Made by a program: the position numbers and the translations under genes. A stretch of DNA of 64,000 bases, taken from Lentilactobacillus laojiaonis. Lineage in GTDB: Bacteria; Bacillota; Bacilli; Lactobacillales; Lactobacillaceae. Where the stretch lies: the NCBI RefSeq assembly GCF_020616595.1, contig NZ_CP085278.1:434001-498000 (forward strand), given 5' to 3'. Positions within the stretch are counted from its first letter, which is position 1; every line of letters starts with the position of its first letter. This document shows positions 1-64,000 of the stretch, piece after piece. The notes under the pieces are model-generated. The model was not told the origin of the DNA and made no database searches. It worked only from the letters and a program-made list of their open reading frames with translations.

Positions 1-276
1 AACTTCCAATAACGTTTTAACATATGACATTCTCGATAGAAAGGCTTGAATTTTTTCATGGTCCGGGCTCTAATTTGGTTAAAATCGCGGTTTAGTGAGT
101 TGATGATATTAAAGTAGCAAATCAAGTGATGAATTTTTGAGAAGATGAAAGATTGATTAATTCATGGGTTTTACTGTCCATAAATTCAAAGCTCATCGTA
201 TCGTTCTTCGTACGCTTGTGTTGATCATAATATTTGAATCTTCAATTCCGAGCAATAATTTGGTGGTATTATTCAT
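1..276 (-). pseudogene. ISL3-family transposase remnant (runs off the left edge)
   Basis: Translated on the minus strand, three separate reading-frame pieces resemble consecutive parts of ISL3 transposases. The first is an N-terminal piece (MNNTTKLLLGIEDSNI) from the ATG at 276, with AAGG about 10 bases upstream. The second is a middle piece containing FEFMDSKTHELIN at about 186-150. The third, in another frame, contains SLNRDFNQIRA and FYRECHMLKRYWK and reaches base 1. Stops and frame shifts separate the pieces and the spacing is far too short, so the gene has suffered internal deletions and cannot make a working transposase. No terminal inverted repeat was identified. The family assignment rests on remembered ISL3 motifs; the decay is read directly. 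Confidence 0.7.
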
Positions 277-371
277 AAGGACATTTCCTTATTTCCTAAA
301 AATCATCGTCGTTGTTGGTTTTGTAAATGAACTGAAATGTCTGTTTTTTTGTATCCATGTTTATAATAGAA

Positions 372-400
372 AAACCCGTTAGCATTCAGCTAACGGGTTT
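372..400 (-). terminator. Rho-independent terminator of the lipoprotein gene
   Basis: A perfect 12-bp stem (372-383 with 389-400) closes a 5-base loop. T-rich sequence follows on both sides, so it can act in both directions. It lies just after the stop of the minus-strand lipoprotein gene. Confidence 0.85.
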
Positions 401-410
401 TTTATTATCT

Positions 411-1043
411 TTATCCTAAGGTGGCTTCAGATTTTGAAATTAATTTATCGTTTATAAATACTAGACTAACAGAGTCATTCTTTTTATTAACAACATAGGT
501 TAAATTTTTACCTGATTCTTTACCAACGCCACTAATAGATTCAGCATTTGGCTTACCTAGATCCTTTAGGATGGTATAGTAACTAGCACCTTTTTTATAT
601 TTATTAATTTTTTTAATAGGGGTAACTTTATTATCTTTTCCAAAATCAGAAAGATAAGCTTTTCCGACTGCTTTATTGTTAATAAAAGTTACGGCTACCG
701 CACGAACTTTGAATGATTTAGAAATATTTTTCCAACTGTATTGAGGGGCTTTAGCTGAAGTTCCTGGAAGATTAGTCTTATTTTCTGTTTGTGGATTACC
801 AAATTGCTTAATAACTTCAGATTTACCGGTTCCGCCTTTACCATCTCTAACGGAGCCGATTTGAATTAAATTATAGTCATGATTAGTGATTTGTTTGGAA
901 TTTTTTACTTTTTCAGTTTTTGGTTCACTAGATTCACTATTATTGGATGATTTATGATCATTGTTCGACACTTTGGTAGTTCCACAAGCCACTAAAATTA
1001 TAAGCAACGATAGAGTCATTATTAGGGAAGCTATTTTTTTCAT
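411..1043 (-). CDS. Lipoprotein with duplicated SmpA/OmlA-like (DUF3862-type) domain
   Basis: This 210-residue protein has a lipoprotein signal: MKKIASLIMT, a hydrophobic core and a lipobox ending ILVAC, with Cys20 as the likely lipidated residue. A Ser/Asn/Lys-rich linker follows, typical of a surface-tethered protein. Two similar modules come next, one with GTGKSEVIKQFGNPQT and one with SYYTILKDLGKPNAES. This layout fits DUF3862 proteins of lactobacilli, which resemble BamE/SmpA and beta-lactamase inhibitor folds. AAGGAG lies upstream of the ATG. The gene stands alone with its own terminator. The biological role is unknown; attachment to the outer face of the membrane is inferred from the signal. 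Confidence 0.75.
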   Translation of the reverse strand: MKKIASLIMTLSLLIILVACGTTKVSNNDHKSSNNSESSEPKTEKVKNSKQITNHDYNLIQIGSVRDGKGGTGKSEVIKQFGNPQTENKTNLPGTSAKAPQYSWKNISKSFKVRAVAVTFINNKAVGKAYLSDFGKDNKVTPIKKINKYKKGASYYTILKDLGKPNAESISGVGKESGKNLTYVVNKKNDSVSLVFINDKLISKSEATLG

Positions 1044-1140
1044 TATCGATAATCTCCTTAATTATTCGCATAATTATTATGGAATGATTTTATTATATAA
1101 TTTTACAACTTAGTAAAAAATATTAGTCAAAATTTGTTCA

Positions 1141-1176
1141 AAAAAGGACATAAGCATTTGCTTATGTCCTTTTTTA
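1141..1176 (-). terminator. Terminator of the TMEM175-like channel gene
   Basis: A 16-bp perfect stem (1141-1156 with 1161-1176) and a 4-base loop overlap the stop codon of the minus-strand gene that begins at 2010. A T run follows on the minus strand. Confidence 0.85.
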
Positions 1177-2010
1177 TTGATGACGATAGTTAACTCTGCG
1201 ACGCTTTTCACTATCTATCCATTGATGCAATTGTTCTTCAGAAACATTAAAGTTTTGTTTCATACTTTGAGCGAATTCATTCCAAAGACGAGTTTGTTCT
1301 TCGGGATTATTAGTTTTGCGTAGATTTCTAAAGTATTTGATTAAAATCGAACGGTATTTCATTTGATCTTCACGACTCATTTGTAAATAAAAACTTCTAC
1401 CATTTTGATTCATTTCTGAAATGTTTTGGAATTCTTCATTTTCGCCAACATGGTTAAAGAATGATTTTATTGGAATAATAAAATATAGAACTAAGGCAAT
1501 TTTAGGATAAAATATTCCCAATATAATAGCTATTAAGTAAACTAATATAATTATTCCATTGTTACGTCCATAGATATTAGTGAATATTTTTCGGACATCT
1601 TCATCGCTATTGTATTTGGTCTTAGTAAGTGTATCAACCATGTAATTAAATAACATAGTAATTACGACACTTAAGATTCCATAAATAGTTACACTGATTT
1701 TGTCAGTATCTTCAGTAATAAGTTTGGTAAAAGTGGGAATTAATGACAGAATAAATAATAGGATTAAGTCAAGAATTACAATTTTATTAGTAACGGAATC
1801 AAGGTTATTAAATAAAACTGTATGCTGATACCAGATATTGGCTACAAAGCAAAAACTGACAAAGTAAATGCCAATTGCGATTGACAACTGTAAGTAATCA
1901 ACCGTTCCGTTAATGGTTTTGATAGGTAATTCTAATACCATAATGGTTAGAATAATCGCAATGATTCCATCACTTAGAGTCGCTAACCGTTCTTTTAATT
2001 TTTCTTTCAA
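1174..2010 (-). CDS. TMEM175 (DUF1211) family potassium channel-like membrane protein
   Basis: 278 residues. The first 35 residues carry RLATLSDGIIAI followed by LTIMVLELP, matching the RxxxFSD signature of bacterial TMEM175 channels with Leu in place of Phe. About six hydrophobic segments follow to roughly residue 185, as expected for the single-repeat bacterial form that assembles as a tetramer. The last 85 or so residues are hydrophilic and rich in charged residues, probably a cytoplasmic tail. Bacterial family members conduct potassium; the activity here is inferred from homology. It stands alone between two minus-strand genes, with its own terminator. Confidence 0.75.
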   Translation of the reverse strand: MKEKLKERLATLSDGIIAIILTIMVLELPIKTINGTVDYLQLSIAIGIYFVSFCFVANIWYQHTVLFNNLDSVTNKIVILDLILLFILSLIPTFTKLITEDTDKISVTIYGILSVVITMLFNYMVDTLTKTKYNSDEDVRKIFTNIYGRNNGIIILVYLIAIILGIFYPKIALVLYFIIPIKSFFNHVGENEEFQNISEMNQNGRSFYLQMSREDQMKYRSILIKYFRNLRKTNNPEEQTRLWNEFAQSMKQNFNVSEEQLHQWIDSEKRRRVNYRHQ

Positions 2011-2056
2011 ATTATCACTCCTAATTAAAGTTAGAATTATATTTTATAACTAAAGT

Positions 2057-2087
2057 AAAAAAGAAGTTACCTTTAGCAACTTCTTTT
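2057..2087 (-). terminator. Terminator of the small orphan gene
   Basis: A 10-bp stem (2059-2068 with 2078-2087) is followed on the minus strand by a run of T. It overlaps the end of the coding region that starts at 2322. Confidence 0.75.
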
Positions 2088-2322
2088 AAAATTTATCTGA
2101 AATTATATATTCCTTTTCATTGATACTTTGTTGATTTTTTGATGGGTGAGTGATGATATCATCACCTAGAAAAATTTGATAGTCGTGATTATCATCATTA
2201 ACTACAAAAATACTTTCATCTTGATTATTTAATTTATAAATTTTTGCAGATTGTACGGCTTCGTTATGATCGTGAAAATTACCAATAGAGTTTTGGGGAT
2301 TGAAAAATACTGCTTCATCCAT
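2086..2322 (-). CDS. Small hypothetical protein
   Basis: I do not recognise this 78-residue protein. It is acidic and soluble, with no signal peptide or membrane segment; it begins MDEAVFFNPQNSI and contains SIFVVNDDNHDYQIFLGDDI. An in-frame ATG six codons earlier exists, but AAAGGA lies about 9 bases before the ATG at 2322, which favours the shorter form. A TATAAT-like element sits upstream at about 2355, and a clear terminator follows. The intact reading frame, ribosome site and terminator support a real gene. No function is proposed. Confidence 0.55.
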   Translation of the reverse strand: MDEAVFFNPQNSIGNFHDHNEAVQSAKIYKLNNQDESIFVVNDDNHDYQIFLGDDIITHPSKNQQSINEKEYIISDKF

Positions 2323-2553
2323 AAAAACCATTCCTTTCACTTATTAATAATTAAATTATAACTTACATTTACTTATTTTTAAAATTTAAGCCTTAAATAA
2401 AACGTAATTATTAAAATAAGGTTTAGGTTGGACATTAAATACCCTATATACTGGTACATGCACGATTTATCTGATAAACTTATGTAAGTTATGATTTATT
2501 AACATTAAATAAAAAACAATAAAATTATTAATAATAAAAAGGGAGTACTTAAT

Positions 2554-4434
2554 ATGTGTGGATTTGTTGGCTATGTTAATCAAAAAGATGTTCCAGCTGG
2601 AACTATTAACGATATGGCAGACCGTATCAAACACCGTGGTCCAGATGACCAAGCTTATTTCTCAGATGATAATGTTTCAATGGGATTTAGAAGATTATCT
2701 ATCATTGATTTAGCACATGGTAGACAACCAATGTATAACGAAGACGAAACCAAAGTACTTACTTTTAACGGTGAAATCTATAATTATCAAGAAATTAGAA
2801 GCGAACTTATTGATTTAGGTTACAACTTTAAAACTAACGTTGATTCAGAAGTCCTAATTTATGGTTATGAACAATGGGGAGCTGACTTACTACAAAAACT
2901 TCGTGGAATGTATGCTTTTGTTATCTATGACAGCAAGAAAAACGAAGTATTTGGGGCCCGTGATCATTTCGGAATTAAGCCATTATATTATTATGATGAT
3001 GGAGATACATTCTTATGGGCTTCAGAAATTAAAGCCTTTTTGGAACACCCTAACTTTAATAAACGAGTTAATTTAGACTTACTACCAATTCACTTAAGTT
3101 TTGAATTTATTCCATCTAAAGAAACTATGTTCAAAGATGTTTATAAATTACTTCCAGGACAATACTTTATTCATAAAGATGGTAAGACTGAAACTCACCA
3201 TTACTTTAAGTTTAATTATGATCATATTGATGAAAATCAAACTATTGAAGAAGATGCTGATAAGATTGAAAAATTAGTTGATGATTCAGTAGATGCTCAC
3301 ATGATTGCTGACGTGGAAGTTGGTAGTTTCTTATCAAGTGGGATTGACTCAAGTTATGTATTGAATGAAGCATCTAAATTAAAACCAATTCAATCATTCT
3401 CATTAGGATTTAAAAATTCTAAATATAGTGAATTAAGTTGGTCAACTGAATTTGCTGAAGAAATTGGTCAAAAGAATACACAAATTTATATGAATGGTGA
3501 CGATTATTTCGACATCTTACCAACTATGATGTATTACATGGATGAACCACTTTCAAATCCATCTGCGGTTCAACTTTACTATTTAACTAAGACCACTGCT
3601 GAAAATGTTAAGGTTGCATTATCTGGTGAAGGTGCTGATGAATTCTTTGGTGGCTACAATACTTACCTAGAAGCTATTCCATTTGAAAGATATCAAAAAT
3701 TTGTTCCTAAACCAATTAGAAAAGGTTTAGCTAAAGTAGCAAGTAAAATGCCTAGATTCCATGGTCGCCGTTTCTTAGTACGTGGAGCTCAACCTCTAAG
3801 CGAACGTTATTATCGTGTTAACTATGTATTTAATTACGATGATCGTAGTCGTGTACTAAAAGATCCCAACTTAAATATGGATTCAGGTAAATATACTAAA
3901 CACATTTTTGATGAAGTTGCCGGTAAGGATGAAATGACTCAAATGCAATATTTCGATATTAACACTTGGTTACCATTTGATATCTTACACAAGGCTGATC
4001 GTATGAGTATGGCTAACTCTTTAGAAGTCCGTACTCCTTTAGTTGATAAAGAAGTTGCTGCCTTTGCTGCTACAATGCCAGTTAAGACAAGAATTACTCC
4101 AGATGAAACTAAAATTTCTCTTCGTACTGCAGCTCAACGTCAATTACCACAAAAAACAGCTTTAAAAGAAAAGATGGGATTCCCATCACCAATTGCTAGC
4201 TGGATTAATGAACCTAAATACCACGAAAGAATTGTAGAAGCTTTCCATTCGGATACTGCTGAAAAATTCTTTAACACTAAAGAATTAGACAATATTCTAG
4301 AAGAACATGCTAATGGTAAGTCAAATATGCAAAAAATCTTCACCATTTATACCTTTATTTTGTGGTATCAAGTTTATTTCCCAGAAGACACTTCTGCAAA
4401 GACTGTAGAACTTGTTAAAAGAACACAAATCTAA
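2554..4434 (+). CDS. asnH: Asparagine synthase-type glutamine amidotransferase, probable D-Asp cross-bridge amidase (AsnH)
   Basis: 626 residues. Met removal exposes Cys2 (MCGFVGYVN), the nucleophile of class II glutamine amidotransferases that release ammonia from glutamine. The synthetase domain shows LSSGIDSSYV near residue 265 (pyrophosphate loop) and LSGEGADEFFGGY near 355. By family alone it would be AsnB, making asparagine from aspartate. However, it heads an operon with murE, a D-aspartate ligase and an aspartate racemase. In L-Lys-D-Asp bacteria the AsnB paralogue AsnH amidates the D-Asp cross-bridge, so that role is favoured here as an inference. GGGAG lies 8 bases before the ATG. 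The alternative is ordinary asparagine synthesis (asnB). Confidence 0.85.
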   Translation: MCGFVGYVNQKDVPAGTINDMADRIKHRGPDDQAYFSDDNVSMGFRRLSIIDLAHGRQPMYNEDETKVLTFNGEIYNYQEIRSELIDLGYNFKTNVDSEVLIYGYEQWGADLLQKLRGMYAFVIYDSKKNEVFGARDHFGIKPLYYYDDGDTFLWASEIKAFLEHPNFNKRVNLDLLPIHLSFEFIPSKETMFKDVYKLLPGQYFIHKDGKTETHHYFKFNYDHIDENQTIEEDADKIEKLVDDSVDAHMIADVEVGSFLSSGIDSSYVLNEASKLKPIQSFSLGFKNSKYSELSWSTEFAEEIGQKNTQIYMNGDDYFDILPTMMYYMDEPLSNPSAVQLYYLTKTTAENVKVALSGEGADEFFGGYNTYLEAIPFERYQKFVPKPIRKGLAKVASKMPRFHGRRFLVRGAQPLSERYYRVNYVFNYDDRSRVLKDPNLNMDSGKYTKHIFDEVAGKDEMTQMQYFDINTWLPFDILHKADRMSMANSLEVRTPLVDKEVAAFAATMPVKTRITPDETKISLRTAAQRQLPQKTALKEKMGFPSPIASWINEPKYHERIVEAFHSDTAEKFFNTKELDNILEEHANGKSNMQKIFTIYTFILWYQVYFPEDTSAKTVELVKRTQI

Positions 4435-4471
4435 TTAACAACTAATTTTTATATGGGAAAGAGTGATTTAT

Positions 4472-6007
4472 ATGCCTCGAATCAATGTTGAATCAATTTT
4501 AGAACTGCTAAATGAACATGATTTATTAGTTGATAATGAATTTGAAAATAATTCTGACAGCTTTACCGGAATCACTTATAATTCTAAAAATGTTTCAAAA
4601 AATGACTTGTTTTTTTGTAAGGGTAATTTCAAAGAATCATATTTAATTGATGCAATTAAATTAGGTGCTTTGGGATATATATCAGAAGTTAAATATAAAA
4701 ATGCTACTATCCCGGGAATTATTGTTAAAAATGTCCAAAAAACAATGTCGCTAATTAGTGCGGCTTTTTTTGGCTTTCCGGAAAATAATTTAAAGATTAT
4801 TGCTTATACTGGGACTAAGGGAAAGACTACTTCGGCTTACTTTACCAAAAGTATTTTAGAAAATACTTCTAAAGATCATACCGCTCTATTTTCAACAATT
4901 AATACTGTAGTTGGTCCCAAACCTGAAGATGCTACAAAGTCAAGTTTGACAACTCCTGAATCTTTGGATTTATTTACTAATATGTACAAATCGGTGAATA
5001 ATAAAATGTCTAAATTAGTGATGGAAGTTTCATCGCAAGCATATAAGAAGGATCGTGTTTATAATTTAAAATATGATATTGGGGTATTTTTAAACATTTC
5101 TCCAGATCATATTGGAAAAAATGAGCATCCCACATTTGCCGATTACTTGCATTGTAAAGAACAGTTATTAGTTAATTCTAAAGTTTGTGTAATTAATGCA
5201 GAAACAGACTATTTAAAGGATGTTTATGGAGCAGCAAAAGCAACTTCTCCATTAGATGATGTTTATCTATATGCTAGAAAGGGTTATCAAAATTCCGAGG
5301 ATTTACCTGTGGATATCCAATTTGAATCATTGGTAGATAACTTAAATGAAAGTCAAATTAAAATTAGTGCAGTGACCGAAAAGGGAAAAGCACTAAATAT
5401 TGATGGAATATATGATATTAATCTTCCTGGGGATTATAATGAAAGTAATGCAGTGGCTGCTGCAATTACTTCAGCTTTATCAGGTAGTACTACTGAAGAC
5501 ATAGAAGCCGGTCTTTCATCAACAATTGTTCCTGGTAGAATGGAAAGTTATACAGTTAAAAATCATGCTAATGTTTATGTAGACTATGCCCATAACTATG
5601 CAAGTATGCACTCTCTATTAGAATATTTAAGTAATCAAACTAAACATGATGGTAAAATAATTGTAGTTACTGGAAGTGCTGGCGATAAAGGTGAGGATCG
5701 TCGTGAAGGATTAGGTAAAGCAATTAGTGAATTTGGTGATCAAGCTGTATTAACTATGGATGATCCAGCCACTGAAGATCCTAAAGATATTGCTCAACAA
5801 ATTGCTGATAATATTAGCGAAAATGTAAGGGTTTCATATATCGAAGACCGAAAGACCGCAATTATTAATACTATTAAAAATAGTAATCCCGAGGATATTG
5901 TGATTATTGCCGGTAAAGGGCATGATCCGTACCAAAAGATTAATTCGCAAGATGTACCTTATGAAAGTGACTCAGTCATTGTTCAACAGGTAGTGAAAGG
6001 ACTTTAA
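4472..6007 (+). CDS. murE: UDP-N-acetylmuramoyl-tripeptide synthetase (MurE, L-lysine type)
   Basis: This cytoplasmic Mur ligase adds the third residue of the peptidoglycan stem peptide using ATP. The ATP loop TGTKGKTTSAYF is near residue 115, GRMESYTVKN with VDYAHN near 370, and KGHDPYQKI near the end. In place of the DNPR motif that marks diaminopimelate-adding enzymes it reads MDDPATEDP, as in lysine (or ornithine) enzymes. The reading frame opens at a GTG at 4463, but GGGAAAG is 8 bases before the ATG at 4472, giving 511 residues. It lies 37 bases after asnH and 2 bases before the D-Asp ligase gene, so co-transcription is likely. The family is certain; L-Lys specificity is inferred. Confidence 0.88.
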   Translation: MPRINVESILELLNEHDLLVDNEFENNSDSFTGITYNSKNVSKNDLFFCKGNFKESYLIDAIKLGALGYISEVKYKNATIPGIIVKNVQKTMSLISAAFFGFPENNLKIIAYTGTKGKTTSAYFTKSILENTSKDHTALFSTINTVVGPKPEDATKSSLTTPESLDLFTNMYKSVNNKMSKLVMEVSSQAYKKDRVYNLKYDIGVFLNISPDHIGKNEHPTFADYLHCKEQLLVNSKVCVINAETDYLKDVYGAAKATSPLDDVYLYARKGYQNSEDLPVDIQFESLVDNLNESQIKISAVTEKGKALNIDGIYDINLPGDYNESNAVAAAITSALSGSTTEDIEAGLSSTIVPGRMESYTVKNHANVYVDYAHNYASMHSLLEYLSNQTKHDGKIIVVTGSAGDKGEDRREGLGKAISEFGDQAVLTMDDPATEDPKDIAQQIADNISENVRVSYIEDRKTAIINTIKNSNPEDIVIIAGKGHDPYQKINSQDVPYESDSVIVQQVVKGL

Positions 6008-6009
6008 TT

Positions 6010-7260
6010 ATGAATGAACAAAATGTTCAATTTACTCCAATTTTATTAGGAAGCGACTTTAATGTGTATGGAATGGCACGCTCATTATATGAAGTATATG
6101 GGAAAAAAGTAAAAGCTTTCGCTGAAATTGAACTAGCACCAACTCGATTTAGTAATATCATTGATCTAGAATTAATACCAGGATTTAGTGAAGATCCTCA
6201 ATGGATTGAGGCTATGCGTGATATTAAAAAACGTTACCAAGACCACGATGAACCAGTTGTATTAATTGGATGTGGTGATGGATATGCGGAATTAATTTCT
6301 AGACATAAAGCAGAATTAGAAGATGTTTTTATTTGTCCTTATATTGATTACGATTTAATCAAACAGCTTAATGATAAGGAAAACTTCTATAAAATCTGTG
6401 ATAAATATGGATTGCCTTATCCAAGTACTAAAATTATCACTAAAGAAATGTATGATTCTAATGATAAAATCGAGCAACCATTTGATTATCCAGTAGCATT
6501 AAAACCCGCTAATAGTGTGGAATGGCTAGATATATACTTTGAAGGTCGTAAAAAAGCCTTTACTATCCATGATGAAGCTGAATTTCAAGATATCGTAGGA
6601 AAAATTTACGATAATGGATATACTTCTGATTTGATATTACAAGATTTTATTCCTGGCGATGATAGCAACATGCGCGTCTTAAACGCTTATGTGGATAAGA
6701 ATCATAAAGTTAAAATGATGTGTTTAGGTCATCCAATTTTAGAAGATCCTGCACCATCAGCAATTGGTAACTATGTAGCAATTATGCCTGAATATAATCA
6801 AGTAATTTATGATCAAATTCAAAAATTCCTTGAGGAAATTAATTTTACGGGATATGCCAACTTTGATATGAAATATGATTATCGAGATAATAAATTTAAG
6901 TTATTTGAAATTAATTTACGCCAAGGTAGAAGTAGCTTTTTTGTTACGCTAAATGGTTATAAATTAGCTGATTGGGTTATCCAAGACTATGTTTTTGATT
7001 CTTTAAAGGACCAAGATACCGTCTATGCTAATAAAAATGAAGATGACTATTATTTATGGTTAGGGGTTACTCCTAGTGTATTTAAAAAATATGCTAAAGA
7101 TAATCCAATTAAGAAAGTTGCAAATAAATTAATTCAAAATGGCCGTTATGGTGATACTTTTAGATATTCACAAGATAAGAATATTAAAAGAACTGCTCTA
7201 TACTATTGGATGATGCATAACTATGCTAAGAATTTTAAAAAGTACTTTACAGAAAAATAA
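6010..7260 (+). CDS. ATP-grasp D-aspartate ligase (cross-bridge formation)
   Basis: 416 residues, ATP-grasp fold. The N-terminal domain reads ILLGSDFNVYGMARSL. The central ATP-grasp region includes VALKPANSVEW near residue 160, LILQDFIPGDDSNMRV near 215, and the metal-binding stretch LFEINLRQGRSS near 300. It resembles the carboxylate-amine ligases of Enterococcus faecium (Asl-fm), which couple D-aspartate through its beta-carboxylate to the epsilon-amino group of the stem lysine. The neighbouring racemase would supply D-Asp and murE the lysine precursor, which strongly supports this role. It starts 2 bases after the murE stop, so translation is probably coupled. Substrate choice is inferred from context. 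Confidence 0.8.
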   Translation: MNEQNVQFTPILLGSDFNVYGMARSLYEVYGKKVKAFAEIELAPTRFSNIIDLELIPGFSEDPQWIEAMRDIKKRYQDHDEPVVLIGCGDGYAELISRHKAELEDVFICPYIDYDLIKQLNDKENFYKICDKYGLPYPSTKIITKEMYDSNDKIEQPFDYPVALKPANSVEWLDIYFEGRKKAFTIHDEAEFQDIVGKIYDNGYTSDLILQDFIPGDDSNMRVLNAYVDKNHKVKMMCLGHPILEDPAPSAIGNYVAIMPEYNQVIYDQIQKFLEEINFTGYANFDMKYDYRDNKFKLFEINLRQGRSSFFVTLNGYKLADWVIQDYVFDSLKDQDTVYANKNEDDYYLWLGVTPSVFKKYAKDNPIKKVANKLIQNGRYGDTFRYSQDKNIKRTALYYWMMHNYAKNFKKYFTEK

Positions 7261-7271
7261 GAGATGATTTT

Positions 7272-7979
7272 ATGAATAATTTTTTTACTATTATTGGTGG
7301 AATGGGAACTGAAGCAACTGAAACTTTTATTCACATTTTAAATGCCAAGACTCCAGCTAATAAAGATCAAGACTATTTAGATTATATTTTGGTAAATCAT
7401 GCAACCATTCCAGACCGGACTAATTATATTTTAGATCATAGTCAACCCAATCCTTTTATCCCGTTAGCTGAGGATATTAAGCGACAGAGTAAATTGAATC
7501 CAGATTTTTTTGTAATTCCTTGTAATACTGCACATTATTTTTATGATGATTTACAAGCAATTACTTCGATTCCAATTTTACACATGCCAAGACTAACGGT
7601 GGAAGATATTAAAAATAAGTATCCAAATGCTAAGAAGATTGGTTTAATTGCAACTAGGGGAACTTTGCATGATAAAATTTATGATAAAGAGATATTAGCT
7701 GCTGGCTATGATTTGGTTAAACCAACTGAAAAAATTGCCGATCAAACTATGGAATTAATTTACGATAACATTAAAATGAATAACCGAGTTGACGGTAATT
7801 TATACCATGAAATCTTAAGAGCAATGACTGAAGAACTTGATGCGGATGTTGTTATTTTAGGATGTACGGAGTTATCTGTAGCTCAAGAACGAGCTGGAGA
7901 TCATGAATATAATGTTTTAGATGCTCAAACAGTTCTAGCCGAAAAAACAATTGAATTAGCAAAACAAAAAACACTCTAG
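7272..7979 (+). CDS. racD: Aspartate racemase (PLP-independent)
   Basis: 235 residues of the aspartate/glutamate racemase family. Both catalytic cysteines are present: Cys84 in VIPCNTAHYF and Cys198 in VILGCTELS. The N-terminus GGMGTEATETF is the family substrate loop. It interconverts L- and D-aspartate without a cofactor and would supply the D-aspartate used by the ligase gene 11 bases upstream. It closes the four-gene cell-wall operon, and a strong terminator follows directly. Glutamate racemase (MurI) is less likely given the neighbours and the motif pattern. Confidence 0.85.
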   Translation: MNNFFTIIGGMGTEATETFIHILNAKTPANKDQDYLDYILVNHATIPDRTNYILDHSQPNPFIPLAEDIKRQSKLNPDFFVIPCNTAHYFYDDLQAITSIPILHMPRLTVEDIKNKYPNAKKIGLIATRGTLHDKIYDKEILAAGYDLVKPTEKIADQTMELIYDNIKMNNRVDGNLYHEILRAMTEELDADVVILGCTELSVAQERAGDHEYNVLDAQTVLAEKTIELAKQKTL

Positions 7980-7998
7980 CGTGGCTAGAGTGTTTTTT
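7967..7998 (+). terminator. Terminator of the cell-wall operon
   Basis: A 10-bp stem (7971-7980 with 7984-7993), extended by A/T pairs, has a 3-base loop and a following T run. It overlaps the racD stop and the end of the convergent minus-strand gene, so it probably serves both. Confidence 0.85.
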
Positions 7999-8335
7999 AT
8001 AAATCAATTTTAGTTTGAATAATAAGATTTACAATGATTAAGATAATCGTTATAAATAACCTCCAAACGTTAAATCTAAGATATTGTCGTTTTAAGAAAG
8101 ATGATTCGATAAGGTATATTAAAATTAGTGAACAAGCCCAACCAATGATAATTGCAATTAAATGGTGATTAAAAGTTCGAAAACTAATTACAGTTTGGCT
8201 AATAATGATTAAGCCAAAAGCTAGCCGACACATAATTATGGAACGTGTTATGTATTTAGAAACTGATTGAGTAAGACTAAAAATATAGGAAATACATAGC
8301 AGAGCCCAGCTAAAATAGTTAAAAATTATCCACAT
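7997..8335 (-). CDS. Small membrane protein, possibly YisL/DUF1516-like
   Basis: 112 residues with about four hydrophobic helices and few charges, so it is an integral membrane protein. The size, four-helix layout and a central CRLAFGLIIISQ stretch recall the DUF1516/YisL family, but the similarity is weak. The ribosome site is poor (GGGTG about 8 bases before the ATG). It is convergent with racD and shares its terminator. Function unknown. Confidence 0.5.
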   Translation of the reverse strand: MWIIFNYFSWALLCISYIFSLTQSVSKYITRSIIMCRLAFGLIIISQTVISFRTFNHHLIAIIIGWACSLILIYLIESSFLKRQYLRFNVWRLFITIILIIVNLIIQTKIDL

Positions 8336-8450
8336 GCAGGTTCACCCGCTTTATTATTTTAGTTAATTATATAATAGCCACTGAATTTAATGCATAAAGG
8401 ATGATTATTTAATTAAAATATTAAAAATTATAGGCTAAATTAAAAACTCG

Positions 8451-8464
8451 TGATACAATATAAT
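8451..8464 (+). promoter_or_regulatory. Probable extended -10 promoter for tRNA-Gly and the argS leader
   Basis: TG-A-TACAAT at 8451-8459 overlaps TATAAT at 8459-8464, ending 8 bases before the tRNA. No good -35 element is visible. No other promoter of comparable quality lies between here and argS. Confidence 0.45.
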
Positions 8465-8471
8465 TTATCAA

Positions 8472-8542
8472 GCGGGTGTAGTTCAGTGGTAAAATGCAAG
8501 CTTCCCAAGCTTGGGTCGCGGGTCCGATTCCCGTCACCCGCT
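8472..8542 (+). tRNA. tRNA-Gly (anticodon CCC)
   Basis: A cloverleaf of 71 bases can be drawn. The acceptor stem GCGGGTG pairs with CACCCGC. The D loop contains GG. The anticodon stem CAAGC/GCTTG encloses TTCCCAA, giving anticodon CCC. The T stem is GCGGG/CCCGT. CCA is not encoded. The T loop reads TCCGATT, so position 55 is C rather than the near-universal T. The gene reads GGG codons. It lies 23 bases before the first stem of the argS T-box with no terminator between them. Confidence 0.92.
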
Positions 8543-8565
8543 TTGATGTTTAAAATATGTATCAA

Positions 8566-8757
8566 TTAATAAGAATAGTAGCTGATAACTAAATTTAAAG
8601 CGACTCTATGATGATGTGAGATAGGGAGTTTAGCCAGTGAATCGCACTTATTAATCTAACAATGTTAATATTTAAGCGGATAGATAATATCAACTAGAGT
8701 GGTACCGCGGGAAAAATCTCGTCTCTTACAATGTTTATTGTAAGGGGCTTTTTTTAT
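8566..8757 (+). promoter_or_regulatory. T-box riboswitch of argS (Arg specifier CGC)
   Basis: The base of stem I is an 8-bp perfect helix (8566-8573 with 8647-8654). AGTA on the 5' side and GAA on the 3' side form the usual loop-E elements. The specifier loop displays CGC at 8643-8645, followed by A, an arginine codon. The antiterminator carries the conserved GAGTGGTACCGCG at about 8697-8708. The terminator hairpin pairs CTTACAAT with ATTGTAAG at about 8725-8753, followed by T's. Uncharged tRNA-Arg should stabilise the antiterminator and allow argS expression. Confidence 0.92.
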
Positions 8758-8782
8758 TTTAAATTATTTGGAGGAACTTTTT

Positions 8783-10474
8783 ATGGATTACAGAGCACAA
8801 GTAACCAATTCAATTATGAACGCACTAAATGATGAATTATCATCAGCAGTTATTTATGAAAAATTAGAGCGCCCTAAAGATCTTAGTATGGGAGATTTGG
8901 CTTTTCCAACTTTTGTTTTAGCCAAATCTATGCATATGGCTCCTAATAAAATTGCCGAAGATTTAGTTAACAAAATTGATGCTACTAACTATGAAAAAGT
9001 TGAAGTTAAGGGAGCATATATTAATTTCTTCTTAAACAAGCCTAACTTTGGTCGTGATGTTTTAACAACAATCATTGCTGAAGGGGCTGCTTATGGTCAA
9101 AATGATAATGGTAAAGGTGGTAATGTACCGATTGATATGTCATCACCTAACATTGCCAAACCTATGTCAATGGGTCATTTACGTTCAACTGTAATTGGTA
9201 ATTCCATTGCAAAAATTTTAACTAAGAATGGTTACAACCCAATTAAAGACAATCACCTTGGAGATTGGGGTACTCAATTTGGCAAGCTAATTGTTGGTTA
9301 CAAAAAATGGGGTAGCGAAGAAGAAGTACGTGAAAACCCAATTGATAATTTAGTTAAATACTATGTTCGATTCCATAAAGAAGATCAAGAAAATCCTGAA
9401 CTTGATGATGAAGCTCGTGATTGGTTTAGAAAACTAGAAGATGGTGATGAAGAAGCCACTTATCTTTGGAAGTGGTTTAGAGAAGAATCACTTAAAGAAT
9501 TCAACAGTGTATATAAAAAGTTGGGAGTAGGATTTGATACTTACAATGGTGAAGCCTTTTATAACGATAAGATGGATAAGGGAATCAATATCTTAAAGGA
9601 AAAAGACTTACTTCATGAATCACAGGGAGCTAGTGTGGTTGACCTTGAAAAATATGGTTTAAATCCAGCTCTAATTTTGAAGAGTGATGGCGCAACTTTA
9701 TATATTACTCGAGACATCGCAACGGCTTTATATCGTGATAAAACTTATAATCCAGCTCTTAATTTATATGTAGTTGGTTCAGAACAAACTTATTATTTTG
9801 AACAATTAAAAGCCGTTTTGAAGGAAATGGGAGTTAAATCAGCCGAAAACTTACACCATATTCCATTTGGATTGATTACAGTTAATGGTAAAAAATTGTC
9901 TACCCGATCAGGTCGAATTATTTTACTTGATGAAGTATTGGATGCAGCAATTGAATTAGCTGGCAAACAAATTAATGAGAAAAATCCTGATTTAGCAAAC
10001 AAAGATGAGATTGCTCGTCAAGTTGGGGTTGGAGCTATTATTTTTGGTGACTTAAAAAATGAACGTACCAATAATATTGACTTTGTTCTTGAAGATCAAC
10101 TTCGATTTGAAGGTGAAACTGGACCATATGTTCAATATTCACACGCACGTGCAGAAAGTATTTTAAGAAAAGCTAATAATACTAACTACAATAATTCTGA
10201 TATGTTAATTAATGATGCTAATGCTTGGGAAACTTTACGAATTTTACATGATTTCCCTAAAGTTATTCAAAGCGCATGTAAAGATTTTGAACCATCTGAA
10301 ATTGCTAAATACTCAATTCGTTTAGCCAAAGCATTTAATAAATATTATGCACATTCTAAAATTTTAGTTGAAGATCAAGAATTACCAGCTAGATTAGCCT
10401 TAGTTAAATCAGTTTCTATTGTATTAAAAGAAGCTTTAAGTCTATTAGGTGTTGAAGCTCCTGATGAAATGTAA
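8783..10474 (+). CDS. argS: Arginyl-tRNA synthetase
   Basis: 563 residues, class I synthetase that charges tRNA-Arg. The N-terminal Add-1 domain (about 1-110) is followed by the HIGH-like signature MGHLRSTVIGN and the KMSKS-like KLSTRSGR near residue 376. The C-terminal anticodon-binding domain contains YVQYSHARAESI and ends with the usual short tail. An in-frame TTG at 8768 would add five residues, but GGAGGAA at 8770-8776 clearly serves the ATG at 8783. Expression is controlled by the T-box immediately upstream, and a terminator follows. ArgRS has no separate amino-acid editing domain, unlike the ThrRS and PheRS in this window. Confidence 0.96.
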   Translation: MDYRAQVTNSIMNALNDELSSAVIYEKLERPKDLSMGDLAFPTFVLAKSMHMAPNKIAEDLVNKIDATNYEKVEVKGAYINFFLNKPNFGRDVLTTIIAEGAAYGQNDNGKGGNVPIDMSSPNIAKPMSMGHLRSTVIGNSIAKILTKNGYNPIKDNHLGDWGTQFGKLIVGYKKWGSEEEVRENPIDNLVKYYVRFHKEDQENPELDDEARDWFRKLEDGDEEATYLWKWFREESLKEFNSVYKKLGVGFDTYNGEAFYNDKMDKGINILKEKDLLHESQGASVVDLEKYGLNPALILKSDGATLYITRDIATALYRDKTYNPALNLYVVGSEQTYYFEQLKAVLKEMGVKSAENLHHIPFGLITVNGKKLSTRSGRIILLDEVLDAAIELAGKQINEKNPDLANKDEIARQVGVGAIIFGDLKNERTNNIDFVLEDQLRFEGETGPYVQYSHARAESILRKANNTNYNNSDMLINDANAWETLRILHDFPKVIQSACKDFEPSEIAKYSIRLAKAFNKYYAHSKILVEDQELPARLALVKSVSIVLKEALSLLGVEAPDEM

Positions 10475-10475
10475 T

Positions 10476-10505
10476 AAAAAGACTTCCATTGGTGGAAGTC
10501 TTTTT
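10476..10505. terminator. Bidirectional terminator between argS and the oxidoreductase gene
   Basis: A 13-bp perfect stem (10476-10488 with 10493-10505) with loop TTGG, A-rich on the left and T-rich on the right. It sits between two convergent genes. Confidence 0.88.
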
Positions 10506-11094
10506 ATTTTAGATATTTATTTAAATTATCTAATAATTTTTGACGTTTGGTCATTGATTTATGCTCTGGGTTAAAATTGTGCCAAGAAAATTTATGCAAT
10601 CCTAATTTATTAAATGTACCGCGCTTAAGGACCTTGCTAATTGGATTTCCAAAAATTAGTTTATAAAGCATTGTTGGCGTTCCAGAAACGGTAAAAATAA
10701 AAATTTGAGGATTGTTAGGTAACATGTGGGGGGAAGAATCTACTCGGTGATTTTTACTAAACACCTTATCTAAAAATCCCTTAGTCATAGCGGGCATAAC
10801 TTCCCACCAAATTGGGAAAATAAAAATAATTCGATCGGCTGAGGCTAAACGACGATAATAATCTTCAGTAATCTCACTAATCGGTAGTTTTTTCCGCCAA
10901 TTTTCCAGGTCTGCTTTATGCATAACGGGATCAAAATTATCTTGATGTAAATCGATAATATCGACTGAGTCCCGATTTTGATTGGCTATATCTATTATTC
11001 TTTGGGCAACGGCAGCACAGTAGCTTCTAAAATGTGGTTCGTTACGGCTAGCCTTAATAGTATATGGATGATCGAATACAATAACTGTTTTCAT
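10504..11094 (-). CDS. NAD(P)H-dependent flavin oxidoreductase (flavodoxin-2 fold)
   Basis: 196 residues. It has the flavodoxin-like fold of NAD(P)H quinone/flavin reductases: an N-terminal strand with VIVFDHPYT, and the family core FIFPIWWEVMPAMTKGFLDKVF-type segment near residues 93-114 that lines the FMN site. Such enzymes reduce quinones, azo dyes or nitro compounds in the cytoplasm. It is divergent from a MarR-family gene, and the shared intergenic region holds two palindromes and a consensus promoter reading into this gene. MarR regulation in response to quinones or other electrophiles is a reasonable inference. The exact substrate is unknown. Confidence 0.8.
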   Translation of the reverse strand: MKTVIVFDHPYTIKASRNEPHFRSYCAAVAQRIIDIANQNRDSVDIIDLHQDNFDPVMHKADLENWRKKLPISEITEDYYRRLASADRIIFIFPIWWEVMPAMTKGFLDKVFSKNHRVDSSPHMLPNNPQIFIFTVSGTPTMLYKLIFGNPISKVLKRGTFNKLGLHKFSWHNFNPEHKSMTKRQKLLDNLNKYLK

Positions 11095-11116
11095 AAAATA
11101 CCCTCTATTAAAAATT

Positions 11117-11130
11117 TATTCCATGGAATA
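11117..11130. promoter_or_regulatory. Operator 1 (palindrome TATTCCATGGAATA)
   Basis: A perfect 14-bp palindrome, TATTC-CATG-GAATA, located where transcription of the minus-strand oxidoreductase gene should start. The same half-sites recur at 11170-11183. It probably binds the adjacent MarR protein; binding is inferred. Confidence 0.6.
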
Positions 11131-11136
11131 TAATAT

Positions 11137-11165
11137 ATAGTATGAGAATTTGTACAGTTTGTCAA
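11137..11165 (-). promoter_or_regulatory. Sigma-A promoter of the oxidoreductase gene
   Basis: On the minus strand, TTGACA (11165-11160) and TACTAT (11142-11137) are separated by exactly 17 bases. The predicted start lies near 11130, at the edge of operator 1. Confidence 0.8.
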
Positions 11166-11169
11166 TATA

Positions 11170-11183
11170 TATTCGGAGGAATA
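11170..11183. promoter_or_regulatory. Operator 2 overlapping the marR ribosome site
   Basis: TATTC-GGAG-GAATA repeats the half-sites of operator 1. Its centre contains the GGAGG of the marR ribosome binding site. The two operator centres are 53 bp apart, about five helical turns. Confidence 0.55.
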
Positions 11184-11187
11184 TAAA

Positions 11188-11649
11188 ATGAAAGAAATTT
11201 ATGTAGAGCTTCAAAATGAATTACTTAGGTATAAAAATCGGGAAATTGATGATTATACAATCAATTGGTATTTAAAAAATAGTTCGGAACAATTAAAGAA
11301 TATTATTAAAAAACTAACGTTGAATGACTTGGATATGCTTGACCTAATTCACAATAATCCAGGAACTAGATTAAGTGATTATGCTGATTTTACAAGTATT
11401 CGGCAAGGAACAATATCAAAAATTATTAATAAATTGGCCAAAAATAATTTAGTAGATAAATACCATCAACCGGATAATAAAAAAACTACCTATGTTAAGC
11501 TATTACCGACAGGTCAACACTTATATGAACTGCATCAGAAATATCATGAAGAAATCAATAAAAACATTAATAGTAAAATGTCTCAATTCAGTGAACATGA
11601 TCTGTTAATCGTAAAACAATTTTTACAAGCAATTAATTCTATCGATTAA
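11188..11649 (+). CDS. MarR-family transcriptional regulator
   Basis: 153 residues. A winged-helix core spans about residues 45-125: helices, then LSDYADFTSIRQGTISKIIN (recognition helix region) and the wing KYHQPDNKKTTYVKLLPTG, followed by a C-terminal dimerisation helix. MarR proteins are usually dimeric repressors released by small ligands or cysteine oxidation; no cysteine is present here, so ligand release is more likely. The gene is divergent from a flavin oxidoreductase and flanked by two TATTC-N4-GAATA sites, suggesting autorepression and control of the reductase. Its ribosome site GGAGG sits inside operator 2. Confidence 0.85.
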   Translation: MKEIYVELQNELLRYKNREIDDYTINWYLKNSSEQLKNIIKKLTLNDLDMLDLIHNNPGTRLSDYADFTSIRQGTISKIINKLAKNNLVDKYHQPDNKKTTYVKLLPTGQHLYELHQKYHEEINKNINSKMSQFSEHDLLIVKQFLQAINSID

Positions 11650-11754
11650 TTATTTATTAAATAACACTTAAGGGATTTAAAAACTCTTTGATAAATAATT
11701 TTAGATGATATGGGTATGATACAATTACTTTTGATTATTAAAAGGAGACCCAAT

Positions 11755-13884
11755 ATGAAAAAGTATCTAAATGAGAAATATAAATCATTTAAAAAGTGGT
11801 TTAATCCTCAATTTGCAATCTTTAAAAAATATTTCCGTTTTTATTGGGGAAAATTTCATCTTACTAAATGGTTAATAATTGCAATTCTTGGATTAATTTT
11901 AATTTTAAGTACAGTTTTAACTTATCAAGCTAAAACCGCAGACGTAAAGAATTTAGAATCATCTTTATCTCAGACAACTAAAATATATGATGTCAGTGAT
12001 AAAAATGCTGGTGAACTGTATGCCCAAAAGGGAACTTATGTAAAATTAAATCAGATCTCAAAAAATATTCCAAATGCAGTTTTATCTACAGAAGATCGTA
12101 ATTTTTATCATGAATATGGCTTTTCAGTTAAAGGGTTAATGCGAGCCTTCTATTTACTGGTAAAAAATAAAATTTTACATCGCGATTATATCAGTGGTGG
12201 GGGTAGTACTTTAACTCAACAATTAGTTAAAAATGCCTATTTATCACAAGAACAAACTTTTAGCCGAAAATTAAAAGAATTATTTTTATCAATTCAAGTA
12301 GAAAATGACTATTCTAAAGATTCTATATTGAACATGTATTTAAATAATGCTTATTTTGGCAATGGAGTCTGGGGAGTTCAAGATGCTTCAGAAAAATATT
12401 TTGGAACGAATGCGAGTGAATTATCGGTTCCTAATGCAGCTGTATTAGCCGGAATGTTAACTTCTCCAGGGACCTATAACCCAATCGATCATCCTACAGA
12501 GGCTAAAGAACGTCGTAATATGGTATTACAACTAATGGTTGAAAATAAAAAAATTACCCAAGCTCAAGCTGATTATTATAAATCACAAGAGATAGTGTTA
12601 GCTGATAATTATGTGGCTAAAGATGGTTACAATTATCCCTATTATTTTGATGCAGTTATAGATGAAGCAATTAACAAGTATGGGTTAACTGAATCTGAAA
12701 TTATGAATAAAGGTTATAAAATTTATACTAATTTAAATCAAGCCCAACAATCCGCAATGCAAAATAATTTTGATAATGATAGCTTATTCCCAGCTAATGC
12801 TAGTGATGGTACTAAAGTTCAAGCGGCCTCAATAGCAGTTAATCCAAGTAATGGTGGAGTAGCTGCCGTTGTTGGAGGACGTGGAGAACATGTATTTAGA
12901 GGCTATAACCGAGCCACTCAAATGAAACGCCAACCAGGATCTACAATTAAGCCTATTGCTGTTTATGCACCGGCACTTGAATCGGGGTACAATATTACCT
13001 CTAAACTCTCTGATGAGAAACGGTCTTATGGAAAAAATAAATATACTCCTAAAAACTACAATAATGTTTATCAAGGAGAAGTACCAATGTATGAGGCCTT
13101 AGCTCAAAGTATGAATGCACCCGCAGTTTGGTTGTTAAATCAAATTGGAGTTAATAAGGGATATCAGTCGGTTAAGAATTTTGGACTACCAGTAACTGAA
13201 GATGATAATAACTTAGCGTTAGCATTGGGAGGAATTTCGACTGGCTTTTCACCTCAACAAATGGCCGGAGCTTACACAGCTTTTGCTAATGAAGGGGTGA
13301 AGACCGATCCGCACTATATTCGTAAGATTGTGGATTCTAATGGTAACACGGTAGTTGATACGGATGATACTGACTCAGATAAGAGTCGTATTATTTCCAA
13401 AGATGTGGCTGATAAGATGACTAGTATGATGCTAGGAGTATTTGATAATGGTACGGGAACAAGTGCTAAGCCGTATAACTATTCAATTGCCGGAAAAACC
13501 GGAAGTACTGAAGCTGATAGTACTAGTTCTGGACAAGCCACTAAAGATAAATGGATTATAGGTTATACTCCCGATTTAGTAGTAGCAACTTGGGAAGGCT
13601 TTGATAGCTCAGATAGCACGCACTATTTAGAAAATCTTAGTGGAGTATCGGTTGGACCATTATTTAGAAATGAAATGCAAACAATGCTTCCATATACTAG
13701 TAATACTCAATTTAAGGTAAAAGATGCCCAAACCATTAGCAAAACTAAAACCAAAACTTCTTTCTGGGATGATTTACAAAATAAGGCGAGTGAATATACA
13801 GATGACCTCTCTGAAGGAACTAGCAGTATCAAACAAAAAGCTGAGCAGGTTATTGATAAAGCAAAAAGTTTATTTGGACAATAA
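11755..13884 (+). CDS. ponA: Class A penicillin-binding protein (PBP1A), peptidoglycan glycosyltransferase/transpeptidase
   Basis: 709 residues. A cytoplasmic basic N-terminus, one membrane helix (about 38-56), then a family-51 glycosyltransferase domain with catalytic Glu113 in STEDRNFYHEYG and the motif GGSTLTQQLVKNAY. The transpeptidase domain has Ser396 in PGSTIK, SMN near 455, and Lys581 in GKTGST. A Lys/Thr-rich tail of about 60 residues follows. It polymerises and cross-links peptidoglycan outside the membrane. The frame opens 45 bases earlier, but AAAGGAGA at 11741-11748 fixes the ATG at 11755. The usual neighbour recU is absent; a MarR gene precedes it. Confidence 0.93.
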   Translation: MKKYLNEKYKSFKKWFNPQFAIFKKYFRFYWGKFHLTKWLIIAILGLILILSTVLTYQAKTADVKNLESSLSQTTKIYDVSDKNAGELYAQKGTYVKLNQISKNIPNAVLSTEDRNFYHEYGFSVKGLMRAFYLLVKNKILHRDYISGGGSTLTQQLVKNAYLSQEQTFSRKLKELFLSIQVENDYSKDSILNMYLNNAYFGNGVWGVQDASEKYFGTNASELSVPNAAVLAGMLTSPGTYNPIDHPTEAKERRNMVLQLMVENKKITQAQADYYKSQEIVLADNYVAKDGYNYPYYFDAVIDEAINKYGLTESEIMNKGYKIYTNLNQAQQSAMQNNFDNDSLFPANASDGTKVQAASIAVNPSNGGVAAVVGGRGEHVFRGYNRATQMKRQPGSTIKPIAVYAPALESGYNITSKLSDEKRSYGKNKYTPKNYNNVYQGEVPMYEALAQSMNAPAVWLLNQIGVNKGYQSVKNFGLPVTEDDNNLALALGGISTGFSPQQMAGAYTAFANEGVKTDPHYIRKIVDSNGNTVVDTDDTDSDKSRIISKDVADKMTSMMLGVFDNGTGTSAKPYNYSIAGKTGSTEADSTSSGQATKDKWIIGYTPDLVVATWEGFDSSDSTHYLENLSGVSVGPLFRNEMQTMLPYTSNTQFKVKDAQTISKTKTKTSFWDDLQNKASEYTDDLSEGTSSIKQKAEQVIDKAKSLFGQ

Positions 13885-13941
13885 GCCATAAAAGTATGGT
13901 AATATTGTAAAAGAACTAAATCTAAACATGAGGTGACAATA

Positions 13942-14286
13942 ATGGCAGACAAATTAATGGACACAGCAAATGAATTGCAAAAGGAATTAATTAAGACTTC
14001 TGTATTTGAAGACTTACAATCAGCCTATAATGATATGAAAGCCGATCGTAAATCTTTTGATCTATTTAGAGATTTTCAAGAATTACAATTTGGTATTCAA
14101 AAAAAACAAATGCAAGGAATTGAACCGGCAGAAGATGAATTAAAAAATGCCCAAGATTTAGCAAGTCAAATGAATCAATCAAATACAATTCAAGCATTAA
14201 TGAAAGCTGAACAATCTTTAAACGAAGTATTAGGTAAAGTTAACCAAGTGGTAACTAAACCAATTTCTGATTTATATTCAAACTAG
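13942..14286 (+). CDS. YlbF/YheA/YmcA family protein
   Basis: 114 residues, almost entirely helical and charged, with KAYNDMKADRKS-like and FRDFQELQFGIQKKQ segments typical of the DUF964 family (YlbF, YmcA, YheA). In Bacillus, YlbF and YmcA form a complex with RNase Y regulator YaaT; YheA is a less studied member. The position directly before yhaO and yhaN matches yheA-type genes in lactobacilli. GAGGTGA at 13930-13936 supports the ATG at 13942 over a GTG nine bases earlier. Terminator follows at 14301. Confidence 0.82.
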   Translation: MADKLMDTANELQKELIKTSVFEDLQSAYNDMKADRKSFDLFRDFQELQFGIQKKQMQGIEPAEDELKNAQDLASQMNQSNTIQALMKAEQSLNEVLGKVNQVVTKPISDLYSN

Positions 14287-14300
14287 TTCTTAACTAAAAA

Positions 14301-14337
14301 GCCGAGTTAGTATATTATGATACTAGCTCGGTTTTTT
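14301..14337 (+). terminator. Terminator after the YheA-like gene
   Basis: A 12-bp stem with two G-T pairs (14301-14312 with 14321-14332) is followed by a T run. Confidence 0.8.
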
Positions 14338-14381
14338 TATTGTATAAAAATACCCACTATGTTAACGAAAAGAGATTAAAA

Positions 14382-15611
14382 ATGAAGTTTATTCATGCAG
14401 CAGACATCCATTTAGGAAGTCCGTTCTTAGGCTTAAAAAGTAATGAATTACCCAATGAAATTTGGCAATTAATTAAATCATCAACGCAAAAGGCGTTTGA
14501 AAAGTTAATTAATACAGCTATTCATGAAAAAGTTGATTTTATTTTATTCGCAGGTGATACGTTGGATAGTATCAATCAAGATACTCAGGTTAGGATTTTC
14601 TTGTATGAACAATTGTTAAAATTAAATCAACAAAATATCCCGGTATATATGATTTTAGGAAATCATGATTACGGGAAAACTGATTTAGAAAACCATTATC
14701 CTAATAATGTTCATTTATTTAATAATGATGTCCAAGAGCTCTCACTAAATTTGAATGATGGTACTAAAGTTAAATTGGTTGGATTTAGTTTTTTAAATAG
14801 ATGGACTCACGAACGAATTATCATGGACTATCCTTCAAAACAAGGGAATGCCGATTGGTATATTGGTTTATTACATGGTAGTTTGGAAGGAATTAATACG
14901 AATGAAGAAAAATATGCTCCATTTTCAATTACTGAGCTGACTAGTAAAAATTATGATTACTGGGCACTAGGGCATATTCATAAACGCCAATCATTAAATT
15001 CTAACCATACGATTAACTACTCAGGTAATCTTCAAGGTAGACATATCAATGAATCTGGCGAAAAAGGCTTTTTGTTAGTTGAGTCAAATCAAAGTAATCA
15101 GCTAGTTCCTAAATTTATTGAAGCAAGTACTGTTAATTGGAGTACTTTGGAAATTAATCATAAATTTAAAAATCTAAATCGTTATATTGATGATATTTTA
15201 GTTCAAATCGAACAACTGGAGTTAAATAAATTAACCTTAATAAGATTAAATGTAACTGAAAAATTTAATCCTGAATTGGCTAAAATGATAGAAAATGATG
15301 AATTAATTAGTCGTTTACATTTAGCCATGCAAAATGATTGGAATAGATTACATGCTTGGATAATTGATATTAAATTTATACCTTCTGATCAGCTTACGCT
15401 TAATAAGATTGACCAAGAATTTTATAGTGAGGCCCAGCAACAAATTATCACCGATGAAAGTATCCTAGAATTGGGATTTACTTTTAATCAATATCCATTT
15501 ATTAAGGAAGAACTAAGCAAATCTGAAAATTTGGAAGATATTAAGCAAATAGCTGATTTAAAGATGCAAGAAAATTTGTTAGAACAGGAGAATGGAACAA
15601 TTGATAATTAA
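14382..15611 (+). CDS. yhaO: YhaO-type DNA repair metallophosphoesterase (SbcD-like nuclease)
   Basis: 409 residues. The calcineurin-like phosphoesterase motifs occur in order: AADIHLGS (near residue 7), FAGDTLDS (near 60), LGNHDY (near 97), LLHGS (near 165) and ALGHIHK (near 196). These residues hold the two metal ions of Mre11/SbcD nucleases. The C-terminal half is a capping region. It pairs with the YhaN ATPase whose gene overlaps its 3' end, so a nuclease-ATPase complex like SbcCD or Rad50-Mre11 is expected. The frame opens at 14340, but AAAGAGA lies upstream of the ATG at 14382, which begins MKFIHAAD as in homologues. Confidence 0.88.
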   Translation: MKFIHAADIHLGSPFLGLKSNELPNEIWQLIKSSTQKAFEKLINTAIHEKVDFILFAGDTLDSINQDTQVRIFLYEQLLKLNQQNIPVYMILGNHDYGKTDLENHYPNNVHLFNNDVQELSLNLNDGTKVKLVGFSFLNRWTHERIIMDYPSKQGNADWYIGLLHGSLEGINTNEEKYAPFSITELTSKNYDYWALGHIHKRQSLNSNHTINYSGNLQGRHINESGEKGFLLVESNQSNQLVPKFIEASTVNWSTLEINHKFKNLNRYIDDILVQIEQLELNKLTLIRLNVTEKFNPELAKMIENDELISRLHLAMQNDWNRLHAWIIDIKFIPSDQLTLNKIDQEFYSEAQQQIITDESILELGFTFNQYPFIKEELSKSENLEDIKQIADLKMQENLLEQENGTIDN

Positions 15612-18138
15612 ATCCATTAATATTTACGGGTATGGTAAATGGAGCGATCAAAAATTTGAGTTTAATTCATCAATGCAAGTAATTTATGGCCCCAATGAAG
15701 CAGGTAAAAGTACGATTTTGGATTTTATAAAATCAATGATTTTTGGTTTCCAAACTAAGGTTCAAGCTACTCATGGACAATATATTCCTAAAAATGGTAG
15801 TCCTTATGGTGGAGAAATTGTTTTTGAAGAGTCAGGGAAACTTTATAAACTAATTCGGACCAAAGGAACTAGGGGAGGGAAAATTCAGTTTTTTGATGAA
15901 ACTACAGGAGAAAGTTTAACTAAAGCTGATTTTTTAAAGATGATCGACCCGATTGATCGAAAAATTTATGATCGAATTTTTTATTTTGGTGAATATGAAT
16001 TAAATACACTATATAAGTTATCTAGTGAGGAATTACAAAATAAAATTCATCAAATTGGCTTGACCTCTTCTAGTCAATGGATTGAATTGAGTAAAAAATT
16101 TAATAAGGAAATTGAAAATCTATATGCTCCTAAAGGTACTACTAGAATTATTAATAAACAATTAAATCGTTATCAAACGCAAAAATTGGAACTTGATAAA
16201 TTTAATAATAACTATTCAGAGTACCAACAAATCAAAACTAATTATGATGAAAATAAAGTTAAAGTTAGTGATTTAAATGATCAGATTAATAATCAAAATA
16301 AATTATTAGTAGAGTATAAGAATTATCAACACTTATTACCCGTAGTTCAACGATTTAATGAATTAAAGTCCTTAAATGATGATAATATCCAAACAGGATT
16401 TTCTATCGAGGATAAACAATCCTTAGATGCTTTAGTACAGAATAGGAATTTAAATGAGCATGAGCTAACGGGATTAACTGACCAAATTACTAAATTAAAA
16501 GAATTTGATAAAAACCCTGATATCGAATTTTATCGAGCAAATCAAAATCAAATTAGAGAATTGATGAGTGATTTAGATGCTCAGCTAGCTAATCGTGCTA
16601 AACTTGAGAAACTCAATAATGAAATAGCGGAATCTAAGAATAAAATTAGCCAGCTTAAAAATTCTTTTATAAAAGAAAATCATAAGCAAGTTCCAGTTAA
16701 ATTAACTGAAACCGATATTGCAAGTTTTAAAGAAATTATTTCGCAGACTGATTCGGCAGAAAATTTAAATAACAATTTTTCAAAATATTTATCTGTTGAA
16801 AACTATGTATTCTTACCGATTGTGGCGTTAATTCCACTTGGTTTAGCTATTTTCTTTAAACCTTATATAATGAATTTAGTAATCACCTCTGCAACATTAA
16901 TAATTTTATACTTAGCTTTAATTGGCATAGTCATGGTTAAGAATCCGAACAAGCAACGAGTTAGACAATTCAAAAAAAATAATGCTAGATTAAAATTGAT
17001 AGCTCAACATGGGAATTTAACAAATTATCCTCAAAACGAGTGGTTACTAGTACAAGAAAAGCTAAAACAATTAGATGATTTGAATGAAAAGTTGCTTAGA
17101 AATCAACAGCAAGTATCAAAGTTACGCGATCAATTGAAAAATTATACTGCTAAGTGGTCATTCTTTAGCTCATATTTGAAGGTTAGTGTAAATAATATGA
17201 ATCAGTTAACCGACATTGTAAATCAACTAATCCTCAGAAATGATCGTAATCAGCGTAATGAAGTTGAAATTAGTGAATTAAAGCTAAAGATTAATACTAA
17301 AAAAAGCGCAATTCAAACAATAAATCAACAAATTAAAGAGTTTTTAAACGATAGAAAACAATTTTCGGTTGATGAATTTTTAAAAGAATATGTTAACCAG
17401 CAAGCTATAGAATCAAGATTAAATGAAAAAAATATCTTAAAGCAGCAGCTTAAAGGACAAGATGTCGATGCTATTCAGGCAACTGATTGGAATTATAAAA
17501 TTGATGTAACCCAAAGCCGATTATCTGAATTGCAGAAGTTACTTAGTGATTTAAATCAGCAACAGGCAGAAGCGAGCTTAAAAATCACTGAATTAACTAA
17601 TAGCGGAAAAAGTCTTGAACTTAGACAAACTCTTGAAAATTTAAAAACTGAAATTATGCAAAATATTAAACAATTATTAGCATTACAACTAAATGTTAAA
17701 TTAATTAATTGCTTTTTAGATTTAGCTAGTCAGAATCGCTTTCCTAAAATATCAAAATTAGCGGAACGCTATTTTAGAATTTTAACCAATCAAAAATATC
17801 AATACGTTAAATTTGAAGATAAAATTAGGGTTTATAATAACAACGACGAACAATTTCTAATTAATGAACTATCAAGAGGAACTTTAGAACAATTATATCT
17901 AGCTTTAATTTTGGCGCTAGCTGTAGAATTTAGTAAAATATATCAATTTCCGATTATTATCGATGATGGCTTGGTTAATTTTGATATCCAAAGAAAATCA
18001 TCCGCTTTAGAGTTGATTAATGATATTTCAAAAACTAATCAAATTATATATGTGACTGCTAATAATAAAATTTTAGGATCTGATATTAAATCAATTATTG
18101 ATTTAAGTAATCAAAACAAAAAATCCGTTACTGATTAA
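15601..18138 (+). CDS. yhaN: YhaN-type SMC/Rad50-like ATPase with a central membrane segment
   Basis: 845 residues from TTG (848 from an ATG at 15592). The Walker A loop GPNEAGKSTILDF is near residue 35. Long coiled-coil stretches follow (about 170-400 and 470-700). The C-terminal head has ELSRGTLEQLYLALILAL (signature) and the Walker B stretch FPIIIDDGLVNFD near 790. Two hydrophobic helices at about 404-424 and 428-450 sit at the coil tip, implying membrane attachment. GGAG at 15587-15590 is only one base from the ATG but 10 from the in-frame TTG at 15601, so the TTG is preferred. It overlaps the yhaO stop, suggesting coupled translation of partners. Confidence 0.85.
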   Translation: MIIKSINIYGYGKWSDQKFEFNSSMQVIYGPNEAGKSTILDFIKSMIFGFQTKVQATHGQYIPKNGSPYGGEIVFEESGKLYKLIRTKGTRGGKIQFFDETTGESLTKADFLKMIDPIDRKIYDRIFYFGEYELNTLYKLSSEELQNKIHQIGLTSSSQWIELSKKFNKEIENLYAPKGTTRIINKQLNRYQTQKLELDKFNNNYSEYQQIKTNYDENKVKVSDLNDQINNQNKLLVEYKNYQHLLPVVQRFNELKSLNDDNIQTGFSIEDKQSLDALVQNRNLNEHELTGLTDQITKLKEFDKNPDIEFYRANQNQIRELMSDLDAQLANRAKLEKLNNEIAESKNKISQLKNSFIKENHKQVPVKLTETDIASFKEIISQTDSAENLNNNFSKYLSVENYVFLPIVALIPLGLAIFFKPYIMNLVITSATLIILYLALIGIVMVKNPNKQRVRQFKKNNARLKLIAQHGNLTNYPQNEWLLVQEKLKQLDDLNEKLLRNQQQVSKLRDQLKNYTAKWSFFSSYLKVSVNNMNQLTDIVNQLILRNDRNQRNEVEISELKLKINTKKSAIQTINQQIKEFLNDRKQFSVDEFLKEYVNQQAIESRLNEKNILKQQLKGQDVDAIQATDWNYKIDVTQSRLSELQKLLSDLNQQQAEASLKITELTNSGKSLELRQTLENLKTEIMQNIKQLLALQLNVKLINCFLDLASQNRFPKISKLAERYFRILTNQKYQYVKFEDKIRVYNNNDEQFLINELSRGTLEQLYLALILALAVEFSKIYQFPIIIDDGLVNFDIQRKSSALELINDISKTNQIIYVTANNKILGSDIKSIIDLSNQNKKSVTD

Positions 18139-18155
18139 TCAGTAACGGATTTTTT
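18121..18155. terminator. Bidirectional terminator between yhaN and prsA
   Basis: A 14-bp perfect stem (18121-18134 with 18139-18152) and TTAA loop, with A's before and T's after, between convergent genes. Confidence 0.88.
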
Positions 18156-18161
18156 ATAAGT

Positions 18162-19067
18162 TTATTGGTTATTTGAAGTAGTTGCAGTTGTGTCTGATGA
18201 GCTTGATGATAAGTAATCTGAAAGAACATTCTTAAGGTCGTTATCTTCGATAGTAACGTCACCTTTTTTAAGAACTTTAGTTACAACAGATTTTAAGTAA
18301 GTGCTATCGCTCATTTTAGAATCAACAATTTGGTCTTTTAATTCATCTTTGTGGTCTTCCCATTTACCTTTGTCAGGATGGTTTACCATTTGAATTACTT
18401 CATAACCATATTGAGTTTTAACTGGTTTCTTAGTATATTCGCCATTCTTTAATTCAAAAGCGGCTTTTCTAAAGTTAGAATCTAAAGTAGTGTTAGTATT
18501 GTCAAAGGCATCAATACGGCCACCTTTGTTTTTGGTTGCAGTATCAGTTGAGTATTTTTTAGCAAGACTTGAGAAACTGTCACCATCATTTAATTTATCA
18601 ATAACAGTTTGAGCAGTTGATTCCTTAGCTACTAAAATTTGGTTAACAGTAACTTTAGGTTGGTATGATTTAAATTGTTTCTTTAAATCAGCATCTGAGA
18701 ACTTAGTATTTGCTTTAACAGCTTGTTTTAATAATAAGTTAGAACGAATGTCTTTTTTAAGACTTGATTCAGTCATTCCATTTTGTTGAAGAACAGTTTT
18801 AAATGATGAACCATATTGTTTCTTGTAAGTATTCAATTCGTTGTTAACGTCAGATGATTTTACTTTATCACCGAATTGCTTTTCTAATACTTTATTTAAA
18901 ATCATTTGTTGTAAAACTTGTTTACCATTTGAGGTCTTTTTCATGCTGCTATAGTATTCGCTTTGAGTAACTTTACCGCCGTTAGTTGTAGCAACAGTTT
19001 TACTACCACAGGCCACTAAAGTTAAACTCATGAATACGCCGGCTAAACCAACTAGCCATTTTTTCAT
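18162..19067 (-). CDS. prsA: Foldase lipoprotein PrsA (parvulin peptidyl-prolyl isomerase)
   Basis: 301 residues. The signal peptide [20 protein letters not shown] ends in a lipobox, so Cys20 is lipidated and the protein faces outward. An N-terminal helical chaperone region is followed by a parvulin domain (about 135-225) with VNQILVAKE and [11 protein letters not shown], then a helical and Ser/Thr-rich tail. PrsA folds secreted proteins and penicillin-binding proteins at the membrane surface. The frame extends 24 codons upstream, but the signal peptide and AGGATGTG set the start at 19067. Two TTTACTTAAG copies 20 bp apart lie just upstream of its promoter region. Confidence 0.93.
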
Positions 19068-19117
19068 AAAATAACACATCCTATTCTTAAATTTTAGACA
19101 CAGTTTGTCATGAGTAA

Positions 19118-19147
19118 ATAATAACATAAACCATATCATTTTCAGAA
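19118..19147 (-). promoter_or_regulatory. Possible prsA promoter with a weak -35
   Basis: On the minus strand TTCTGA (19147-19142) is 18 bases from TATTAT (19123-19118). The -35 is poor, as often seen where an activator is needed. Confidence 0.4.
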
Positions 19148-19159
19148 TTGAATTAATAA

Positions 19160-19189
19160 CTTAAGTAAATATTTGATTTCTTAAGTAAA
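19160..19189 (-). repeat. Tandem direct repeat TTTACTTAAG upstream of prsA
   Basis: TTTACTTAAG occurs at 19189-19180 and again at 19169-19160 on the minus strand, exactly 20 bp (two helical turns) apart. The repeats begin 13 bp upstream of the proposed -35 of prsA, a position typical of activator sites. Confidence 0.5.
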
Positions 19190-19203
19190 AATTCATAAAC
19201 TAA

Positions 19204-19518
19204 TTAAATTTTTTTATTCAAATCTTCAATATATTTATTGATCTCTTCGATTCTAGGTTCAATCATAAAAGTGAATTCGTCAATATCTCGCTTCAATTCA
19301 TTGCTAACTTTATTGATAGCTGGTAATTGTTGCTTAAAATTAGCGAGGGAATTAGTAAAATTTTCTTTTGCATCTTTTACTGAGTAAACTTGCTCTTTTT
19401 TTACTAAGAATTCATTTTTTAAATTATTGAAAAACTCTTGTGGAGTTTCTTTTTTGGAATATAGATATACAGCTAGGCCTGCTGATGATAGGCCAACTAG
19501 TTTCAAGAATGATTTCAT
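19204..19518 (-). CDS. yhaH: YtxH/YhaH-like membrane-anchored small protein
   Basis: 104 residues. One N-terminal hydrophobic helix (LVGLSSAGLAVYLY) is followed by a long charged, coiled-coil-prone region. This is the layout of YtxH-domain proteins such as Bacillus YhaH. The position between prsA and hit matches yhaH in other Bacillota. The frame opens inside hit, but GGTGA five bases before the ATG at 19518 supports the shorter form, which starts 2 bases after the hit stop. Function unknown; operon with hit is likely. Confidence 0.72.
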   Translation of the reverse strand: MKSFLKLVGLSSAGLAVYLYSKKETPQEFFNNLKNEFLVKKEQVYSVKDAKENFTNSLANFKQQLPAINKVSNELKRDIDEFTFMIEPRIEEINKYIEDLNKKI

Positions 19519-19519
19519 T

Positions 19520-19948
19520 TTATTCACCAAAACTTTCTTGAATTGATTTTTGGATTTCACTTAAATCGGTTGGTAAGTATTTTCCTGAATTATCTTTAAA
19601 AGTAATTTTAAATGAATCGTTATCAGTATAGCGTGGAATTAAGTGGAAGTGAGAATGGAAAACAGATTGGTAAGCTACTTCGCCGTTATTACTTAAAATG
19701 TGCATTCCTTTGATGTTAGGATTAGATGCTTGAATTGCACGAGCAATTTTAGGAATTCTAGCAAAAACTTCACTGGCTAGTTTTTCATCATACTCATAAA
19801 TGTTTGAAACGTGTTTTTTGGGAACTACCAAAGTATGTCCCGGTGTAGTCTGAGATAAATCTAAAAAGGCTAGTACTAAATCATCTTCATAAACTTTGTA
19901 GCTAGGGACTTCATCATTAATAATTTTACAAAAAATGCAGTTATCCAA
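19520..19948 (-). CDS. hit: HIT-family nucleotide hydrolase/transferase
   Basis: 142 residues. The start MDNCIFCKI gives the usual zinc-binding cysteine pair, and the active-site histidine triad is present as HSHFHLIPRY near residue 99. HTLVVPKKH near 40 is the substrate-side strand. HIT proteins of the Hint branch hydrolyse aminoacyl- or phosphoramidate-AMP compounds in the cytoplasm. It is divergent from ecsA and heads the hit-yhaH pair, as in Bacillus. Confidence 0.92.
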   Translation of the reverse strand: MDNCIFCKIINDEVPSYKVYEDDLVLAFLDLSQTTPGHTLVVPKKHVSNIYEYDEKLASEVFARIPKIARAIQASNPNIKGMHILSNNGEVAYQSVFHSHFHLIPRYTDNDSFKITFKDNSGKYLPTDLSEIQKSIQESFGE

Positions 19949-20035
19949 AATTTTTCCTTCTTTCTTGATTAGACATAAAAATAATATGTTAATTATAACA
20001 TTAAAACGAGCTAATTTTAGCTAACTTTAGAGTTG

Positions 20036-20044
20036 TGTTATAAT
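20036..20044 (+). promoter_or_regulatory. Extended -10 promoter of ecsAB
   Basis: TG-T-TATAAT forms a perfect extended -10 element. The -35 region (TTTAGC, 17 bases upstream) is weak. It lies 38 bases before the ecsA start. Confidence 0.6.
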
Positions 20045-20081
20045 TGCAAAGTAAATTTATAACGAATGTGATGTGAAAAAA

Positions 20082-20813
20082 ATGACTTTAAAAGTAACAG
20101 ATTTAGTAGGAGGATATTCTCAAGTTCCAGTTTTAAAAAATGTGAATTTTGATATTAAGGATGGCGAACTAGTTGGCTTAATTGGTCTAAATGGTGCTGG
20201 TAAGTCAACAACCATTAATCACATAATCGGTCTCTTAAAACCTTTTTCAGGTTCAATTAAGATTAATGACCTAACCATCAATGAGGATGTTGACGGTTAT
20301 AAAAAACAAATTGCATACATTCCTGAATCTCCAATTGTTTATAAAGAATTAACTTTAAAAGAACATATTGAAATGACAATTATGGCTTATAACCTAGATG
20401 TTGATTTAGCTTGGAATAAGGCTAATGAATTATTAAAAATGTTTAGATTAGAAAATAAGCTAGATTGGTTTCCAGATAATTTTTCTAAAGGAATGCGTCA
20501 AAAAGTTATGATCGTCTGTGCATTTATTACTGACGCTGATCTATATGTGATTGATGAACCATTTTTGGGACTCGATCCACTAGCCGTTGACGACTTACTT
20601 AACTTAATTGATAAAAAGAAGCGTGAAGGTAAAAGCATTTTAATGTCAACCCACGTTTTAGACACAGCTGAAAAATTCTGTGATCGTTTTGTTTTATTGC
20701 ATGACGGCCATGTCCGAATGGAAGGAAATATCGATGAATTACGTAATGCCTTTCCAGATGCTGGTGAGTCTTTAAACGATATTTATTTATCCCTTGCAAA
20801 AGGTGGCGAATAA
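20082..20813 (+). CDS. ecsA: ABC transporter ATPase EcsA
   Basis: 243 residues. It has Walker A GLNGAGKSTT (near residue 38), Q-loop region IPESPIVYKE, signature NFSKGMRQKVM (near 135), Walker B LYVIDEPFLGLDP (near 155) and the H-loop STHVLD (near 190). This matches EcsA, which with EcsB affects secretion, regulated proteolysis and competence in Bacillus. The frame opens at a GTG at 20073, but GTGAT at 20068-20072 is 9 bases from the ATG at 20082. It is divergent from hit and 3 bases ahead of ecsB. Confidence 0.9.
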   Translation: MTLKVTDLVGGYSQVPVLKNVNFDIKDGELVGLIGLNGAGKSTTINHIIGLLKPFSGSIKINDLTINEDVDGYKKQIAYIPESPIVYKELTLKEHIEMTIMAYNLDVDLAWNKANELLKMFRLENKLDWFPDNFSKGMRQKVMIVCAFITDADLYVIDEPFLGLDPLAVDDLLNLIDKKKREGKSILMSTHVLDTAEKFCDRFVLLHDGHVRMEGNIDELRNAFPDAGESLNDIYLSLAKGGE

Positions 20814-20816
20814 ATT

Positions 20817-22040
20817 ATGAGTACTTTTTTTAAACAACGTTTGGGAAATCACGCTAGGGAACTGTTTAGGTATTTAAGATACGTGTTTAATGATTATTTT
20901 ATGTTAGCTCTAATCTTTTTTATTGGGGGAGCTGGATATTATTATTCTAATGCGTTGAAAACTCTTCAGCCTAACCATACTTGGCAGCCGTTGTTGATAC
21001 TAATTGTTTTAGTATTTGGCATTCAGCTGGGTAGATTGGCTACACTAGTTAAACGACCGGACTATGTTTTTTTAATTCCTAGAGAAGGACAGATGCATTC
21101 CTATTTATCTAGAGCCTTTCAATACAGTGCTATTATGGCCTCGGGGATTCAATTAATCATTACGGTTATTTTGTTACCAATTATTGAACTTTCTTTAGGT
21201 TTTAACTCGCTTGAAATTATTAGTTTTTTAATCTTAATGGTTACCTTGAAAATTAGTTGGTTAGATTATGATTATATTAGTAGCTTTCAAGTACAAGATA
21301 AATGGTATCTAAGTAAAGTAATGATTAGGTGGATAATCCCCGTTATAGTATTGGGAATTTCAATTTATTTAAATGTATATATTGGCTTAGCGGTGTCGAT
21401 AGTAGTGTGTGTATTATTGGCTTTTAAGAAAAATACAGCTAAGTATAATCCATTGAATTGGAGAAAGATAATTGATACCGAAGAAGCTCGGATGCATGGG
21501 ATTTATCAGTTCTTCAATTTATTTACAGATGTACCAATGATCTCTGGATCCATTAAAAGAAGAAAATTTTTAGATTTAATTTTGAAGAAAATTAAACTTA
21601 TTCCACAAAATACGTATTTGTATCTTTACTCTCATGGAATTATCCGTGATAATGAGATGAGTGGTTTATATCGTAGACTAACTATTATTGGCGGAATCTT
21701 ATTGTTATTAGTAACCGGTAAGATTTTACCGATAATCTTATGTTTACTTTTCATCTATTTAATCGGTTTTCAATTAATTCCTTTTTATTTTCATTTTTAT
21801 GATAATGTCTTTGTTCATATCTATCCAATTAATCAAAAAAATCAAATTAAAAGCTTTCAAACAGTTATCGGTTGGATGTTGGTAACTACTGCTATAATAT
21901 TTGGAATCATAGTTGGAATAGCAAACTATAAAAATGTTAATACAATTCTGGGAGTGGTATTTGGTGAAGCAATTGAGTTATTTATCTTCTTAAAAATATA
22001 CTTACCTCGAAGAATTAAAAAAAGCGAATTTAATAGATAA
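20817..22040 (+). CDS. ecsB: ABC transporter permease EcsB
   Basis: 407 residues with about nine or ten hydrophobic helices arranged in two groups around a hydrophilic middle (about 200-290). It starts 3 bases after ecsA and is the membrane partner of that ATPase. The N-terminal FKQRLGNHARELFRYLRYVFND is typical of EcsB. The transported substrate is unknown in the family. A hairpin follows. Confidence 0.88.
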   Translation: MSTFFKQRLGNHARELFRYLRYVFNDYFMLALIFFIGGAGYYYSNALKTLQPNHTWQPLLILIVLVFGIQLGRLATLVKRPDYVFLIPREGQMHSYLSRAFQYSAIMASGIQLIITVILLPIIELSLGFNSLEIISFLILMVTLKISWLDYDYISSFQVQDKWYLSKVMIRWIIPVIVLGISIYLNVYIGLAVSIVVCVLLAFKKNTAKYNPLNWRKIIDTEEARMHGIYQFFNLFTDVPMISGSIKRRKFLDLILKKIKLIPQNTYLYLYSHGIIRDNEMSGLYRRLTIIGGILLLLVTGKILPIILCLLFIYLIGFQLIPFYFHFYDNVFVHIYPINQKNQIKSFQTVIGWMLVTTAIIFGIIVGIANYKNVNTILGVVFGEAIELFIFLKIYLPRRIKKSEFNR

Positions 22041-22047
22041 TTAAAGT

Positions 22048-22077
22048 AAAAGGATGAATCAAATGATTCATCCTTTA
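22048..22077 (+). terminator. Hairpin after ecsB, weak terminator
   Basis: A 13-bp stem (22048-22060 with 22065-22077) is followed by AT-rich sequence rather than a T run. It may only weaken read-through into trmB. Confidence 0.5.
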
Positions 22078-22103
22078 ATATTTATAAATATAGGAGTGCA
22101 ATT

Positions 22104-22751
22104 ATGCGAATTAGAAAAAAACCTTGGGCAGATCAATTTATTAGTGACAACGAAAAATATGTTACCGATGAACCTAAAAAATATTTAGGAAAATGGCAAG
22201 AACGATTTGAAAAACAACAACCATTATATGTGGAAGTAGGAACGGGAAAAGGCCAATTTATTATTGAAATGGCTAAACGTAATCCACATATTAATTTTAT
22301 TGGTGTAGAAATTCAACGTTCAGTAATTGCTGTTGCATTAAAGAAACTATTAAACGATCCACTACCTAATCTTCAATTAGTTATCACCGATGGTGGTGAC
22401 ATTAACGAAATTTTTTATCCTAAAGAAGTTGCTAAGCTATTTTTAAACTTTTCAGATCCATGGCCTAAAAAACGTCATGCTAAACGTAGATTAACTTCAC
22501 CAAGATTTTTGGATACTTATAAAGAAGTCTTATCAGATGACGGAAACATTGAATTTAAAACTGATAATCGGGGACTATTTGAATATTCATTAACCAGTTT
22601 AAATAATTATGGAATGAAATTTGAATACGTTTCGCTAGATTTGCATAAATCTCCTGAAAATGAAGAAAATGTAGAAACTGAGTATGAACAAAAATTTAGC
22701 AAAAAAGGTCCTATTTATAAATTAATTGCTAGATTTAATGAGGCTTCTTAA
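22104..22751 (+). CDS. trmB: tRNA (guanine-N7-)-methyltransferase
   Basis: 215 residues. The SAM site is VEVGTGKGQFIIEMAKRNP (near residue 42). FLNFSDPWPKKRHAKRRLT (near 115) is the TrmB signature, and EFKTDNRGLFEYS follows. It methylates G46 of tRNA. GGAGTG precedes the ATG. Its last 17 bases overlap the end of a convergent small gene. Position after ecsAB is conserved in lactobacilli. Confidence 0.95.
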   Translation: MRIRKKPWADQFISDNEKYVTDEPKKYLGKWQERFEKQQPLYVEVGTGKGQFIIEMAKRNPHINFIGVEIQRSVIAVALKKLLNDPLPNLQLVITDGGDINEIFYPKEVAKLFLNFSDPWPKKRHAKRRLTSPRFLDTYKEVLSDDGNIEFKTDNRGLFEYSLTSLNNYGMKFEYVSLDLHKSPENEENVETEYEQKFSKKGPIYKLIARFNEAS

Positions 22752-23046
22752 CGGAATATTTAACAACTTTTTGATCCATCATGTCACTAACGAATTCGAT
22801 GGTAGATTGTTGACCGTGATCGTTTAGTATTAATCCACCTTTGCAGAGCATGGTATCGTCGGTAACAATTGGAGATTCTTCAATCCAACTACCAACTATT
22901 GAGACGTTATTATCACTAAATTGCTTTTTGGCGTTATTTAGGATTTGGTTATATAAAATTTTTTGTTTGTGTTTATTATTTTGGTGAATAATTTGAGAAG
23001 TTACTAAGCCCAGAGCAATACCCCAAATAAGCTTATGTTTTTTCAT
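22735..23046 (-). CDS. Small signal-anchored protein, possibly PepSY-like
   Basis: 103 residues from the ATG at 23046, which is preceded by a perfect AGGAGGT; the longer frame upstream is not supported. One hydrophobic stretch (LIWGIALGLVTSQII) near the N-terminus suggests an anchor. The exported part contains SIVGSWIEESPIV and ends with STIEFVSDMMDQKVVKYS, which resembles the strand pattern of PepSY domains, but this is tentative. Lactobacilli often have such a gene between trmB and ytpP. It overlaps the trmB end by 17 bases. Confidence 0.55.
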   Translation of the reverse strand: MKKHKLIWGIALGLVTSQIIHQNNKHKQKILYNQILNNAKKQFSDNNVSIVGSWIEESPIVTDDTMLCKGGLILNDHGQQSTIEFVSDMMDQKVVKYSVKKPH

Positions 23047-23110
23047 GTTATTACCTCCTAAATGATAGATATATTTTATATTATAAAACTTTTTCAATAA
23101 AAATGATTTA

Positions 23111-23127
23111 ATAACTATATGAGTTAT
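23111..23127. repeat. Inverted repeat ATAACT-N5-AGTTAT in the ytpP promoter region
   Basis: The 17-bp inverted repeat overlaps a TATAAT (23125-23130) upstream of ytpP, in the region divergent from the small anchored gene. It may be an operator; no regulator is suggested by the context. Confidence 0.35.
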
Positions 23128-23172
23128 AATATATATAAACAAGAATAATAAAATAAAGAGAGGGATACTATT

Positions 23173-23493
23173 ATGCAAACTTTATCTAAAGAAACAACTA
23201 TGGAACAACTTACTCAGGAAATTAGTAGCGGTAAAACCATGTTATTTTTCACTGCCGGATGGTGTCCAGACTGTCGTTTTATTAAACCATTCATGCCAGA
23301 AATCGAAGAAGAATTTAAGGACTATAAATTTATCGAAGTAGATCGTGATGATAATATGGATTTAGCAATCGAATTTAATATCTTCGGAATACCAAGCTTT
23401 ATTGCTTTTGAAAATGGTAAGGAAATTGGAAGATATGTTAATAAAGATCGAAAAACTAAAGCACAAGTTGAAGATTTTATAAACAACTTATAA
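23173..23493 (+). CDS. ytpP: Thioredoxin-like protein YtpP
   Basis: 106 residues, thioredoxin fold. The active site is GWCPDCRF near residue 34 (CPDC instead of the usual CGPC), with the cis-proline region FGIPSFIAFENG near 75. It probably reduces disulfides or bacillithiol-type mixed disulfides in the cytoplasm. Order ytpP-ytpR-sftA-murC is the Bacillus order, which supports the name. GAGAGGG precedes the ATG. Confidence 0.88.
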   Translation: MQTLSKETTMEQLTQEISSGKTMLFFTAGWCPDCRFIKPFMPEIEEEFKDYKFIEVDRDDNMDLAIEFNIFGIPSFIAFENGKEIGRYVNKDRKTKAQVEDFINNL

Positions 23494-23527
23494 TTTTAAT
23501 TATTAATTTTGGAAGGATTTTTAGTCA

Positions 23528-24169
23528 ATGCTAATTGCAAGTTATAACCCTAAAAGTACAAAAGATACATTAATTTTAGTAATGAATCCTGATGTTGAAA
23601 CTCAAGCAGTGGAAACTAAAGGCGACATTGTTAGAATTTTTGATGAAGACACTAATCAAACACTCGGATACAATATTTTTAATATTAGTAAAATTATTCC
23701 TGAAATTACTAGTGAAAATGGACAAGTCAATCTCTCAGAAGAGGAAGTTTCTAAGTTAAATGACCAATTAACTAAAAATGGATTTAGTGCAGATATTGTT
23801 GCTGATAATGATCCCAAATTTGTTGTGGGTTATGTAAAATCCATTGAGGATCATCCTGACTCAGATCATCTTAAAATTACGCATACCCAAGTGGATGATG
23901 GTCAAGAATTACAAATCGTTAGTGGTTCACCAAATATGCAGGCTGACATTAAGGTAGTTGTTGCTAAGGTTGGTGCTATGATGCCGGATGGATTAATTAT
24001 TTGGCCTGGTAAATTACGCGGTGTAAAAAGTGATGGAATGATTGTTTCGGGTAGAGAATTAAAACTTAAAAACGCTCCTCAAGTACCAGGAGCATTGATA
24101 TTACCAAATGATTTTCAAGAAATTGGACAATCATTTGATTTCGATAAAGCACAAAATTTATTCAATTAA
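23528..24169 (+). CDS. ytpR: YtpR-family tRNA-binding domain protein
   Basis: 213 residues. The C-terminal half (about 100-205) is an EMAP/Arc1p-like OB-fold with VGYVKSIEDHPDSDHLKIT and GMIVSGREL, the same domain as at the PheT N-terminus. The N-terminal DUF4479-type domain covers about 1-95. It probably binds tRNA; the role is not known. It lies between ytpP and sftA. Confidence 0.88.
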   Translation: MLIASYNPKSTKDTLILVMNPDVETQAVETKGDIVRIFDEDTNQTLGYNIFNISKIIPEITSENGQVNLSEEEVSKLNDQLTKNGFSADIVADNDPKFVVGYVKSIEDHPDSDHLKITHTQVDDGQELQIVSGSPNMQADIKVVVAKVGAMMPDGLIIWPGKLRGVKSDGMIVSGRELKLKNAPQVPGALILPNDFQEIGQSFDFDKAQNLFN

Positions 24170-24186
24170 AAATTTAGGGTGACAAT

Positions 24187-26268
24187 ATGAAAAATTATGA
24201 TGGGCCAGCGTATTTTAGACTACATGGCAAGAAGAGGCCAAAATCACATAATAATAAAAATGAGGCTGCTAAAAAAGATTATTCTCATAAATCAGAAAAT
24301 GCTGCACTTCAACCAATTAGCAAAATAGCTAATTCTTTTGCTAATCGTGTAAAAAAATTTGAGCCTAAAGAGCACCCTAAAAAACCAAAAGAATATAGTG
24401 ACAATTTTTTTGTGCGCCAAAGTGTTAGTCGAACAAGTTTTTACGCTAAATTAATTAAAAAATTAAAAGTAAACACGGATGACTTAATCCTTATAAGTTA
24501 TGAAGATGATAATGATGATATTTCAAAAATTGAAGAAGATGAGATTGTTGATCCAGTAGGTGAGTTAGAAGAAGCAAATTATATTAAAAATGATTTGCCA
24601 ACCGAGGTATTTATACCACAAGCTACTAATCACATTAATAAATCAGAAGAAAATAAGGTAGATTTAGACGATCAAGACACCTATTTAAAAGATCATAAAG
24701 ATTCTGCTGAAGATGTTATCGAAACCATTGAAGATACTTCAATTGAATCAAGCATTAGTGAAAATAAATTGGTGGAAGAGGTTAAAACTGACGATTCTGA
24801 TTTTAAGGAACCAGAATTGGTTAATCCTAGAAATGATGAAATTTTCAATAAAAAGGCTCAGTATAAATTTCCGCCAATCAGTTTATTGAGCGAACCTAAT
24901 CAAGAGGATGACGATTCCTTAGATAATTGGATTGAACATCAGATTGATGTTTTAAATCAAACTTTGGAAGCCTTCCATATTGATGCTGAAGTGGTTGATT
25001 TTACTAATGGTCCCACGGTTACTCAATTTCAAATTAAACTGGCTTTAGGAGTAAAGGTTAATCGAATCACTAACTTAACCGATGATTTAAAATTAGCATT
25101 AGCTGCTAAAGACATCAGAATCGAAGCACCAATTCCTGGTAAAAGTACGGTAGGGATTGAAATTCCTAATCCTAATCCGCGCCCGGTTAATTTATCTGAA
25201 ATTTTGAATTCTAAGAACTTTATAGATAATGCTTCACCATTATCAACAGCTGTGGGAGTAGATATTTCAGGTAATCCAAGAGTTACTGATATCAGAAAGA
25301 TGCCCCATGGATTAATTGCAGGAGCAACTGGTTCTGGTAAGAGTGTCTTCATTAACAGTCTCCTAGTTTCATTGCTTTACAAAGCTACTCCTGCAGAATT
25401 AAAATTAATTTTAATTGATCCTAAAGCAGTAGAATTAGCACCGTATGATGAAATTCCTCATCTGTTATCTCCAGTAATTTCTGATCCTAATGAAGCTGCC
25501 GCTGCCTTAAAATGGTTAACCGTAGAAATGGATCAGCGCTATGAAAAGCTTTCGGCAGCAGGAGTTAGAAATATTGAGCAATTTAATAAATTAGCAGAAG
25601 AAAAACAAGAGTATGGTCTAAAGATGCCATATATTTTAGTGATTATTGATGAGTTAGCCGATTTAATGATGGTCGCTTCTAGTGAAGTTCAGGACTACAT
25701 AGTTAGGATAACTCAAAAAGCACGAGCAGCTGGAATTCACTTAATTGTTGCAACTCAAAGACCTAGTGTTGATATCGTAACCGGTACAATTAAAAATAAT
25801 ATTCCTACTAGAATTGCCTTTATGGTTTCAAGCCAGGTTGATTCTAGAACCATCTTGGATTCTTCGGGAGCTGAAAGATTGCTTGGTCGTGGAGATATGT
25901 TGTATCTTGGTAATGGAGATAGTCAACCAACAAGATTACAAGGTGCTTATGTAACTAATCAAGAATTAGAAAATGTTGTTAGTTTTGTAAAACAGCAAGG
26001 TAAACCTCATTACCAATTCACTCCAGATTCATTGAAGCAAAATATTATTCAAACCAAGAACACTGATGAATTGATGCCGGAGGTTTTGGATTTTATTTCA
26101 GAATTAGATAGTATCTCTACCTCAAAATTACAACGACATTTTTCAATTGGTTATAATCGCGCAGCAAACATAATTGATGACTTAGAAAATCATAACTATA
26201 TTTCAAGTCAACATGGTTCAAAACCCCGTGAGGTTTATTACAGAGAAAAATCCGAAACTAACGATTAA
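24187..26268 (+). CDS. sftA: DNA translocase of the SftA type (FtsK/SpoIIIE family, soluble)
   Basis: 693 residues. There is no membrane helix at the N-terminus; about 230 residues of hydrophilic, acidic linker come first. The motor follows: Walker A GATGSGKSVFINSLL near residue 380, Walker B LVIIDELADLMM near 487, and ATQRPSVDIVTG near 520. A winged-helix gamma-like domain closes the protein (SISTSKLQRHFSIGYNRAANI). It moves DNA out of the closing septum as a hexamer. The lack of membrane segments and the ytpPR-murC neighbours indicate SftA rather than SpoIIIE. Confidence 0.9.
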   Translation: MKNYDGPAYFRLHGKKRPKSHNNKNEAAKKDYSHKSENAALQPISKIANSFANRVKKFEPKEHPKKPKEYSDNFFVRQSVSRTSFYAKLIKKLKVNTDDLILISYEDDNDDISKIEEDEIVDPVGELEEANYIKNDLPTEVFIPQATNHINKSEENKVDLDDQDTYLKDHKDSAEDVIETIEDTSIESSISENKLVEEVKTDDSDFKEPELVNPRNDEIFNKKAQYKFPPISLLSEPNQEDDDSLDNWIEHQIDVLNQTLEAFHIDAEVVDFTNGPTVTQFQIKLALGVKVNRITNLTDDLKLALAAKDIRIEAPIPGKSTVGIEIPNPNPRPVNLSEILNSKNFIDNASPLSTAVGVDISGNPRVTDIRKMPHGLIAGATGSGKSVFINSLLVSLLYKATPAELKLILIDPKAVELAPYDEIPHLLSPVISDPNEAAAALKWLTVEMDQRYEKLSAAGVRNIEQFNKLAEEKQEYGLKMPYILVIIDELADLMMVASSEVQDYIVRITQKARAAGIHLIVATQRPSVDIVTGTIKNNIPTRIAFMVSSQVDSRTILDSSGAERLLGRGDMLYLGNGDSQPTRLQGAYVTNQELENVVSFVKQQGKPHYQFTPDSLKQNIIQTKNTDELMPEVLDFISELDSISTSKLQRHFSIGYNRAANIIDDLENHNYISSQHGSKPREVYYREKSETND

Positions 26269-26295
26269 AAATAAATAATAGTGAGGTAGTAAATT

Positions 26296-27615
26296 ATGGA
26301 TAGTGATAAAATTTATCATTTTGTTGGAATTAAAGGAACTGGTATGAGTGCCATGGCACTCATCCTAAATGATCGTGGAGACAAGGTTCAAGGATCAGAT
26401 ATTGAAAAATATTCTTTTACCCAAAAAGGACTTGAAGATGCCGGAATTACTATTTTGCCATTTAATGAGAGCAATATTAAAGAAGGCCAAATTGTCATTG
26501 CCGGAAATTCATTTAACGATGATCATCCCGAAATCAAAAAGGCTCGTGAAATGGGTCTAACTGTCTATAGATATCATGAATTTTTGGGAAAACTAATTCA
26601 AAATACAATTAGCATTGGAATTGCTGGAACACATGGTAAAACTAGTACTACTGGTTTGTTAGCACATGTCTTAAGCGGTGTTTCAGCAACTGATTATTTA
26701 ATCGGTGATGGTACTGGAAAAGGTGTCCCAGATGCTAAATTCTTTGTTTATGAAGCTGATGAATACCGCCGTCATTTTGTAGCCACATCACCAGACTATG
26801 CAATTATGACCAATATTGATTTTGATCATCCTGATTACTATAAAGATGAAGCCGATGTAGTAAGTGCCTTCCAAACTTTTGCCAATCAAGTAAAAAAAGG
26901 TATTGTTGCTTGGGGTGACGATAAGAACTTAAGAAAATTAACATCTAGTGCTCCCATTTACTATTATGGATTGAATGAAACTGATGATTTTAGAGCTATC
27001 AATGTTCAAAGAACTACCAATGGATCTAAATTTAACGTTGTATATAAAGGAAAAGACTTGGGAGAATTTAGTATTCCTTTGTTTGGTGAACATAGTGTTT
27101 TAAATGCGCTCGCAGTCATTGCGGTGTCTTATTTTGAACATGTTGATATTGAAAAGATTAAATCAGAGTTATTAACCTTTAAGGGTGTTAAACGTCGTTT
27201 TTCTGAGAAAAAAGTCAAAGATATAACCATTATTGATGATTATGCTCATCATCCATCAGAAATTAAAGCAACGTTGGATGCGGCTAGACAAGAATATCCA
27301 GATAAAAAGATCGTTGCAGTATTTCAACCACACACTTTTAGTAGAACATTAGCTTTAATGGACGGATTTGTAAGCAGCTTGAGTCTGGCTGACAAAGTAT
27401 TCTTAACTAATATCTATAGTTCACCACGTGAAAAATCTGGGAACGTATCAAGTGAAGATATCGTTAATAAGATTGGAAATAATAGTGAAATCATAACGGT
27501 TGATAATTTAACTTCATTACTAGATTTTAAAGATGCTGTTGTCATATTTATGGGTGCTGGGGATATTCAAAAATATGAAGATGCCTATATTGAACAATTG
27601 AATGCAAATCATTAA
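26296..27615 (+). CDS. murC: UDP-N-acetylmuramate-L-alanine ligase
   Basis: 439 residues, first Mur ligase of peptidoglycan synthesis. The N-terminal nucleotide-sugar loop is [15 protein letters not shown]. The ATP loop [15 protein letters not shown] is near residue 112. [10 protein letters not shown] near 155 and [14 protein letters not shown] near 313 are MurC-specific. GTGAGGT precedes the ATG. It follows sftA by 27 bases, the same order as in Bacillus. Confidence 0.95.
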
Positions 27616-27704
27616 TTTAGTTAAAAATATATTTATTTAGTTGATAATTTATATAATTGTTGTTAAGCTTCCATTAACTTTGATTTGTAAAAGGGGAAAT
27701 TAAA

Positions 27705-28412
27705 TTGAATAATTATTCCAATGATCGAAAAGTAGTTAATAATTCTTATGAATTAAACTCATTTTTGACAAAGATGTATAGTTGGATGTCACTAGCTGTT
27801 TTATTATCTGCAACTACTGCCTATCTATTAGGAAATGTATTTGCTAGTCAAACAATGGCTATTTTAGGAAGTAGTCGAGCAACTATGTGGATTTTATTGA
27901 TTGCTTGGTTTATTTTACCAATGGTTATTTCATTTCAGGCGATGAAACGACCAACTCTTAGCTTAGTGATATTAGTAGTTTATGCAATTCTTACTGGTGC
28001 AATGTTTTCAACTATATTTTTAGCATATAGTGGAACTTCTATAGCTGCTGCATTTTTATCTAGTGCTACAATTTTTATCACAATGACACTTTTTGGTTTG
28101 TTTACCCATCGCAATTTAGACAAGTTTGGTGCCCAAGCATCAGCAGCTTTAATTGCTTTAATTATTGCCTCAATAATTAATATTTTCCTAAAAAGTAGTT
28201 TAATTTCATTTGTTTTTTCAATTATAGCGGTTATTATTTTTACTATCTTAACTGCATATGATACGCAAAAAATGAAAAATATTTATAATCAATATGGTAA
28301 TCAGGTTTCTACTACTGGTTTAGCCATCTATGGAGCACTTCAACTATATTTAGATTTTGTAAACCTATTTTTACAATTATTATCAATTTTTGGAAATAGT
28401 GATCGTAGATAA
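27705..28412 (+). CDS. Bax inhibitor-1/YccA family membrane protein
   Basis: 235 residues with seven hydrophobic helices. The C-terminal signature TAYDTQKMKNIYNQ and the ending LYLDFVNLFLQLLSIFGN are typical of Bax inhibitor-1 (UPF0005) proteins, which in bacteria may act as pH-sensitive calcium leak channels. The start is TTG at 27705, with AAAAGGGGA upstream. It sits alone with its own terminator. Confidence 0.88.
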   Translation: MNNYSNDRKVVNNSYELNSFLTKMYSWMSLAVLLSATTAYLLGNVFASQTMAILGSSRATMWILLIAWFILPMVISFQAMKRPTLSLVILVVYAILTGAMFSTIFLAYSGTSIAAAFLSSATIFITMTLFGLFTHRNLDKFGAQASAALIALIIASIINIFLKSSLISFVFSIIAVIIFTILTAYDTQKMKNIYNQYGNQVSTTGLAIYGALQLYLDFVNLFLQLLSIFGNSDRR

Positions 28413-28414
28413 AT

Positions 28415-28450
28415 AAAAAGGTATCAGGAATATTCCTGATACCTTTTTAT
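28415..28450 (+). terminator. Terminator after the Bax inhibitor gene
   Basis: A 14-15-bp stem (28415-28429 with 28434-28447), loop ATAT, followed by T's. Confidence 0.85.
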
Positions 28451-28508
28451 TTTTTAACCGAAAACATGTTAAAATTGATTTAGAAAATTAATTGTGAGGT
28501 CTTCTACG

Positions 28509-31157
28509 ATGACGAAAAAATTATTATTAATAGATGGAAATAGTATCGCGTTTAGAGCGTTTTATGCTTTGTATAATGCCAATGGATTTACTAGTGATAG
28601 CGGATTGCATACAAGTGCAATTTATGGATTTAATCGTATGCTAGACAAAGTTCTAGCTGAAGAGGAACCAACAAAAGTATTAGTAGCTTTTGATGCAGGT
28701 AAAACAACTTTTAGAACGGCTATTTTTTCTGATTATAAAGGAGATCGACTTAGGACACCTCAAGAATTATTAGAGCAAATTCCATATATTAAGGAATTAG
28801 TAGAAGATCGTGGAATTGTATCCTATGAATTAGATAACTATGAAGCTGATGACATTATTGGAACGTTTGTTAAGCTAGCTGAGGATGCCGGAGATTATCA
28901 AACTACGGTAATTACCGGAGATCGTGATTTGACTCAGCTATCTTCAGATACAACGACTGTTAAAGTAACTAAAAAAGGAGTAACTGAACTAGATACATTC
29001 ACTCCAGAATTTGTTAAAGAAAAATTAGGAATTTTACCTACTCAAATTGTTGATTTTAAAGGACTAAAAGGTGATACTTCTGACAATTATCCTGGAGTCA
29101 CTAAAGTAGGAAATGTTACAGCCACTAAGTTAATTCAACAGTTTGGTAGTATTGAATCTATTTACGATAATATTGAGTCAGTTTCAGGTAAAAAATTAAA
29201 AGAGCATTTAATTGAAGACCGTGATAAAGCGTTCAATGCTAAAAAATTAGCAACGATTAATAGGAATTCACCAGTAGGAATCGGCCTTGATGATATCGAT
29301 TTTAATAATGCAAAAACTGAAAAATTAATTAAACTATATAAAGAATTAGGCTTTAAATCATTTTTAAAAAATATGAATACTGCTGAAACAAAATCCGATT
29401 TTGAATTTAATAAAATTAACTATACCCAACTTACAGCTGATAATATTAATGAAATTAACAGCTTTGATGAACTAACTATTCAGATTGAATTAGATGATGA
29501 AAATTATCATCAAGCTGAAATGTTAGGATTTTCGATTGGCTTTAAAGATAAGTGGTTTGTTTCTAATGATGTTGATTTATTGAAACTTTCACCTATTAAA
29601 TCTAAGCTTGAAGATATCACAGTAAAGAAAAATCTATTTGATGTTAAGAAAAATTACGTTTGTTTACATCGATTAGGTATTGAATTAAAGAATGTTGATT
29701 TTGATATGCTATTAGTTTCTTATTTACTCGACACTAATAATAATAGTAATGATGTGGGAACCATTTCTAAACTACATGGTTATGAAAATATTAGAACTGA
29801 TGATGAAGTATACGGTAAAGGTGCCAAAAAAATTATCGATCCAAATAGTGAAGAATTTTTTGAACACTTAGTTCATAAAACTTATTCAATCGACTATTTA
29901 CATGATAAAATGTTTACCAAATTAAATGATAACGACCAAGCAAAGCTTTATTGGGATATTGAATTACCAGTTGCTTTAGTGTTATCAAAAATGGAAATTA
30001 ATGGGATTACAGTCAGTGAAACTACTTTATCTGAAATGGGAAGTAAATTACAGGAGCGACTAAGTGAAATTGAACAAACTATTTATCAAGAAGCTGGTGA
30101 AGAGTTTAATATTGGCTCACCTAAGCAATTAGGCGTAATTTTGTTTGATAAACTTAAGTTACCGGTTATTAAAAAAACTAAAACTGGTTATTCAACGGCA
30201 GTTGATGTTTTAGAAAAATTGGCTCCAGATGCTCAGATTGTCCAAAATGTTCTAGAATACCGACAAATTTCTAAATTATTATCAACTTATATTGATGGAT
30301 TAATTAAAGTGATTAATCCTAATGATCATAAAATCCATACTAGATATTTACAGACTCTAACCCAAACTGGCCGCTTATCTTCAGTTGATCCTAATTTACA
30401 AAACATACCAATTAGATCCGAAGATGGTCGTAAAATTCGTAAGGCGTTTGTTCCTAGCGATAATAACTGGGTAATCTTTTCATCTGATTATTCGCAAATC
30501 GAATTAAGAGTTTTAGCGTCAATTACTGGCGATGAAAATTTACAAATGGCTTTTAAAAATGGAGAAGATATTCATGAAGCCACAGCAAGAAGAATTTTTG
30601 GACTAGCTAAAGATGAAGTAGTTAATGGTGATTATCGTCGCCAAGCTAAAGCAGTTAATTTTGGAATTGTTTACGGTATAAGTGATTACGGATTATCGCA
30701 AAATACTGGAATAAGTCGTAAGCAAGCTAAAACTTTTATTGACAAATATTTTGCAGAATATCCAGGTGTTAAGGAATATATGGATAACATTGTAAAACAA
30801 GCTAGAGAATATGGTTACGTAGAAACAATTGCTAATCGTCGTCGATATTTACCTGATATTAATAATCGTAACTTTAGCAAACGATCATTTGCAGAGCGTA
30901 CGGCTATGAATACCCCTATACAAGGGAGCGCTGCTGATATTATTAAAATTGCAATGATTAAAGTACAAGAAGCTATCAAAGACTTAGACACTAAAATGTT
31001 ATTACAGGTACATGATGAATTAATTTTTGAAGTTCCGGAATATGAGCTTGAGCAAATTAAGGAATTGATACCTAAGGTCATGGACTCTGCTGTTAAATTG
31101 GAAGTTCCCTTAAAGGTAGAAAGTAATTGGGGACACAGTTGGTATGATGCAAAATAA
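28509..31157 (+). CDS. polA: DNA polymerase I
   Basis: 882 residues. The N-terminal 5' nuclease domain contains NYEADDIIGT and KGDTSDNYPGV. The 3'-5' exonuclease domain (about 300-470) lacks the DTET-type metal motif: the matching stretch reads LTIQIELDDENYHQ, so proofreading is probably absent, as usual in this group. The polymerase domain has RRQAKAVNFGIVYGIS, motif A with Asp660 in DYSQIELR, and HDELIFEVP near 835. GAGGT precedes the ATG at 28509. It leads the polA-mutM-coaE-nrdR-dnaB-dnaI run. Confidence 0.96.
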   Translation: MTKKLLLIDGNSIAFRAFYALYNANGFTSDSGLHTSAIYGFNRMLDKVLAEEEPTKVLVAFDAGKTTFRTAIFSDYKGDRLRTPQELLEQIPYIKELVEDRGIVSYELDNYEADDIIGTFVKLAEDAGDYQTTVITGDRDLTQLSSDTTTVKVTKKGVTELDTFTPEFVKEKLGILPTQIVDFKGLKGDTSDNYPGVTKVGNVTATKLIQQFGSIESIYDNIESVSGKKLKEHLIEDRDKAFNAKKLATINRNSPVGIGLDDIDFNNAKTEKLIKLYKELGFKSFLKNMNTAETKSDFEFNKINYTQLTADNINEINSFDELTIQIELDDENYHQAEMLGFSIGFKDKWFVSNDVDLLKLSPIKSKLEDITVKKNLFDVKKNYVCLHRLGIELKNVDFDMLLVSYLLDTNNNSNDVGTISKLHGYENIRTDDEVYGKGAKKIIDPNSEEFFEHLVHKTYSIDYLHDKMFTKLNDNDQAKLYWDIELPVALVLSKMEINGITVSETTLSEMGSKLQERLSEIEQTIYQEAGEEFNIGSPKQLGVILFDKLKLPVIKKTKTGYSTAVDVLEKLAPDAQIVQNVLEYRQISKLLSTYIDGLIKVINPNDHKIHTRYLQTLTQTGRLSSVDPNLQNIPIRSEDGRKIRKAFVPSDNNWVIFSSDYSQIELRVLASITGDENLQMAFKNGEDIHEATARRIFGLAKDEVVNGDYRRQAKAVNFGIVYGISDYGLSQNTGISRKQAKTFIDKYFAEYPGVKEYMDNIVKQAREYGYVETIANRRRYLPDINNRNFSKRSFAERTAMNTPIQGSAADIIKIAMIKVQEAIKDLDTKMLLQVHDELIFEVPEYELEQIKELIPKVMDSAVKLEVPLKVESNWGHSWYDAK

Positions 31158-31176
31158 TTAATTAGGAGGTAGTATT

Positions 31177-32019
31177 ATGCCTGAATTACCTGAAGTTGAA
31201 ACTGTACGTCGAGGACTAACTGAATTGGTGGTTGGTTCAATTATAAAAAAAGTTGAAGTTCTATATCCGAAGATGATTAATATGACTCCAGAAGAATTTA
31301 ATATTAATTTGATTGGTCAGACTATCGAAAGAATTGATCGTCGAGGAAAATATTTATTAATTAGATTAAGTGATGATATGACCATTGTTTCTCACCTTAG
31401 AATGGAAGGTAAGTACGATGTTGAGCCTGAAGGACAAACGTTAAATAAACATACGCATGTTGTTTTTCATCTAAATGAAAATCGACAATTGCGTTACAAT
31501 GATACTCGTAAATTTGGCCGAATGGCCTTAGTTAAAACAGGTGAAGAATTTACAGTGGGTGGTTTAAAAACCATTGGTCCCGAACCAACTGAAGAAGATC
31601 TAACATTTGACTATATGAAATCGATATTCTCTAAGACTAAGAAACAAATTAAGCCACTTTTACTTGATCAAAGTAAAATCTCGGGATTAGGAAATATTTA
31701 TGTTGATGAGGTTTTATGGTTAAGCAAAATTCACCCAGAACAACCAGCCAACCTATTATCTGATGATGAAATTAATACATTGAGAATTAATATTATCGAA
31801 GAAATTCAAAAAGCCATTGAAGGTCATGGAACTACCGTTCATTCTTATACTAATGCCTTTGGCGAAGCGGGTGGATTTCAAAACTATCTAAACGTTTATG
31901 GTAGAGATGGACAGCCATGTTTAAGATGTGGCACACTAATTAAAAAAATTAAAGTTGCTCAACGAGGCACCCACTTCTGTCCTAACTGTCAAAAAGTGCA
32001 TGGTGAAGTAAATGGCTAA
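31177..32019 (+). CDS. mutM: Formamidopyrimidine-DNA glycosylase
   Basis: 280 residues. Catalytic Pro2 and Glu3 are in MPELPEVETVRRGL. Lys58-like RGKYLLIRL, the H2TH region SKISGLGNIYVDEVLW and a C-terminal zinc finger (CLRCGT and CPNCQ) complete the family set. It removes oxidised guanine from DNA. AGGAGGT precedes it by 19 bases after polA; its 3' end overlaps coaE by 8 bases. Confidence 0.96.
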   Translation: MPELPEVETVRRGLTELVVGSIIKKVEVLYPKMINMTPEEFNINLIGQTIERIDRRGKYLLIRLSDDMTIVSHLRMEGKYDVEPEGQTLNKHTHVVFHLNENRQLRYNDTRKFGRMALVKTGEEFTVGGLKTIGPEPTEEDLTFDYMKSIFSKTKKQIKPLLLDQSKISGLGNIYVDEVLWLSKIHPEQPANLLSDDEINTLRINIIEEIQKAIEGHGTTVHSYTNAFGEAGGFQNYLNVYGRDGQPCLRCGTLIKKIKVAQRGTHFCPNCQKVHGEVNG

Positions 32020-32599
32020 GGTCATCGGAATAACTGGTGGTATTGCTACTGGTAAAACACTAGTTAGCCAATATCTAATATCAAAAGGCTATTTTGTGAT
32101 TGATGCTGATAAGGCAACACATGATTTACAAAAAAAAGGTACCCAAACTTATAATGAAATTTTAAGCCATTTTGGTAAGGAATATTTACTAGATAATGGA
32201 GAATTAAATCGAAGCAAATTGGCAAATTTAGTCTTCAAAAATTCTAAATACTTAAAAATACTTACCCAAATAGTTAATAAAAGTTTACGCCAACAAATAG
32301 TTGATTTAATTAATGATCATCAGGATGAAGAAATTATATTTTTGGATGCTCCGACTTTATATGAAGCCGGATATAGTTATTTAGTTGATAAAGTAATGGT
32401 AGTTTATTGTGATAGTAAAAACCAATTTGATCGATTATTGAAACGGGATGGTTTAACCTTTACTGAAGCCAACCATCGGTTAAAGAATCAATGGTCTTTA
32501 GATATTAAAAAATCATTGGCTGATATTCTAATTAATAATAACGATACAAGTGATCTAACTTATCAACAAATTGATCAATTTTTAGAAGAAAATAGGTGA
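32012..32599 (+). CDS. coaE: Dephospho-CoA kinase
   Basis: 195 residues. The P-loop is GITGGIATGKTLVSQYL at the N-terminus, then VIDADKATHDL and FLDAPTLYEAGY near 108. It phosphorylates dephospho-CoA in the last step of CoA synthesis. It overlaps mutM upstream, and its stop lies 5 bases before the nrdR ATG, so the three are probably one transcript. Confidence 0.94.
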   Translation: MAKVIGITGGIATGKTLVSQYLISKGYFVIDADKATHDLQKKGTQTYNEILSHFGKEYLLDNGELNRSKLANLVFKNSKYLKILTQIVNKSLRQQIVDLINDHQDEEIIFLDAPTLYEAGYSYLVDKVMVVYCDSKNQFDRLLKRDGLTFTEANHRLKNQWSLDIKKSLADILINNNDTSDLTYQQIDQFLEENR

Positions 32600-32604
32600 C
32601 GTTA

Positions 32605-33096
32605 ATGCACTGTCCACACTGTAATTCATCCCATTTAAAAGTTATTGATAGTCGTCCTACGGAAGATGGCAAAGCCATTCGTAGAAGAAGAGAGTGCGAA
32701 AATTGTGAGTTTCGTTTTACAACTTTCGAAAAAATTGAAGTTACTCCATTATTAGTCATTAAGAAGAATGGAAATCGCGAGTCTTTTGACCGTGAGAAAA
32801 TTGTTAATGGAATAATACAAGCTGCTCAAAAGCGTCCAGTTAGTAGAGAAACTATCGAAAAAGTAGTAGATCACGTTGAGAATAAGATTCATTCAATTGA
32901 TAAAAAAGAAATTTCAGCTAAACAAATTGGCGAGTATGTAATGGAAGACTTAGAAAGTGTTGATGAAATAACTTATATTAGATTTGCTAGCGTTTATCGC
33001 CAATTTAAAGACATGAATGTATTTTTTAATGAATTAAAAGAAATTATGGAAAAAACTAATGCAAAAAAATTAGGGGAATCAATCGATGGGAAATGA
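32605..33096 (+). CDS. nrdR: Transcriptional repressor NrdR
   Basis: 163 residues from the ATG at 32605 (MHCPHCN). The zinc ribbon has CPHC and CENC pairs, followed by RFTTFEKIE. An ATP-cone spans about 49-139 (VIKKNGNRESFDREKI). NrdR represses ribonucleotide reductase genes when dATP is high. AGGTGA at 32594 supports this ATG over the GTG nine bases earlier. It overlaps dnaB by 11 bases. Confidence 0.95.
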   Translation: MHCPHCNSSHLKVIDSRPTEDGKAIRRRRECENCEFRFTTFEKIEVTPLLVIKKNGNRESFDREKIVNGIIQAAQKRPVSRETIEKVVDHVENKIHSIDKKEISAKQIGEYVMEDLESVDEITYIRFASVYRQFKDMNVFFNELKEIMEKTNAKKLGESIDGK

Positions 33097-34423
33097 TCAG
33101 ATTAATGTTAAATCACAATATATTGTGATTAATAAGTTCATAAATAGCCCAGTTAATTATGAAATTTTAACTAATTTGTATCAACCAATCATTGGAAACA
33201 AAGGCTTTAGTCTATATTCGTTATTGTGGTCATTTAGTATTGAAAGCCAACGAAAGATTCGAGTCTATGACTATATTGAACTTCAAAGTATTTTAGATAT
33301 GGGATTAGATGATATCTTAAAATCTAGAAAAAAATTGGAAGCCACAGGTTTAATTTCAACTTTTACACAAGTTAATAGCAAACGATTAATATATGAAATG
33401 CATTTACCACTAACTAGTGAGGATTTTTTTAAAACGGATATATTGTCTTTAATGCTATTTGATTCAGTAGGAGAAGATATCTACAACAAAATTATTGATC
33501 GCATTTTAATTAATAATTTGAAATATAAGCCCGATCGAGATATTTCAGCATCTCCCTTAGAGGAATTTTCAATTTCTACAAGTAATTTAAAAAATAAAGC
33601 AGACAACTTAGTTAAAATTTCAACGCCAACTACTTCGGTTGATCGTATGAATATTTTAAAAAATAGCGATTTTAATTTTAAATTATTAACTGATATATTG
33701 GAAAATAGTTTTATTGATATAGATAGTGTTAAAAAGAATATGAATCTAATAGTTTCAGAGCATTTACTATATGGATTAGATGAAATTGCTTTATCTAAGT
33801 ATATTAAACAAGCTATTAAGTTAACTGATAATACTTTAGATACTAATAAATTAAGAAAAATTATCGCTAAAAACTTTTCGGAACCAACTAAAAAAGTTAC
33901 CGAGGAGATGGTGACTTCAACTCCCCAGGCAAATTCTAAAACTGGTAATCAAGCCGTTGATAAATTAATTTCAATGGCGAAAGAAATTGCACCGATTGCA
34001 TTTTTACAACAATTAAAAAAACAAAAGCATGGTTATGTAGCCGATAATGAGCAACGAATTGTTCGTGAAATTGTTAGTCGACATATATTTTCTAATGAAG
34101 TCATTAATATCTTAATTTACCACTTATTAATTGGTGAAAATAACGCTACCTTAAATAAAAATTTAGTAGATACCATCGCTAATGATTGGTCACAAAAAAA
34201 TGTTCAAACTGCATCTCAAGCCCTAGAGGTTATTAAGCAGCGTAAGCAAAATAAAGTTCAACCTAAAAAGCAATCCAAACGTAAATTAGTAGCTAAGGAG
34301 ACTTTACCAGACTGGGCTAAATCTACTTCTAGCAAAAATGATTCAGCAACAACTGGTTTAACAGAAAGTCAAAAACAACAGTTACAAAAGCAACTAGATC
34401 AACTTAATAAAAATAAATCATAG
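33086..34423 (+). CDS. dnaB: Replication initiation/membrane attachment protein DnaB
   Basis: 445 residues. The N-terminal DnaB winged-helix region (LYQPIIGNKGFSLYSLLW) and the DnaD/DnaB C-terminal domain (around 290-380, with VREIVSRHIFSNEVINILIYHLL) are present, then a Lys/Gln-rich basic tail. It helps load the replicative helicase together with DnaD and DnaI. It overlaps nrdR and is 16 bases from dnaI. Confidence 0.9.
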   Translation: MGNDQINVKSQYIVINKFINSPVNYEILTNLYQPIIGNKGFSLYSLLWSFSIESQRKIRVYDYIELQSILDMGLDDILKSRKKLEATGLISTFTQVNSKRLIYEMHLPLTSEDFFKTDILSLMLFDSVGEDIYNKIIDRILINNLKYKPDRDISASPLEEFSISTSNLKNKADNLVKISTPTTSVDRMNILKNSDFNFKLLTDILENSFIDIDSVKKNMNLIVSEHLLYGLDEIALSKYIKQAIKLTDNTLDTNKLRKIIAKNFSEPTKKVTEEMVTSTPQANSKTGNQAVDKLISMAKEIAPIAFLQQLKKQKHGYVADNEQRIVREIVSRHIFSNEVINILIYHLLIGENNATLNKNLVDTIANDWSQKNVQTASQALEVIKQRKQNKVQPKKQSKRKLVAKETLPDWAKSTSSKNDSATTGLTESQKQQLQKQLDQLNKNKS

Positions 34424-34439
34424 ATAAAGAGGTGAGATT

Positions 34440-35363
34440 TTGGAAAATATTAGTGAAATCATGCAAAAAATTATGGATAAAAAGGGATTAACTGATCGAT
34501 ATCAACGAATCAATTCAAAAGTTTTAAATGATACGGATATTCAATATTTTTTGAATCAACACCAAAGCGAGTTAACTAGGGATGCTATTAATCGATCATT
34601 TTCAAAATTATATGAATATTATGATGTAAAAATGAAAATTGAAAAGGGAGAAAGTTCCTTTGCTCCAGGGTATTTGCCTGAACTAGTTGTGAACGATCAT
34701 CTAATCGATATTTCGTATGCGGCTTCTCCAGAAAGAATCAAAAAACAAGCTGCTGACCGTATTGAAAAGCGTATTTCAATGATATCAATGCCTAAAGATA
34801 TTAAGTCAGCCAGTTTAGAAAGCTTTGATCAAAATTCTAATCGTTTTTCTGCATTAAGTAGAGCTTTAGAATTTATAAATACTATCAATGAAAAACAATT
34901 TACCCCTGGATTATATATTTATGGACCATTTGGGGTTGGAAAGACCTATTTATTAGGGGCAATTGCTAATGAACTGGCTAAGCTGGGTAAAAACACAACC
35001 TTAGTTCATTTCCCTAGTTTTGCCGTTGAAATGAAATCAGCAATTAATGATAATTCAGTTATGGAAAAAATTAATGCTGTTAAAAAATCAGCGATCTTAA
35101 TGTTGGATGATATTGGTGCTGATTCAATGTCATCTTGGATTAGAGATGAAGTTTTAGGGGTTATCTTAGAGTATCGAATGCAACAAAAGTTACCAACTTT
35201 CTTTAGTTCAAATTTCTCCATGGAGCAATTAGAAAATGAACATTTGAGTATAAATCAAAAAGGTGAATTAGAGCCTTTAAAAGCAAAACGTTTAATGCAA
35301 AGAATTCGTTTTTTATCTAGAGAAGTGATAATGGATGGAGAAAATCGTCGAGAAATTTATTGA
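34440..35363 (+). CDS. dnaI: Primosomal protein DnaI (helicase loader)
   Basis: 307 residues, starting at TTG with GAGGTGA upstream. The N-terminal zinc/helicase-binding region is followed by an AAA+ core: Walker A GPFGVGKTYLLGAIANEL near residue 165, Walker B AILMLDDIGAD near 222, and sensor FFSSNFSMEQLE near 258. It loads the DnaC/DnaB-type helicase on DNA. Its stop codon overlaps the -35 element of the thrS leader promoter. Confidence 0.92.
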   Translation: MENISEIMQKIMDKKGLTDRYQRINSKVLNDTDIQYFLNQHQSELTRDAINRSFSKLYEYYDVKMKIEKGESSFAPGYLPELVVNDHLIDISYAASPERIKKQAADRIEKRISMISMPKDIKSASLESFDQNSNRFSALSRALEFINTINEKQFTPGLYIYGPFGVGKTYLLGAIANELAKLGKNTTLVHFPSFAVEMKSAINDNSVMEKINAVKKSAILMLDDIGADSMSSWIRDEVLGVILEYRMQQKLPTFFSSNFSMEQLENEHLSINQKGELEPLKAKRLMQRIRFLSREVIMDGENRREIY

Positions 35364-35388
35364 CATGCTTAATAATTAATTTTATAAT
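35360..35388 (+). promoter_or_regulatory. Consensus sigma-A promoter of the thrS leader
   Basis: TTGACA (35360-35365), 17 bases, TATAAT (35383-35388): a perfect match to the consensus. The -35 overlaps the dnaI stop codon. The start should be near 35395, just before stem I of the T-box. Confidence 0.92.
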
Positions 35389-35399
35389 TTTAGTGTTAA

Positions 35400-35626
35400 T
35401 TAAGGAGATATGACACATATTTTTTATCAAAGAGAGGGTAAATCTAGTCTGCAAGTTTACCTGTTCAAGGGATATGTGCTACCACTTCTTAAATTTGGAT
35501 TATTTAATTGTAATCACGGATGGGGTTCCGTTACCAACCTTTAGAGTGCCTATAATTTAGGTAAATTGGGTGGAACCACGCTAATTGCGTCCCTAGTATT
35601 TCTTAGAAATACTAGGGATTTTTTTG
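35400..35626 (+). promoter_or_regulatory. T-box riboswitch of thrS (Thr specifier ACC)
   Basis: The stem I base pairs AAGGAG (about 35402) with CTTCTT (35485-35490). The specifier loop shows ACC at 35481-35483 followed by A, a threonine codon. The antiterminator motif GGGTGGAACCACG is at about 35568-35580. The terminator is an 11-bp stem (35591-35601 with 35607-35617) followed by a T run. Uncharged tRNA-Thr should turn on thrS. Confidence 0.92.
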
Positions 35627-35659
35627 TGGTTTCAATTTATTAAAAGGAGAATTGACATT

Positions 35660-37645
35660 ATGAAACAACTTTCATTTGAATTTCCAGATGGTAGTATTAA
35701 AGATTTTGATGATGGTGTAACAGCTGAAGATATTGCTAAATCAATTTCTATTAGTTTAGCTAAAAAATCAGTTGCCGGTAAATTAAATGGTAATTTGGTT
35801 AATTTTAATGAACCACTTCATACCGAAGGTAAAATTGAAATCATTACTAATGATAGTGATGACGGTTTAAAAGTTTTAAGATCAACCGCAGCACAAATTT
35901 TAAAAATGGCTATTAAACAAGATTTTAATGACATTTTATTTGGTGAAGCTATAGCTAATGAAGACGGCTTTTTTGTTGATACCGATAAAGTTGGTACTCA
36001 AATTAGTGCAGATGAATTAGATCAATTAACTAAATCAATGCAAAATATTGTTAAACAAAATCTTGCAATTGAAACAATCGAACTATCTTTAGATGAAGCT
36101 TTATCTTTAGTAGGTAGTGATAATTACCAAGTCGATTTAGTTAATTCAAAAGCAGTTGATCAAAAAGTTAAGTTTTATCAAATTGGTGATTTCAAATCAC
36201 TTGCTGAATCCCCAGTATTAAGTTCAACTGGTAAAGCTAAAGTATTCCAACTATTATCAGTAGCTGGTGCATATTGGCAAGGTAAATCATCTAACCCAAT
36301 GTTACAAAGAATTTACGGAACATCATTTTATAAAGCAGGTCAACTTGAAGAAGATCTAAAACGTCGCCAAGAAGCCAAAGAACGTGATCACCGAGTAATT
36401 GGAAATCAATTAGATTTATTCTTTGTTGATCCAAAAGTAGGGGCTGGTTTACCTTACTGGATGCCAAATGGTGCCACAATTAGACGTACAATCGAAAGAT
36501 ATATCACTGATCGTGAATTAGCTGCTGATTATCAACACGTTTATACTCCAGTATTAGCTAATTTAGATTTATATAAACAATCAGGTCACTGGGCTCATTA
36601 TCGTGAAGACATGTTCCCACCAATGGATATGGGTGATGGAGAACTATTGGAATTACGTCCAATGAATTGTCCTAGTCATATTCAAGTATTTAAACACCGT
36701 GTACGTTCATATCGTGAATTACCACTTCGAATTGCCGAATTAGGTATGATGCACCGTTATGAAAAATCAGGTGCCTTAAGTGGATTACAACGTGTTCGTG
36801 AAATGACTTTAAATGATGGGCATACTTTTGTAACTCCTGATCAAATCCAAGATGAATTCCAAAAAATTCTTAAATTAATGATTTCGGTTTATCATGATTT
36901 TGATATTAATGATTACAAATTCCGTTTAAGTTACCGTGATCCTCAAAATACTGAAAAATATTTTGATGATGATGAAATGTGGAATAAAGCACAAAACATG
37001 CTAAAAGGTGCCATGGATAGCTTAGGTCTTGACTATGTTGAAGCCGAAGGTGAAGCTGCTTTCTACGGTCCAAAATTAGACGTTCAAACTAAGACTGCTT
37101 TAGGTAACGAAGAAACTTTATCAACTATTCAATTAGACTTCATGCTTCCTGAAAGATTTGATTTACACTATATTGGTGAAGATGGTAAAGAACACCGTCC
37201 TGTAATGATTCACCGTGGAATTGTTTCAACTATGGAAAGATTCACTGCTTACTTAACTGAAATTTATAAAGGGGCATTCCCAACCTGGCTTGCACCACAT
37301 CAAGTTACAATTATTCCAGTTAGCCAAGATAAGCATGGAAAATATGCCGAAGAGATTAACGAAAAATTACGTGGCTTAAATATTCGTTCAAGTGTTGAAA
37401 CTCGAAGCGAAAAAATGGGTTACTTAATTAGGGATGCTCAAACTCACAAATTGCCATATACTTTAGTAGTTGGTGATGAAGAAATGAATGAAGGTAGCGT
37501 TTCTGTTAGAAAATATGGAGAAAGTGATGCTAAAGAAGTTTCTTTAGATGACTTCATTAAATATGTTCAAAATGACATTATGACTTATTCACGTAAAAAT
37601 AATTCAGAAAATACTGTTGAATCAAAACTAGAAAAAGATAAATAG
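35660..37645 (+). CDS. thrS: Threonyl-tRNA synthetase with a degenerate editing site
   Basis: 661 residues. An N-terminal TGS domain (1-62), N2 editing domain (63-225), class II catalytic domain (about 245-540) and anticodon domain (to 645) are all present. Zinc ligands of the aminoacylation site are kept: Cys in RPMNCPSH, His in LNDGHTF, His in VMIHRGI. In the editing domain, however, the usual RHSxxH reads RSTAAQ (Ser75, Gln79 for His73, His77 of E. coli) and DLCRGPH reads SLAESPV (Ala182, Val186 for Cys182, His186). All four editing residues are gone, so Ser-tRNA-Thr clearance is probably lost. Start fixed by AAAGGAGA before the ATG at 35660. Confidence 0.96.
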
Positions 37646-37647
37646 TA

Positions 37648-37677
37648 TTGACAAGCTAGCTAGTATGATGTTATCAT
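37648..37677 (+). promoter_or_regulatory. Promoter of the infC leader
   Basis: TTGACA at 37648-37653 and TATCAT at 37672-37677 are separated by 18 bases. The element follows directly after the thrS stop codon. Confidence 0.7.
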
Positions 37678-37689
37678 CATATAGTTAAT

Positions 37690-37820
37690 AAAAGCAGAAG
37701 CTCCCGCTTCTCGCCTAAGTAAATGATACATTTGCTGGGCATGATATCGAGTAAAGGTAACTATACCTTGAAATTTTTTGGGCGGGTAAACTATGTTTAT
37801 CCGCCCATTCTGCTTTTGAT
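37690..37820 (+). promoter_or_regulatory. L20-type leader of infC-rpmI-rplT
   Basis: The leader contains AGAAGCTCCCGCTTCTCGCC, a hallmark hairpin of the Bacillota ribosomal protein L20 leader. An outer pairing AAAAGCAGAA (about 37690) with TTCTGCTTTT (about 37807) encloses it. Near the end, GGGCGGGTAAAC pairs with TTTATCCGCCC (about 37780-37806), followed by TTCTGCTTTT, giving a terminator-like hairpin. In Bacillus, L20 binds such a leader and causes premature termination; the same feedback is inferred here. Confidence 0.8.
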
Positions 37821-37845
37821 TTATAAATTATGGAGGTGAATTACC

Positions 37846-38364
37846 ATAGCAAAAGATATGTTGGTTAATGACGGCATTAGAGCACGTGAAGTTAGATTAA
37901 TTGGTGATAATGGTGAACAACTTGGTGTTAAGTCAAGAGATGAAGCCCTTAAATTGGCAGAAGATGCTGACCTAGATCTTATACTAGTTGCTCCTAAAGC
38001 TAAACCGCCTGTAGCTAAAATTTTAGATTATGGGAAATATCGTTTTGAACAACAAAAAAAGGAACGTGAATCACGTAAAAAACAAAAAGTTGTTAGTGTC
38101 AAAGAAGTACGTTTAAGTCCTACTATTGATGTTAATGACTTTAACACCAAATTGAAGAATGCAAAAAAATTCTTACAAAAAGGTGAAAAAGTACGTGTTT
38201 CAATTCGTTTTAAAGGTCGTGCAATTACCCATAAGGAAATTGGACGCAAGGTACTAGATAAAATGGCAGAAAGTACTGCTGATTTTGCTACTATTGAACA
38301 AAAACCTAAAATGGATGGTCGCAGCATGTTCTTAATGCTTGCACCAAAAGAAGATAAAAAATAA
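37846..38364 (+). CDS. infC: Translation initiation factor IF-3, non-AUG start
   Basis: 172 residues if translated from ATA at 37846 ([19 protein letters not shown]). The N-domain (to about 80), linker and C-domain with [19 protein letters not shown] are complete. The only strong ribosome site, GGAGGTG at 37832-37838, is 9 bases (from GGAGG) before this ATA; an in-frame ATT lies at 37840 and the first ATG at 37858 is too far and would remove conserved residues. IF-3 genes commonly use AUU, AUC or AUA so that IF-3 represses its own translation. Exact start codon is inferred. First gene of the infC-rpmI-rplT operon. Confidence 0.93.
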
Positions 38365-38394
38365 TTTTATCTAAAATTCAAGGAGGAAATAATA

Positions 38395-38586
38395 ATGCCT
38401 AAACAAAAAACAAACCGCGCTGCTGCAAAACGTTTTAAGAAAACTGCTAATGGTGGATTAAAAAGTGCTAATGCCTACACTAGTCACCGTTTTCACGGAA
38501 AGACTAAGAAACAACGTCGTCAATTAAGAGGTACTAGCATGATGGACAAGACTAACCTCAAACGTTACCGCGAATTATTAGGTTAA
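38395..38586 (+). CDS. rpmI: Ribosomal protein L35
   Basis: 63 residues, very basic, starting [17 protein letters not shown] with the conserved [17 protein letters not shown] stretch. Component of the large ribosomal subunit. AGGAGG precedes the ATG. It lies 30 bases after infC and 48 before rplT in the usual operon order. Confidence 0.97.
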
Positions 38587-38634
38587 TAATACACAATTAA
38601 TTAAAAGTTTTTTTAAATATAGGAGGAATTCATT

Positions 38635-38991
38635 ATGCCACGAGTAAAAGGTGGAACAGTATCACGTTCACGTCGTAAACGTGTTTTAAAATTAGCTAAA
38701 GGTTACAGAGGTGCAAAGCATCGTCTATTTAAGACTGCTAAAGACCAAGTAATGAAATCACAAACTTATGCATTCCGTGATCGTCGTGCAAATAAAGGTA
38801 ACTTCCGTAAATTATGGATTACTCGTATTAATGCCGCTGCTCGCATGAATGGTATGAGTTATAGTCAATTAATGCACGGTTTGAAACTTGCTAACATTGA
38901 TATGAACCGTAAAATGCTTGCTGATTTAGCTGTTAATGATGCAGATGCTTTTAAAGCATTAACTGATACTGCTAAAGATGCACTTAAATAA
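38635..38991 (+). CDS. rplT: Ribosomal protein L20
   Basis: 118 residues, starting [26 protein letters not shown]. The N-terminal basic arm and the C-terminal globular domain with [13 protein letters not shown] are intact. It is an early assembly protein of the 50S subunit and the likely regulator that binds the leader before infC. AGGAGG precedes the ATG, and a strong terminator follows. Confidence 0.98.
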
Positions 38992-39000
38992 GTTTAATTA

Positions 39001-39038
39001 AAAAACTTTCACCAGCATTGTTTGGTGAAAGTTTTTTT
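39001..39038 (+). terminator. Terminator of the infC-rpmI-rplT operon
   Basis: A 14-bp stem (39001-39014 with 39023-39036) and a T run just after the rplT stop. Confidence 0.9.
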
Positions 39039-39072
39039 GAATAAATTTAAGTTAATTAATTAAGGAGCTTAT

Positions 39073-39588
39073 ATGTTTTCTAAATTCAAACCGACTTGGA
39101 TGTTTAATAATATATATGCAATAACTCCAGAATTCTTAAAAGCAAATAAGATAACAACTATTTTAACTGACTTGGATAATACCTTAATACCATGGGATAC
39201 AAAAAAAAGTACTCATCAATTGAAAAATTGGTTAACTGTCATGCATAATAATGGTATACAAGTTATCGTAATTTCAAATAATAGTTTTAATCGAGTGAAT
39301 TCTGCGATTGCTTCATTAAATGTACCGTTTATTTCACGAGCTTTGAAACCACTAAATTTTGGAATTAAACGAGCCATTAAAAACTATAATTTGAATCCTA
39401 ATCAAGTGATTATGGTAGGCGATCAGTTAATGACTGATATTTTGGCATCTAACAATAGTGGAGTTAAAAGTATTTTAGTTAAACCATTGGTAGCTAGCGA
39501 TGCTTGGAATACTAAACCTAATCGAATGATTGAACATGCAATTTGGAAACAATTATATAAAAAATATCCAGACCTTAAATGGCGTTAG
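39073..39588 (+). CDS. yqeG: YqeG-family HAD IIIA phosphatase
   Basis: 171 residues. HAD motif I is DLDNTLIPWD near residue 35, motif II VISNN near 70, and motif III/IV VGDQLMTDILASN near 117. The metal-binding aspartates are all present. It is a cytoplasmic phosphatase of unknown substrate that always heads the yqeGHI-nadD-yqeK-rsfS-yqeM cluster. AAGGAG precedes it. The following gene starts 9 bases downstream, so an operon is expected. Confidence 0.92.
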   Translation: MFSKFKPTWMFNNIYAITPEFLKANKITTILTDLDNTLIPWDTKKSTHQLKNWLTVMHNNGIQVIVISNNSFNRVNSAIASLNVPFISRALKPLNFGIKRAIKNYNLNPNQVIMVGDQLMTDILASNNSGVKSILVKPLVASDAWNTKPNRMIEHAIWKQLYKKYPDLKWR

Positions 39589-39597
39589 GAGGAAAAT

Positions 39598-40743
39598 ATG
39601 GCAAATACTGAAGATGAAGTAATCATTTATAATGATGAAGTTATAACATGTATTGGTTGTGGCGCTCGAGTACAAACTGTTAATCCGGACAAATTAGGAT
39701 ATACCCCGAAATCAGCTTTAAACAAGGGAATTGAAAGTGGCGAGGTTTATTGCCAAAGATGTTTTAGACTTAGACACTATAACGAAATAACTCCAGTTAG
39801 TTTAACAGATGATGATTTCTTGAAATTATTGACTCAAATTCAAGATACTGATTCACTAATTGTATATGTAGTTGATATTTTTGATGTTAATGGAAGTATG
39901 ATTCCGGGATTACACCGATTTGTTGGTAGTAATCCAGTATTATTAGTGGGTAATAAAGTAGATATATTACCTAGCTCAATTAAATATACTAAAATCAAAG
40001 ATTGGTTAAGACAGCAAGCCAATGCAGCTGGAATTCGACCAATTGATGTTGAATTAGTATCCGCAAAAACTAGTTTTGATATTGATCACTTATTGAAATC
40101 TATTGATAAGTATCGTGATGGAAAAGATGTTTATGTAGTTGGGGTAACTAATGTAGGTAAATCGACATTAATTAACCAAATTATCAAACAATCAACTGGA
40201 ATTAGTGAATTAATTACTACTTCAAGATTTCCAGGAACCACGTTAGATCAAATTAAAATTCCTTTAGATGATGGAAGAAACTTGATTGATACTCCTGGAG
40301 TTATTCAACCTGAACAAATGGCACATTTTTTAAATGGAAAAGATTTAAAAATAGTTTCACCACAAAAAACAGTTAAACCCAAAGTATATCAACTTAATCC
40401 AGAACAAACTTTATTTTTTGGAGGAATTGGTAGATTTGACTACAATTCAGGTAACAAAAAACATGGATTTACAGTTTATGTAGAAAACAATCTATTTATT
40501 CATCGAACAAAATTAAGCAATGCGGATGAATTTTATAAAAAACATGTTGGTGGTATGTTAAATCCACCAACTGAGGATAACTTAGATGATTTGCCTAAGT
40601 TAGTTAGACATGAATTTAAGATTACTAAAAAAAGTGACATAGTCATTGAAGGACTTGGATGGATTACAGTCCCTGAAGGTGTAGTTGTTTCTGGATGGGC
40701 TCCCGAAGGAGTTAGTGTATTAGTTCGACCTGCAATGATTTAG
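39598..40743 (+). CDS. yqeH: Ribosome biogenesis GTPase YqeH
   Basis: 381 residues. The N-terminal treble-clef zinc finger has CIGCGARVQ and YCQRCFRLRHYN. The GTPase is circularly permuted: NKVD (G4) comes first near residue 120, then GVTNVGKSTLINQ (G1) near 182 and DTPGV (G3) near 231. A C-terminal RNA-binding region follows. It is needed for 30S subunit assembly in Bacillus. AGGAGG precedes the ATG. Confidence 0.95.
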   Translation: MANTEDEVIIYNDEVITCIGCGARVQTVNPDKLGYTPKSALNKGIESGEVYCQRCFRLRHYNEITPVSLTDDDFLKLLTQIQDTDSLIVYVVDIFDVNGSMIPGLHRFVGSNPVLLVGNKVDILPSSIKYTKIKDWLRQQANAAGIRPIDVELVSAKTSFDIDHLLKSIDKYRDGKDVYVVGVTNVGKSTLINQIIKQSTGISELITTSRFPGTTLDQIKIPLDDGRNLIDTPGVIQPEQMAHFLNGKDLKIVSPQKTVKPKVYQLNPEQTLFFGGIGRFDYNSGNKKHGFTVYVENNLFIHRTKLSNADEFYKKHVGGMLNPPTEDNLDDLPKLVRHEFKITKKSDIVIEGLGWITVPEGVVVSGWAPEGVSVLVRPAMI

Positions 40744-40753
40744 AGGAGAAATT

Positions 40754-41065
40754 ATGCAATTAATTGGCAAACAGAAAAGATTTTTAAGAGCTAAAGCTAA
40801 TCATTTAAGACCAGTATTTTCAATCGGTAAGAATGGATTGAGTTCTATATGGTTAGAAGAAGTTAATAATGTATTAAATAATCGTGAATTAATTAAAGTT
40901 AATATTTTACAAAATGCTGATGTAACTACCAGTGATGTAAAAAATTATATTGAACAAAATAGTAATATTAAAGTTGTACAAACAATCGGAAGAATTTTAG
41001 TATTATTTAAAGAATCTGATGATCCGGAAAAACAAGATATTTCTAAGGACGTTACTTTGATTTAG
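40754..41065 (+). CDS. yqeI: YhbY/YqeI family RNA-binding protein
   Basis: 103 residues, a CRM domain: LIGKQKRFLRAKANHLRPVFSIGKNGL contains the family GxxG loop (IGKNG). It probably binds pre-ribosomal RNA. It begins 10 bases after yqeH and is followed 12 bases later by nadD, within one operon. Confidence 0.93.
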   Translation: MQLIGKQKRFLRAKANHLRPVFSIGKNGLSSIWLEEVNNVLNNRELIKVNILQNADVTTSDVKNYIEQNSNIKVVQTIGRILVLFKESDDPEKQDISKDVTLI

Positions 41066-41077
41066 AGGTGTAATAAT

Positions 41078-41710
41078 ATGCCAAAAACTGTTTTAACAAC
41101 TAAGAAATTAACTCAACCCCTAACAAGCCAGTCTAACAAACGAAAAAAGATTGGTATTTTAGGTGGTACCTTTAATCCCATACATATGGGACATTTAATA
41201 ATCGCAGATCAAGTTTTAAATCAGTTAGGGTTATCACAAGTTAGATTTATGCCGGATTATAATCCACCACATATTGACACAAAAATTGCTATCGATGCTA
41301 AAGATAGGGTTAATATGATTAATTTAGCGATAAGAGATAATCCAAAATTTGCTATTGAAATGGAAGAAGTAATTCGTGGAGGTACCAGTTATACTTATGA
41401 CACGATGATTAAGTTGCGACAACTTCATCCAGAAAACGAATATTATTTTATAATCGGCGGAGATATGGTTAATTATTTGCCTAAATGGTACAAAATTGAT
41501 GAATTGGTTAACCTAGTTCACTTTGTAGGAGTTAAGAGAGAAGATTACTCATTTGAGTCACAATATCCGATTATTTGGGTTGATATCCCTAATATTGGAA
41601 TTTCTTCGACTGCGATTAGGTCTAATTTGCGTAATAAACAATCGATCAAATATTTAGTTCCTCAGTTAGTTGAAAATTATATTAAGGAGCATCAATTATA
41701 TGGCTATTGA
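41078..41710 (+). CDS. nadD: Nicotinate-nucleotide adenylyltransferase
   Basis: 210 residues. GGTFNPIHMGHLIIADQ carries the HxGH adenylyltransferase motif near residue 33, and ISSTAIRSNLR near 180 is the ISSTxIR motif. An extra basic segment of about 20 residues precedes the fold. It makes deamido-NAD from NaMN. Its stop overlaps the yqeK start, so translation is probably coupled. Confidence 0.95.
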   Translation: MPKTVLTTKKLTQPLTSQSNKRKKIGILGGTFNPIHMGHLIIADQVLNQLGLSQVRFMPDYNPPHIDTKIAIDAKDRVNMINLAIRDNPKFAIEMEEVIRGGTSYTYDTMIKLRQLHPENEYYFIIGGDMVNYLPKWYKIDELVNLVHFVGVKREDYSFESQYPIIWVDIPNIGISSTAIRSNLRNKQSIKYLVPQLVENYIKEHQLYGY

Positions 41711-42299
41711 AATTGAATATACACAAAATTTAATACCTTTTTCACGACTAGAGTTAATAAAATTAGTTAATAGTGCCTTAACTAAGGATCGGTTTGAACA
41801 CGTTCTAAGAGTTGAACAAACGGCACTTAAATTAGCCGATAAATATAGAGTTAATTTGGAAAAAGCTAGTATAGCCGCTTTAGTTCATGACTACGCTAAG
41901 CAGCGACCAGACCAAGACTTTATTAATACGATTCATGAATATCATTTAAGTGATGAGCTTTTAAACTATGGTAATGCTATATGGCATGGAGTTGTTGGCT
42001 GGATATTAATTAAAAATGAGCTACATGTAAATGATATTGAGATACTAAACGCAGTTAAATATCACACAGTTGGCAATCGTTATATGACAATGCTTGAACA
42101 AATAATTTTTATGGCAGATTATATTGAACCAGGCAGAGATTTTCCGGGAGTAGCGGATGCCCGTGAGATAACCAACGAAAGCTTAACGCAAGGTGTTAAA
42201 TATCAAATTAAACATACATTAAGCTATTTAGTTGATAATAATAAGCCAGTTTATCCTAAAACATTGGAAACTTATAATAGTTGGGTACCTAATATATAA
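41700..42299 (+). CDS. yqeK: YqeK HD-domain Ap4A hydrolase
   Basis: 199 residues from the ATG at 41700 (AAGGAG upstream). HD residues occur as FEHVLRVEQTA, ALVHDYAKQ and IWHGVVGW, with VKYHTVG and FMADYIEPGRDF behind. Members hydrolyse diadenosine tetraphosphate symmetrically. It overlaps nadD by 11 bases and precedes rsfS. Confidence 0.92.
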   Translation: MAIEIEYTQNLIPFSRLELIKLVNSALTKDRFEHVLRVEQTALKLADKYRVNLEKASIAALVHDYAKQRPDQDFINTIHEYHLSDELLNYGNAIWHGVVGWILIKNELHVNDIEILNAVKYHTVGNRYMTMLEQIIFMADYIEPGRDFPGVADAREITNESLTQGVKYQIKHTLSYLVDNNKPVYPKTLETYNSWVPNI

Positions 42300-42319
42300 T
42301 AAATGAGGAATTTTTAAAA

Positions 42320-42676
42320 ATGGATACAAAAGAGATTGCACAAATCGCAGTTAGAGCTGCAGACAGTAAACGAGCAGAAGATATTGTCGTAATGGATATG
42401 GAACAAATCAGTTTAATGGCTGATTACTTTGTAATTGTTGATGCTAACTCAAATCGTCAAGTTAAATCAATTGCAGAAGAAATTGTTGATCAAGTTGAAG
42501 AATCTGGAATTGATGTTAAAAGCATTTCTGGAAAAGAAAGTGCTAAGTGGATTTTGATTGATTTAGGTGATGTAATTATCCACGTATTCCAAAAAGATGA
42601 ACGTGAATACTATAACCTAGAAAAATTATGGTCAGATGCTCCATTAGTTAATATTACCGAATGGATTGAAGATTAA
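42320..42676 (+). CDS. rsfS: Ribosome silencing factor RsfS
   Basis: 118 residues. The nucleotidyltransferase-like fold has MADYFVIVDANSNRQVKSIAEE near residue 33 and WILIDLGDVIIHVFQKDEREYYNLEKLW near 73, the family signature. It binds L14 and blocks subunit joining in starvation. GAGG precedes it; yqeM follows after 2 bases. Confidence 0.95.
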   Translation: MDTKEIAQIAVRAADSKRAEDIVVMDMEQISLMADYFVIVDANSNRQVKSIAEEIVDQVEESGIDVKSISGKESAKWILIDLGDVIIHVFQKDEREYYNLEKLWSDAPLVNITEWIED

Positions 42677-42678
42677 TC

Positions 42679-43413
42679 ATGATATATAAGGAGTTTGCTG
42701 AATTTTATGATGAATTATTTGATCCAGAAATGTACAGTGGCTGGTTCCAATATTTAACAAATTCAATTAATCAAAACTCATCAATTTTAGATTTAGCCTG
42801 TGGTAATGGTAAATTAGCCATTATGCTGGCAAAAGACAACTATGAGGTTTCAGGAGCAGATTTATCAGGTGAAATGTTATCGATTGCAGATCAGCATGCT
42901 AGGGAGGCCCAGGTAACCATCCCATTTTATGAATTAGATATGCGTAATTTATCAACTATTGGCAATTACGATGTCATTACTTGTTTTGATGATTCATTAA
43001 ACTATTTATTGAATTTAAAAGATTTAGAACTAGTATTTAGCGAAGTGGCTAGTCACTTAAATCCTAAGGGAAAATTTTTATTTGATGTTATTACTCCCTA
43101 TCAAGCTAATGAAGTTTATCCCGGCTATATGTACAATTATCGAGATGATGAAAGAATCTTTATGTGGACCAGCTATGCTGGCGAATTTGCTAAAAATTCC
43201 GTTGAACATGAATTAACCTTTTTAATGTATAACGAACAAAAGGATGCTTTTGATGAATATAATGAATTACATCAAGAAGTAACTTTTGAGGTTGAAACTT
43301 ATCAAGAGTTGCTTAAAAAGGTTGGATTTAAGAATATAACTATTACAACCAATTTTGGCAAAGATCCTTATGAAAAAAATATTAAACGTTGGTTTTTTGA
43401 ATGCCAACTGTAG
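42679..43413 (+). CDS. yqeM: SAM-dependent methyltransferase YqeM
   Basis: 244 residues, class I methyltransferase. Motif I LDLACGNGKLAIMLA is near residue 37, followed by GADLSGEMLSIA and ITCFDDSLNYL. The substrate is unknown; this family always sits after rsfS. It is followed 10 bases later by tmcAL. Confidence 0.9.
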   Translation: MIYKEFAEFYDELFDPEMYSGWFQYLTNSINQNSSILDLACGNGKLAIMLAKDNYEVSGADLSGEMLSIADQHAREAQVTIPFYELDMRNLSTIGNYDVITCFDDSLNYLLNLKDLELVFSEVASHLNPKGKFLFDVITPYQANEVYPGYMYNYRDDERIFMWTSYAGEFAKNSVEHELTFLMYNEQKDAFDEYNELHQEVTFEVETYQELLKKVGFKNITITTNFGKDPYEKNIKRWFFECQL

Positions 43414-43423
43414 GTGATAATTA

Positions 43424-44548
43424 ATGCTAACGGCTGTCGGAATAGTAGCTGAATACAATCCGTTTCATAATGGACATTTATACCAGTTAAAAGAAGCTAA
43501 GAAAAAAACTGGAGCCGATGTTTCAGTTGTAGTTATGAGTGGTAATTGGACTCAACGTGGAGATCCGGCGATTTATGATAAATGGGTGAGAACTAAGCTA
43601 GCACTTTTAAATTCAGTAGATTTAGTAATCGAATTACCTTTTAAATTTGCGGTTCAACCGGCTGATATCTTTGCTAGAGGCGCTGTTAATTTACTAGGTA
43701 ACTTACAATGTACCTGGTTATCATTTGGGGTAGAAAATGCTCAATTTGATTTTAATGAAATAGTTAAGAACATAAAGATTGATCAAAGAAATAGCAATTT
43801 TAAGAATTCACATGCTCAAATAATTCAAGAAAATATCTTTGAACAAACCGGTTTGAAGATTAATCATCCGAATGATATTTTAGGATTAAACTATGCCAAA
43901 AATAATCAATTATTAGATTTACCAATGAAAATTGTTCCCATTAAACGAGTCGGAGATAGCCAACATAATGATGTGAAACTTTCAAATGATTTTTCTAGTG
44001 CTACTTCTATTCGTAATGCAATTTTTGATGACAATTTCTCGGCGGCGATGCAATTAATTCCTAATAGCGATGAATTGATTAACCAATCAACAGTCCATTG
44101 GAATAAATTTTGGCCTTATCTAAGATATCAAATTCTTGAATCATCGATTACGGAACTAAATAAAATTTATCAGATGAGTGAAGGAATTGAATATCGGTTG
44201 AAATCCGTTGCTCAAAATGTCGATTCTTTTGATGAATTTTTAGCCAAAGTAAGAAATAAACGATTTAATTATTCACGAATTAAGCGACTATGTGCGTATA
44301 TTTTAGTTAAAGCTAATGAGCAAGAAATGTTAGATCGTCAGTCCTATATACGAATCCTAGGATTTAATAGATTAGGCCAAAAATATTTAAATCAGATTAA
44401 AAAGCAAGTTAGTCTACCGATAATTACTAAGGTAAATGATCCGGTCATTCAAAAATATCTTGAATTGGACTATCGAAGTGGGTTATTGTTTAAATTAATC
44501 GGTACGAATGATCAAGATTTATATCATTCACCGATAATTATTAATTGA
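43424..44548 (+). CDS. tmcAL: tRNA(Met) cytidine acetate ligase TmcAL (YlbM)
   Basis: 374 residues. GIVAEYNPFHNGHLYQL near the N-terminus contains the nucleotidyltransferase HxGH, and VVMSGNWTQRGDPAIYDKW follows. TmcAL uses ATP and acetate to make N4-acetylcytidine at the wobble base of elongator tRNA-Met, sharpening AUG decoding. It ends the yqe operon; a consensus promoter for yceD follows directly. Confidence 0.93.
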   Translation: MLTAVGIVAEYNPFHNGHLYQLKEAKKKTGADVSVVVMSGNWTQRGDPAIYDKWVRTKLALLNSVDLVIELPFKFAVQPADIFARGAVNLLGNLQCTWLSFGVENAQFDFNEIVKNIKIDQRNSNFKNSHAQIIQENIFEQTGLKINHPNDILGLNYAKNNQLLDLPMKIVPIKRVGDSQHNDVKLSNDFSSATSIRNAIFDDNFSAAMQLIPNSDELINQSTVHWNKFWPYLRYQILESSITELNKIYQMSEGIEYRLKSVAQNVDSFDEFLAKVRNKRFNYSRIKRLCAYILVKANEQEMLDRQSYIRILGFNRLGQKYLNQIKKQVSLPIITKVNDPVIQKYLELDYRSGLLFKLIGTNDQDLYHSPIIIN

Positions 44549-44564
44549 TTGAACAAATGCTATC

Positions 44565-44593
44565 TTGACAAGCATTTATCATGTAGGTATAAT
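44565..44593 (+). promoter_or_regulatory. Consensus sigma-A promoter of yceD-rpmF
   Basis: TTGACA (44565-44570), 17 bases, TATAAT (44588-44593), an exact consensus promoter between tmcAL and yceD. Confidence 0.92.
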
Positions 44594-44620
44594 AAATTTT
44601 GTTGCATTGGAGGGAAAACT

Positions 44621-45175
44621 ATGAAATTCTATTATAAGGATTTAATTAAATACCCTAGTAATGAACCATTTAGATTTAAAGAAACAATTAACCTAACATC
44701 AGAATTACAATCGAAGGATCCCGAAGAAATTTTAAATGCTTCTGATTTTGAAATTAACGGATCTGCATTCTCTGATTTAGGTGATGTAATTATTTCGGCA
44801 AATGTTAAAGGAAGTATTGTGGTTCCGTCATCCAGAACGCTAGAACCTGTTGAGTTACCATTAGATTTTGACTTACAGGAGATATACGTATTAAGTAAAG
44901 CTGCGGAAAAGCGTTACGATGAAAGTGAAGTTGTATTTGTAATTGATGAAGATGCTGTCATGGATATGAACAGCGCAATTATAGATAATATAATTTTACG
45001 AATTCCAATGCAGGTTCTGTCTGAAGATGAAAAAGCCGGTAAGGGATTTATTTCCGGAAATGACTGGGAAATTATTTCATCTGATGATTATAATAATCAA
45101 AAGGCAGAAAACAAAAATGTTGATCCACGTCTAGAGAAACTTAAAAATTATTTTAATGAAGATAATTCTAAGTAG
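44621..45175 (+). CDS. yceD: YceD/DUF177 family protein
   Basis: 184 residues. The family core VIISANVKGSIVVPSSRTLEPVELPLDF is near residue 65 (the usual CxxC is replaced), and an acidic C-terminus with DPRLEKLKNYF follows. YceD is linked to 23S rRNA accumulation and is nearly always followed by rpmF, as here. GGAGGG precedes the ATG at 44621; an upstream TTG-opened frame overlaps the promoter and is not used. Confidence 0.9.
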   Translation: MKFYYKDLIKYPSNEPFRFKETINLTSELQSKDPEEILNASDFEINGSAFSDLGDVIISANVKGSIVVPSSRTLEPVELPLDFDLQEIYVLSKAAEKRYDESEVVFVIDEDAVMDMNSAIIDNIILRIPMQVLSEDEKAGKGFISGNDWEIISSDDYNNQKAENKNVDPRLEKLKNYFNEDNSK

Positions 45176-45231
45176 TAATTAGACATTAAAATTTCACTAG
45201 TGGATATTTTTATATAAAGGAGGGGTTTAGA

Positions 45232-45408
45232 TTGGCTGTACCAGCACGTCGAACTTCAAAAACTAAGAAACGTTTACGTCGTACACACATTAAGTTAGAT
45301 ACTCCTAACTTGAGTGCATGTCCAAACTGTGGAGAATTACGTAAGTCTCACGTAGTTTGTCCAAATTGCGGCTTCTACGATGGCCGTCAGGTTGTAAACA
45401 CTAAATAA
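45232..45408 (+). CDS. rpmF: Ribosomal protein L32
   Basis: 58 residues from a TTG start with AGGAGGGG upstream. It begins [19 protein letters not shown] and carries both zinc pairs, [18 protein letters not shown]. This is the zinc-containing form of L32, a small protein of the 50S subunit. It follows yceD by 56 bases, sharing its promoter, and ends at a terminator. Confidence 0.97.
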
Positions 45409-45410
45409 TT

Positions 45411-45462
45411 AAAAAAATAAACCAATTAGAATGCCATGGATTCTGTTGGTTTATTTTTTTAT
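45411..45462 (+). terminator. Terminator of yceD-rpmF
   Basis: A long imperfect stem pairing AAATAAACCAATTAGAAT with ATTCTGTTGGTTTATTT, followed by T's. Confidence 0.8.
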
Positions 45463-45478
45463 ACTATATTTGTACTAT

Positions 45479-45512
45479 AAAAGGGATTCCTAATTAGGAA
45501 TCCCTTTTATCA
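45479..45512 (-). terminator. Terminator of adhP
   Basis: AAAAGGGATTCCTA pairs with TAGGAATCCCTTTT around 45479-45510; on the minus strand it follows the adhP stop and is followed by T-rich sequence. Confidence 0.85.
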
Positions 45513-45515
45513 TTA

Positions 45516-46532
45516 TTATTTAGTAAAATCAATTACCATTCTACCAACAATTTTATTGTTTTTCATTTCATCAATAATATCGTTAATTTCTTCTAAACGT
45601 CTAGTTTGGACGATTGGTTTAACTTTACCTTCTGCACCAAATTGGAAAGTTTCTGCTAAATCTTGACGAGTACCAACTAATGATCCTTTAACTTGGATAC
45701 CATCTAAAACAGTTTTAGCAATGTTTAAAGCCATATCACCTTGTGGTAAGGCTACTGCCACTAATTTACCATCTGGACGTAAGGCATTGATTGCAGTGGT
45801 AAATGCATCTGCATTAACTGCAGTAATTTGGGCGTTGTGAACACCGCCAACTTTTTCTTGGATTTGTTCACTAACATCGGAATCATGACGGTTAATAGCA
45901 ATGTCAGCACCATTATCTTTGGCAGCTTGTAGTTTTTGTTCGTTACCATCAACTGCAACTACGTGAGCACCAAAAACATTGTGAGCAAATTGGATTGCTA
46001 AGTTACCTAAACCACCGGCACCAACAACTTCAACCCATTGTCCGGGTCTAGTTTCACCAACTTTAAGGGCTTTATACATAGTAACTCCTGCACATGTAAG
46101 TGAAGTAGCTTCGATTGGATCTAATTCTTCGGGAACTTTAACGGCATAGTTAGCGTCAACAATAACTTCTTCAGCCATTGCACCATCAACGCTAAATCCT
46201 GAGTTTTGAACATTTCTACATAGTGTTTCACGACCAGTATTACAATATTCACAGGCACCACAGCCTTTAAAGAACCAAGCGATTGAAACACGGTCGCCAA
46301 TTTTAAGATTTTCAACGTCATCGGCAACTTGGATAACTTTACCAACACCTTCGTGGCCAATAATTCTTCCTGGAACGGCACCAAAATCACCGGCAGCAAC
46401 ATGTAAATCGGTATGACATAATCCACAATATTCGACCTTAACAAGGGCCTCACCGTGTGTTATTGGACGTAATTCAACGTCTTTGATATCTACGTATCCG
46501 TCTACTGGATCTCTAACAACTGCAGCTTTCAT
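45516..46532 (-). CDS. adhP: Zinc-dependent alcohol dehydrogenase
   Basis: 338 residues, medium-chain dehydrogenase. Catalytic zinc ligands are Cys37 and nearby His in [10 protein letters not shown] and GHEG; the structural zinc site is [15 protein letters not shown]. The NAD-binding Rossmann motif is [13 protein letters not shown] near residue 170. It reduces acetaldehyde to ethanol or the reverse, regenerating NAD. The promoter region shows TTGAAA-16-TATAAT with a TGTTAT-N4-TTAACA inverted repeat at the start site, resembling a Rex operator. A terminator follows. Confidence 0.93.
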
Positions 46533-46554
46533 TAAATAAACCTCTTTCTATCTT

Positions 46555-46570
46555 TGTTATTGTTTTAACA
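46555..46570. promoter_or_regulatory. Candidate Rex operator of adhP
   Basis: TGTTAT-TGTT-TTAACA is a 16-bp inverted repeat differing by one base from TGTTAA-N4-TTAACA. It overlaps the predicted adhP transcription start. Rex regulates alcohol dehydrogenase genes by NADH level in many Bacillota; binding here is inferred. Confidence 0.5.
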
Positions 46571-46576
46571 TGTATA

Positions 46577-46604
46577 ATTATATGCTATAAATACTAAATT
46601 TCAA
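46577..46604 (-). promoter_or_regulatory. Sigma-A promoter of adhP
   Basis: On the minus strand TTGAAA (46604-46599) and TATAAT (46582-46577) are 16 bases apart. Confidence 0.78.
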
Positions 46605-46678
46605 GTGAATTATCGAACAATTAGTGAATAAAAATTATGTTAAAATTATTTTATTAAGAATAAACTGGAGAAGTAGTA

Positions 46679-47374
46679 ATGACTAAAATTTTAATAATTG
46701 AAGATGAAAAGAATCTTGCTAGATTCGTTGAATTGGAACTACAACATGAAGATTATCAAACTAAGATTGAATCTAATGGTCGAAGTGGATTAAATGAAGC
46801 TTTAAATAACGAATACGATTTAATTTTATTAGATTTAATGTTACCAGAACTAAGTGGGATGGAAGTAGCACGAAGGTTGCGTGAAGTTAAAAATACTCCA
46901 ATTATTATTATGACAGCTCGAGATTCAATCATTGATCGAGTCTCTGGTTTTGATCATGGTGCGGATGACTATATTGTTAAACCATTTGCAATTGAGGAAC
47001 TTTTGGCCAGAATTAGGGCTCTTTTGAGAAGAATTAAAATTGAAAATACCATAACTAAAAAAGAAGATAATAATTTATTAGTCTTTAAAGATCTAATGAT
47101 CGATAAGGACGATGGTATTGTTAGAAGAGGTAATGAGGTAATTAATTTAACTAAACGAGAATATGATTTATTACTTATTTTAATGGAAAATATTGGTATT
47201 CCACTTGCTAGGGATATTTTATTAGAAAAGGTATGGGGCTTTGATTCAGGTGCTGGGACTAATGTAGTGGATGTATATATTAGGTATTTGAGAAATAAAA
47301 TTGATCGTCCTAATACTACCAGCTATATTCAAACGGTTAGAGGAATAGGATATACAATTAATGATGGAAAATGA
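46679..47374 (+). CDS. arlR: OmpR-family response regulator ArlR
   Basis: 231 residues. The receiver domain has ILIIEDEKN (acidic pair), the phosphorylated Asp in LILLDLMLPE (about residue 52) and Lys in DYIVKPF. The DNA-binding winged helix covers about 132-228 with NLTKREYDLLLIL and VRGIGY. It is the partner of the histidine kinase gene that overlaps its end by 14 bases. ArlR is the closest named group by sequence and by this pairing. Confidence 0.88.
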   Translation: MTKILIIEDEKNLARFVELELQHEDYQTKIESNGRSGLNEALNNEYDLILLDLMLPELSGMEVARRLREVKNTPIIIMTARDSIIDRVSGFDHGADDYIVKPFAIEELLARIRALLRRIKIENTITKKEDNNLLVFKDLMIDKDDGIVRRGNEVINLTKREYDLLLILMENIGIPLARDILLEKVWGFDSGAGTNVVDVYIRYLRNKIDRPNTTSYIQTVRGIGYTINDGK

Positions 47375-48746
47375 AGATAAAAGAAGAATTCCACTAAAGT
47401 GGAAATGGAATTTACTAATTACTGGAGCAACGTTGATACTATTAGTTTTATTTTCTTTAATAGTATTTAATCGAGTATCAAATGTATTAATAAATCAAGC
47501 AAAAGCAGGTTTAAATGATCAGGCTGTTGTTATTAATAAACAGCTCGGTAAGTATAATCAGATTGATAAGCAAATAAAAATAGGTGAAAATTATCCTCAG
47601 CAAAGAGTATCAATTTATGATCCTCATGGTAAATTAATTAGTGGAAATAGAGCATATGAACAGATTAAGCCTATCCAAAGTGATAGAATCACGATAGTTA
47701 ATGACCAACATAATAAACGCTTAGTTGGACTGTTTTTAGTAAAAAATACTAAGACTAATAAATTAATTGGCTATTTACGAATATCCAATAAATTTAATAA
47801 CTATAATAAAATTCGATATAAATTATTAGAAACGTTATTTATATTTGTATTAATTGGGGTAATTATCATATCTATTCTATCGTATTGGTTGGCAGCAAAA
47901 CTCCTATTACCAATGAATGAAATTCAAAAAACTATTAATGTTTTAAAAACTGATCCCGATTCAGATCAACGGTTAGAAATTAATTCTAATGATGAATTAT
48001 CTGATTTAGGTGTTGTTTTTAATGGTATGATTGACCAAACCCAGCGCTATATTCACCAGCAGCAACAGTTTGTTGAAGATGTTTCTCATGAATTGAGAAC
48101 TCCGGTAGCGGTTATTCAAGGGCATCTAAAACTTTTACTTAGATGGGGAAAAGATGATCCTAAAGTTTTAGCAGAGTCATTGAATGCATCCTTACAAGAG
48201 ACCAAACGTATGGAGAGCCTGGTAACTGAAATGCTCGATTTATCTAGAGCTGAACAAATTGAGATTAATTATGGTAATGAGATTGCCAATGTAAATGAAG
48301 TGGTTAACCAGGTCTATAATGATTTTAAAATGCTTCATGATGATTTTACCTTTACTTTTGATGATGACACTTATTATGAATCTTATATAAAGATATATCG
48401 AAATCATTTAGAGCAATTACTAATTATTCTGCTAGATAATGCGATAAAATATTCTGAAACTAGAAAAGAAATTCATCTTTCGCTATCTAGTAATACCAAT
48501 ATGGTTAGTATCTCTGTTCAAGATTTTGGTGAAGGAATATCTAAAGAAAATTTAGATAAAGTTTTTGATCGATTTTTTAGGGTAGATAAAGCTCGTAGTC
48601 GTAATAAAGGTGGGAATGGACTAGGGTTGGCTATTGCTAATCGCTTAGTTAAAGCCTATCAAGGAGATATATCTATTGAAAGTTCGGTAGGTTATGGAAC
48701 TATTTTTCAAGTTAGTTTCCCGATTTTAAAACAAGATCCAAAATAA
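47361..48746 (+). CDS. arlS: Sensor histidine kinase ArlS
   Basis: 461 residues. Two membrane helices (about 15-37 and 155-177) flank an extracellular sensor of about 115 residues. A HAMP segment follows, then the H-box VEDVSHELRTPVAVIQGH with the phosphorylated His near 242, an N-box LIILLDNAIKYS, and G-boxes DFGEGISKENL and GNGLGLAIA. It phosphorylates the ArlR partner encoded just upstream. In staphylococci ArlRS affects adhesion, autolysis and export; the stimulus here is unknown. Confidence 0.88.
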   Translation: MMENEDKRRIPLKWKWNLLITGATLILLVLFSLIVFNRVSNVLINQAKAGLNDQAVVINKQLGKYNQIDKQIKIGENYPQQRVSIYDPHGKLISGNRAYEQIKPIQSDRITIVNDQHNKRLVGLFLVKNTKTNKLIGYLRISNKFNNYNKIRYKLLETLFIFVLIGVIIISILSYWLAAKLLLPMNEIQKTINVLKTDPDSDQRLEINSNDELSDLGVVFNGMIDQTQRYIHQQQQFVEDVSHELRTPVAVIQGHLKLLLRWGKDDPKVLAESLNASLQETKRMESLVTEMLDLSRAEQIEINYGNEIANVNEVVNQVYNDFKMLHDDFTFTFDDDTYYESYIKIYRNHLEQLLIILLDNAIKYSETRKEIHLSLSSNTNMVSISVQDFGEGISKENLDKVFDRFFRVDKARSRNKGGNGLGLAIANRLVKAYQGDISIESSVGYGTIFQVSFPILKQDPK

Positions 48747-48776
48747 AAAAGATTGCCATACGGCAATCTTTTTTTA
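48745..48776. terminator. Bidirectional terminator between arlS and yidC
   Basis: A 13-bp stem (48745-48757 with 48762-48774), loop ATAC, A-rich and T-rich flanks, between convergent genes. Confidence 0.88.
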
Positions 48777-49697
48777 TCTCTTGATATTTTGTTTTCCAGC
48801 ATTACGTTTATGATTATTTACATTTTTATTTGGTGTAGATTGATTTTCATTGGAACTTTCATCACTAACAATTTTTTTAGGTAAAAGTTCATCAACGCTG
48901 ATTGGTTCAAGCTCAGCCATCTCTTTTTCAATATCTCGTTTGATTTTAGGACGATATAAATTAATAATGATGGTTTGTAAGCAAGCAAATAATCCACCAA
49001 TGAAGAAGTATAATCCTAAACCAGCCGGCGATGACATAGTAAAGACTAAAATCATTACAGGATTAATGAGTAGCATCGCACGCATTTGCTTTTTTTGTGC
49101 CTCAGGAATACCTATTAGAGAAACGTATCCTTGGAGAACATAAGCCAAAAATGAAAGGATTGCTAAAATCCAACTAGTATTTCCTAATTTAATTCCCATA
49201 AAAACTGTATGTGAAAGTTCAGGAGAATATTTAATGGCCGAATACAATCCAGCAAATACTGGCAATTGAATTAACAATGGTAAACAACCAATTCCACCAG
49301 TCATTGAAATGTTATTACGACGATATAATTGCATCATGGCTTGGCTAGCAGCTTGTTGTTCTTCTGGAGTTTTAGCTTCTTTGGCCCGATTTTGTAGTTC
49401 GGTCATTTGTGGTCGAATAAGTTGCATTTTTTCTTGTTGAATGGTTGAATTTTTCATCTGATTAATCATCATAGGTAATAAAATCATTCTAACAATCACA
49501 GTTAATGCAATAATTGCCCACCCATAACTACCTACATAGTGGGCTAACCATTCCATAATTGCTTGTGCTGGCTTGGCAAGATAGTCGTATACTAAACCAT
49601 AGGGCTTACCGGATTTAGTAGTACGAACACACCCACTAAGAATAAAGATCAAACCAGTTAAGGATAAAATAACTGATCCACGTTTAAGTTTTTTCAT
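48774..49697 (-). CDS. yidC: Membrane protein insertase YidC/OxaA
   Basis: 307 residues. A lipoprotein signal ending LIFILSGC gives lipidated Cys23. Five membrane helices follow, with the conserved hydrophilic-groove region VRMILLPMMINQMKN near residue 70 and GGIGCLPLLIQLPVFAGLY near 135. The Lys/Asn-rich tail is cytoplasmic. It inserts and folds membrane proteins, alone or with SecYEG. Lactobacilli usually carry a second copy near rnpA; this one lies next to acyP as in the YidC2-type copies, but the numbering is not certain. Confidence 0.92.
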   Translation of the reverse strand: MKKLKRGSVILSLTGLIFILSGCVRTTKSGKPYGLVYDYLAKPAQAIMEWLAHYVGSYGWAIIALTVIVRMILLPMMINQMKNSTIQQEKMQLIRPQMTELQNRAKEAKTPEEQQAASQAMMQLYRRNNISMTGGIGCLPLLIQLPVFAGLYSAIKYSPELSHTVFMGIKLGNTSWILAILSFLAYVLQGYVSLIGIPEAQKKQMRAMLLINPVMILVFTMSSPAGLGLYFFIGGLFACLQTIIINLYRPKIKRDIEKEMAELEPISVDELLPKKIVSDESSNENQSTPNKNVNNHKRNAGKQNIKR

Positions 49698-49771
49698 TAA
49701 GTGATAACTCCTTTATTAATTGGTACTTAATAAAAACATCTTACGTGAATATGATAAATATTTCAATTAAA

Positions 49772-50062
49772 TTAATATTGAATTTTAAAGTTTAAAAAAT
49801 CTTTATACGGTATATAATCTATTTTAGTATCTGTTACTATACTAAAAGGTGATGGAGAGTTTTGAATTATTGTGATAAACTGTTGGATATTTTCAGATGA
49901 ACCACTAACAGTTATTTCAACTTCGGAAGTAGGTAAATTTTTAACCCATCCTGATAAATTAAATTGTTGGGCAAATTTTAGGGTATAGGCTCTAAATCCT
50001 ACTCCTTGAACTTTTCCGGATACAATCATATGGACTGTTTGCATAGTATTTTTTTCAGTCAT
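49772..50062 (-). CDS. acyP: Acylphosphatase
   Basis: 96 residues. The phosphate loop VSGKVQGVGFRAYTLKFA contains the catalytic Arg, and the catalytic Asn is in GWVKNLP near 44. It hydrolyses acyl phosphates in the cytoplasm. GGTGA precedes the ATG. It is divergent from the rRNA methyltransferase gene, whose promoter lies inside its first codons. Confidence 0.92.
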   Translation of the reverse strand: MTEKNTMQTVHMIVSGKVQGVGFRAYTLKFAQQFNLSGWVKNLPTSEVEITVSGSSENIQQFITIIQNSPSPFSIVTDTKIDYIPYKDFLNFKIQY

Positions 50063-50067
50063 ATTAT
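50039..50067 (+). promoter_or_regulatory. Promoter of the rRNA methyltransferase gene
   Basis: TTGCAT (50039-50044), 17 bases, TATTAT (50062-50067). The -35 and spacer lie within the 5' end of the divergent acyP gene. Confidence 0.6.
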
Positions 50068-50107
50068 TTCACCGCCTTAATATTAATGAGTGAGGAACCT
50101 TTAATTA

Positions 50108-50869
50108 ATGGAAATTATCAAATCGAATCAAAACAAACATGTTAAAAATTGGAAAAAGTTACAAACTAAAAAAGGACGCCAAGCTAGCAATAGCTATTTG
50201 TTAGAAGGTTGGCATTTAGTTAATGAAGCTTTAAGTAATCATCAAATAATTACTTCTATATTAGTAGTTAATGCGGAATATTTACAGGATTTAAACTTAG
50301 ATAAATCTGTTGATGTTTATTTAATTACTGATGAGATTGCTAAAATTATTAGCGACACTCAGTCTCCACAAGGAATTTTTGCAGTGGTAAGAATTGACCA
50401 AAACGAAACTAATATTCCAAAAACTTTAACTGGTAAATTCGTTCTATTAGATGGATTACAAGATCCGGGTAATATTGGCACAATTGTGAGAACTGCTGAC
50501 GCAGCTGGATTAGATGGAGTTGTATTTGGTGATGGGACGGTTGATATTTTTAATCCTAAGGTAGTTCGCTCAATGCAGGGTAGCCAATTTCATATTTCGT
50601 TATATAATGGAAACCTAATTGATTGGATAAAACAATTTAATTTAAATAAAATTCCGGTTTATGGTACAGAATTAAACAAATCTGCGGTTAGTTTATATGA
50701 TATAAAACCGGGAAATGATTTTGCCTTAATAATGGGTAATGAGGGAAATGGAGTTAGTTCAGAAGTATTAGAAATGGTACAAAGTGTTTATATACCAATG
50801 AAAGGTCGCGCTGAATCTTTAAATGTGGCTATTGCTTCTGGAATTGCAATGTTTTATTTGAATAAGTAA
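50108..50869 (+). CDS. SpoU/TrmH-family RNA 2'-O-methyltransferase
   Basis: 253 residues. The SpoU substrate-binding domain (about 1-95) is followed by a knotted SPOUT domain with motif 1 DGLQDPGNIGTIVRTADAAG near residue 118, motif 2 ALIMGNEGNGVSSEV near 212 and motif 3 IPMKGRAESLNVAIASGI near 230. It methylates a ribose in rRNA, most like YsgA/RlmB proteins; the exact site is unknown. Confidence 0.9.
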   Translation: MEIIKSNQNKHVKNWKKLQTKKGRQASNSYLLEGWHLVNEALSNHQIITSILVVNAEYLQDLNLDKSVDVYLITDEIAKIISDTQSPQGIFAVVRIDQNETNIPKTLTGKFVLLDGLQDPGNIGTIVRTADAAGLDGVVFGDGTVDIFNPKVVRSMQGSQFHISLYNGNLIDWIKQFNLNKIPVYGTELNKSAVSLYDIKPGNDFALIMGNEGNGVSSEVLEMVQSVYIPMKGRAESLNVAIASGIAMFYLNK

Positions 50870-50875
50870 ATTTAA

Positions 50876-50904
50876 TTGTATATCACAACAAAAACTAGTA
50901 TTAT
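50876..50904 (+). promoter_or_regulatory. Promoter of the HD protein/HxlR pair
   Basis: TTGTAT (50876-50881), 17 bases, TATTAT (50899-50904), just before the HD-domain gene. Confidence 0.6.
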
Positions 50905-50934
50905 TACCTTAATTAGAGGTTAGGAGGGGTTAGT

Positions 50935-51438
50935 TTGCAAAAAAACGAATGGAAAAAAGATAAAGTTTATTTAGAGATAGTAGATGATCTTTTGAAAAAT
51001 GAAATGGTTCAAAAACTGGCAAATTACACTCAGCATCATAATTCTAACCGATTAGAACATTCAATAGCAGTTTCGTATGATAGTTATAAGATTGCTAAGA
51101 AGCACCATTTGGATTATCGGGCAACTGCACGAGCTGGTTTATTACACGATCTTTTTTATTATGATTGGCGTACTACTAAATTTAATTTAGGATCACATGC
51201 GTTTATTCATCCTAGGGTTTCATTAAGAAATGCCGAAAAAATCACTGATTTATCGGATAAAGAAAAAGACATTATTTTAAAACATATGTGGGGATTAACG
51301 GTTTCGTTACCTAAATATCGTGAGAGCTTGATTGTTTCATTGGTTGATGATTATGAAGCAACGCATGAATTTTTAAGTCCGTTTAAAGCAAAATTATTTA
51401 ACAATGCACAAATTGATACCAAAAATATAGGAGAATAA
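50935..51438 (+). CDS. HD-domain phosphohydrolase
   Basis: 167 residues starting at TTG, with AGGAGGGG seven bases upstream. HD residues occur in NRLEHSIAVSYDSYKIA and AGLLHDLFYYDW, then ILKHMWGLTVSLPKYRESLIVSLVDDYEA. The conserved metal-binding pattern suggests hydrolysis of a nucleotide or phosphate ester; the substrate is unknown. It is probably co-transcribed with the HxlR gene that starts 2 bases later. Confidence 0.85.
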   Translation: MQKNEWKKDKVYLEIVDDLLKNEMVQKLANYTQHHNSNRLEHSIAVSYDSYKIAKKHHLDYRATARAGLLHDLFYYDWRTTKFNLGSHAFIHPRVSLRNAEKITDLSDKEKDIILKHMWGLTVSLPKYRESLIVSLVDDYEATHEFLSPFKAKLFNNAQIDTKNIGE

Positions 51439-51440
51439 CA

Positions 51441-51785
51441 ATGACAGTTAAACAAATAAATGAAGAAGCAGAAGAAGTGGATACTAACCTTTGTCCTAGA
51501 TTTGAAAAAACTTTTGAATTTTTAGGCAAAAAGTGGAACGGACTAATTATTGATGTCCTTTTAAAAAATGAAACGGCACGTTTTAAGGATATTGCTCACT
51601 ATGTTAGCAAATGTAGTGATCGAGTAATTGTGGAACGACTTAAAGAATTAGAAAATGAAGGTCTTGTTAATCGTAAAGAATATGAAGATAAACCTTTAAT
51701 TGAATATTCATTAACTCAGCGTGGCCGTGAATTGGCTCCAGCAATTCAGGAAATTCATGCATGGGCAGAGAAATGGTATAAATAG
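51441..51785 (+). CDS. HxlR-family transcriptional regulator
   Basis: 114 residues, a winged-helix protein of the HxlR type. The signature CPRFEKTFEFLGKKWN lies near residue 17, the recognition helix region RFKDIAHYVSKCSDRVIVERLKEL near 45, and the wing near 78. Cysteines 17 and 53 could sense thiol-reactive compounds. The gene before it encodes an HD protein; the target is unknown. Position before pheST is conserved in lactobacilli. Confidence 0.88.
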   Translation: MTVKQINEEAEEVDTNLCPRFEKTFEFLGKKWNGLIIDVLLKNETARFKDIAHYVSKCSDRVIVERLKELENEGLVNRKEYEDKPLIEYSLTQRGRELAPAIQEIHAWAEKWYK

Positions 51786-51798
51786 TTCTAAAATGGTC

Positions 51799-51827
51799 TT
51801 GACCTAGTATCTACTTTAGATTATTAT
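51799..51827 (+). promoter_or_regulatory. Promoter of the pheS leader
   Basis: TTGACC (51799-51804), 17 bases, TATTAT (51822-51827). Confidence 0.78.
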
Positions 51828-51845
51828 TCTAATTAATGGTGTAAA

Positions 51846-52072
51846 TTGAAAAAAGTAGTAATCAAATCCCTTTTTTATAGAGACCTTGTGCTTGGTGTAA
51901 ACAAGGAAAAAGGCTTGATGAATTCGTTTTTCTGCCTAAATAAAACAATAATTAAATAAAATAATTTGGTTATCGCCGTTATCGATGTCTAAGTGTATTA
52001 ATTGGATTCCAATTAATAAAACAGGGTGGTACCGCGAAGCTTCGTCCCTTTTATGGGATGGGGCTTTTTTTA
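51846..52072 (+). promoter_or_regulatory. T-box riboswitch of pheST (Phe specifier TTC)
   Basis: Stem I starts with AAAAA (about 51849-51855), pairing with TTTTT near 51927. AGTAGTA (loop E) follows on the 5' side and GAA-TTC-G on the 3' side, so the specifier is TTC at 51923-51925, a phenylalanine codon. The antiterminator motif GGGTGGTACCGCG is at 52024-52036. The terminator hairpin pairs GTCCC with GGGAT around 52044-52058, then a T run. Confidence 0.92.
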
Positions 52073-52092
52073 TTTTAAACATGGAGGAAAAA

Positions 52093-53139
52093 ATGACTTT
52101 ACGAGAAGATTTAACTGCGATTAAAGATCAGGGTTTAAGTGATATTTCTTTAACTAATGATTTAAAGAAATTAAATGAAATTCGAGTTAATTTATTAGGT
52201 AAAAAAGGTCCTATTACATCCGCTTTACGTGGAATTCGTGACCTTCCAGTTGAACAACGTCCTGAGGTTGGTAGCTATGCTAACGAAATTAGAGATGCTT
52301 TATCAACTGCAATTGAAAATAAAAAGCAAGTTCTTGAAGACGCTGCTTTAAATGAACAATTGGCTAATGAAAAAATTGATGTAACGTTACCGGCTGATCA
52401 TACTTTACAAGGACAACCCCACGTTATTCAACAAATTATTGATCAAGTGGTGGACTTGTTCTTAGGAATGGGTTATCAAATATTAAATGGTCCTGAAATT
52501 GAAGAAGATCATTATAATTTTGAGATGATGAATCTACCCAAGGATCATCCCGCACGCGATATGCAAGATACATTTTATTTGAGCGATGACATTTTAATGC
52601 GTACGCAAACTTCTCCAATGCAGGCACGTACATTGGAAACTCATAATTTTGAAGAGGGTCCCTTAAAAATGATCTCTCCCGGGGTAGTTTATCGTCGAGA
52701 TACTGATGACCCTACTCATTCTCATCAATTCCATCAAATCGAAGGATTGGTAATTGATAAGAATATTACAATGACTGATTTAAAGGGAACTTTATTAACG
52801 ATGACTCACGAAATTTTTGGTGATAAATTTGATATTCGTCTAAGACCTAGTTACTTCCCATTCACCGAACCATCTGTTGAGGTTGATGTGACTTGTTTTA
52901 ATTGTATGGGTAAGGGTTGCGATGTATGTAAACACACCGGTTGGATTGAAGTTCTAGGAGCAGGAATGGTACATCCAAATGTTTTAAATATGGCCGGGGT
53001 TGATCCAGAAGTTTATGGTGGATTTGCTTTTGGTATTGGACCAGATCGTTTTGCTATGCTTAAATATGGTGTTAGCGATATCCGTGATTTTTATTTAGAT
53101 GATATTAGATTCTTAAATCAATTTAGTAAAAGGGGCTAA
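52093..53139 (+). CDS. pheS: Phenylalanyl-tRNA synthetase alpha subunit
   Basis: 348 residues. An N-terminal coiled coil (about 1-85) recognises tRNA; the class II catalytic domain has motif 2 SPGVVYRRDTDDPTHSHQFHQIEG near residue 197 and motif 3 GFAFGIGPDRFAMLKYG near 308. A Cys-rich insert CFNCMGKGCDVCKHTG resembles a zinc knuckle. The catalytic site looks intact. GGAGGAA precedes the ATG at 52093; an upstream frame running through the T-box is not coding. The beta subunit follows after 4 bases. Confidence 0.96.
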   Translation: MTLREDLTAIKDQGLSDISLTNDLKKLNEIRVNLLGKKGPITSALRGIRDLPVEQRPEVGSYANEIRDALSTAIENKKQVLEDAALNEQLANEKIDVTLPADHTLQGQPHVIQQIIDQVVDLFLGMGYQILNGPEIEEDHYNFEMMNLPKDHPARDMQDTFYLSDDILMRTQTSPMQARTLETHNFEEGPLKMISPGVVYRRDTDDPTHSHQFHQIEGLVIDKNITMTDLKGTLLTMTHEIFGDKFDIRLRPSYFPFTEPSVEVDVTCFNCMGKGCDVCKHTGWIEVLGAGMVHPNVLNMAGVDPEVYGGFAFGIGPDRFAMLKYGVSDIRDFYLDDIRFLNQFSKRG

Positions 53140-53143
53140 CAAA

Positions 53144-55555
53144 ATGAAAGTATCTTATAATTGGATTAAACAGTACTTAGATTTAGAAGTTCCTGCTGAT
53201 GAATTAGCTGAAAAGATTGAAAGAACTGCTGTTGAAGTTGATTCAGTTAAATTTCCAGCCGAAGGAATGAAAAAAGTAGTTGTGGGTGAAGTAGTCGCCA
53301 TGGAAGATCATCCAGACTCCGATCATTTACACATTTGCCAAGTAGAAATTGGTGAAGATGAACCAACTCAAATTGTGTGTGGAGCACCTAATGTGCATGT
53401 TGGTGCAAAAGTAATTACTGCACTTTCGGGATCAAGAATTGGAAATAATGTAAAAATTAAAAAGTCAAAAATGCGAGGAATTCCATCTAACGGAATGCTA
53501 TGTTCATTAGACGAAATGGGATTAGATAAAGATTTAGTTCCAGATGAATGGGCTGATGGAATTTATTTATTCCCTGAAGATACTCAAGTTGGTCAACCAG
53601 TATTTCCATATTTGGGAATGGATGATGCCATTATTGACCTTGATGTAACTCCTAATCGTGGAGATATGTTAAGTATTTTAGGAACTGTTCATGAATTAGC
53701 TGCAATTTATGATTTAACTCCGAAAATTTCAAAAGTTGAATTAATTGAAAATGCAACTACTCCAACTAATAAACAAATTAATGTTTTAGCTGATAGTGAT
53801 TTAGCTTCGACTTTCAGTGCTAGGGTAATTAATAATGTTAAGGTTACAAGTAGTCCCGCATGGTTACAAAAAATTCTATGGAAGTCTGGAATTAAACCAA
53901 TAAATACTGTAGTTGATGCTACTAATTATATTATGTTGAAATATGGTCAACCGATTAATGCCTTTGATATGGATCGCATGAATGGACAAAATATGTCGGT
54001 TAGATATGCAACTAAGGATGAAAAAATACTTTTAGAAAATGAAGCAGAAATTGAACTTACTAACGATGATATTGTGATTGCTGATGAGGTTCCTATGGCC
54101 TTAGCCGGTGTAATGAACGGAAAAGTAGTTAGTGTAGATAACGATACTTCAAATATTGTATTAGGAGCCGGTGTTTTTGATCCTATAAAAGTACGTAAAA
54201 GTGCTCAACGCCACGGACTTCACACAGAATCTTCTCAAAGATTTGAACGAGGAATTGACATTTCTTCAGTTAACACGGCGCTAGATGAAGTAGCTAGTCT
54301 AATTGTTGAATTATCTGATGGTGAAGTTGCTAAAGGAATCATTGAAGCAACTAAATTAGATAAACCAGAAAATAAAATAAATATTACAGTTCAACGAATT
54401 AATCATGTTTTAGGAACCGACTTATCACAAACTGAAATTACTAGTATCTTTAACCGATTAGGTTTTAAAGTAGTTGAAAATGAAAGTGATATGACGGTTA
54501 TTGTCCCATTAAGACGTTGGGATATCTTTGTAGCTGCTGATTTATTAGAAGAAGTAGCAAGAATTTATGGTTATGATAATTTAGCTACAACTTTACCAGT
54601 CGGTAAACAAACAATCGGTTCATTAAGTTCAGCTCAAAGAATTATCCGATCATCTAGAAATATTCTGGAAGGATTAGGTTTAACTCAAGCTATTTCATAT
54701 GCTCTAACGACTGAAGAAAAAGCTCAGATGTTTTTGATGCGTCCTAGTGAATTGACTAGATTAATTTGGCCAATGACTAGTGATCGAGAAGCTTTACGAA
54801 TGAATTTAATTAGTGGGCTTTTGGACGATATAGCTTACAACAATGCTCATAAGGTACAAAATGTTGCTTTATATGAACAAGGCCGTGTCTTTTATAAAGA
54901 TACTAAAGATCAAGTAAAACCAACTGAAGTTGAACATATTGCTGGGGTAATTTCTGGAGAAATATTAACCAGTAATTGGGATGAGTCTGCGGTGGCTGCT
55001 GATTTTTATCAATTAAAAGGCATTGTTGGTCGCTATTTAAATAATTTATCTATTAATGGTGAAATAAAATATGTTGCCACAGATGAGCTTAAAGAAATGC
55101 ATCCAGGAAGAACTGCTAAAATCTTAATCCATGATCATGAGGTTGGTTTTATTGGACAAATTCATCCTAAAATTGCTAAACAATTTAAAATTAAGCCAAC
55201 TTATGCTTTTGAATTGAATTTACAAGCACTAATTGATTTACCTAAGGCAGATAATCAATATGCTCCGATTTCTAAATACCCATCAATTAAACGAGATATT
55301 GCTATCGTTGTGGATGATTCGGTAACTAATCAACAAATTATTGATATAATTACTAAACGTGGCGGTAAGCTATTAAGTAATATTGAATTATTTGATGTTT
55401 ATAATGGTGAAAATGTTGATGATGGCAAGAAATCATTGGCATATTCACTAACTTATGTAAATCATAATGACACTTTAAAAGATGAAGATGTTACCAATGC
55501 ATTTGATAAGATTAAAAAATATTTAATTGAAGAGCTAAATGCTGAAATTAGATAG
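53144..55555 (+). CDS. pheT: Phenylalanyl-tRNA synthetase beta subunit with a degenerate editing site
   Basis: 803 residues. Domains in order: tRNA-binding EMAP-like (about 40-150, HPDSDHLHICQ), B3/B4 editing (about 215-390), B5 (405-475), catalytic-like (490-690) and a C-terminal anticodon-binding domain. In the B3/B4 pocket, GQPLHAFD reads GQPINAFD (Asn272 for His265 of E. coli), VMGG reads VMNG (Asn325 for Gly318) and LLEAA reads VLGAG (Gly341 for Glu334). The equivalent spacing is exact (+7). The hydrolytic pocket for Tyr-tRNA-Phe therefore looks inactive while the rest of the protein is complete. Follows pheS under the Phe T-box. Confidence 0.96.
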   Translation: MKVSYNWIKQYLDLEVPADELAEKIERTAVEVDSVKFPAEGMKKVVVGEVVAMEDHPDSDHLHICQVEIGEDEPTQIVCGAPNVHVGAKVITALSGSRIGNNVKIKKSKMRGIPSNGMLCSLDEMGLDKDLVPDEWADGIYLFPEDTQVGQPVFPYLGMDDAIIDLDVTPNRGDMLSILGTVHELAAIYDLTPKISKVELIENATTPTNKQINVLADSDLASTFSARVINNVKVTSSPAWLQKILWKSGIKPINTVVDATNYIMLKYGQPINAFDMDRMNGQNMSVRYATKDEKILLENEAEIELTNDDIVIADEVPMALAGVMNGKVVSVDNDTSNIVLGAGVFDPIKVRKSAQRHGLHTESSQRFERGIDISSVNTALDEVASLIVELSDGEVAKGIIEATKLDKPENKINITVQRINHVLGTDLSQTEITSIFNRLGFKVVENESDMTVIVPLRRWDIFVAADLLEEVARIYGYDNLATTLPVGKQTIGSLSSAQRIIRSSRNILEGLGLTQAISYALTTEEKAQMFLMRPSELTRLIWPMTSDREALRMNLISGLLDDIAYNNAHKVQNVALYEQGRVFYKDTKDQVKPTEVEHIAGVISGEILTSNWDESAVAADFYQLKGIVGRYLNNLSINGEIKYVATDELKEMHPGRTAKILIHDHEVGFIGQIHPKIAKQFKIKPTYAFELNLQALIDLPKADNQYAPISKYPSIKRDIAIVVDDSVTNQQIIDIITKRGGKLLSNIELFDVYNGENVDDGKKSLAYSLTYVNHNDTLKDEDVTNAFDKIKKYLIEELNAEIR

Positions 55556-55601
55556 TCTAAATTAATAATTGGCTAAATGATGTTATTGAGGAGAAACTAT
55601 C

Positions 55602-56720
55602 ATGGATGAAAAGCAACCTAAAAAAGAAAAAAGCCTTGGTAAAAAAATTATAATTTGGGTCATTTCTTTATTGATAATTTTAATAGCCTCATTAGGCTTG
55701 TTGGGTTATCATTATTTTAATGAATCATTAAAACCATTAAACCCTAAAGATAACAATGTAAAACAGATTCACATTCCTTTGGGAGCTACAAATAAGCAAA
55801 TTGGTTCTATTTTACAAAATAATCATATTGTAAAAAGTGGGATGGTCTTTGACTACTATATTAATTCTCATAATGTGACTAAATTTAAAGCTGGTTATTA
55901 TCAATTAAAACCTTCAATGAGCTTGGGAACTATTGCTAATAAGTTAGAAAAAGGTGGTAGTGATGAACCGATCCAAGCAAGTAAAAAAGATGTTTTAATT
56001 AGAGAAGGCGCTAATATTGATCAAATTGCTAAAGAGATTGATAAGAATACAGATTTTTCAAAAAATGATTTTATAAAACTCATGAATGATAAATCATATA
56101 TTAATCGTTTAGCTAAGACATATCCCAAACTATTGTCTTCAGCAGTAAAAGCTAAAGATGTTCGATATGTTTTAGAAGGATATTTATATCCGGCTACTTA
56201 TGAAGTTAAGAAAAATATGCCTTTGACACTATTAGTTGAAGATATGGTGGCTAAAACTAATCAAGTACTAACCCCATATTATGATAAGATAAAAAAAGAA
56301 AAATTATCTGTGCAAGAATTTATGACATTAGCTTCATTAATAGAACGTGAAGGTGTGGATCAAAAAGATCGCGAAATTATGGCAGGGGTCTTATTAAACC
56401 GAGTGGATATTAAAATGCCATTGCAATCTGATGTTGCGGTGTTATATGCTATTCACCGAAATGATAAAGTCCTAACCATGTCAGATTTAAAAACTGATTC
56501 ACCGTATAACCTTTACACCAATGCTGGATTTGGACCGGGTCCATTTGATAATCCAAGTGTTAGTGCGATAAAAGCAGTATTAAACCCTAGGGACCGATCA
56601 AAAAAATATCTTTACTTTGTAGCTAATACCAAGACCCGTAAGGTATACTATGCAAAAACTTTTGATCAACACCAAGCAAATATAGGAAGATATGCAGTCG
56701 GAAATAATGATAATCAATAA
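55602..56720 (+). CDS. mltG: Endolytic murein transglycosylase MltG
   Basis: 372 residues. A Lys-rich cytoplasmic start is followed by one membrane helix (about 14-37), then a LysM-like region with [16 protein letters not shown]. The YceG domain carries the catalytic Glu in [11 protein letters not shown] near residue 248, and [20 protein letters not shown] near 300. It cleaves new glycan strands at the membrane. AGGAG precedes the ATG; it follows pheT by 46 bases, as in other lactobacilli. Confidence 0.94.
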
Positions 56721-56737
56721 GGTGGGTGAATAATTTG

Positions 56738-57412
56738 ATGAAATATAATAATCAAAGACCTGTAGTTATTGGAGTAACCGGTGGATCAGGTAGTGGAAAG
56801 ACTACAGTTAGCCGTAAAATATTTAATGAATTATCACAAAATTCAATTCTAATATTACAGCAAGACTCGTATTATAATGATCAAGCAAATATGACGATGG
56901 AACAAAGAGCTAACGTTAACTATGATCATCCTCTAGCCTTTGATACTGATTTATTAATTGAACAATTGTCACAGTTATTAGATTATAAGGCGATTGAAAA
57001 ACCGGTTTATGATTATAATTTATTAACTAGAGGTACTGAGACAATTCATCAAGAGCCCCGAGAAGTTATTATTTTAGAAGGTATTTTAATCCTAGATGAT
57101 GCAAGATTAAGAGATCTAATGGACATAAAAGTTTTTGTTGATACGGATGACGATATTAGAATAATTCGTAGAATACAAAGAGATACTCAAGAGCGTGGTC
57201 GTTCATTAGACGGTATTATTGAACAGTATTTGAATACGGTTAAACCAATGTATCATCAATTTGTAGAACCAACTAAGCGTTATGCTGATATTATTGTTCC
57301 TGAAGGTGGTAATAATCAGGTAGCAATTGATTTATTAACCACTAAAATTAGATCAATTCTTATGCAACGCGGTAATGATAAAATTATTAACAATAAAGAT
57401 TCAACAATTTAA
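56738..57412 (+). CDS. udk: Uridine kinase
   Basis: 224 residues. The P-loop is [17 protein letters not shown] near residue 12; [11 protein letters not shown] near 41 and [12 protein letters not shown] near 68 are uridine-kinase motifs, and [14 protein letters not shown] near 148 is the lid. It phosphorylates uridine and cytidine. GGTGGGTGA at 56721-56729 lies 8 bases before the ATG at 56738; GTG 56726 and TTG 56735 are alternatives. Confidence 0.94.
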
Positions 57413-57431
57413 ATTTGTGAGGTTAACTATT

Positions 57432-57911
57432 ATGGCTGAAAAAACATACCCAATGACTGAAGAAGGTCGTCAAAAATTAGAACAAGAATTAGACGACTTA
57501 AAAGTAAATCAACGACCAAAAGTGGTTGAAAGAATTAAAATTGCTCGTAGTTATGGAGATTTATCTGAAAATTCTGAATATGAATCTGCTAAAGACGAAC
57601 AAAGCATGCTAGAAAGTCGTATTTCAACTGTTGAACATATGTTACAATATGCTGAAATAATTGATTCTAAAGATAGTGATAAAGATGAAGTAACAGTTGG
57701 TAAAAAGGTTACTTTTAAAGAATTACCTGATGAAGAACCAGAATCTTATCAAATTGTTGGAGCTGCTGAGGCTGATCCAATGTCTGGTAAAATTTCCAAT
57801 GATTCTCCAATCGCTAAAGGACTATTAAATCATCGTGTTGGTGAAACCGTTAGTATCGATATTCCGGCTGGTAGTATGGAAGTTGAAATTATTAGCGTTG
57901 AAAATGTTTAA
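57432..57911 (+). CDS. greA: Transcription elongation factor GreA
   Basis: 159 residues from the ATG at 57432, with GAGGTT upstream. The N-terminal coiled coil carries the acidic tip in [17 protein letters not shown], and the C-terminal FKBP-like domain has [25 protein letters not shown]. It rescues backtracked RNA polymerase. Follows udk by 19 bases; a strong terminator comes next. Confidence 0.97.
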
Positions 57912-57921
57912 AAAAATGTTT

Positions 57922-57957
57922 AAAAAAGGATTAGCTAATTAGCTAATCCTTTTTTTA
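57922..57957. terminator. Bidirectional terminator between greA and yfhO
   Basis: A 15-bp perfect stem (57922-57936 with 57941-57955), loop AATT, with A-rich and T-rich flanks; the genes converge here. Confidence 0.9.
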
Positions 57958-60581
57958 TATACTATAAATCCAATCATCGTTAAGATCGTGATAATACTAA
58001 TGGTAGATCCAAAAATAAAACCTTTTGGAATGTAATATAATTTAATTGTATGAGTTCCTTTACTTAGAGGAATCTTTAAGAAAGTTTCAGCCCAAGTATG
58101 CGTTGGAACTTTCTTACCATCTACAATCGTGTGCCATCCCTTAGTATATGGAATAGTAGTTAAAACGGCTTGGTTAGGCTTTTTAACATTAACTTTACCA
58201 CTGATTGATCGACTACTCATATTAGTTATATTTACTTTATTATTTTGAGCATGTTTTGAAATTTTGGTAATTTTTCTAACTGGTAATTTATAAAGTTTGA
58301 CGTTACTTAGTAAAACATCATTTGCGTGAAAATTAAGGGTTACTTTTACATTTTGAGGCTCAGCATTTGTACTTGCTAGATTAAAGATAATTGCGTGCTT
58401 ATGACCAGGGAATTTTGCCTGATCAACACCATTAATGTTGAAAGAAACCTCTTTAGCTGATAATCCTCCACCTAGTGTCATATAGTAGGAAGTATGGGGC
58501 TTAGCTTTAATTATGAAGGAAATAGAGGCATCATTTAATAAAAATTGTTTATGAACTAATGATTGATTCAAATGTTTAAAAGGAACTATGTTATTAAATG
58601 AAAGTTTTGGAAAACCAATTCTAGTAAATAACGGATGTTCTATATTAGCTTCGCTTGGCATAATTTGTTCGGCTAATCTATCTTGAAATACAATTGGAAG
58701 GTTTCGATATATAGGAGCATTTTTATTTTGTCCTACAAAAGCTATCGGCATTATTCTAGGGTTCTCATAGGTACTTATAACGTGGTCATCACTAATTAAA
58801 TTAAAGTTATTAATATCGGGATGGTTAGTCATTTGTAAAACTCGAGTTCCGTATTTGATATTATTATCATCATTTTCAAAAGGTACATTTTGATTATCAA
58901 AATAGTATTTCATGGATAATAAACTATCGGTAAATAAAGTTGCATGGTTATAAGCGACAGTAGTTCGACTGGCTTGATTACCCGTATTACTAAAGAAATT
59001 AGCTACGTTATGTTCCAAAGTTGATGAGAACAATGAGCCACCATGATAATTACCAGAAAAAGGATCATTTCGAGTTCTTAAGAAGGTGAAGCCTTCACGA
59101 TAAAAACTCTTATCTTTTTGTGCAACTTGGTCCGTAGGTTTTTTAATCATTTTAATATAATTTTCATATTCACTGTTTTGTAGGTATGTTAGATTATTTA
59201 GGGAAGTAAATAAATTAAGACCCATTTCTGAAACTACCAAAATAAATAATATGAATTTAAATGGCTTAGTTGTTTTATAAGTGTTGAAATAAAACATTAA
59301 TGAAATAGTAATTCCCATATATACTATTCCATAAATATAATCAGTGAATTTTAAGTAAGTTAAGCGACCTAAAAGTTTAGCTAAGAAAATATATAGCAAG
59401 CCTAAAAGAATTGCTCCACAACTAATAATAAATGGCCGCTTTTCTAACTTGTCATTATAGATTTTAGCAAATACTTCAATTGCCGTAATAATCATCCAAA
59501 ATGATAATACGAATGAAAAACGGTAAGGGTACCAAATTGGTTTTTGCATAGCATGCCATAATAAATCAAGTGGCTGATAAACCATACTAATTAAAATAAA
59601 TAAAGTGATAATTGACTTACGAATTTTTTCTACTTTCGAAAATTGTGAAGATAAAAAGTAGTAAATAAATAAAAGAATTACCAAACTACCAACGAAAATG
59701 TTAGGAGTTCCATATGGTAACTGTTTAAAAGTTACCGTTCCATTAACAAATTTACCGAGAAAATTTAATGGAAAGTATTCAATTCCTAAAAAATTTAATT
59801 TAGCATGAGAATTACTGATTTTACTATCCATTAAAGAAATAATCGTCGGAATAGTTATCCAAGAGGAGATTAAAAAACTTATTATAGATGCTTTAATCCA
59901 TCTAAATAGTTTTTTAAAAGCAAGTTTGAAATTATGATCAGTTGGATATAGATTAACGAAAGTATATAAAGCAATAAAAAGACAAATCATATATGCTATA
60001 TAATAGTTAATCATTAACATAAAAGCTAATGACCAAATATAAAACCACATAGATTGTTGGTTTAACAATTTTAGCAATCCGTAAAATATTAATGGTAAGA
60101 AAATCAACCCATCTAACCATATAATATTAAATTGGTAGGCAACTATCCAACCCATTAAAGCATAGACAGTTGCAAACATGGGAATGAATGGACCGTGAAT
60201 TTTATCTAATTTTGTTGCAATATATCCAAAACTTAATCCACTAAGCCCATATTTTAAGGCTGTAATAATTAAAACAGCTGATGGTAGTTTAGAAATAGGG
60301 AAAAATAGCAGTAGGATATTTAGCGGACTGAGTAAATAATAACTCCAAGTTCCTAACATATCCCCGCCAAGTGCCTTAGAAAAGGAATAAAATATAGCGG
60401 AAGGGTTATGTAAAACAGTATTATGAAAGTATGCGAAGAAATCAATATATTGTTGTCCTAGATCGACAGTTAGTAGAGTGGATTTTCCAAAGGGAGCCAT
60501 TCCACGATAACTAAAATAAATCAGAACAATTAGAATAGGTACTAAAAAACTTAGCCAAATTGGCTTGCGTTTGGAGTTCAT
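57939..60581 (-). CDS. yfhO: YfhO-family membrane protein
   Basis: 880 residues. Twelve or so membrane helices fill the first 470 residues, starting with SFLVPILIVLIYFSYRG and including GKSTLLTVDLGQQYIDFF, a YfhO hallmark. A large extracytoplasmic region follows, with RNDPFSGNYHGGSLFSST, and a last helix closes the protein (GSTISIITILTMIGFIVY). Bacillus YfhO is proposed to be a GT-C type glycosyltransferase that adds sugars to lipoteichoic acid; the substrate here is not known. Terminator shared with greA. Confidence 0.9.
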   Translation of the reverse strand: MNSKRKPIWLSFLVPILIVLIYFSYRGMAPFGKSTLLTVDLGQQYIDFFAYFHNTVLHNPSAIFYSFSKALGGDMLGTWSYYLLSPLNILLLFFPISKLPSAVLIITALKYGLSGLSFGYIATKLDKIHGPFIPMFATVYALMGWIVAYQFNIIWLDGLIFLPLIFYGLLKLLNQQSMWFYIWSLAFMLMINYYIAYMICLFIALYTFVNLYPTDHNFKLAFKKLFRWIKASIISFLISSWITIPTIISLMDSKISNSHAKLNFLGIEYFPLNFLGKFVNGTVTFKQLPYGTPNIFVGSLVILLFIYYFLSSQFSKVEKIRKSIITLFILISMVYQPLDLLWHAMQKPIWYPYRFSFVLSFWMIITAIEVFAKIYNDKLEKRPFIISCGAILLGLLYIFLAKLLGRLTYLKFTDYIYGIVYMGITISLMFYFNTYKTTKPFKFILFILVVSEMGLNLFTSLNNLTYLQNSEYENYIKMIKKPTDQVAQKDKSFYREGFTFLRTRNDPFSGNYHGGSLFSSTLEHNVANFFSNTGNQASRTTVAYNHATLFTDSLLSMKYYFDNQNVPFENDDNNIKYGTRVLQMTNHPDINNFNLISDDHVISTYENPRIMPIAFVGQNKNAPIYRNLPIVFQDRLAEQIMPSEANIEHPLFTRIGFPKLSFNNIVPFKHLNQSLVHKQFLLNDASISFIIKAKPHTSYYMTLGGGLSAKEVSFNINGVDQAKFPGHKHAIIFNLASTNAEPQNVKVTLNFHANDVLLSNVKLYKLPVRKITKISKHAQNNKVNITNMSSRSISGKVNVKKPNQAVLTTIPYTKGWHTIVDGKKVPTHTWAETFLKIPLSKGTHTIKLYYIPKGFIFGSTISIITILTMIGFIVYKKRIS

Positions 60582-60671
60582 TGCAACGGTTCCTTTCTTT
60601 ATTAATATTATAATAAGGATAGCATATTATGACATTGGGTGGGCTAAACAAAGTTTTAGATAGTTTAAATA

Positions 60672-60698
60672 TTGGACTTTATTGGTAGTTTTTATAAT
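60672..60698 (+). promoter_or_regulatory. Possible promoter of pbp2A
   Basis: TTGGAC (60672-60677) and TATAAT (60693-60698) are 15 bases apart, which is short, so the call is tentative. Confidence 0.4.
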
Positions 60699-60739
60699 TG
60701 ATCTTTGATAAAATTATGTTCAAGCGAGGAGTAATGTAA

Positions 60740-62794
60740 TTGAAATTTTTTAGGAAGAATAAATTAAGTAAAAGTAATAAAAAGCAAAAGAATTCGTTAC
60801 CATTTAGAATTAACATTATATTTATCGTGGTTGGAGTATTGTTTATTGTTTTATTAGGACAAGCGGCCTATCTCCAAGTCATAAATGGAAATAAGTTTAA
60901 AGCAGAAGTAAGTAAATCAGATACCTCGACTGTAACGGGAAATGTGCAGCGAGGAATGATCTATGATTCAACTGGAAAAGTTTTAGTTGGTAATTCAACT
61001 CACCAAGCTATTACATATACTAAAGGTGTTAATGTTATGTCTAGTGACCTTTACAAAACCGCTACTAATTTAGCCAAGTATGTCAAGGTACCGACTAATC
61101 AACTCACTAAACGCCAATTAGCAGATTATTATTTATCTAACTCGGATAATCTAAAAAAAGTAATGTCACAGATTAAAGATATTCAAGAATATTCTGCAGA
61201 TGCTCAATATGATAAATCACTTGAATATGTACAAAAATCTAATAAAATTCATTTTACTAAGGCTGAAAAAAATGCAGCTACGATTTTTTCTAAAATGAGT
61301 GGGGCTTATCAACTATCTACAACCTACATTAAAAATTCAAATGTAAGTCAAAAAGAGATTGCAGAAGTTGGGGAACACTTAGCTGACATGAAAGGTGTAA
61401 ACATTGGAACTAGTTGGACAAGAAATTATCCAAATGGTAAATCAGTTCAAAGTATTATCGGAACGGTTTCTAATGAAAAATCTGGATTACCAAGTGATCG
61501 AGTTAATGAGTTACTGGAAGAAGGATATTCGAGAAATGATAGTGTTGGTCAAAGTTATATTGAAAAACAATATCAATCTATTTTGAGTGGTAGTAAGTCA
61601 CAAACCCAAGTTGAGGTTGGTAGTAATAATGCTATTACTAAGCAAATTACTAAATATGGCGGCCAAAAAGGGGATAACTTGCAACTAACAATCAATTCTA
61701 AATTCCAGTCAGATTTACAGGAATTGGTACAAAGTGCTGAGGAAGGTGCTGGAGGATATTCTACTGGTACCTATGCAGTGGTTATGAATCCAAATAACGG
61801 TGCAGTAATTGGTTTGGGAGGAGTTGATAGAAATCCTTCAACTGGTAAAATTACTGATAACGTTTTAGGAACTATTAATAGTTCGATTGTTATGGGTTCG
61901 GTTGTTAAAGGTGCAATGGTATCAGGAGCCTTGATGGAGAAAGTTATTACTCCTACTAATAGTGTCCTAACTGATTCGCCAATTAACGTTGGTGGAGTTA
62001 AGAAATCTTCTTGGTTTAATAAAAACGGTGATTCTAATATTGCATTGGATGCCGCTGGTGCCATGGAAGTTTCTTCTAACTCGTATATGATGCAATTAGC
62101 CATGAAAGAAGCTCATTTTAATTATGTACCTGGTGGAGCTTTATCGATGTCTCCAACTATTTTTGATAAGATGCGAGGGTATTTCTACCAATTTGGTTTA
62201 GGAGTAAAAACTGGAATTGATATTCCTGGTGAATCAACTGGTATTAAGGGTGCTAGTGGTTACTCAAATATTGGTAATGCATTAGATTTATCCTTTGGTA
62301 ACTATGATGCCTATACTCCAATTCAAGTCGCTCAATATATGTCAACTATGGCTAATGGTGGCTATCGTATTAAACCTCACGTTGTTCAATCAATTCGAGG
62401 AACTAATAATGATGGAACTTTAGGTAAGGTTAAAGAAACGGTAACTCCTACGGTATTAAATACTATTGGGATGACTAGTGCTGAAAAAGCGTTAGTTAAA
62501 CGTGGATATTATCAAGTAGTTCATGGAACTAACACTTATAAAACTGGTGGACAACTAGCTTCTATTAGTCCAGAAATATCAGCTAAAACAGGTACTGCTC
62601 AAACTTTCTATAACGGTACAGAAACAGTAACTTTAAGTTTAGGATCATATGCTCCGTCAACAAACCCAAGAGTTGTGGTTGTTGTCGCTATGCCTAATCT
62701 AGATGTAAATGCTGAAAGCAATAATATGCAATTAGCTAAGAAAATCTATGCTGCTTATTGGAAAGATGTTGAATCTACTTCAACTGTTAAGTAA
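60740..62794 (+). CDS. pbpA: Class B penicillin-binding protein (PBP2A-type transpeptidase)
   Basis: 684 residues starting at TTG, with GCGAGGAG upstream. A Lys-rich cytoplasmic start and one membrane helix (about 27-48) are followed by a dimerisation domain and a transpeptidase with Ser387 in MGSVVK, SSN at 445-447 and KTGTAQ from Lys616. It cross-links peptidoglycan during side-wall growth or division. The rpmG, 5-formyl-THF cyclo-ligase and rhomboid genes that follow match the order around pbpA in Bacillus, favouring the elongation-type PBP2A. Divergent from yfhO. Confidence 0.93.
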   Translation: MKFFRKNKLSKSNKKQKNSLPFRINIIFIVVGVLFIVLLGQAAYLQVINGNKFKAEVSKSDTSTVTGNVQRGMIYDSTGKVLVGNSTHQAITYTKGVNVMSSDLYKTATNLAKYVKVPTNQLTKRQLADYYLSNSDNLKKVMSQIKDIQEYSADAQYDKSLEYVQKSNKIHFTKAEKNAATIFSKMSGAYQLSTTYIKNSNVSQKEIAEVGEHLADMKGVNIGTSWTRNYPNGKSVQSIIGTVSNEKSGLPSDRVNELLEEGYSRNDSVGQSYIEKQYQSILSGSKSQTQVEVGSNNAITKQITKYGGQKGDNLQLTINSKFQSDLQELVQSAEEGAGGYSTGTYAVVMNPNNGAVIGLGGVDRNPSTGKITDNVLGTINSSIVMGSVVKGAMVSGALMEKVITPTNSVLTDSPINVGGVKKSSWFNKNGDSNIALDAAGAMEVSSNSYMMQLAMKEAHFNYVPGGALSMSPTIFDKMRGYFYQFGLGVKTGIDIPGESTGIKGASGYSNIGNALDLSFGNYDAYTPIQVAQYMSTMANGGYRIKPHVVQSIRGTNNDGTLGKVKETVTPTVLNTIGMTSAEKALVKRGYYQVVHGTNTYKTGGQLASISPEISAKTGTAQTFYNGTETVTLSLGSYAPSTNPRVVVVVAMPNLDVNAESNNMQLAKKIYAAYWKDVESTSTVK

Positions 62795-62912
62795 AAACAC
62801 TTAACATTATTTGCATTAAGGTCTAGTAATTTATTTTAAATAATGATAGAATGTTTTAAGTTAAGGTTATTACTAATATAGCTGTATTTAAATTTATCGG
62901 AGGTATTACTTC

Positions 62913-63062
62913 ATGCGTGTACACATTACATTAGAATGCACTGAATGCCGTCATCGTAATTACTTATCAAGCAAAAACCGTCGTAACAATCCTGATCGTT
63001 TAGAACTTGACAAGTATTGTCCAAACCAACGTAAGGTGACATTACATCGCGAAACAAAATAA
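62913..63062 (+). CDS. rpmG: Ribosomal protein L33
   Basis: 49 residues: [19 protein letters not shown], then [21 protein letters not shown]. The first zinc pair CTEC is kept, while the second reads CPNQ, with one cysteine missing. The second pair is likewise incomplete in L33 proteins of other lactobacilli. GGAGG precedes the ATG. Component of the 50S subunit. Terminator follows. Confidence 0.95.
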
Positions 63063-63095
63063 GGTTTTGGGTAATTTACCCAGAACCTTTTTTAT
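63061..63095 (+). terminator. Terminator of rpmG
   Basis: AAGGTTTTGGGTAA pairs with TTACCCAGAACCTT (one G-T pair), followed by T's. Confidence 0.82.
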
Positions 63096-63118
63096 TTATC
63101 AAAATCCGAGGTGATAAA

Positions 63119-63655
63119 TTGGATAAAAAAATTGTTCGCAATCAGCAAAAAGAAAAGATGAATAAGTACTTTGGCGGAAATTTTCATACCTCTTCGTTGT
63201 ATGAACAGTTGTTTAATTCTCAAGAATTCATGGATGCTAAAGTAATTGGAATCACGGTTAATATGGCCAATGAAATTCCTACATTGCCGATTATTAAAGA
63301 AGCTTATCAAAATAATAAAACGGTAGTTGTTCCTAGGACTTTACCAGATTTTAAAATGGAGTTTGTTAAGTTAGATGAACAAACTAAGCTAGAGAAGACC
63401 AAGTTTGGGGTTAAAGAACCAATTAATGGTCAGGTTTATCCTAAAAATAAAATTGATTTAATCATTGTTCCGGGAGTGGCCTTTACTAAAGCAGGCCATC
63501 GCTTAGGATTTGGAGCTGGATTTTATGATCGATATCTCAAAGAATATCATGGCAATACTATTTCATTAGCGGCGTTACCACAATATTTTGACCAACCAAT
63601 TTGGAAGGTTGATGAGTTTGATGTAACGATTGATAAAATAATTAGTGAGGAATAA
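63119..63655 (+). CDS. 5-formyltetrahydrofolate cyclo-ligase
   Basis: 178 residues starting at TTG, with GAGGTGAT upstream. The ATP and folate site motifs are present: DLIIVPGVAFTKAGHRLGFGAGFYDRYL near residue 118, and KEAYQNNKTVVVPRT near 60. It converts 5-formyl-THF to methenyl-THF with ATP. It corresponds to YqgN in Bacillus and is followed 2 bases later by the rhomboid gene. Confidence 0.93.
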   Translation: MDKKIVRNQQKEKMNKYFGGNFHTSSLYEQLFNSQEFMDAKVIGITVNMANEIPTLPIIKEAYQNNKTVVVPRTLPDFKMEFVKLDEQTKLEKTKFGVKEPINGQVYPKNKIDLIIVPGVAFTKAGHRLGFGAGFYDRYLKEYHGNTISLAALPQYFDQPIWKVDEFDVTIDKIISEE

Positions 63656-63657
63656 AT

Positions 63658-64000
63658 ATGAATTTTCGTAATTTAAAGTACAAACCTTTTATGACATACG
63701 CGTTAATTATTATTATGGTATTGATTTTTATAATCATGTCCTTGGATGGTGGTACTACTAATTCGTATAATTTGGTTAGATTTGGGGCACAATTCAATCC
63801 ATATATTATGGCGGGTGAATATTGGCGATTAGTAACTCCGATGTTTTTGCATATAGGATTTACCCATCTATTTTTAAATTTATTTACCATATATTTAATT
63901 GGTCCATATGTAGAAAAAATATTTGGTCATCTCAGATTTATTATAATTTTCTTACTATCAGGGATAGTTGGAAATTTAGCTAGTTTTGCCTTTTCAGATT
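63658..64000 (+). CDS. Rhomboid intramembrane serine protease (cut by window edge)
   Basis: 114 residues are visible, starting MNFRNLKYKPFMTYALIII. The first helix, then GEYWRLVTPMFLHIGFTHLFLN, the rhomboid signature with the first catalytic-site histidines, and further helices are present. The GxSG serine motif and later His lie beyond base 64000. It cleaves membrane proteins inside the bilayer. It follows the folate cyclo-ligase gene, as yqgP does in Bacillus. Confidence 0.9.
   Translation, partial: MNFRNLKYKPFMTYALIIIMVLIFIIMSLDGGTTNSYNLVRFGAQFNPYIMAGEYWRLVTPMFLHIGFTHLFLNLFTIYLIGPYVEKIFGHLRFIIIFLLSGIVGNLASFAFSD

Follow-up and report, generated by a model that had tools for sequence, protein, structure and literature searches.

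The thrS gene of Lentilactobacillus laojiaonis raises a question about proofreading in translation. Has a housekeeping threonyl-tRNA synthetase (ThrRS) kept the fold of its editing domain, called N2, while giving up the residues that hydrolyze Ser-tRNA-Thr? The gene lies in the window, the whole stretch of 64,000 nucleotides analyzed here. The genome (G000) is reduced, a single contig of 1.24 Mb with a completeness score of 88.8%; the genomes of 23 congeners span 1.5-3.3 Mb. The features of the locus, all on the forward strand, are these.

35390..35597, +: T-box leader 5' of thrS (RF00230, 62.3 bits, E 3.6e-13, under the gathering score of 93)
35660..37645, +: thrS, threonyl-tRNA synthetase, 661 aa, complete (ORF; TIGR00418 equivalog)
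35681..35848, +: N1 (TGS) domain (PF02824, 46 bits)
35849..36346, +: N2 domain, editing fold kept, catalytic centre lost (borders from alignment)
35879..35896, +: motif 1, RSTAAQ, for E. coli RHSCAH (His73 to Ser75, His77 to Gln79; alignment)
35975..35977, +: Val106 at E. coli Tyr104 (alignment)
36128..36130, +: Gln157 at E. coli Lys156 (alignment)
36197..36217, +: motif 2, SLAESPV, for E. coli DMCRGPH (Asp180 to Ser180, Cys182 to Ala182, His186 to Val186; alignment)
36386..37264, +: aminoacylation domain (PF00587, 138.8 bits; borders from alignment)
36650..36682, +: Glu331, Ser339, and Ile341, flanking zinc ligand Cys337 (alignment)
36668-36670, 36821-36823, and 37211-37213, +: zinc ligands Cys337, His388, and His518, kept (alignment)
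37301..37573, +: anticodon-binding domain (PF03129, 74.8 bits)

A second T-box leader, a strong one (109 bits), lies elsewhere in the window at 51842-52052.

An intact synthetase with an altered editing site

The reading frame at 35624-37645 (forward strand) runs for 673 codons and is open throughout. Within it, the ATG at 35660 was taken as the start of the protein, as it lines up with the start of the S. aureus ThrRS. The protein scores 658.6 bits against TIGR00418 (cut-off 383.65), with residues 75-639 covered, and it has the zinc ligands and the TGS, catalytic, and anticodon-binding domains by which a bacterial ThrRS is recognized. The ligands (Cys334, His385, and His511 in the reference) are present in 181 of 181 distinct ThrRS rows, this being the number left from 207 after removal of identical rows and of L002 and L141, which repeat L003 and L161. 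Among the best 80 of 147 matches, the nearest named relatives of the protein are from Lentilactobacillus (16 of the 17 loci L061-L077; the remaining locus is from a Lactobacillaceae MAG), and the 17 share 74-79% protein identity with it.

Residues were placed by phmmer alignments with the E. coli (1qf6) and S. aureus (1nyq) enzymes and by a MAFFT alignment of the 207 ThrRS sequences. Both put Ser75 (codon 35882-35884), Gln79 (35894-35896), Ala182 (36203-36205), and Val186 (36215-36217) at the positions of E. coli His73, His77, Cys182, and His186. A sequence-only reading of this DNA had reported these four residues as lost; the alignments bear this out, and indicate that the loss was slightly understated. 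Tyr104, Lys156, and Asp180 (E. coli numbering), which we take to be further editing residues, are gone as well, and the enzyme keeps none of the seven.

Of the other N2 columns that are invariant outside Lactobacillaceae, the window's protein keeps 19 of 29, versus zero of the seven editing columns, a bias beyond chance. Over the 115 rows scored below as having lost the centre, the contrast is weaker, because much of N2 is relaxed: columns kept at 90% or more number 0 of 7 for editing versus 12 of 29 for the others (Fisher p = 0.07).

A sequencing error, a misalignment, or a pseudogene might, of course, give the same appearance. The probability of this is close to nil. The agreement of the phmmer and MAFFT placements rules out misalignment, and the uninterrupted frame together with the TIGR00418 score rules out a pseudogene. 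Independent genomes agree: The four residues are missing from the ThrRS of every one of the 23 congeners searched (G001-G023), including G023, where the gene is in two pieces. This also rules out decay specific to one strain.

The fold of the domain tells a different story from its catalytic residues. Against PF07973 the window's N2 hovers about the 24-bit cut-off, scoring 22.1 bits in the protein scan (below it) and 26.9 bits in the genome search (just above it). An AF2 model of residues 1-241 (N1-N2) has a pLDDT of 95.8, and the best Foldseek match to this predicted structure is 1nyq (TMq 0.89), with 1tje at a TMq of 0.79. The PDB matches run in the order 1nyq, 1nyr, 6vu9, 1qf6, 1tje, all ThrRS, followed by chains of the mammalian mitoribosome, which are presumably mL39 (MRPL39), a non-catalytic relative of the N1-N2 part of ThrRS. 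The earlier description of a decayed proofreading centre in an otherwise intact enzyme, with zinc ligands and N1-N2 fold kept, stands.

A retained role in binding tRNA would be a natural reason to keep the fold. The ThrRS editing domain gives a surface for the minor groove of the acceptor stem, and its deletion lowers charging efficiency (excerpt of PMC4267643). The N2 fold would thus most likely be kept to grip the acceptor stem of tRNA-Thr and to charge it efficiently.

Extent and timing of the loss

Loss of the ThrRS editing centre apparently spans the lactobacilli, rather than being confined to one bacterium. Here, the centre was scored as lost if at most one of four residues (His73, His77, Cys182, and His186) is left. 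Forty genera of Lactobacillaceae, mostly with one genome per genus, divide into 32 where the centre is lost, 7 with His-His-Asp-Leu, and 1 that is intact. None of the four residues remains in 28 of the 32 and in the window's own genus; the first histidine alone remains in g41, g47, and g48. Named genera with the loss are Lentilactobacillus, Levilactobacillus, Lactiplantibacillus, Fructilactobacillus, Agrilactobacillus, Dellaglioa, Lapidilactobacillus, Lacticaseibacillus, Companilactobacillus, Bombilactobacillus, and Paucilactobacillus. What had been read as a feature of one organism is instead the state of every congener searched and of four-fifths of the Lactobacillaceae genera read.

Two split genes were met in this survey. 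The row from G023 (L028) is partial and was counted as lost with gaps. In contig C1 of G057, query residues 4-212 match at the contig start and 214-647 at 2.465 Mb, which fits a circular contig cut inside the gene (2.6 Mb genome, 3 contigs).

The intact genus, g36, has His-His-Cys-His, and we take it to be Periweissella. A strict DNA pattern for the intact motif 2 finds 1 of 397 Lactobacillaceae genomes (G156, of g36), with one chance match in a reversed control; this pattern undercounts, as it passes over two g36 genomes whose sequences (L160 and L163) are intact. The g36 sequences read are those of its genomes other than G130 and G179.

A pattern for the Asp/Leu motif finds 69 of the 397 genomes (two chance matches in the reversed control). 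These come from g2, g7, g8, g33, g35, g46, and g56, where the motif is present in 69 of 69 surveyed members, and from no other genus. The 11 rows with C182D and H186L (L041, L044, L045, L168, L169, and L185-L190) all keep His73, His77, Tyr104, and Lys156. The seven genera are presumably relatives of Leuconostoc, Weissella, and Oenococcus.

Outside the family, all seven editing residues are kept in 52 of 52 distinct ThrRS rows, 22 from other families of Lactobacillales and 30 from other families of Bacilli. The latter 30 come from 28 genomes where the strict motif pattern had failed. Across the class Bacilli, that pattern is missing in 109 of 299 genomes, three of them Lactobacillaceae. Thirty of the 109 were searched for ThrRS, and 28 gave matches (E <= 1e-60); all 30 loci kept from them have His-His-Cys-His, a survey that leaves 79 of the 109 genomes unread, together with second copies in G576, G696, and G703, so that further losses in Bacilli may exist. 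As these residues indicate, pattern failure in the genomes read is a fault of the pattern, not a loss of residues. The two genomes without a match at E <= 1e-60, G442 and G495 (both 99% complete), perhaps have a divergent ThrRS or an assembly gap.

Two trees bear on the timing. The first uses the catalytic and anticodon-binding domains, with the editing domain excluded, and was made by a quick method with SH-aLRT support and no bootstrap. Here, Lactobacillaceae form one clade (98). Its 58 rows of lactobacilli group together (94), and g36 and the Asp/Leu genera fall in a sister group of 14 rows (96). The second tree, built from N2 minus the seven editing columns, has the same split, with a long lactobacilli stem (0.54); g36 is sister to the Asp/Leu rows (91), which alone have a support of 84.

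These trees suggest a history in which an intact family ancestor was followed by a single loss on the lactobacilli stem. They also suggest that the sister group separately exchanged Cys182 for Asp and His186 for Leu, after g36 had split off as the one genus retaining the original site. The comparison with related genera by which the sequence-only reading had proposed to date the loss would place it on that stem. Horizontal gain of an intact N2 by g36 is not favoured, as its N2 groups with those of the Asp/Leu rows.

The ratio of N2 to catalytic divergence was computed after dropping pairs more than 97% identical in the catalytic domain. It reaches 3.6 in a sample of 45 of the 115 rows of lactobacilli. 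In the order outgroups (22 rows) and the Asp/Leu genera (11 rows) it is 1.71 and 1.69, and across the whole set of 52 rows from outside the family, where sequences lie much further apart, it is 1.1. Relative to the catalytic domain, N2 is evolving about twice as fast in lactobacilli as in the order outgroups.

In three genera of lactobacilli, dN of N2 over dS of the gene has a median of 0.08-0.13, where the catalytic domain has 0.01-0.03. The Asp/Leu pairs have 0.09 and the order outgroup pairs 0.12 (catalytic domain 0.04 and 0.06), all of these being rough values, given partial saturation at synonymous sites. Taken by itself, the N2 dN/dS of lactobacilli does not exceed that of the outgroups; only its ratio to a very conserved catalytic domain is raised. 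The N2 domain of lactobacilli is relaxed, yet still under purifying selection.

Consequences for proofreading

With good confidence, we regard the window's gene as encoding a housekeeping ThrRS with a dead site for post-transfer editing. In E. coli ThrRS, H73, H77, C182, and H186 are all critical, and C182A and C182S each abolish editing (excerpt of PMC4041444). In the ancestor of the lactobacilli, where the residues were lost, N2 would have ceased to hydrolyze Ser-tRNA-Thr. Aminoacylation, with its zinc-based selection of threonine, would go on, given the kept ligands. Ser-tRNA-Thr might then be tolerated, placing some serine at threonine codons; alternatively, it might be held low by the synthetic site or by the ratio of threonine to serine in the pool.

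By analogy, tolerance in lactobacilli is plausible. In E. coli, Thr-to-Ser errors made by ThrRS are well tolerated, and C182A causes little growth defect (excerpt of PMC10057733). A protease-deficient E. coli strain does suffer with excess serine under oxidant stress (excerpt of PMC4041444), and, according to a review, ThrRS is one of the bacterial synthetases in which defective editing impairs growth (excerpt of PMC11415595).

Perhaps the N2 domain still edits weakly through the residues that replaced the originals. Its continued constraint, with a dN/dS of about 0.1, would be expected if so. However, many unlike residues are found across the lactobacilli at each of positions 75, 79, 182, and 186, and against PF07973 the ThrRS of the order outgroups score 54-72 bits, whereas those of lactobacilli score 33 bits or less or give no match. 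This makes residual editing very improbable.

Some other protein might do the work instead. The sequence-only reading had named a second thrS or a stand-alone editing domain as what would restore proofreading. In G000 (completeness score 88.8%), no second thrS was found. Among the three listed of four ThrRS matches in total, one is strong, the gene itself, and two are weak (39 and 22 bits). Two frames alone match PF07973: ThrRS and one of 881 aa that is taken as AlaRS from its length and motifs and keeps the HTATH and CGGTH editing motifs. No free-standing tRNA_SAD domain like AlaX or ThrRS-ed, and no dedicated trans-editor of a known type, was found in this genome at that completeness.

Across 37 genomes of Lactobacillaceae, PF07973 occurs only in frames of AlaRS or ThrRS length, with three exceptions: two in G023, namely its ThrRS piece and a frame of 494 aa, and a 417-aa frame in G030. 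This last (L184, G030:C11:23500-27000) has HTATH and no CxxxH, and it adjoins a 413-aa frame; the two are perhaps a frameshifted AlaRS. G046, a genome from outside the family, has an AlaX-like 387-aa frame with HTGQH and CGGTH as its third tRNA_SAD match (L183, G046:C1:2398000-2399500). Expansion of the DTD family was looked for and rejected; the window's genome has one such protein, and 59 of 60 genomes have one match each, with zero in G024.

A takeover of the N2 job by a broadened YbaK, a ProXp-ST-like protein, or another deacylase is, on this evidence, unlikely. The genome does encode one free-standing INS protein, a YbaK equivalog, and many congeners have more free-standing INS matches, PF04073 being found 2-5 times per genome with ProRS counted. 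Further, ProXp-ST1 and ProXp-ST2 hydrolyze Ser- and Thr-tRNAs, tRNA-Thr among them (excerpt of PMC11295145). The same source describes YbaK chemistry as thiol-specific, however, and G039, with its intact ThrRS, also has a YbaK-type protein (L224), which at 135 bits falls short of the equivalog cut-off of 153.25. Therefore, the presence of YbaK does not track the loss in ThrRS. The near confinement of PF07973 to AlaRS- and ThrRS-length frames likewise speaks against a takeover.

An alternative is that stronger rejection of serine at the synthetic site, or editing there before transfer, has made post-transfer editing dispensable and left translation accurate. Here, the loop at Cys337 would have been remodelled first, in the ancestor of Lactobacillaceae, and would have permitted the later loss. 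We consider this possible, but less likely than not. Glu331, Ser339, and Ile341 are found in 129 of 129 distinct Lactobacillaceae rows (115 lost, 11 Asp/Leu, and 3 intact g36), and outside the family in 0, 0, and 4 of 52, respectively. Common to all three states, this set would predate the loss. Other changes are typical of the lost rows, namely Asp257 and Thr477 (115 of 115 each) and Met268 (112 of 115). Precedents exist in a ProRS without an editing domain and in mitochondrial PheRS, which gained specificity upon losing editing (excerpt of PMC11415595). Conversely, the three residues, placed near the zinc ligand by sequence, may be neutral, and in Anabaena T2 discrimination by the active site was excluded as the compensating mechanism (excerpt of PMC4787780).

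A still broader hypothesis, offered tentatively and to be doubted accordingly, concerns the cysteine. All Lactobacillaceae bar one genus may have abandoned an oxidation-prone cysteine editing site, and done so in two ways. The lactobacilli would go without ThrRS proofreading, protected by the earlier change around the zinc ligand. The Leuconostoc-like group would have rebuilt a cysteine-free His-His-Asp deacylase, resembling a 2-His-1-carboxylate site and still editing. A working, redox-proof Asp/Leu site fits the motif's presence in every one of the 69 genomes, the four residues kept in all 11 rows, and an N2 ratio like that of the intact outgroups. Changing Cys to Asp requires two nucleotide changes. 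As for the oxidant, H2O2 is an attractive driver of the loss, since Cys182 of E. coli ThrRS is oxidation-sensitive (excerpt of PMC4041444). It is not a sufficient cause, because the ThrRS of order relatives in family f4, which we take to be H2O2-producing streptococci, keeps the cysteine.

Relation to known editing-deficient synthetases

To our knowledge, free-living bacteria are thought to keep ThrRS proofreading. If the dead-site reading is true, the lactobacilli, a large group with cultured members from food and the gut, would depart from this rule, as they lack the canonical ThrRS editing centre. The three states within one family (intact, Asp/Leu, and lost) form a natural experiment on when proofreading becomes expendable, and tractable organisms such as Lactiplantibacillus plantarum would allow the loss to be tested.

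Editing-deficient synthetases as such are already known. The window's genome adds a natural case by its residues, with none of seven editing residues in its only strong ThrRS match. What would be new is that ThrRS of cultured bacteria has lost the centre across a family, together with the fixed His-His-Asp-Leu variant. No report of either was found in the open PMC papers searched, a set that does not include the main survey of editing loss (Melnikov 2018). The sequence-only reading had known ThrRS editing loss from mycoplasmas only; that was too narrow, since it is described also for yeast mitochondria, some archaea, and Anabaena T2 (excerpts of PMC4267643, PMC7373986, and PMC4787780).

Mycoplasmas offer a close parallel. 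In their LeuRS, PheRS, and ThrRS, likewise housekeeping enzymes, editing residues are mutated or the domain is lost (excerpts of PMC7373986 and PMC4014445), and editing loss has been attributed to host-restricted bacteria, in contrast to free-living ones (excerpt of PMC10057733). Mycoplasmas are, however, host-restricted and have lost editing in several synthetases, whereas the bacteria here are mostly cultured and fermenting. Unlike in mycoplasmas, in the window's genome ThrRS is affected and the AlaRS-type frame keeps its motifs, the comparison covering these two synthetases.

Among the structural neighbours, mL39 stands next to ThrRS in the Foldseek list and, unlike the window's N1-N2, does not belong to a synthetase. 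Yeast mitochondrial ThrRS has no editing in cis (excerpt of PMC4267643), and some archaeal enzymes rely on ThrRS-ed acting in trans (excerpt of PMC7373986). These ThrRS enzymes without N2 would share with the window's enzyme the absence of post-transfer editing in cis. There, the domain is absent or a partner does its work; here, the whole N2 is kept and its centre emptied.

The duplicated ThrRS T2 of Anabaena is likewise a full-length enzyme with impaired editing (excerpt of PMC4787780). It keeps HxxxH and DxCRGPH, according to that excerpt, and is a second copy aided by T1; the enzyme of the window is the sole ThrRS found in its genome, and its motifs are gone.
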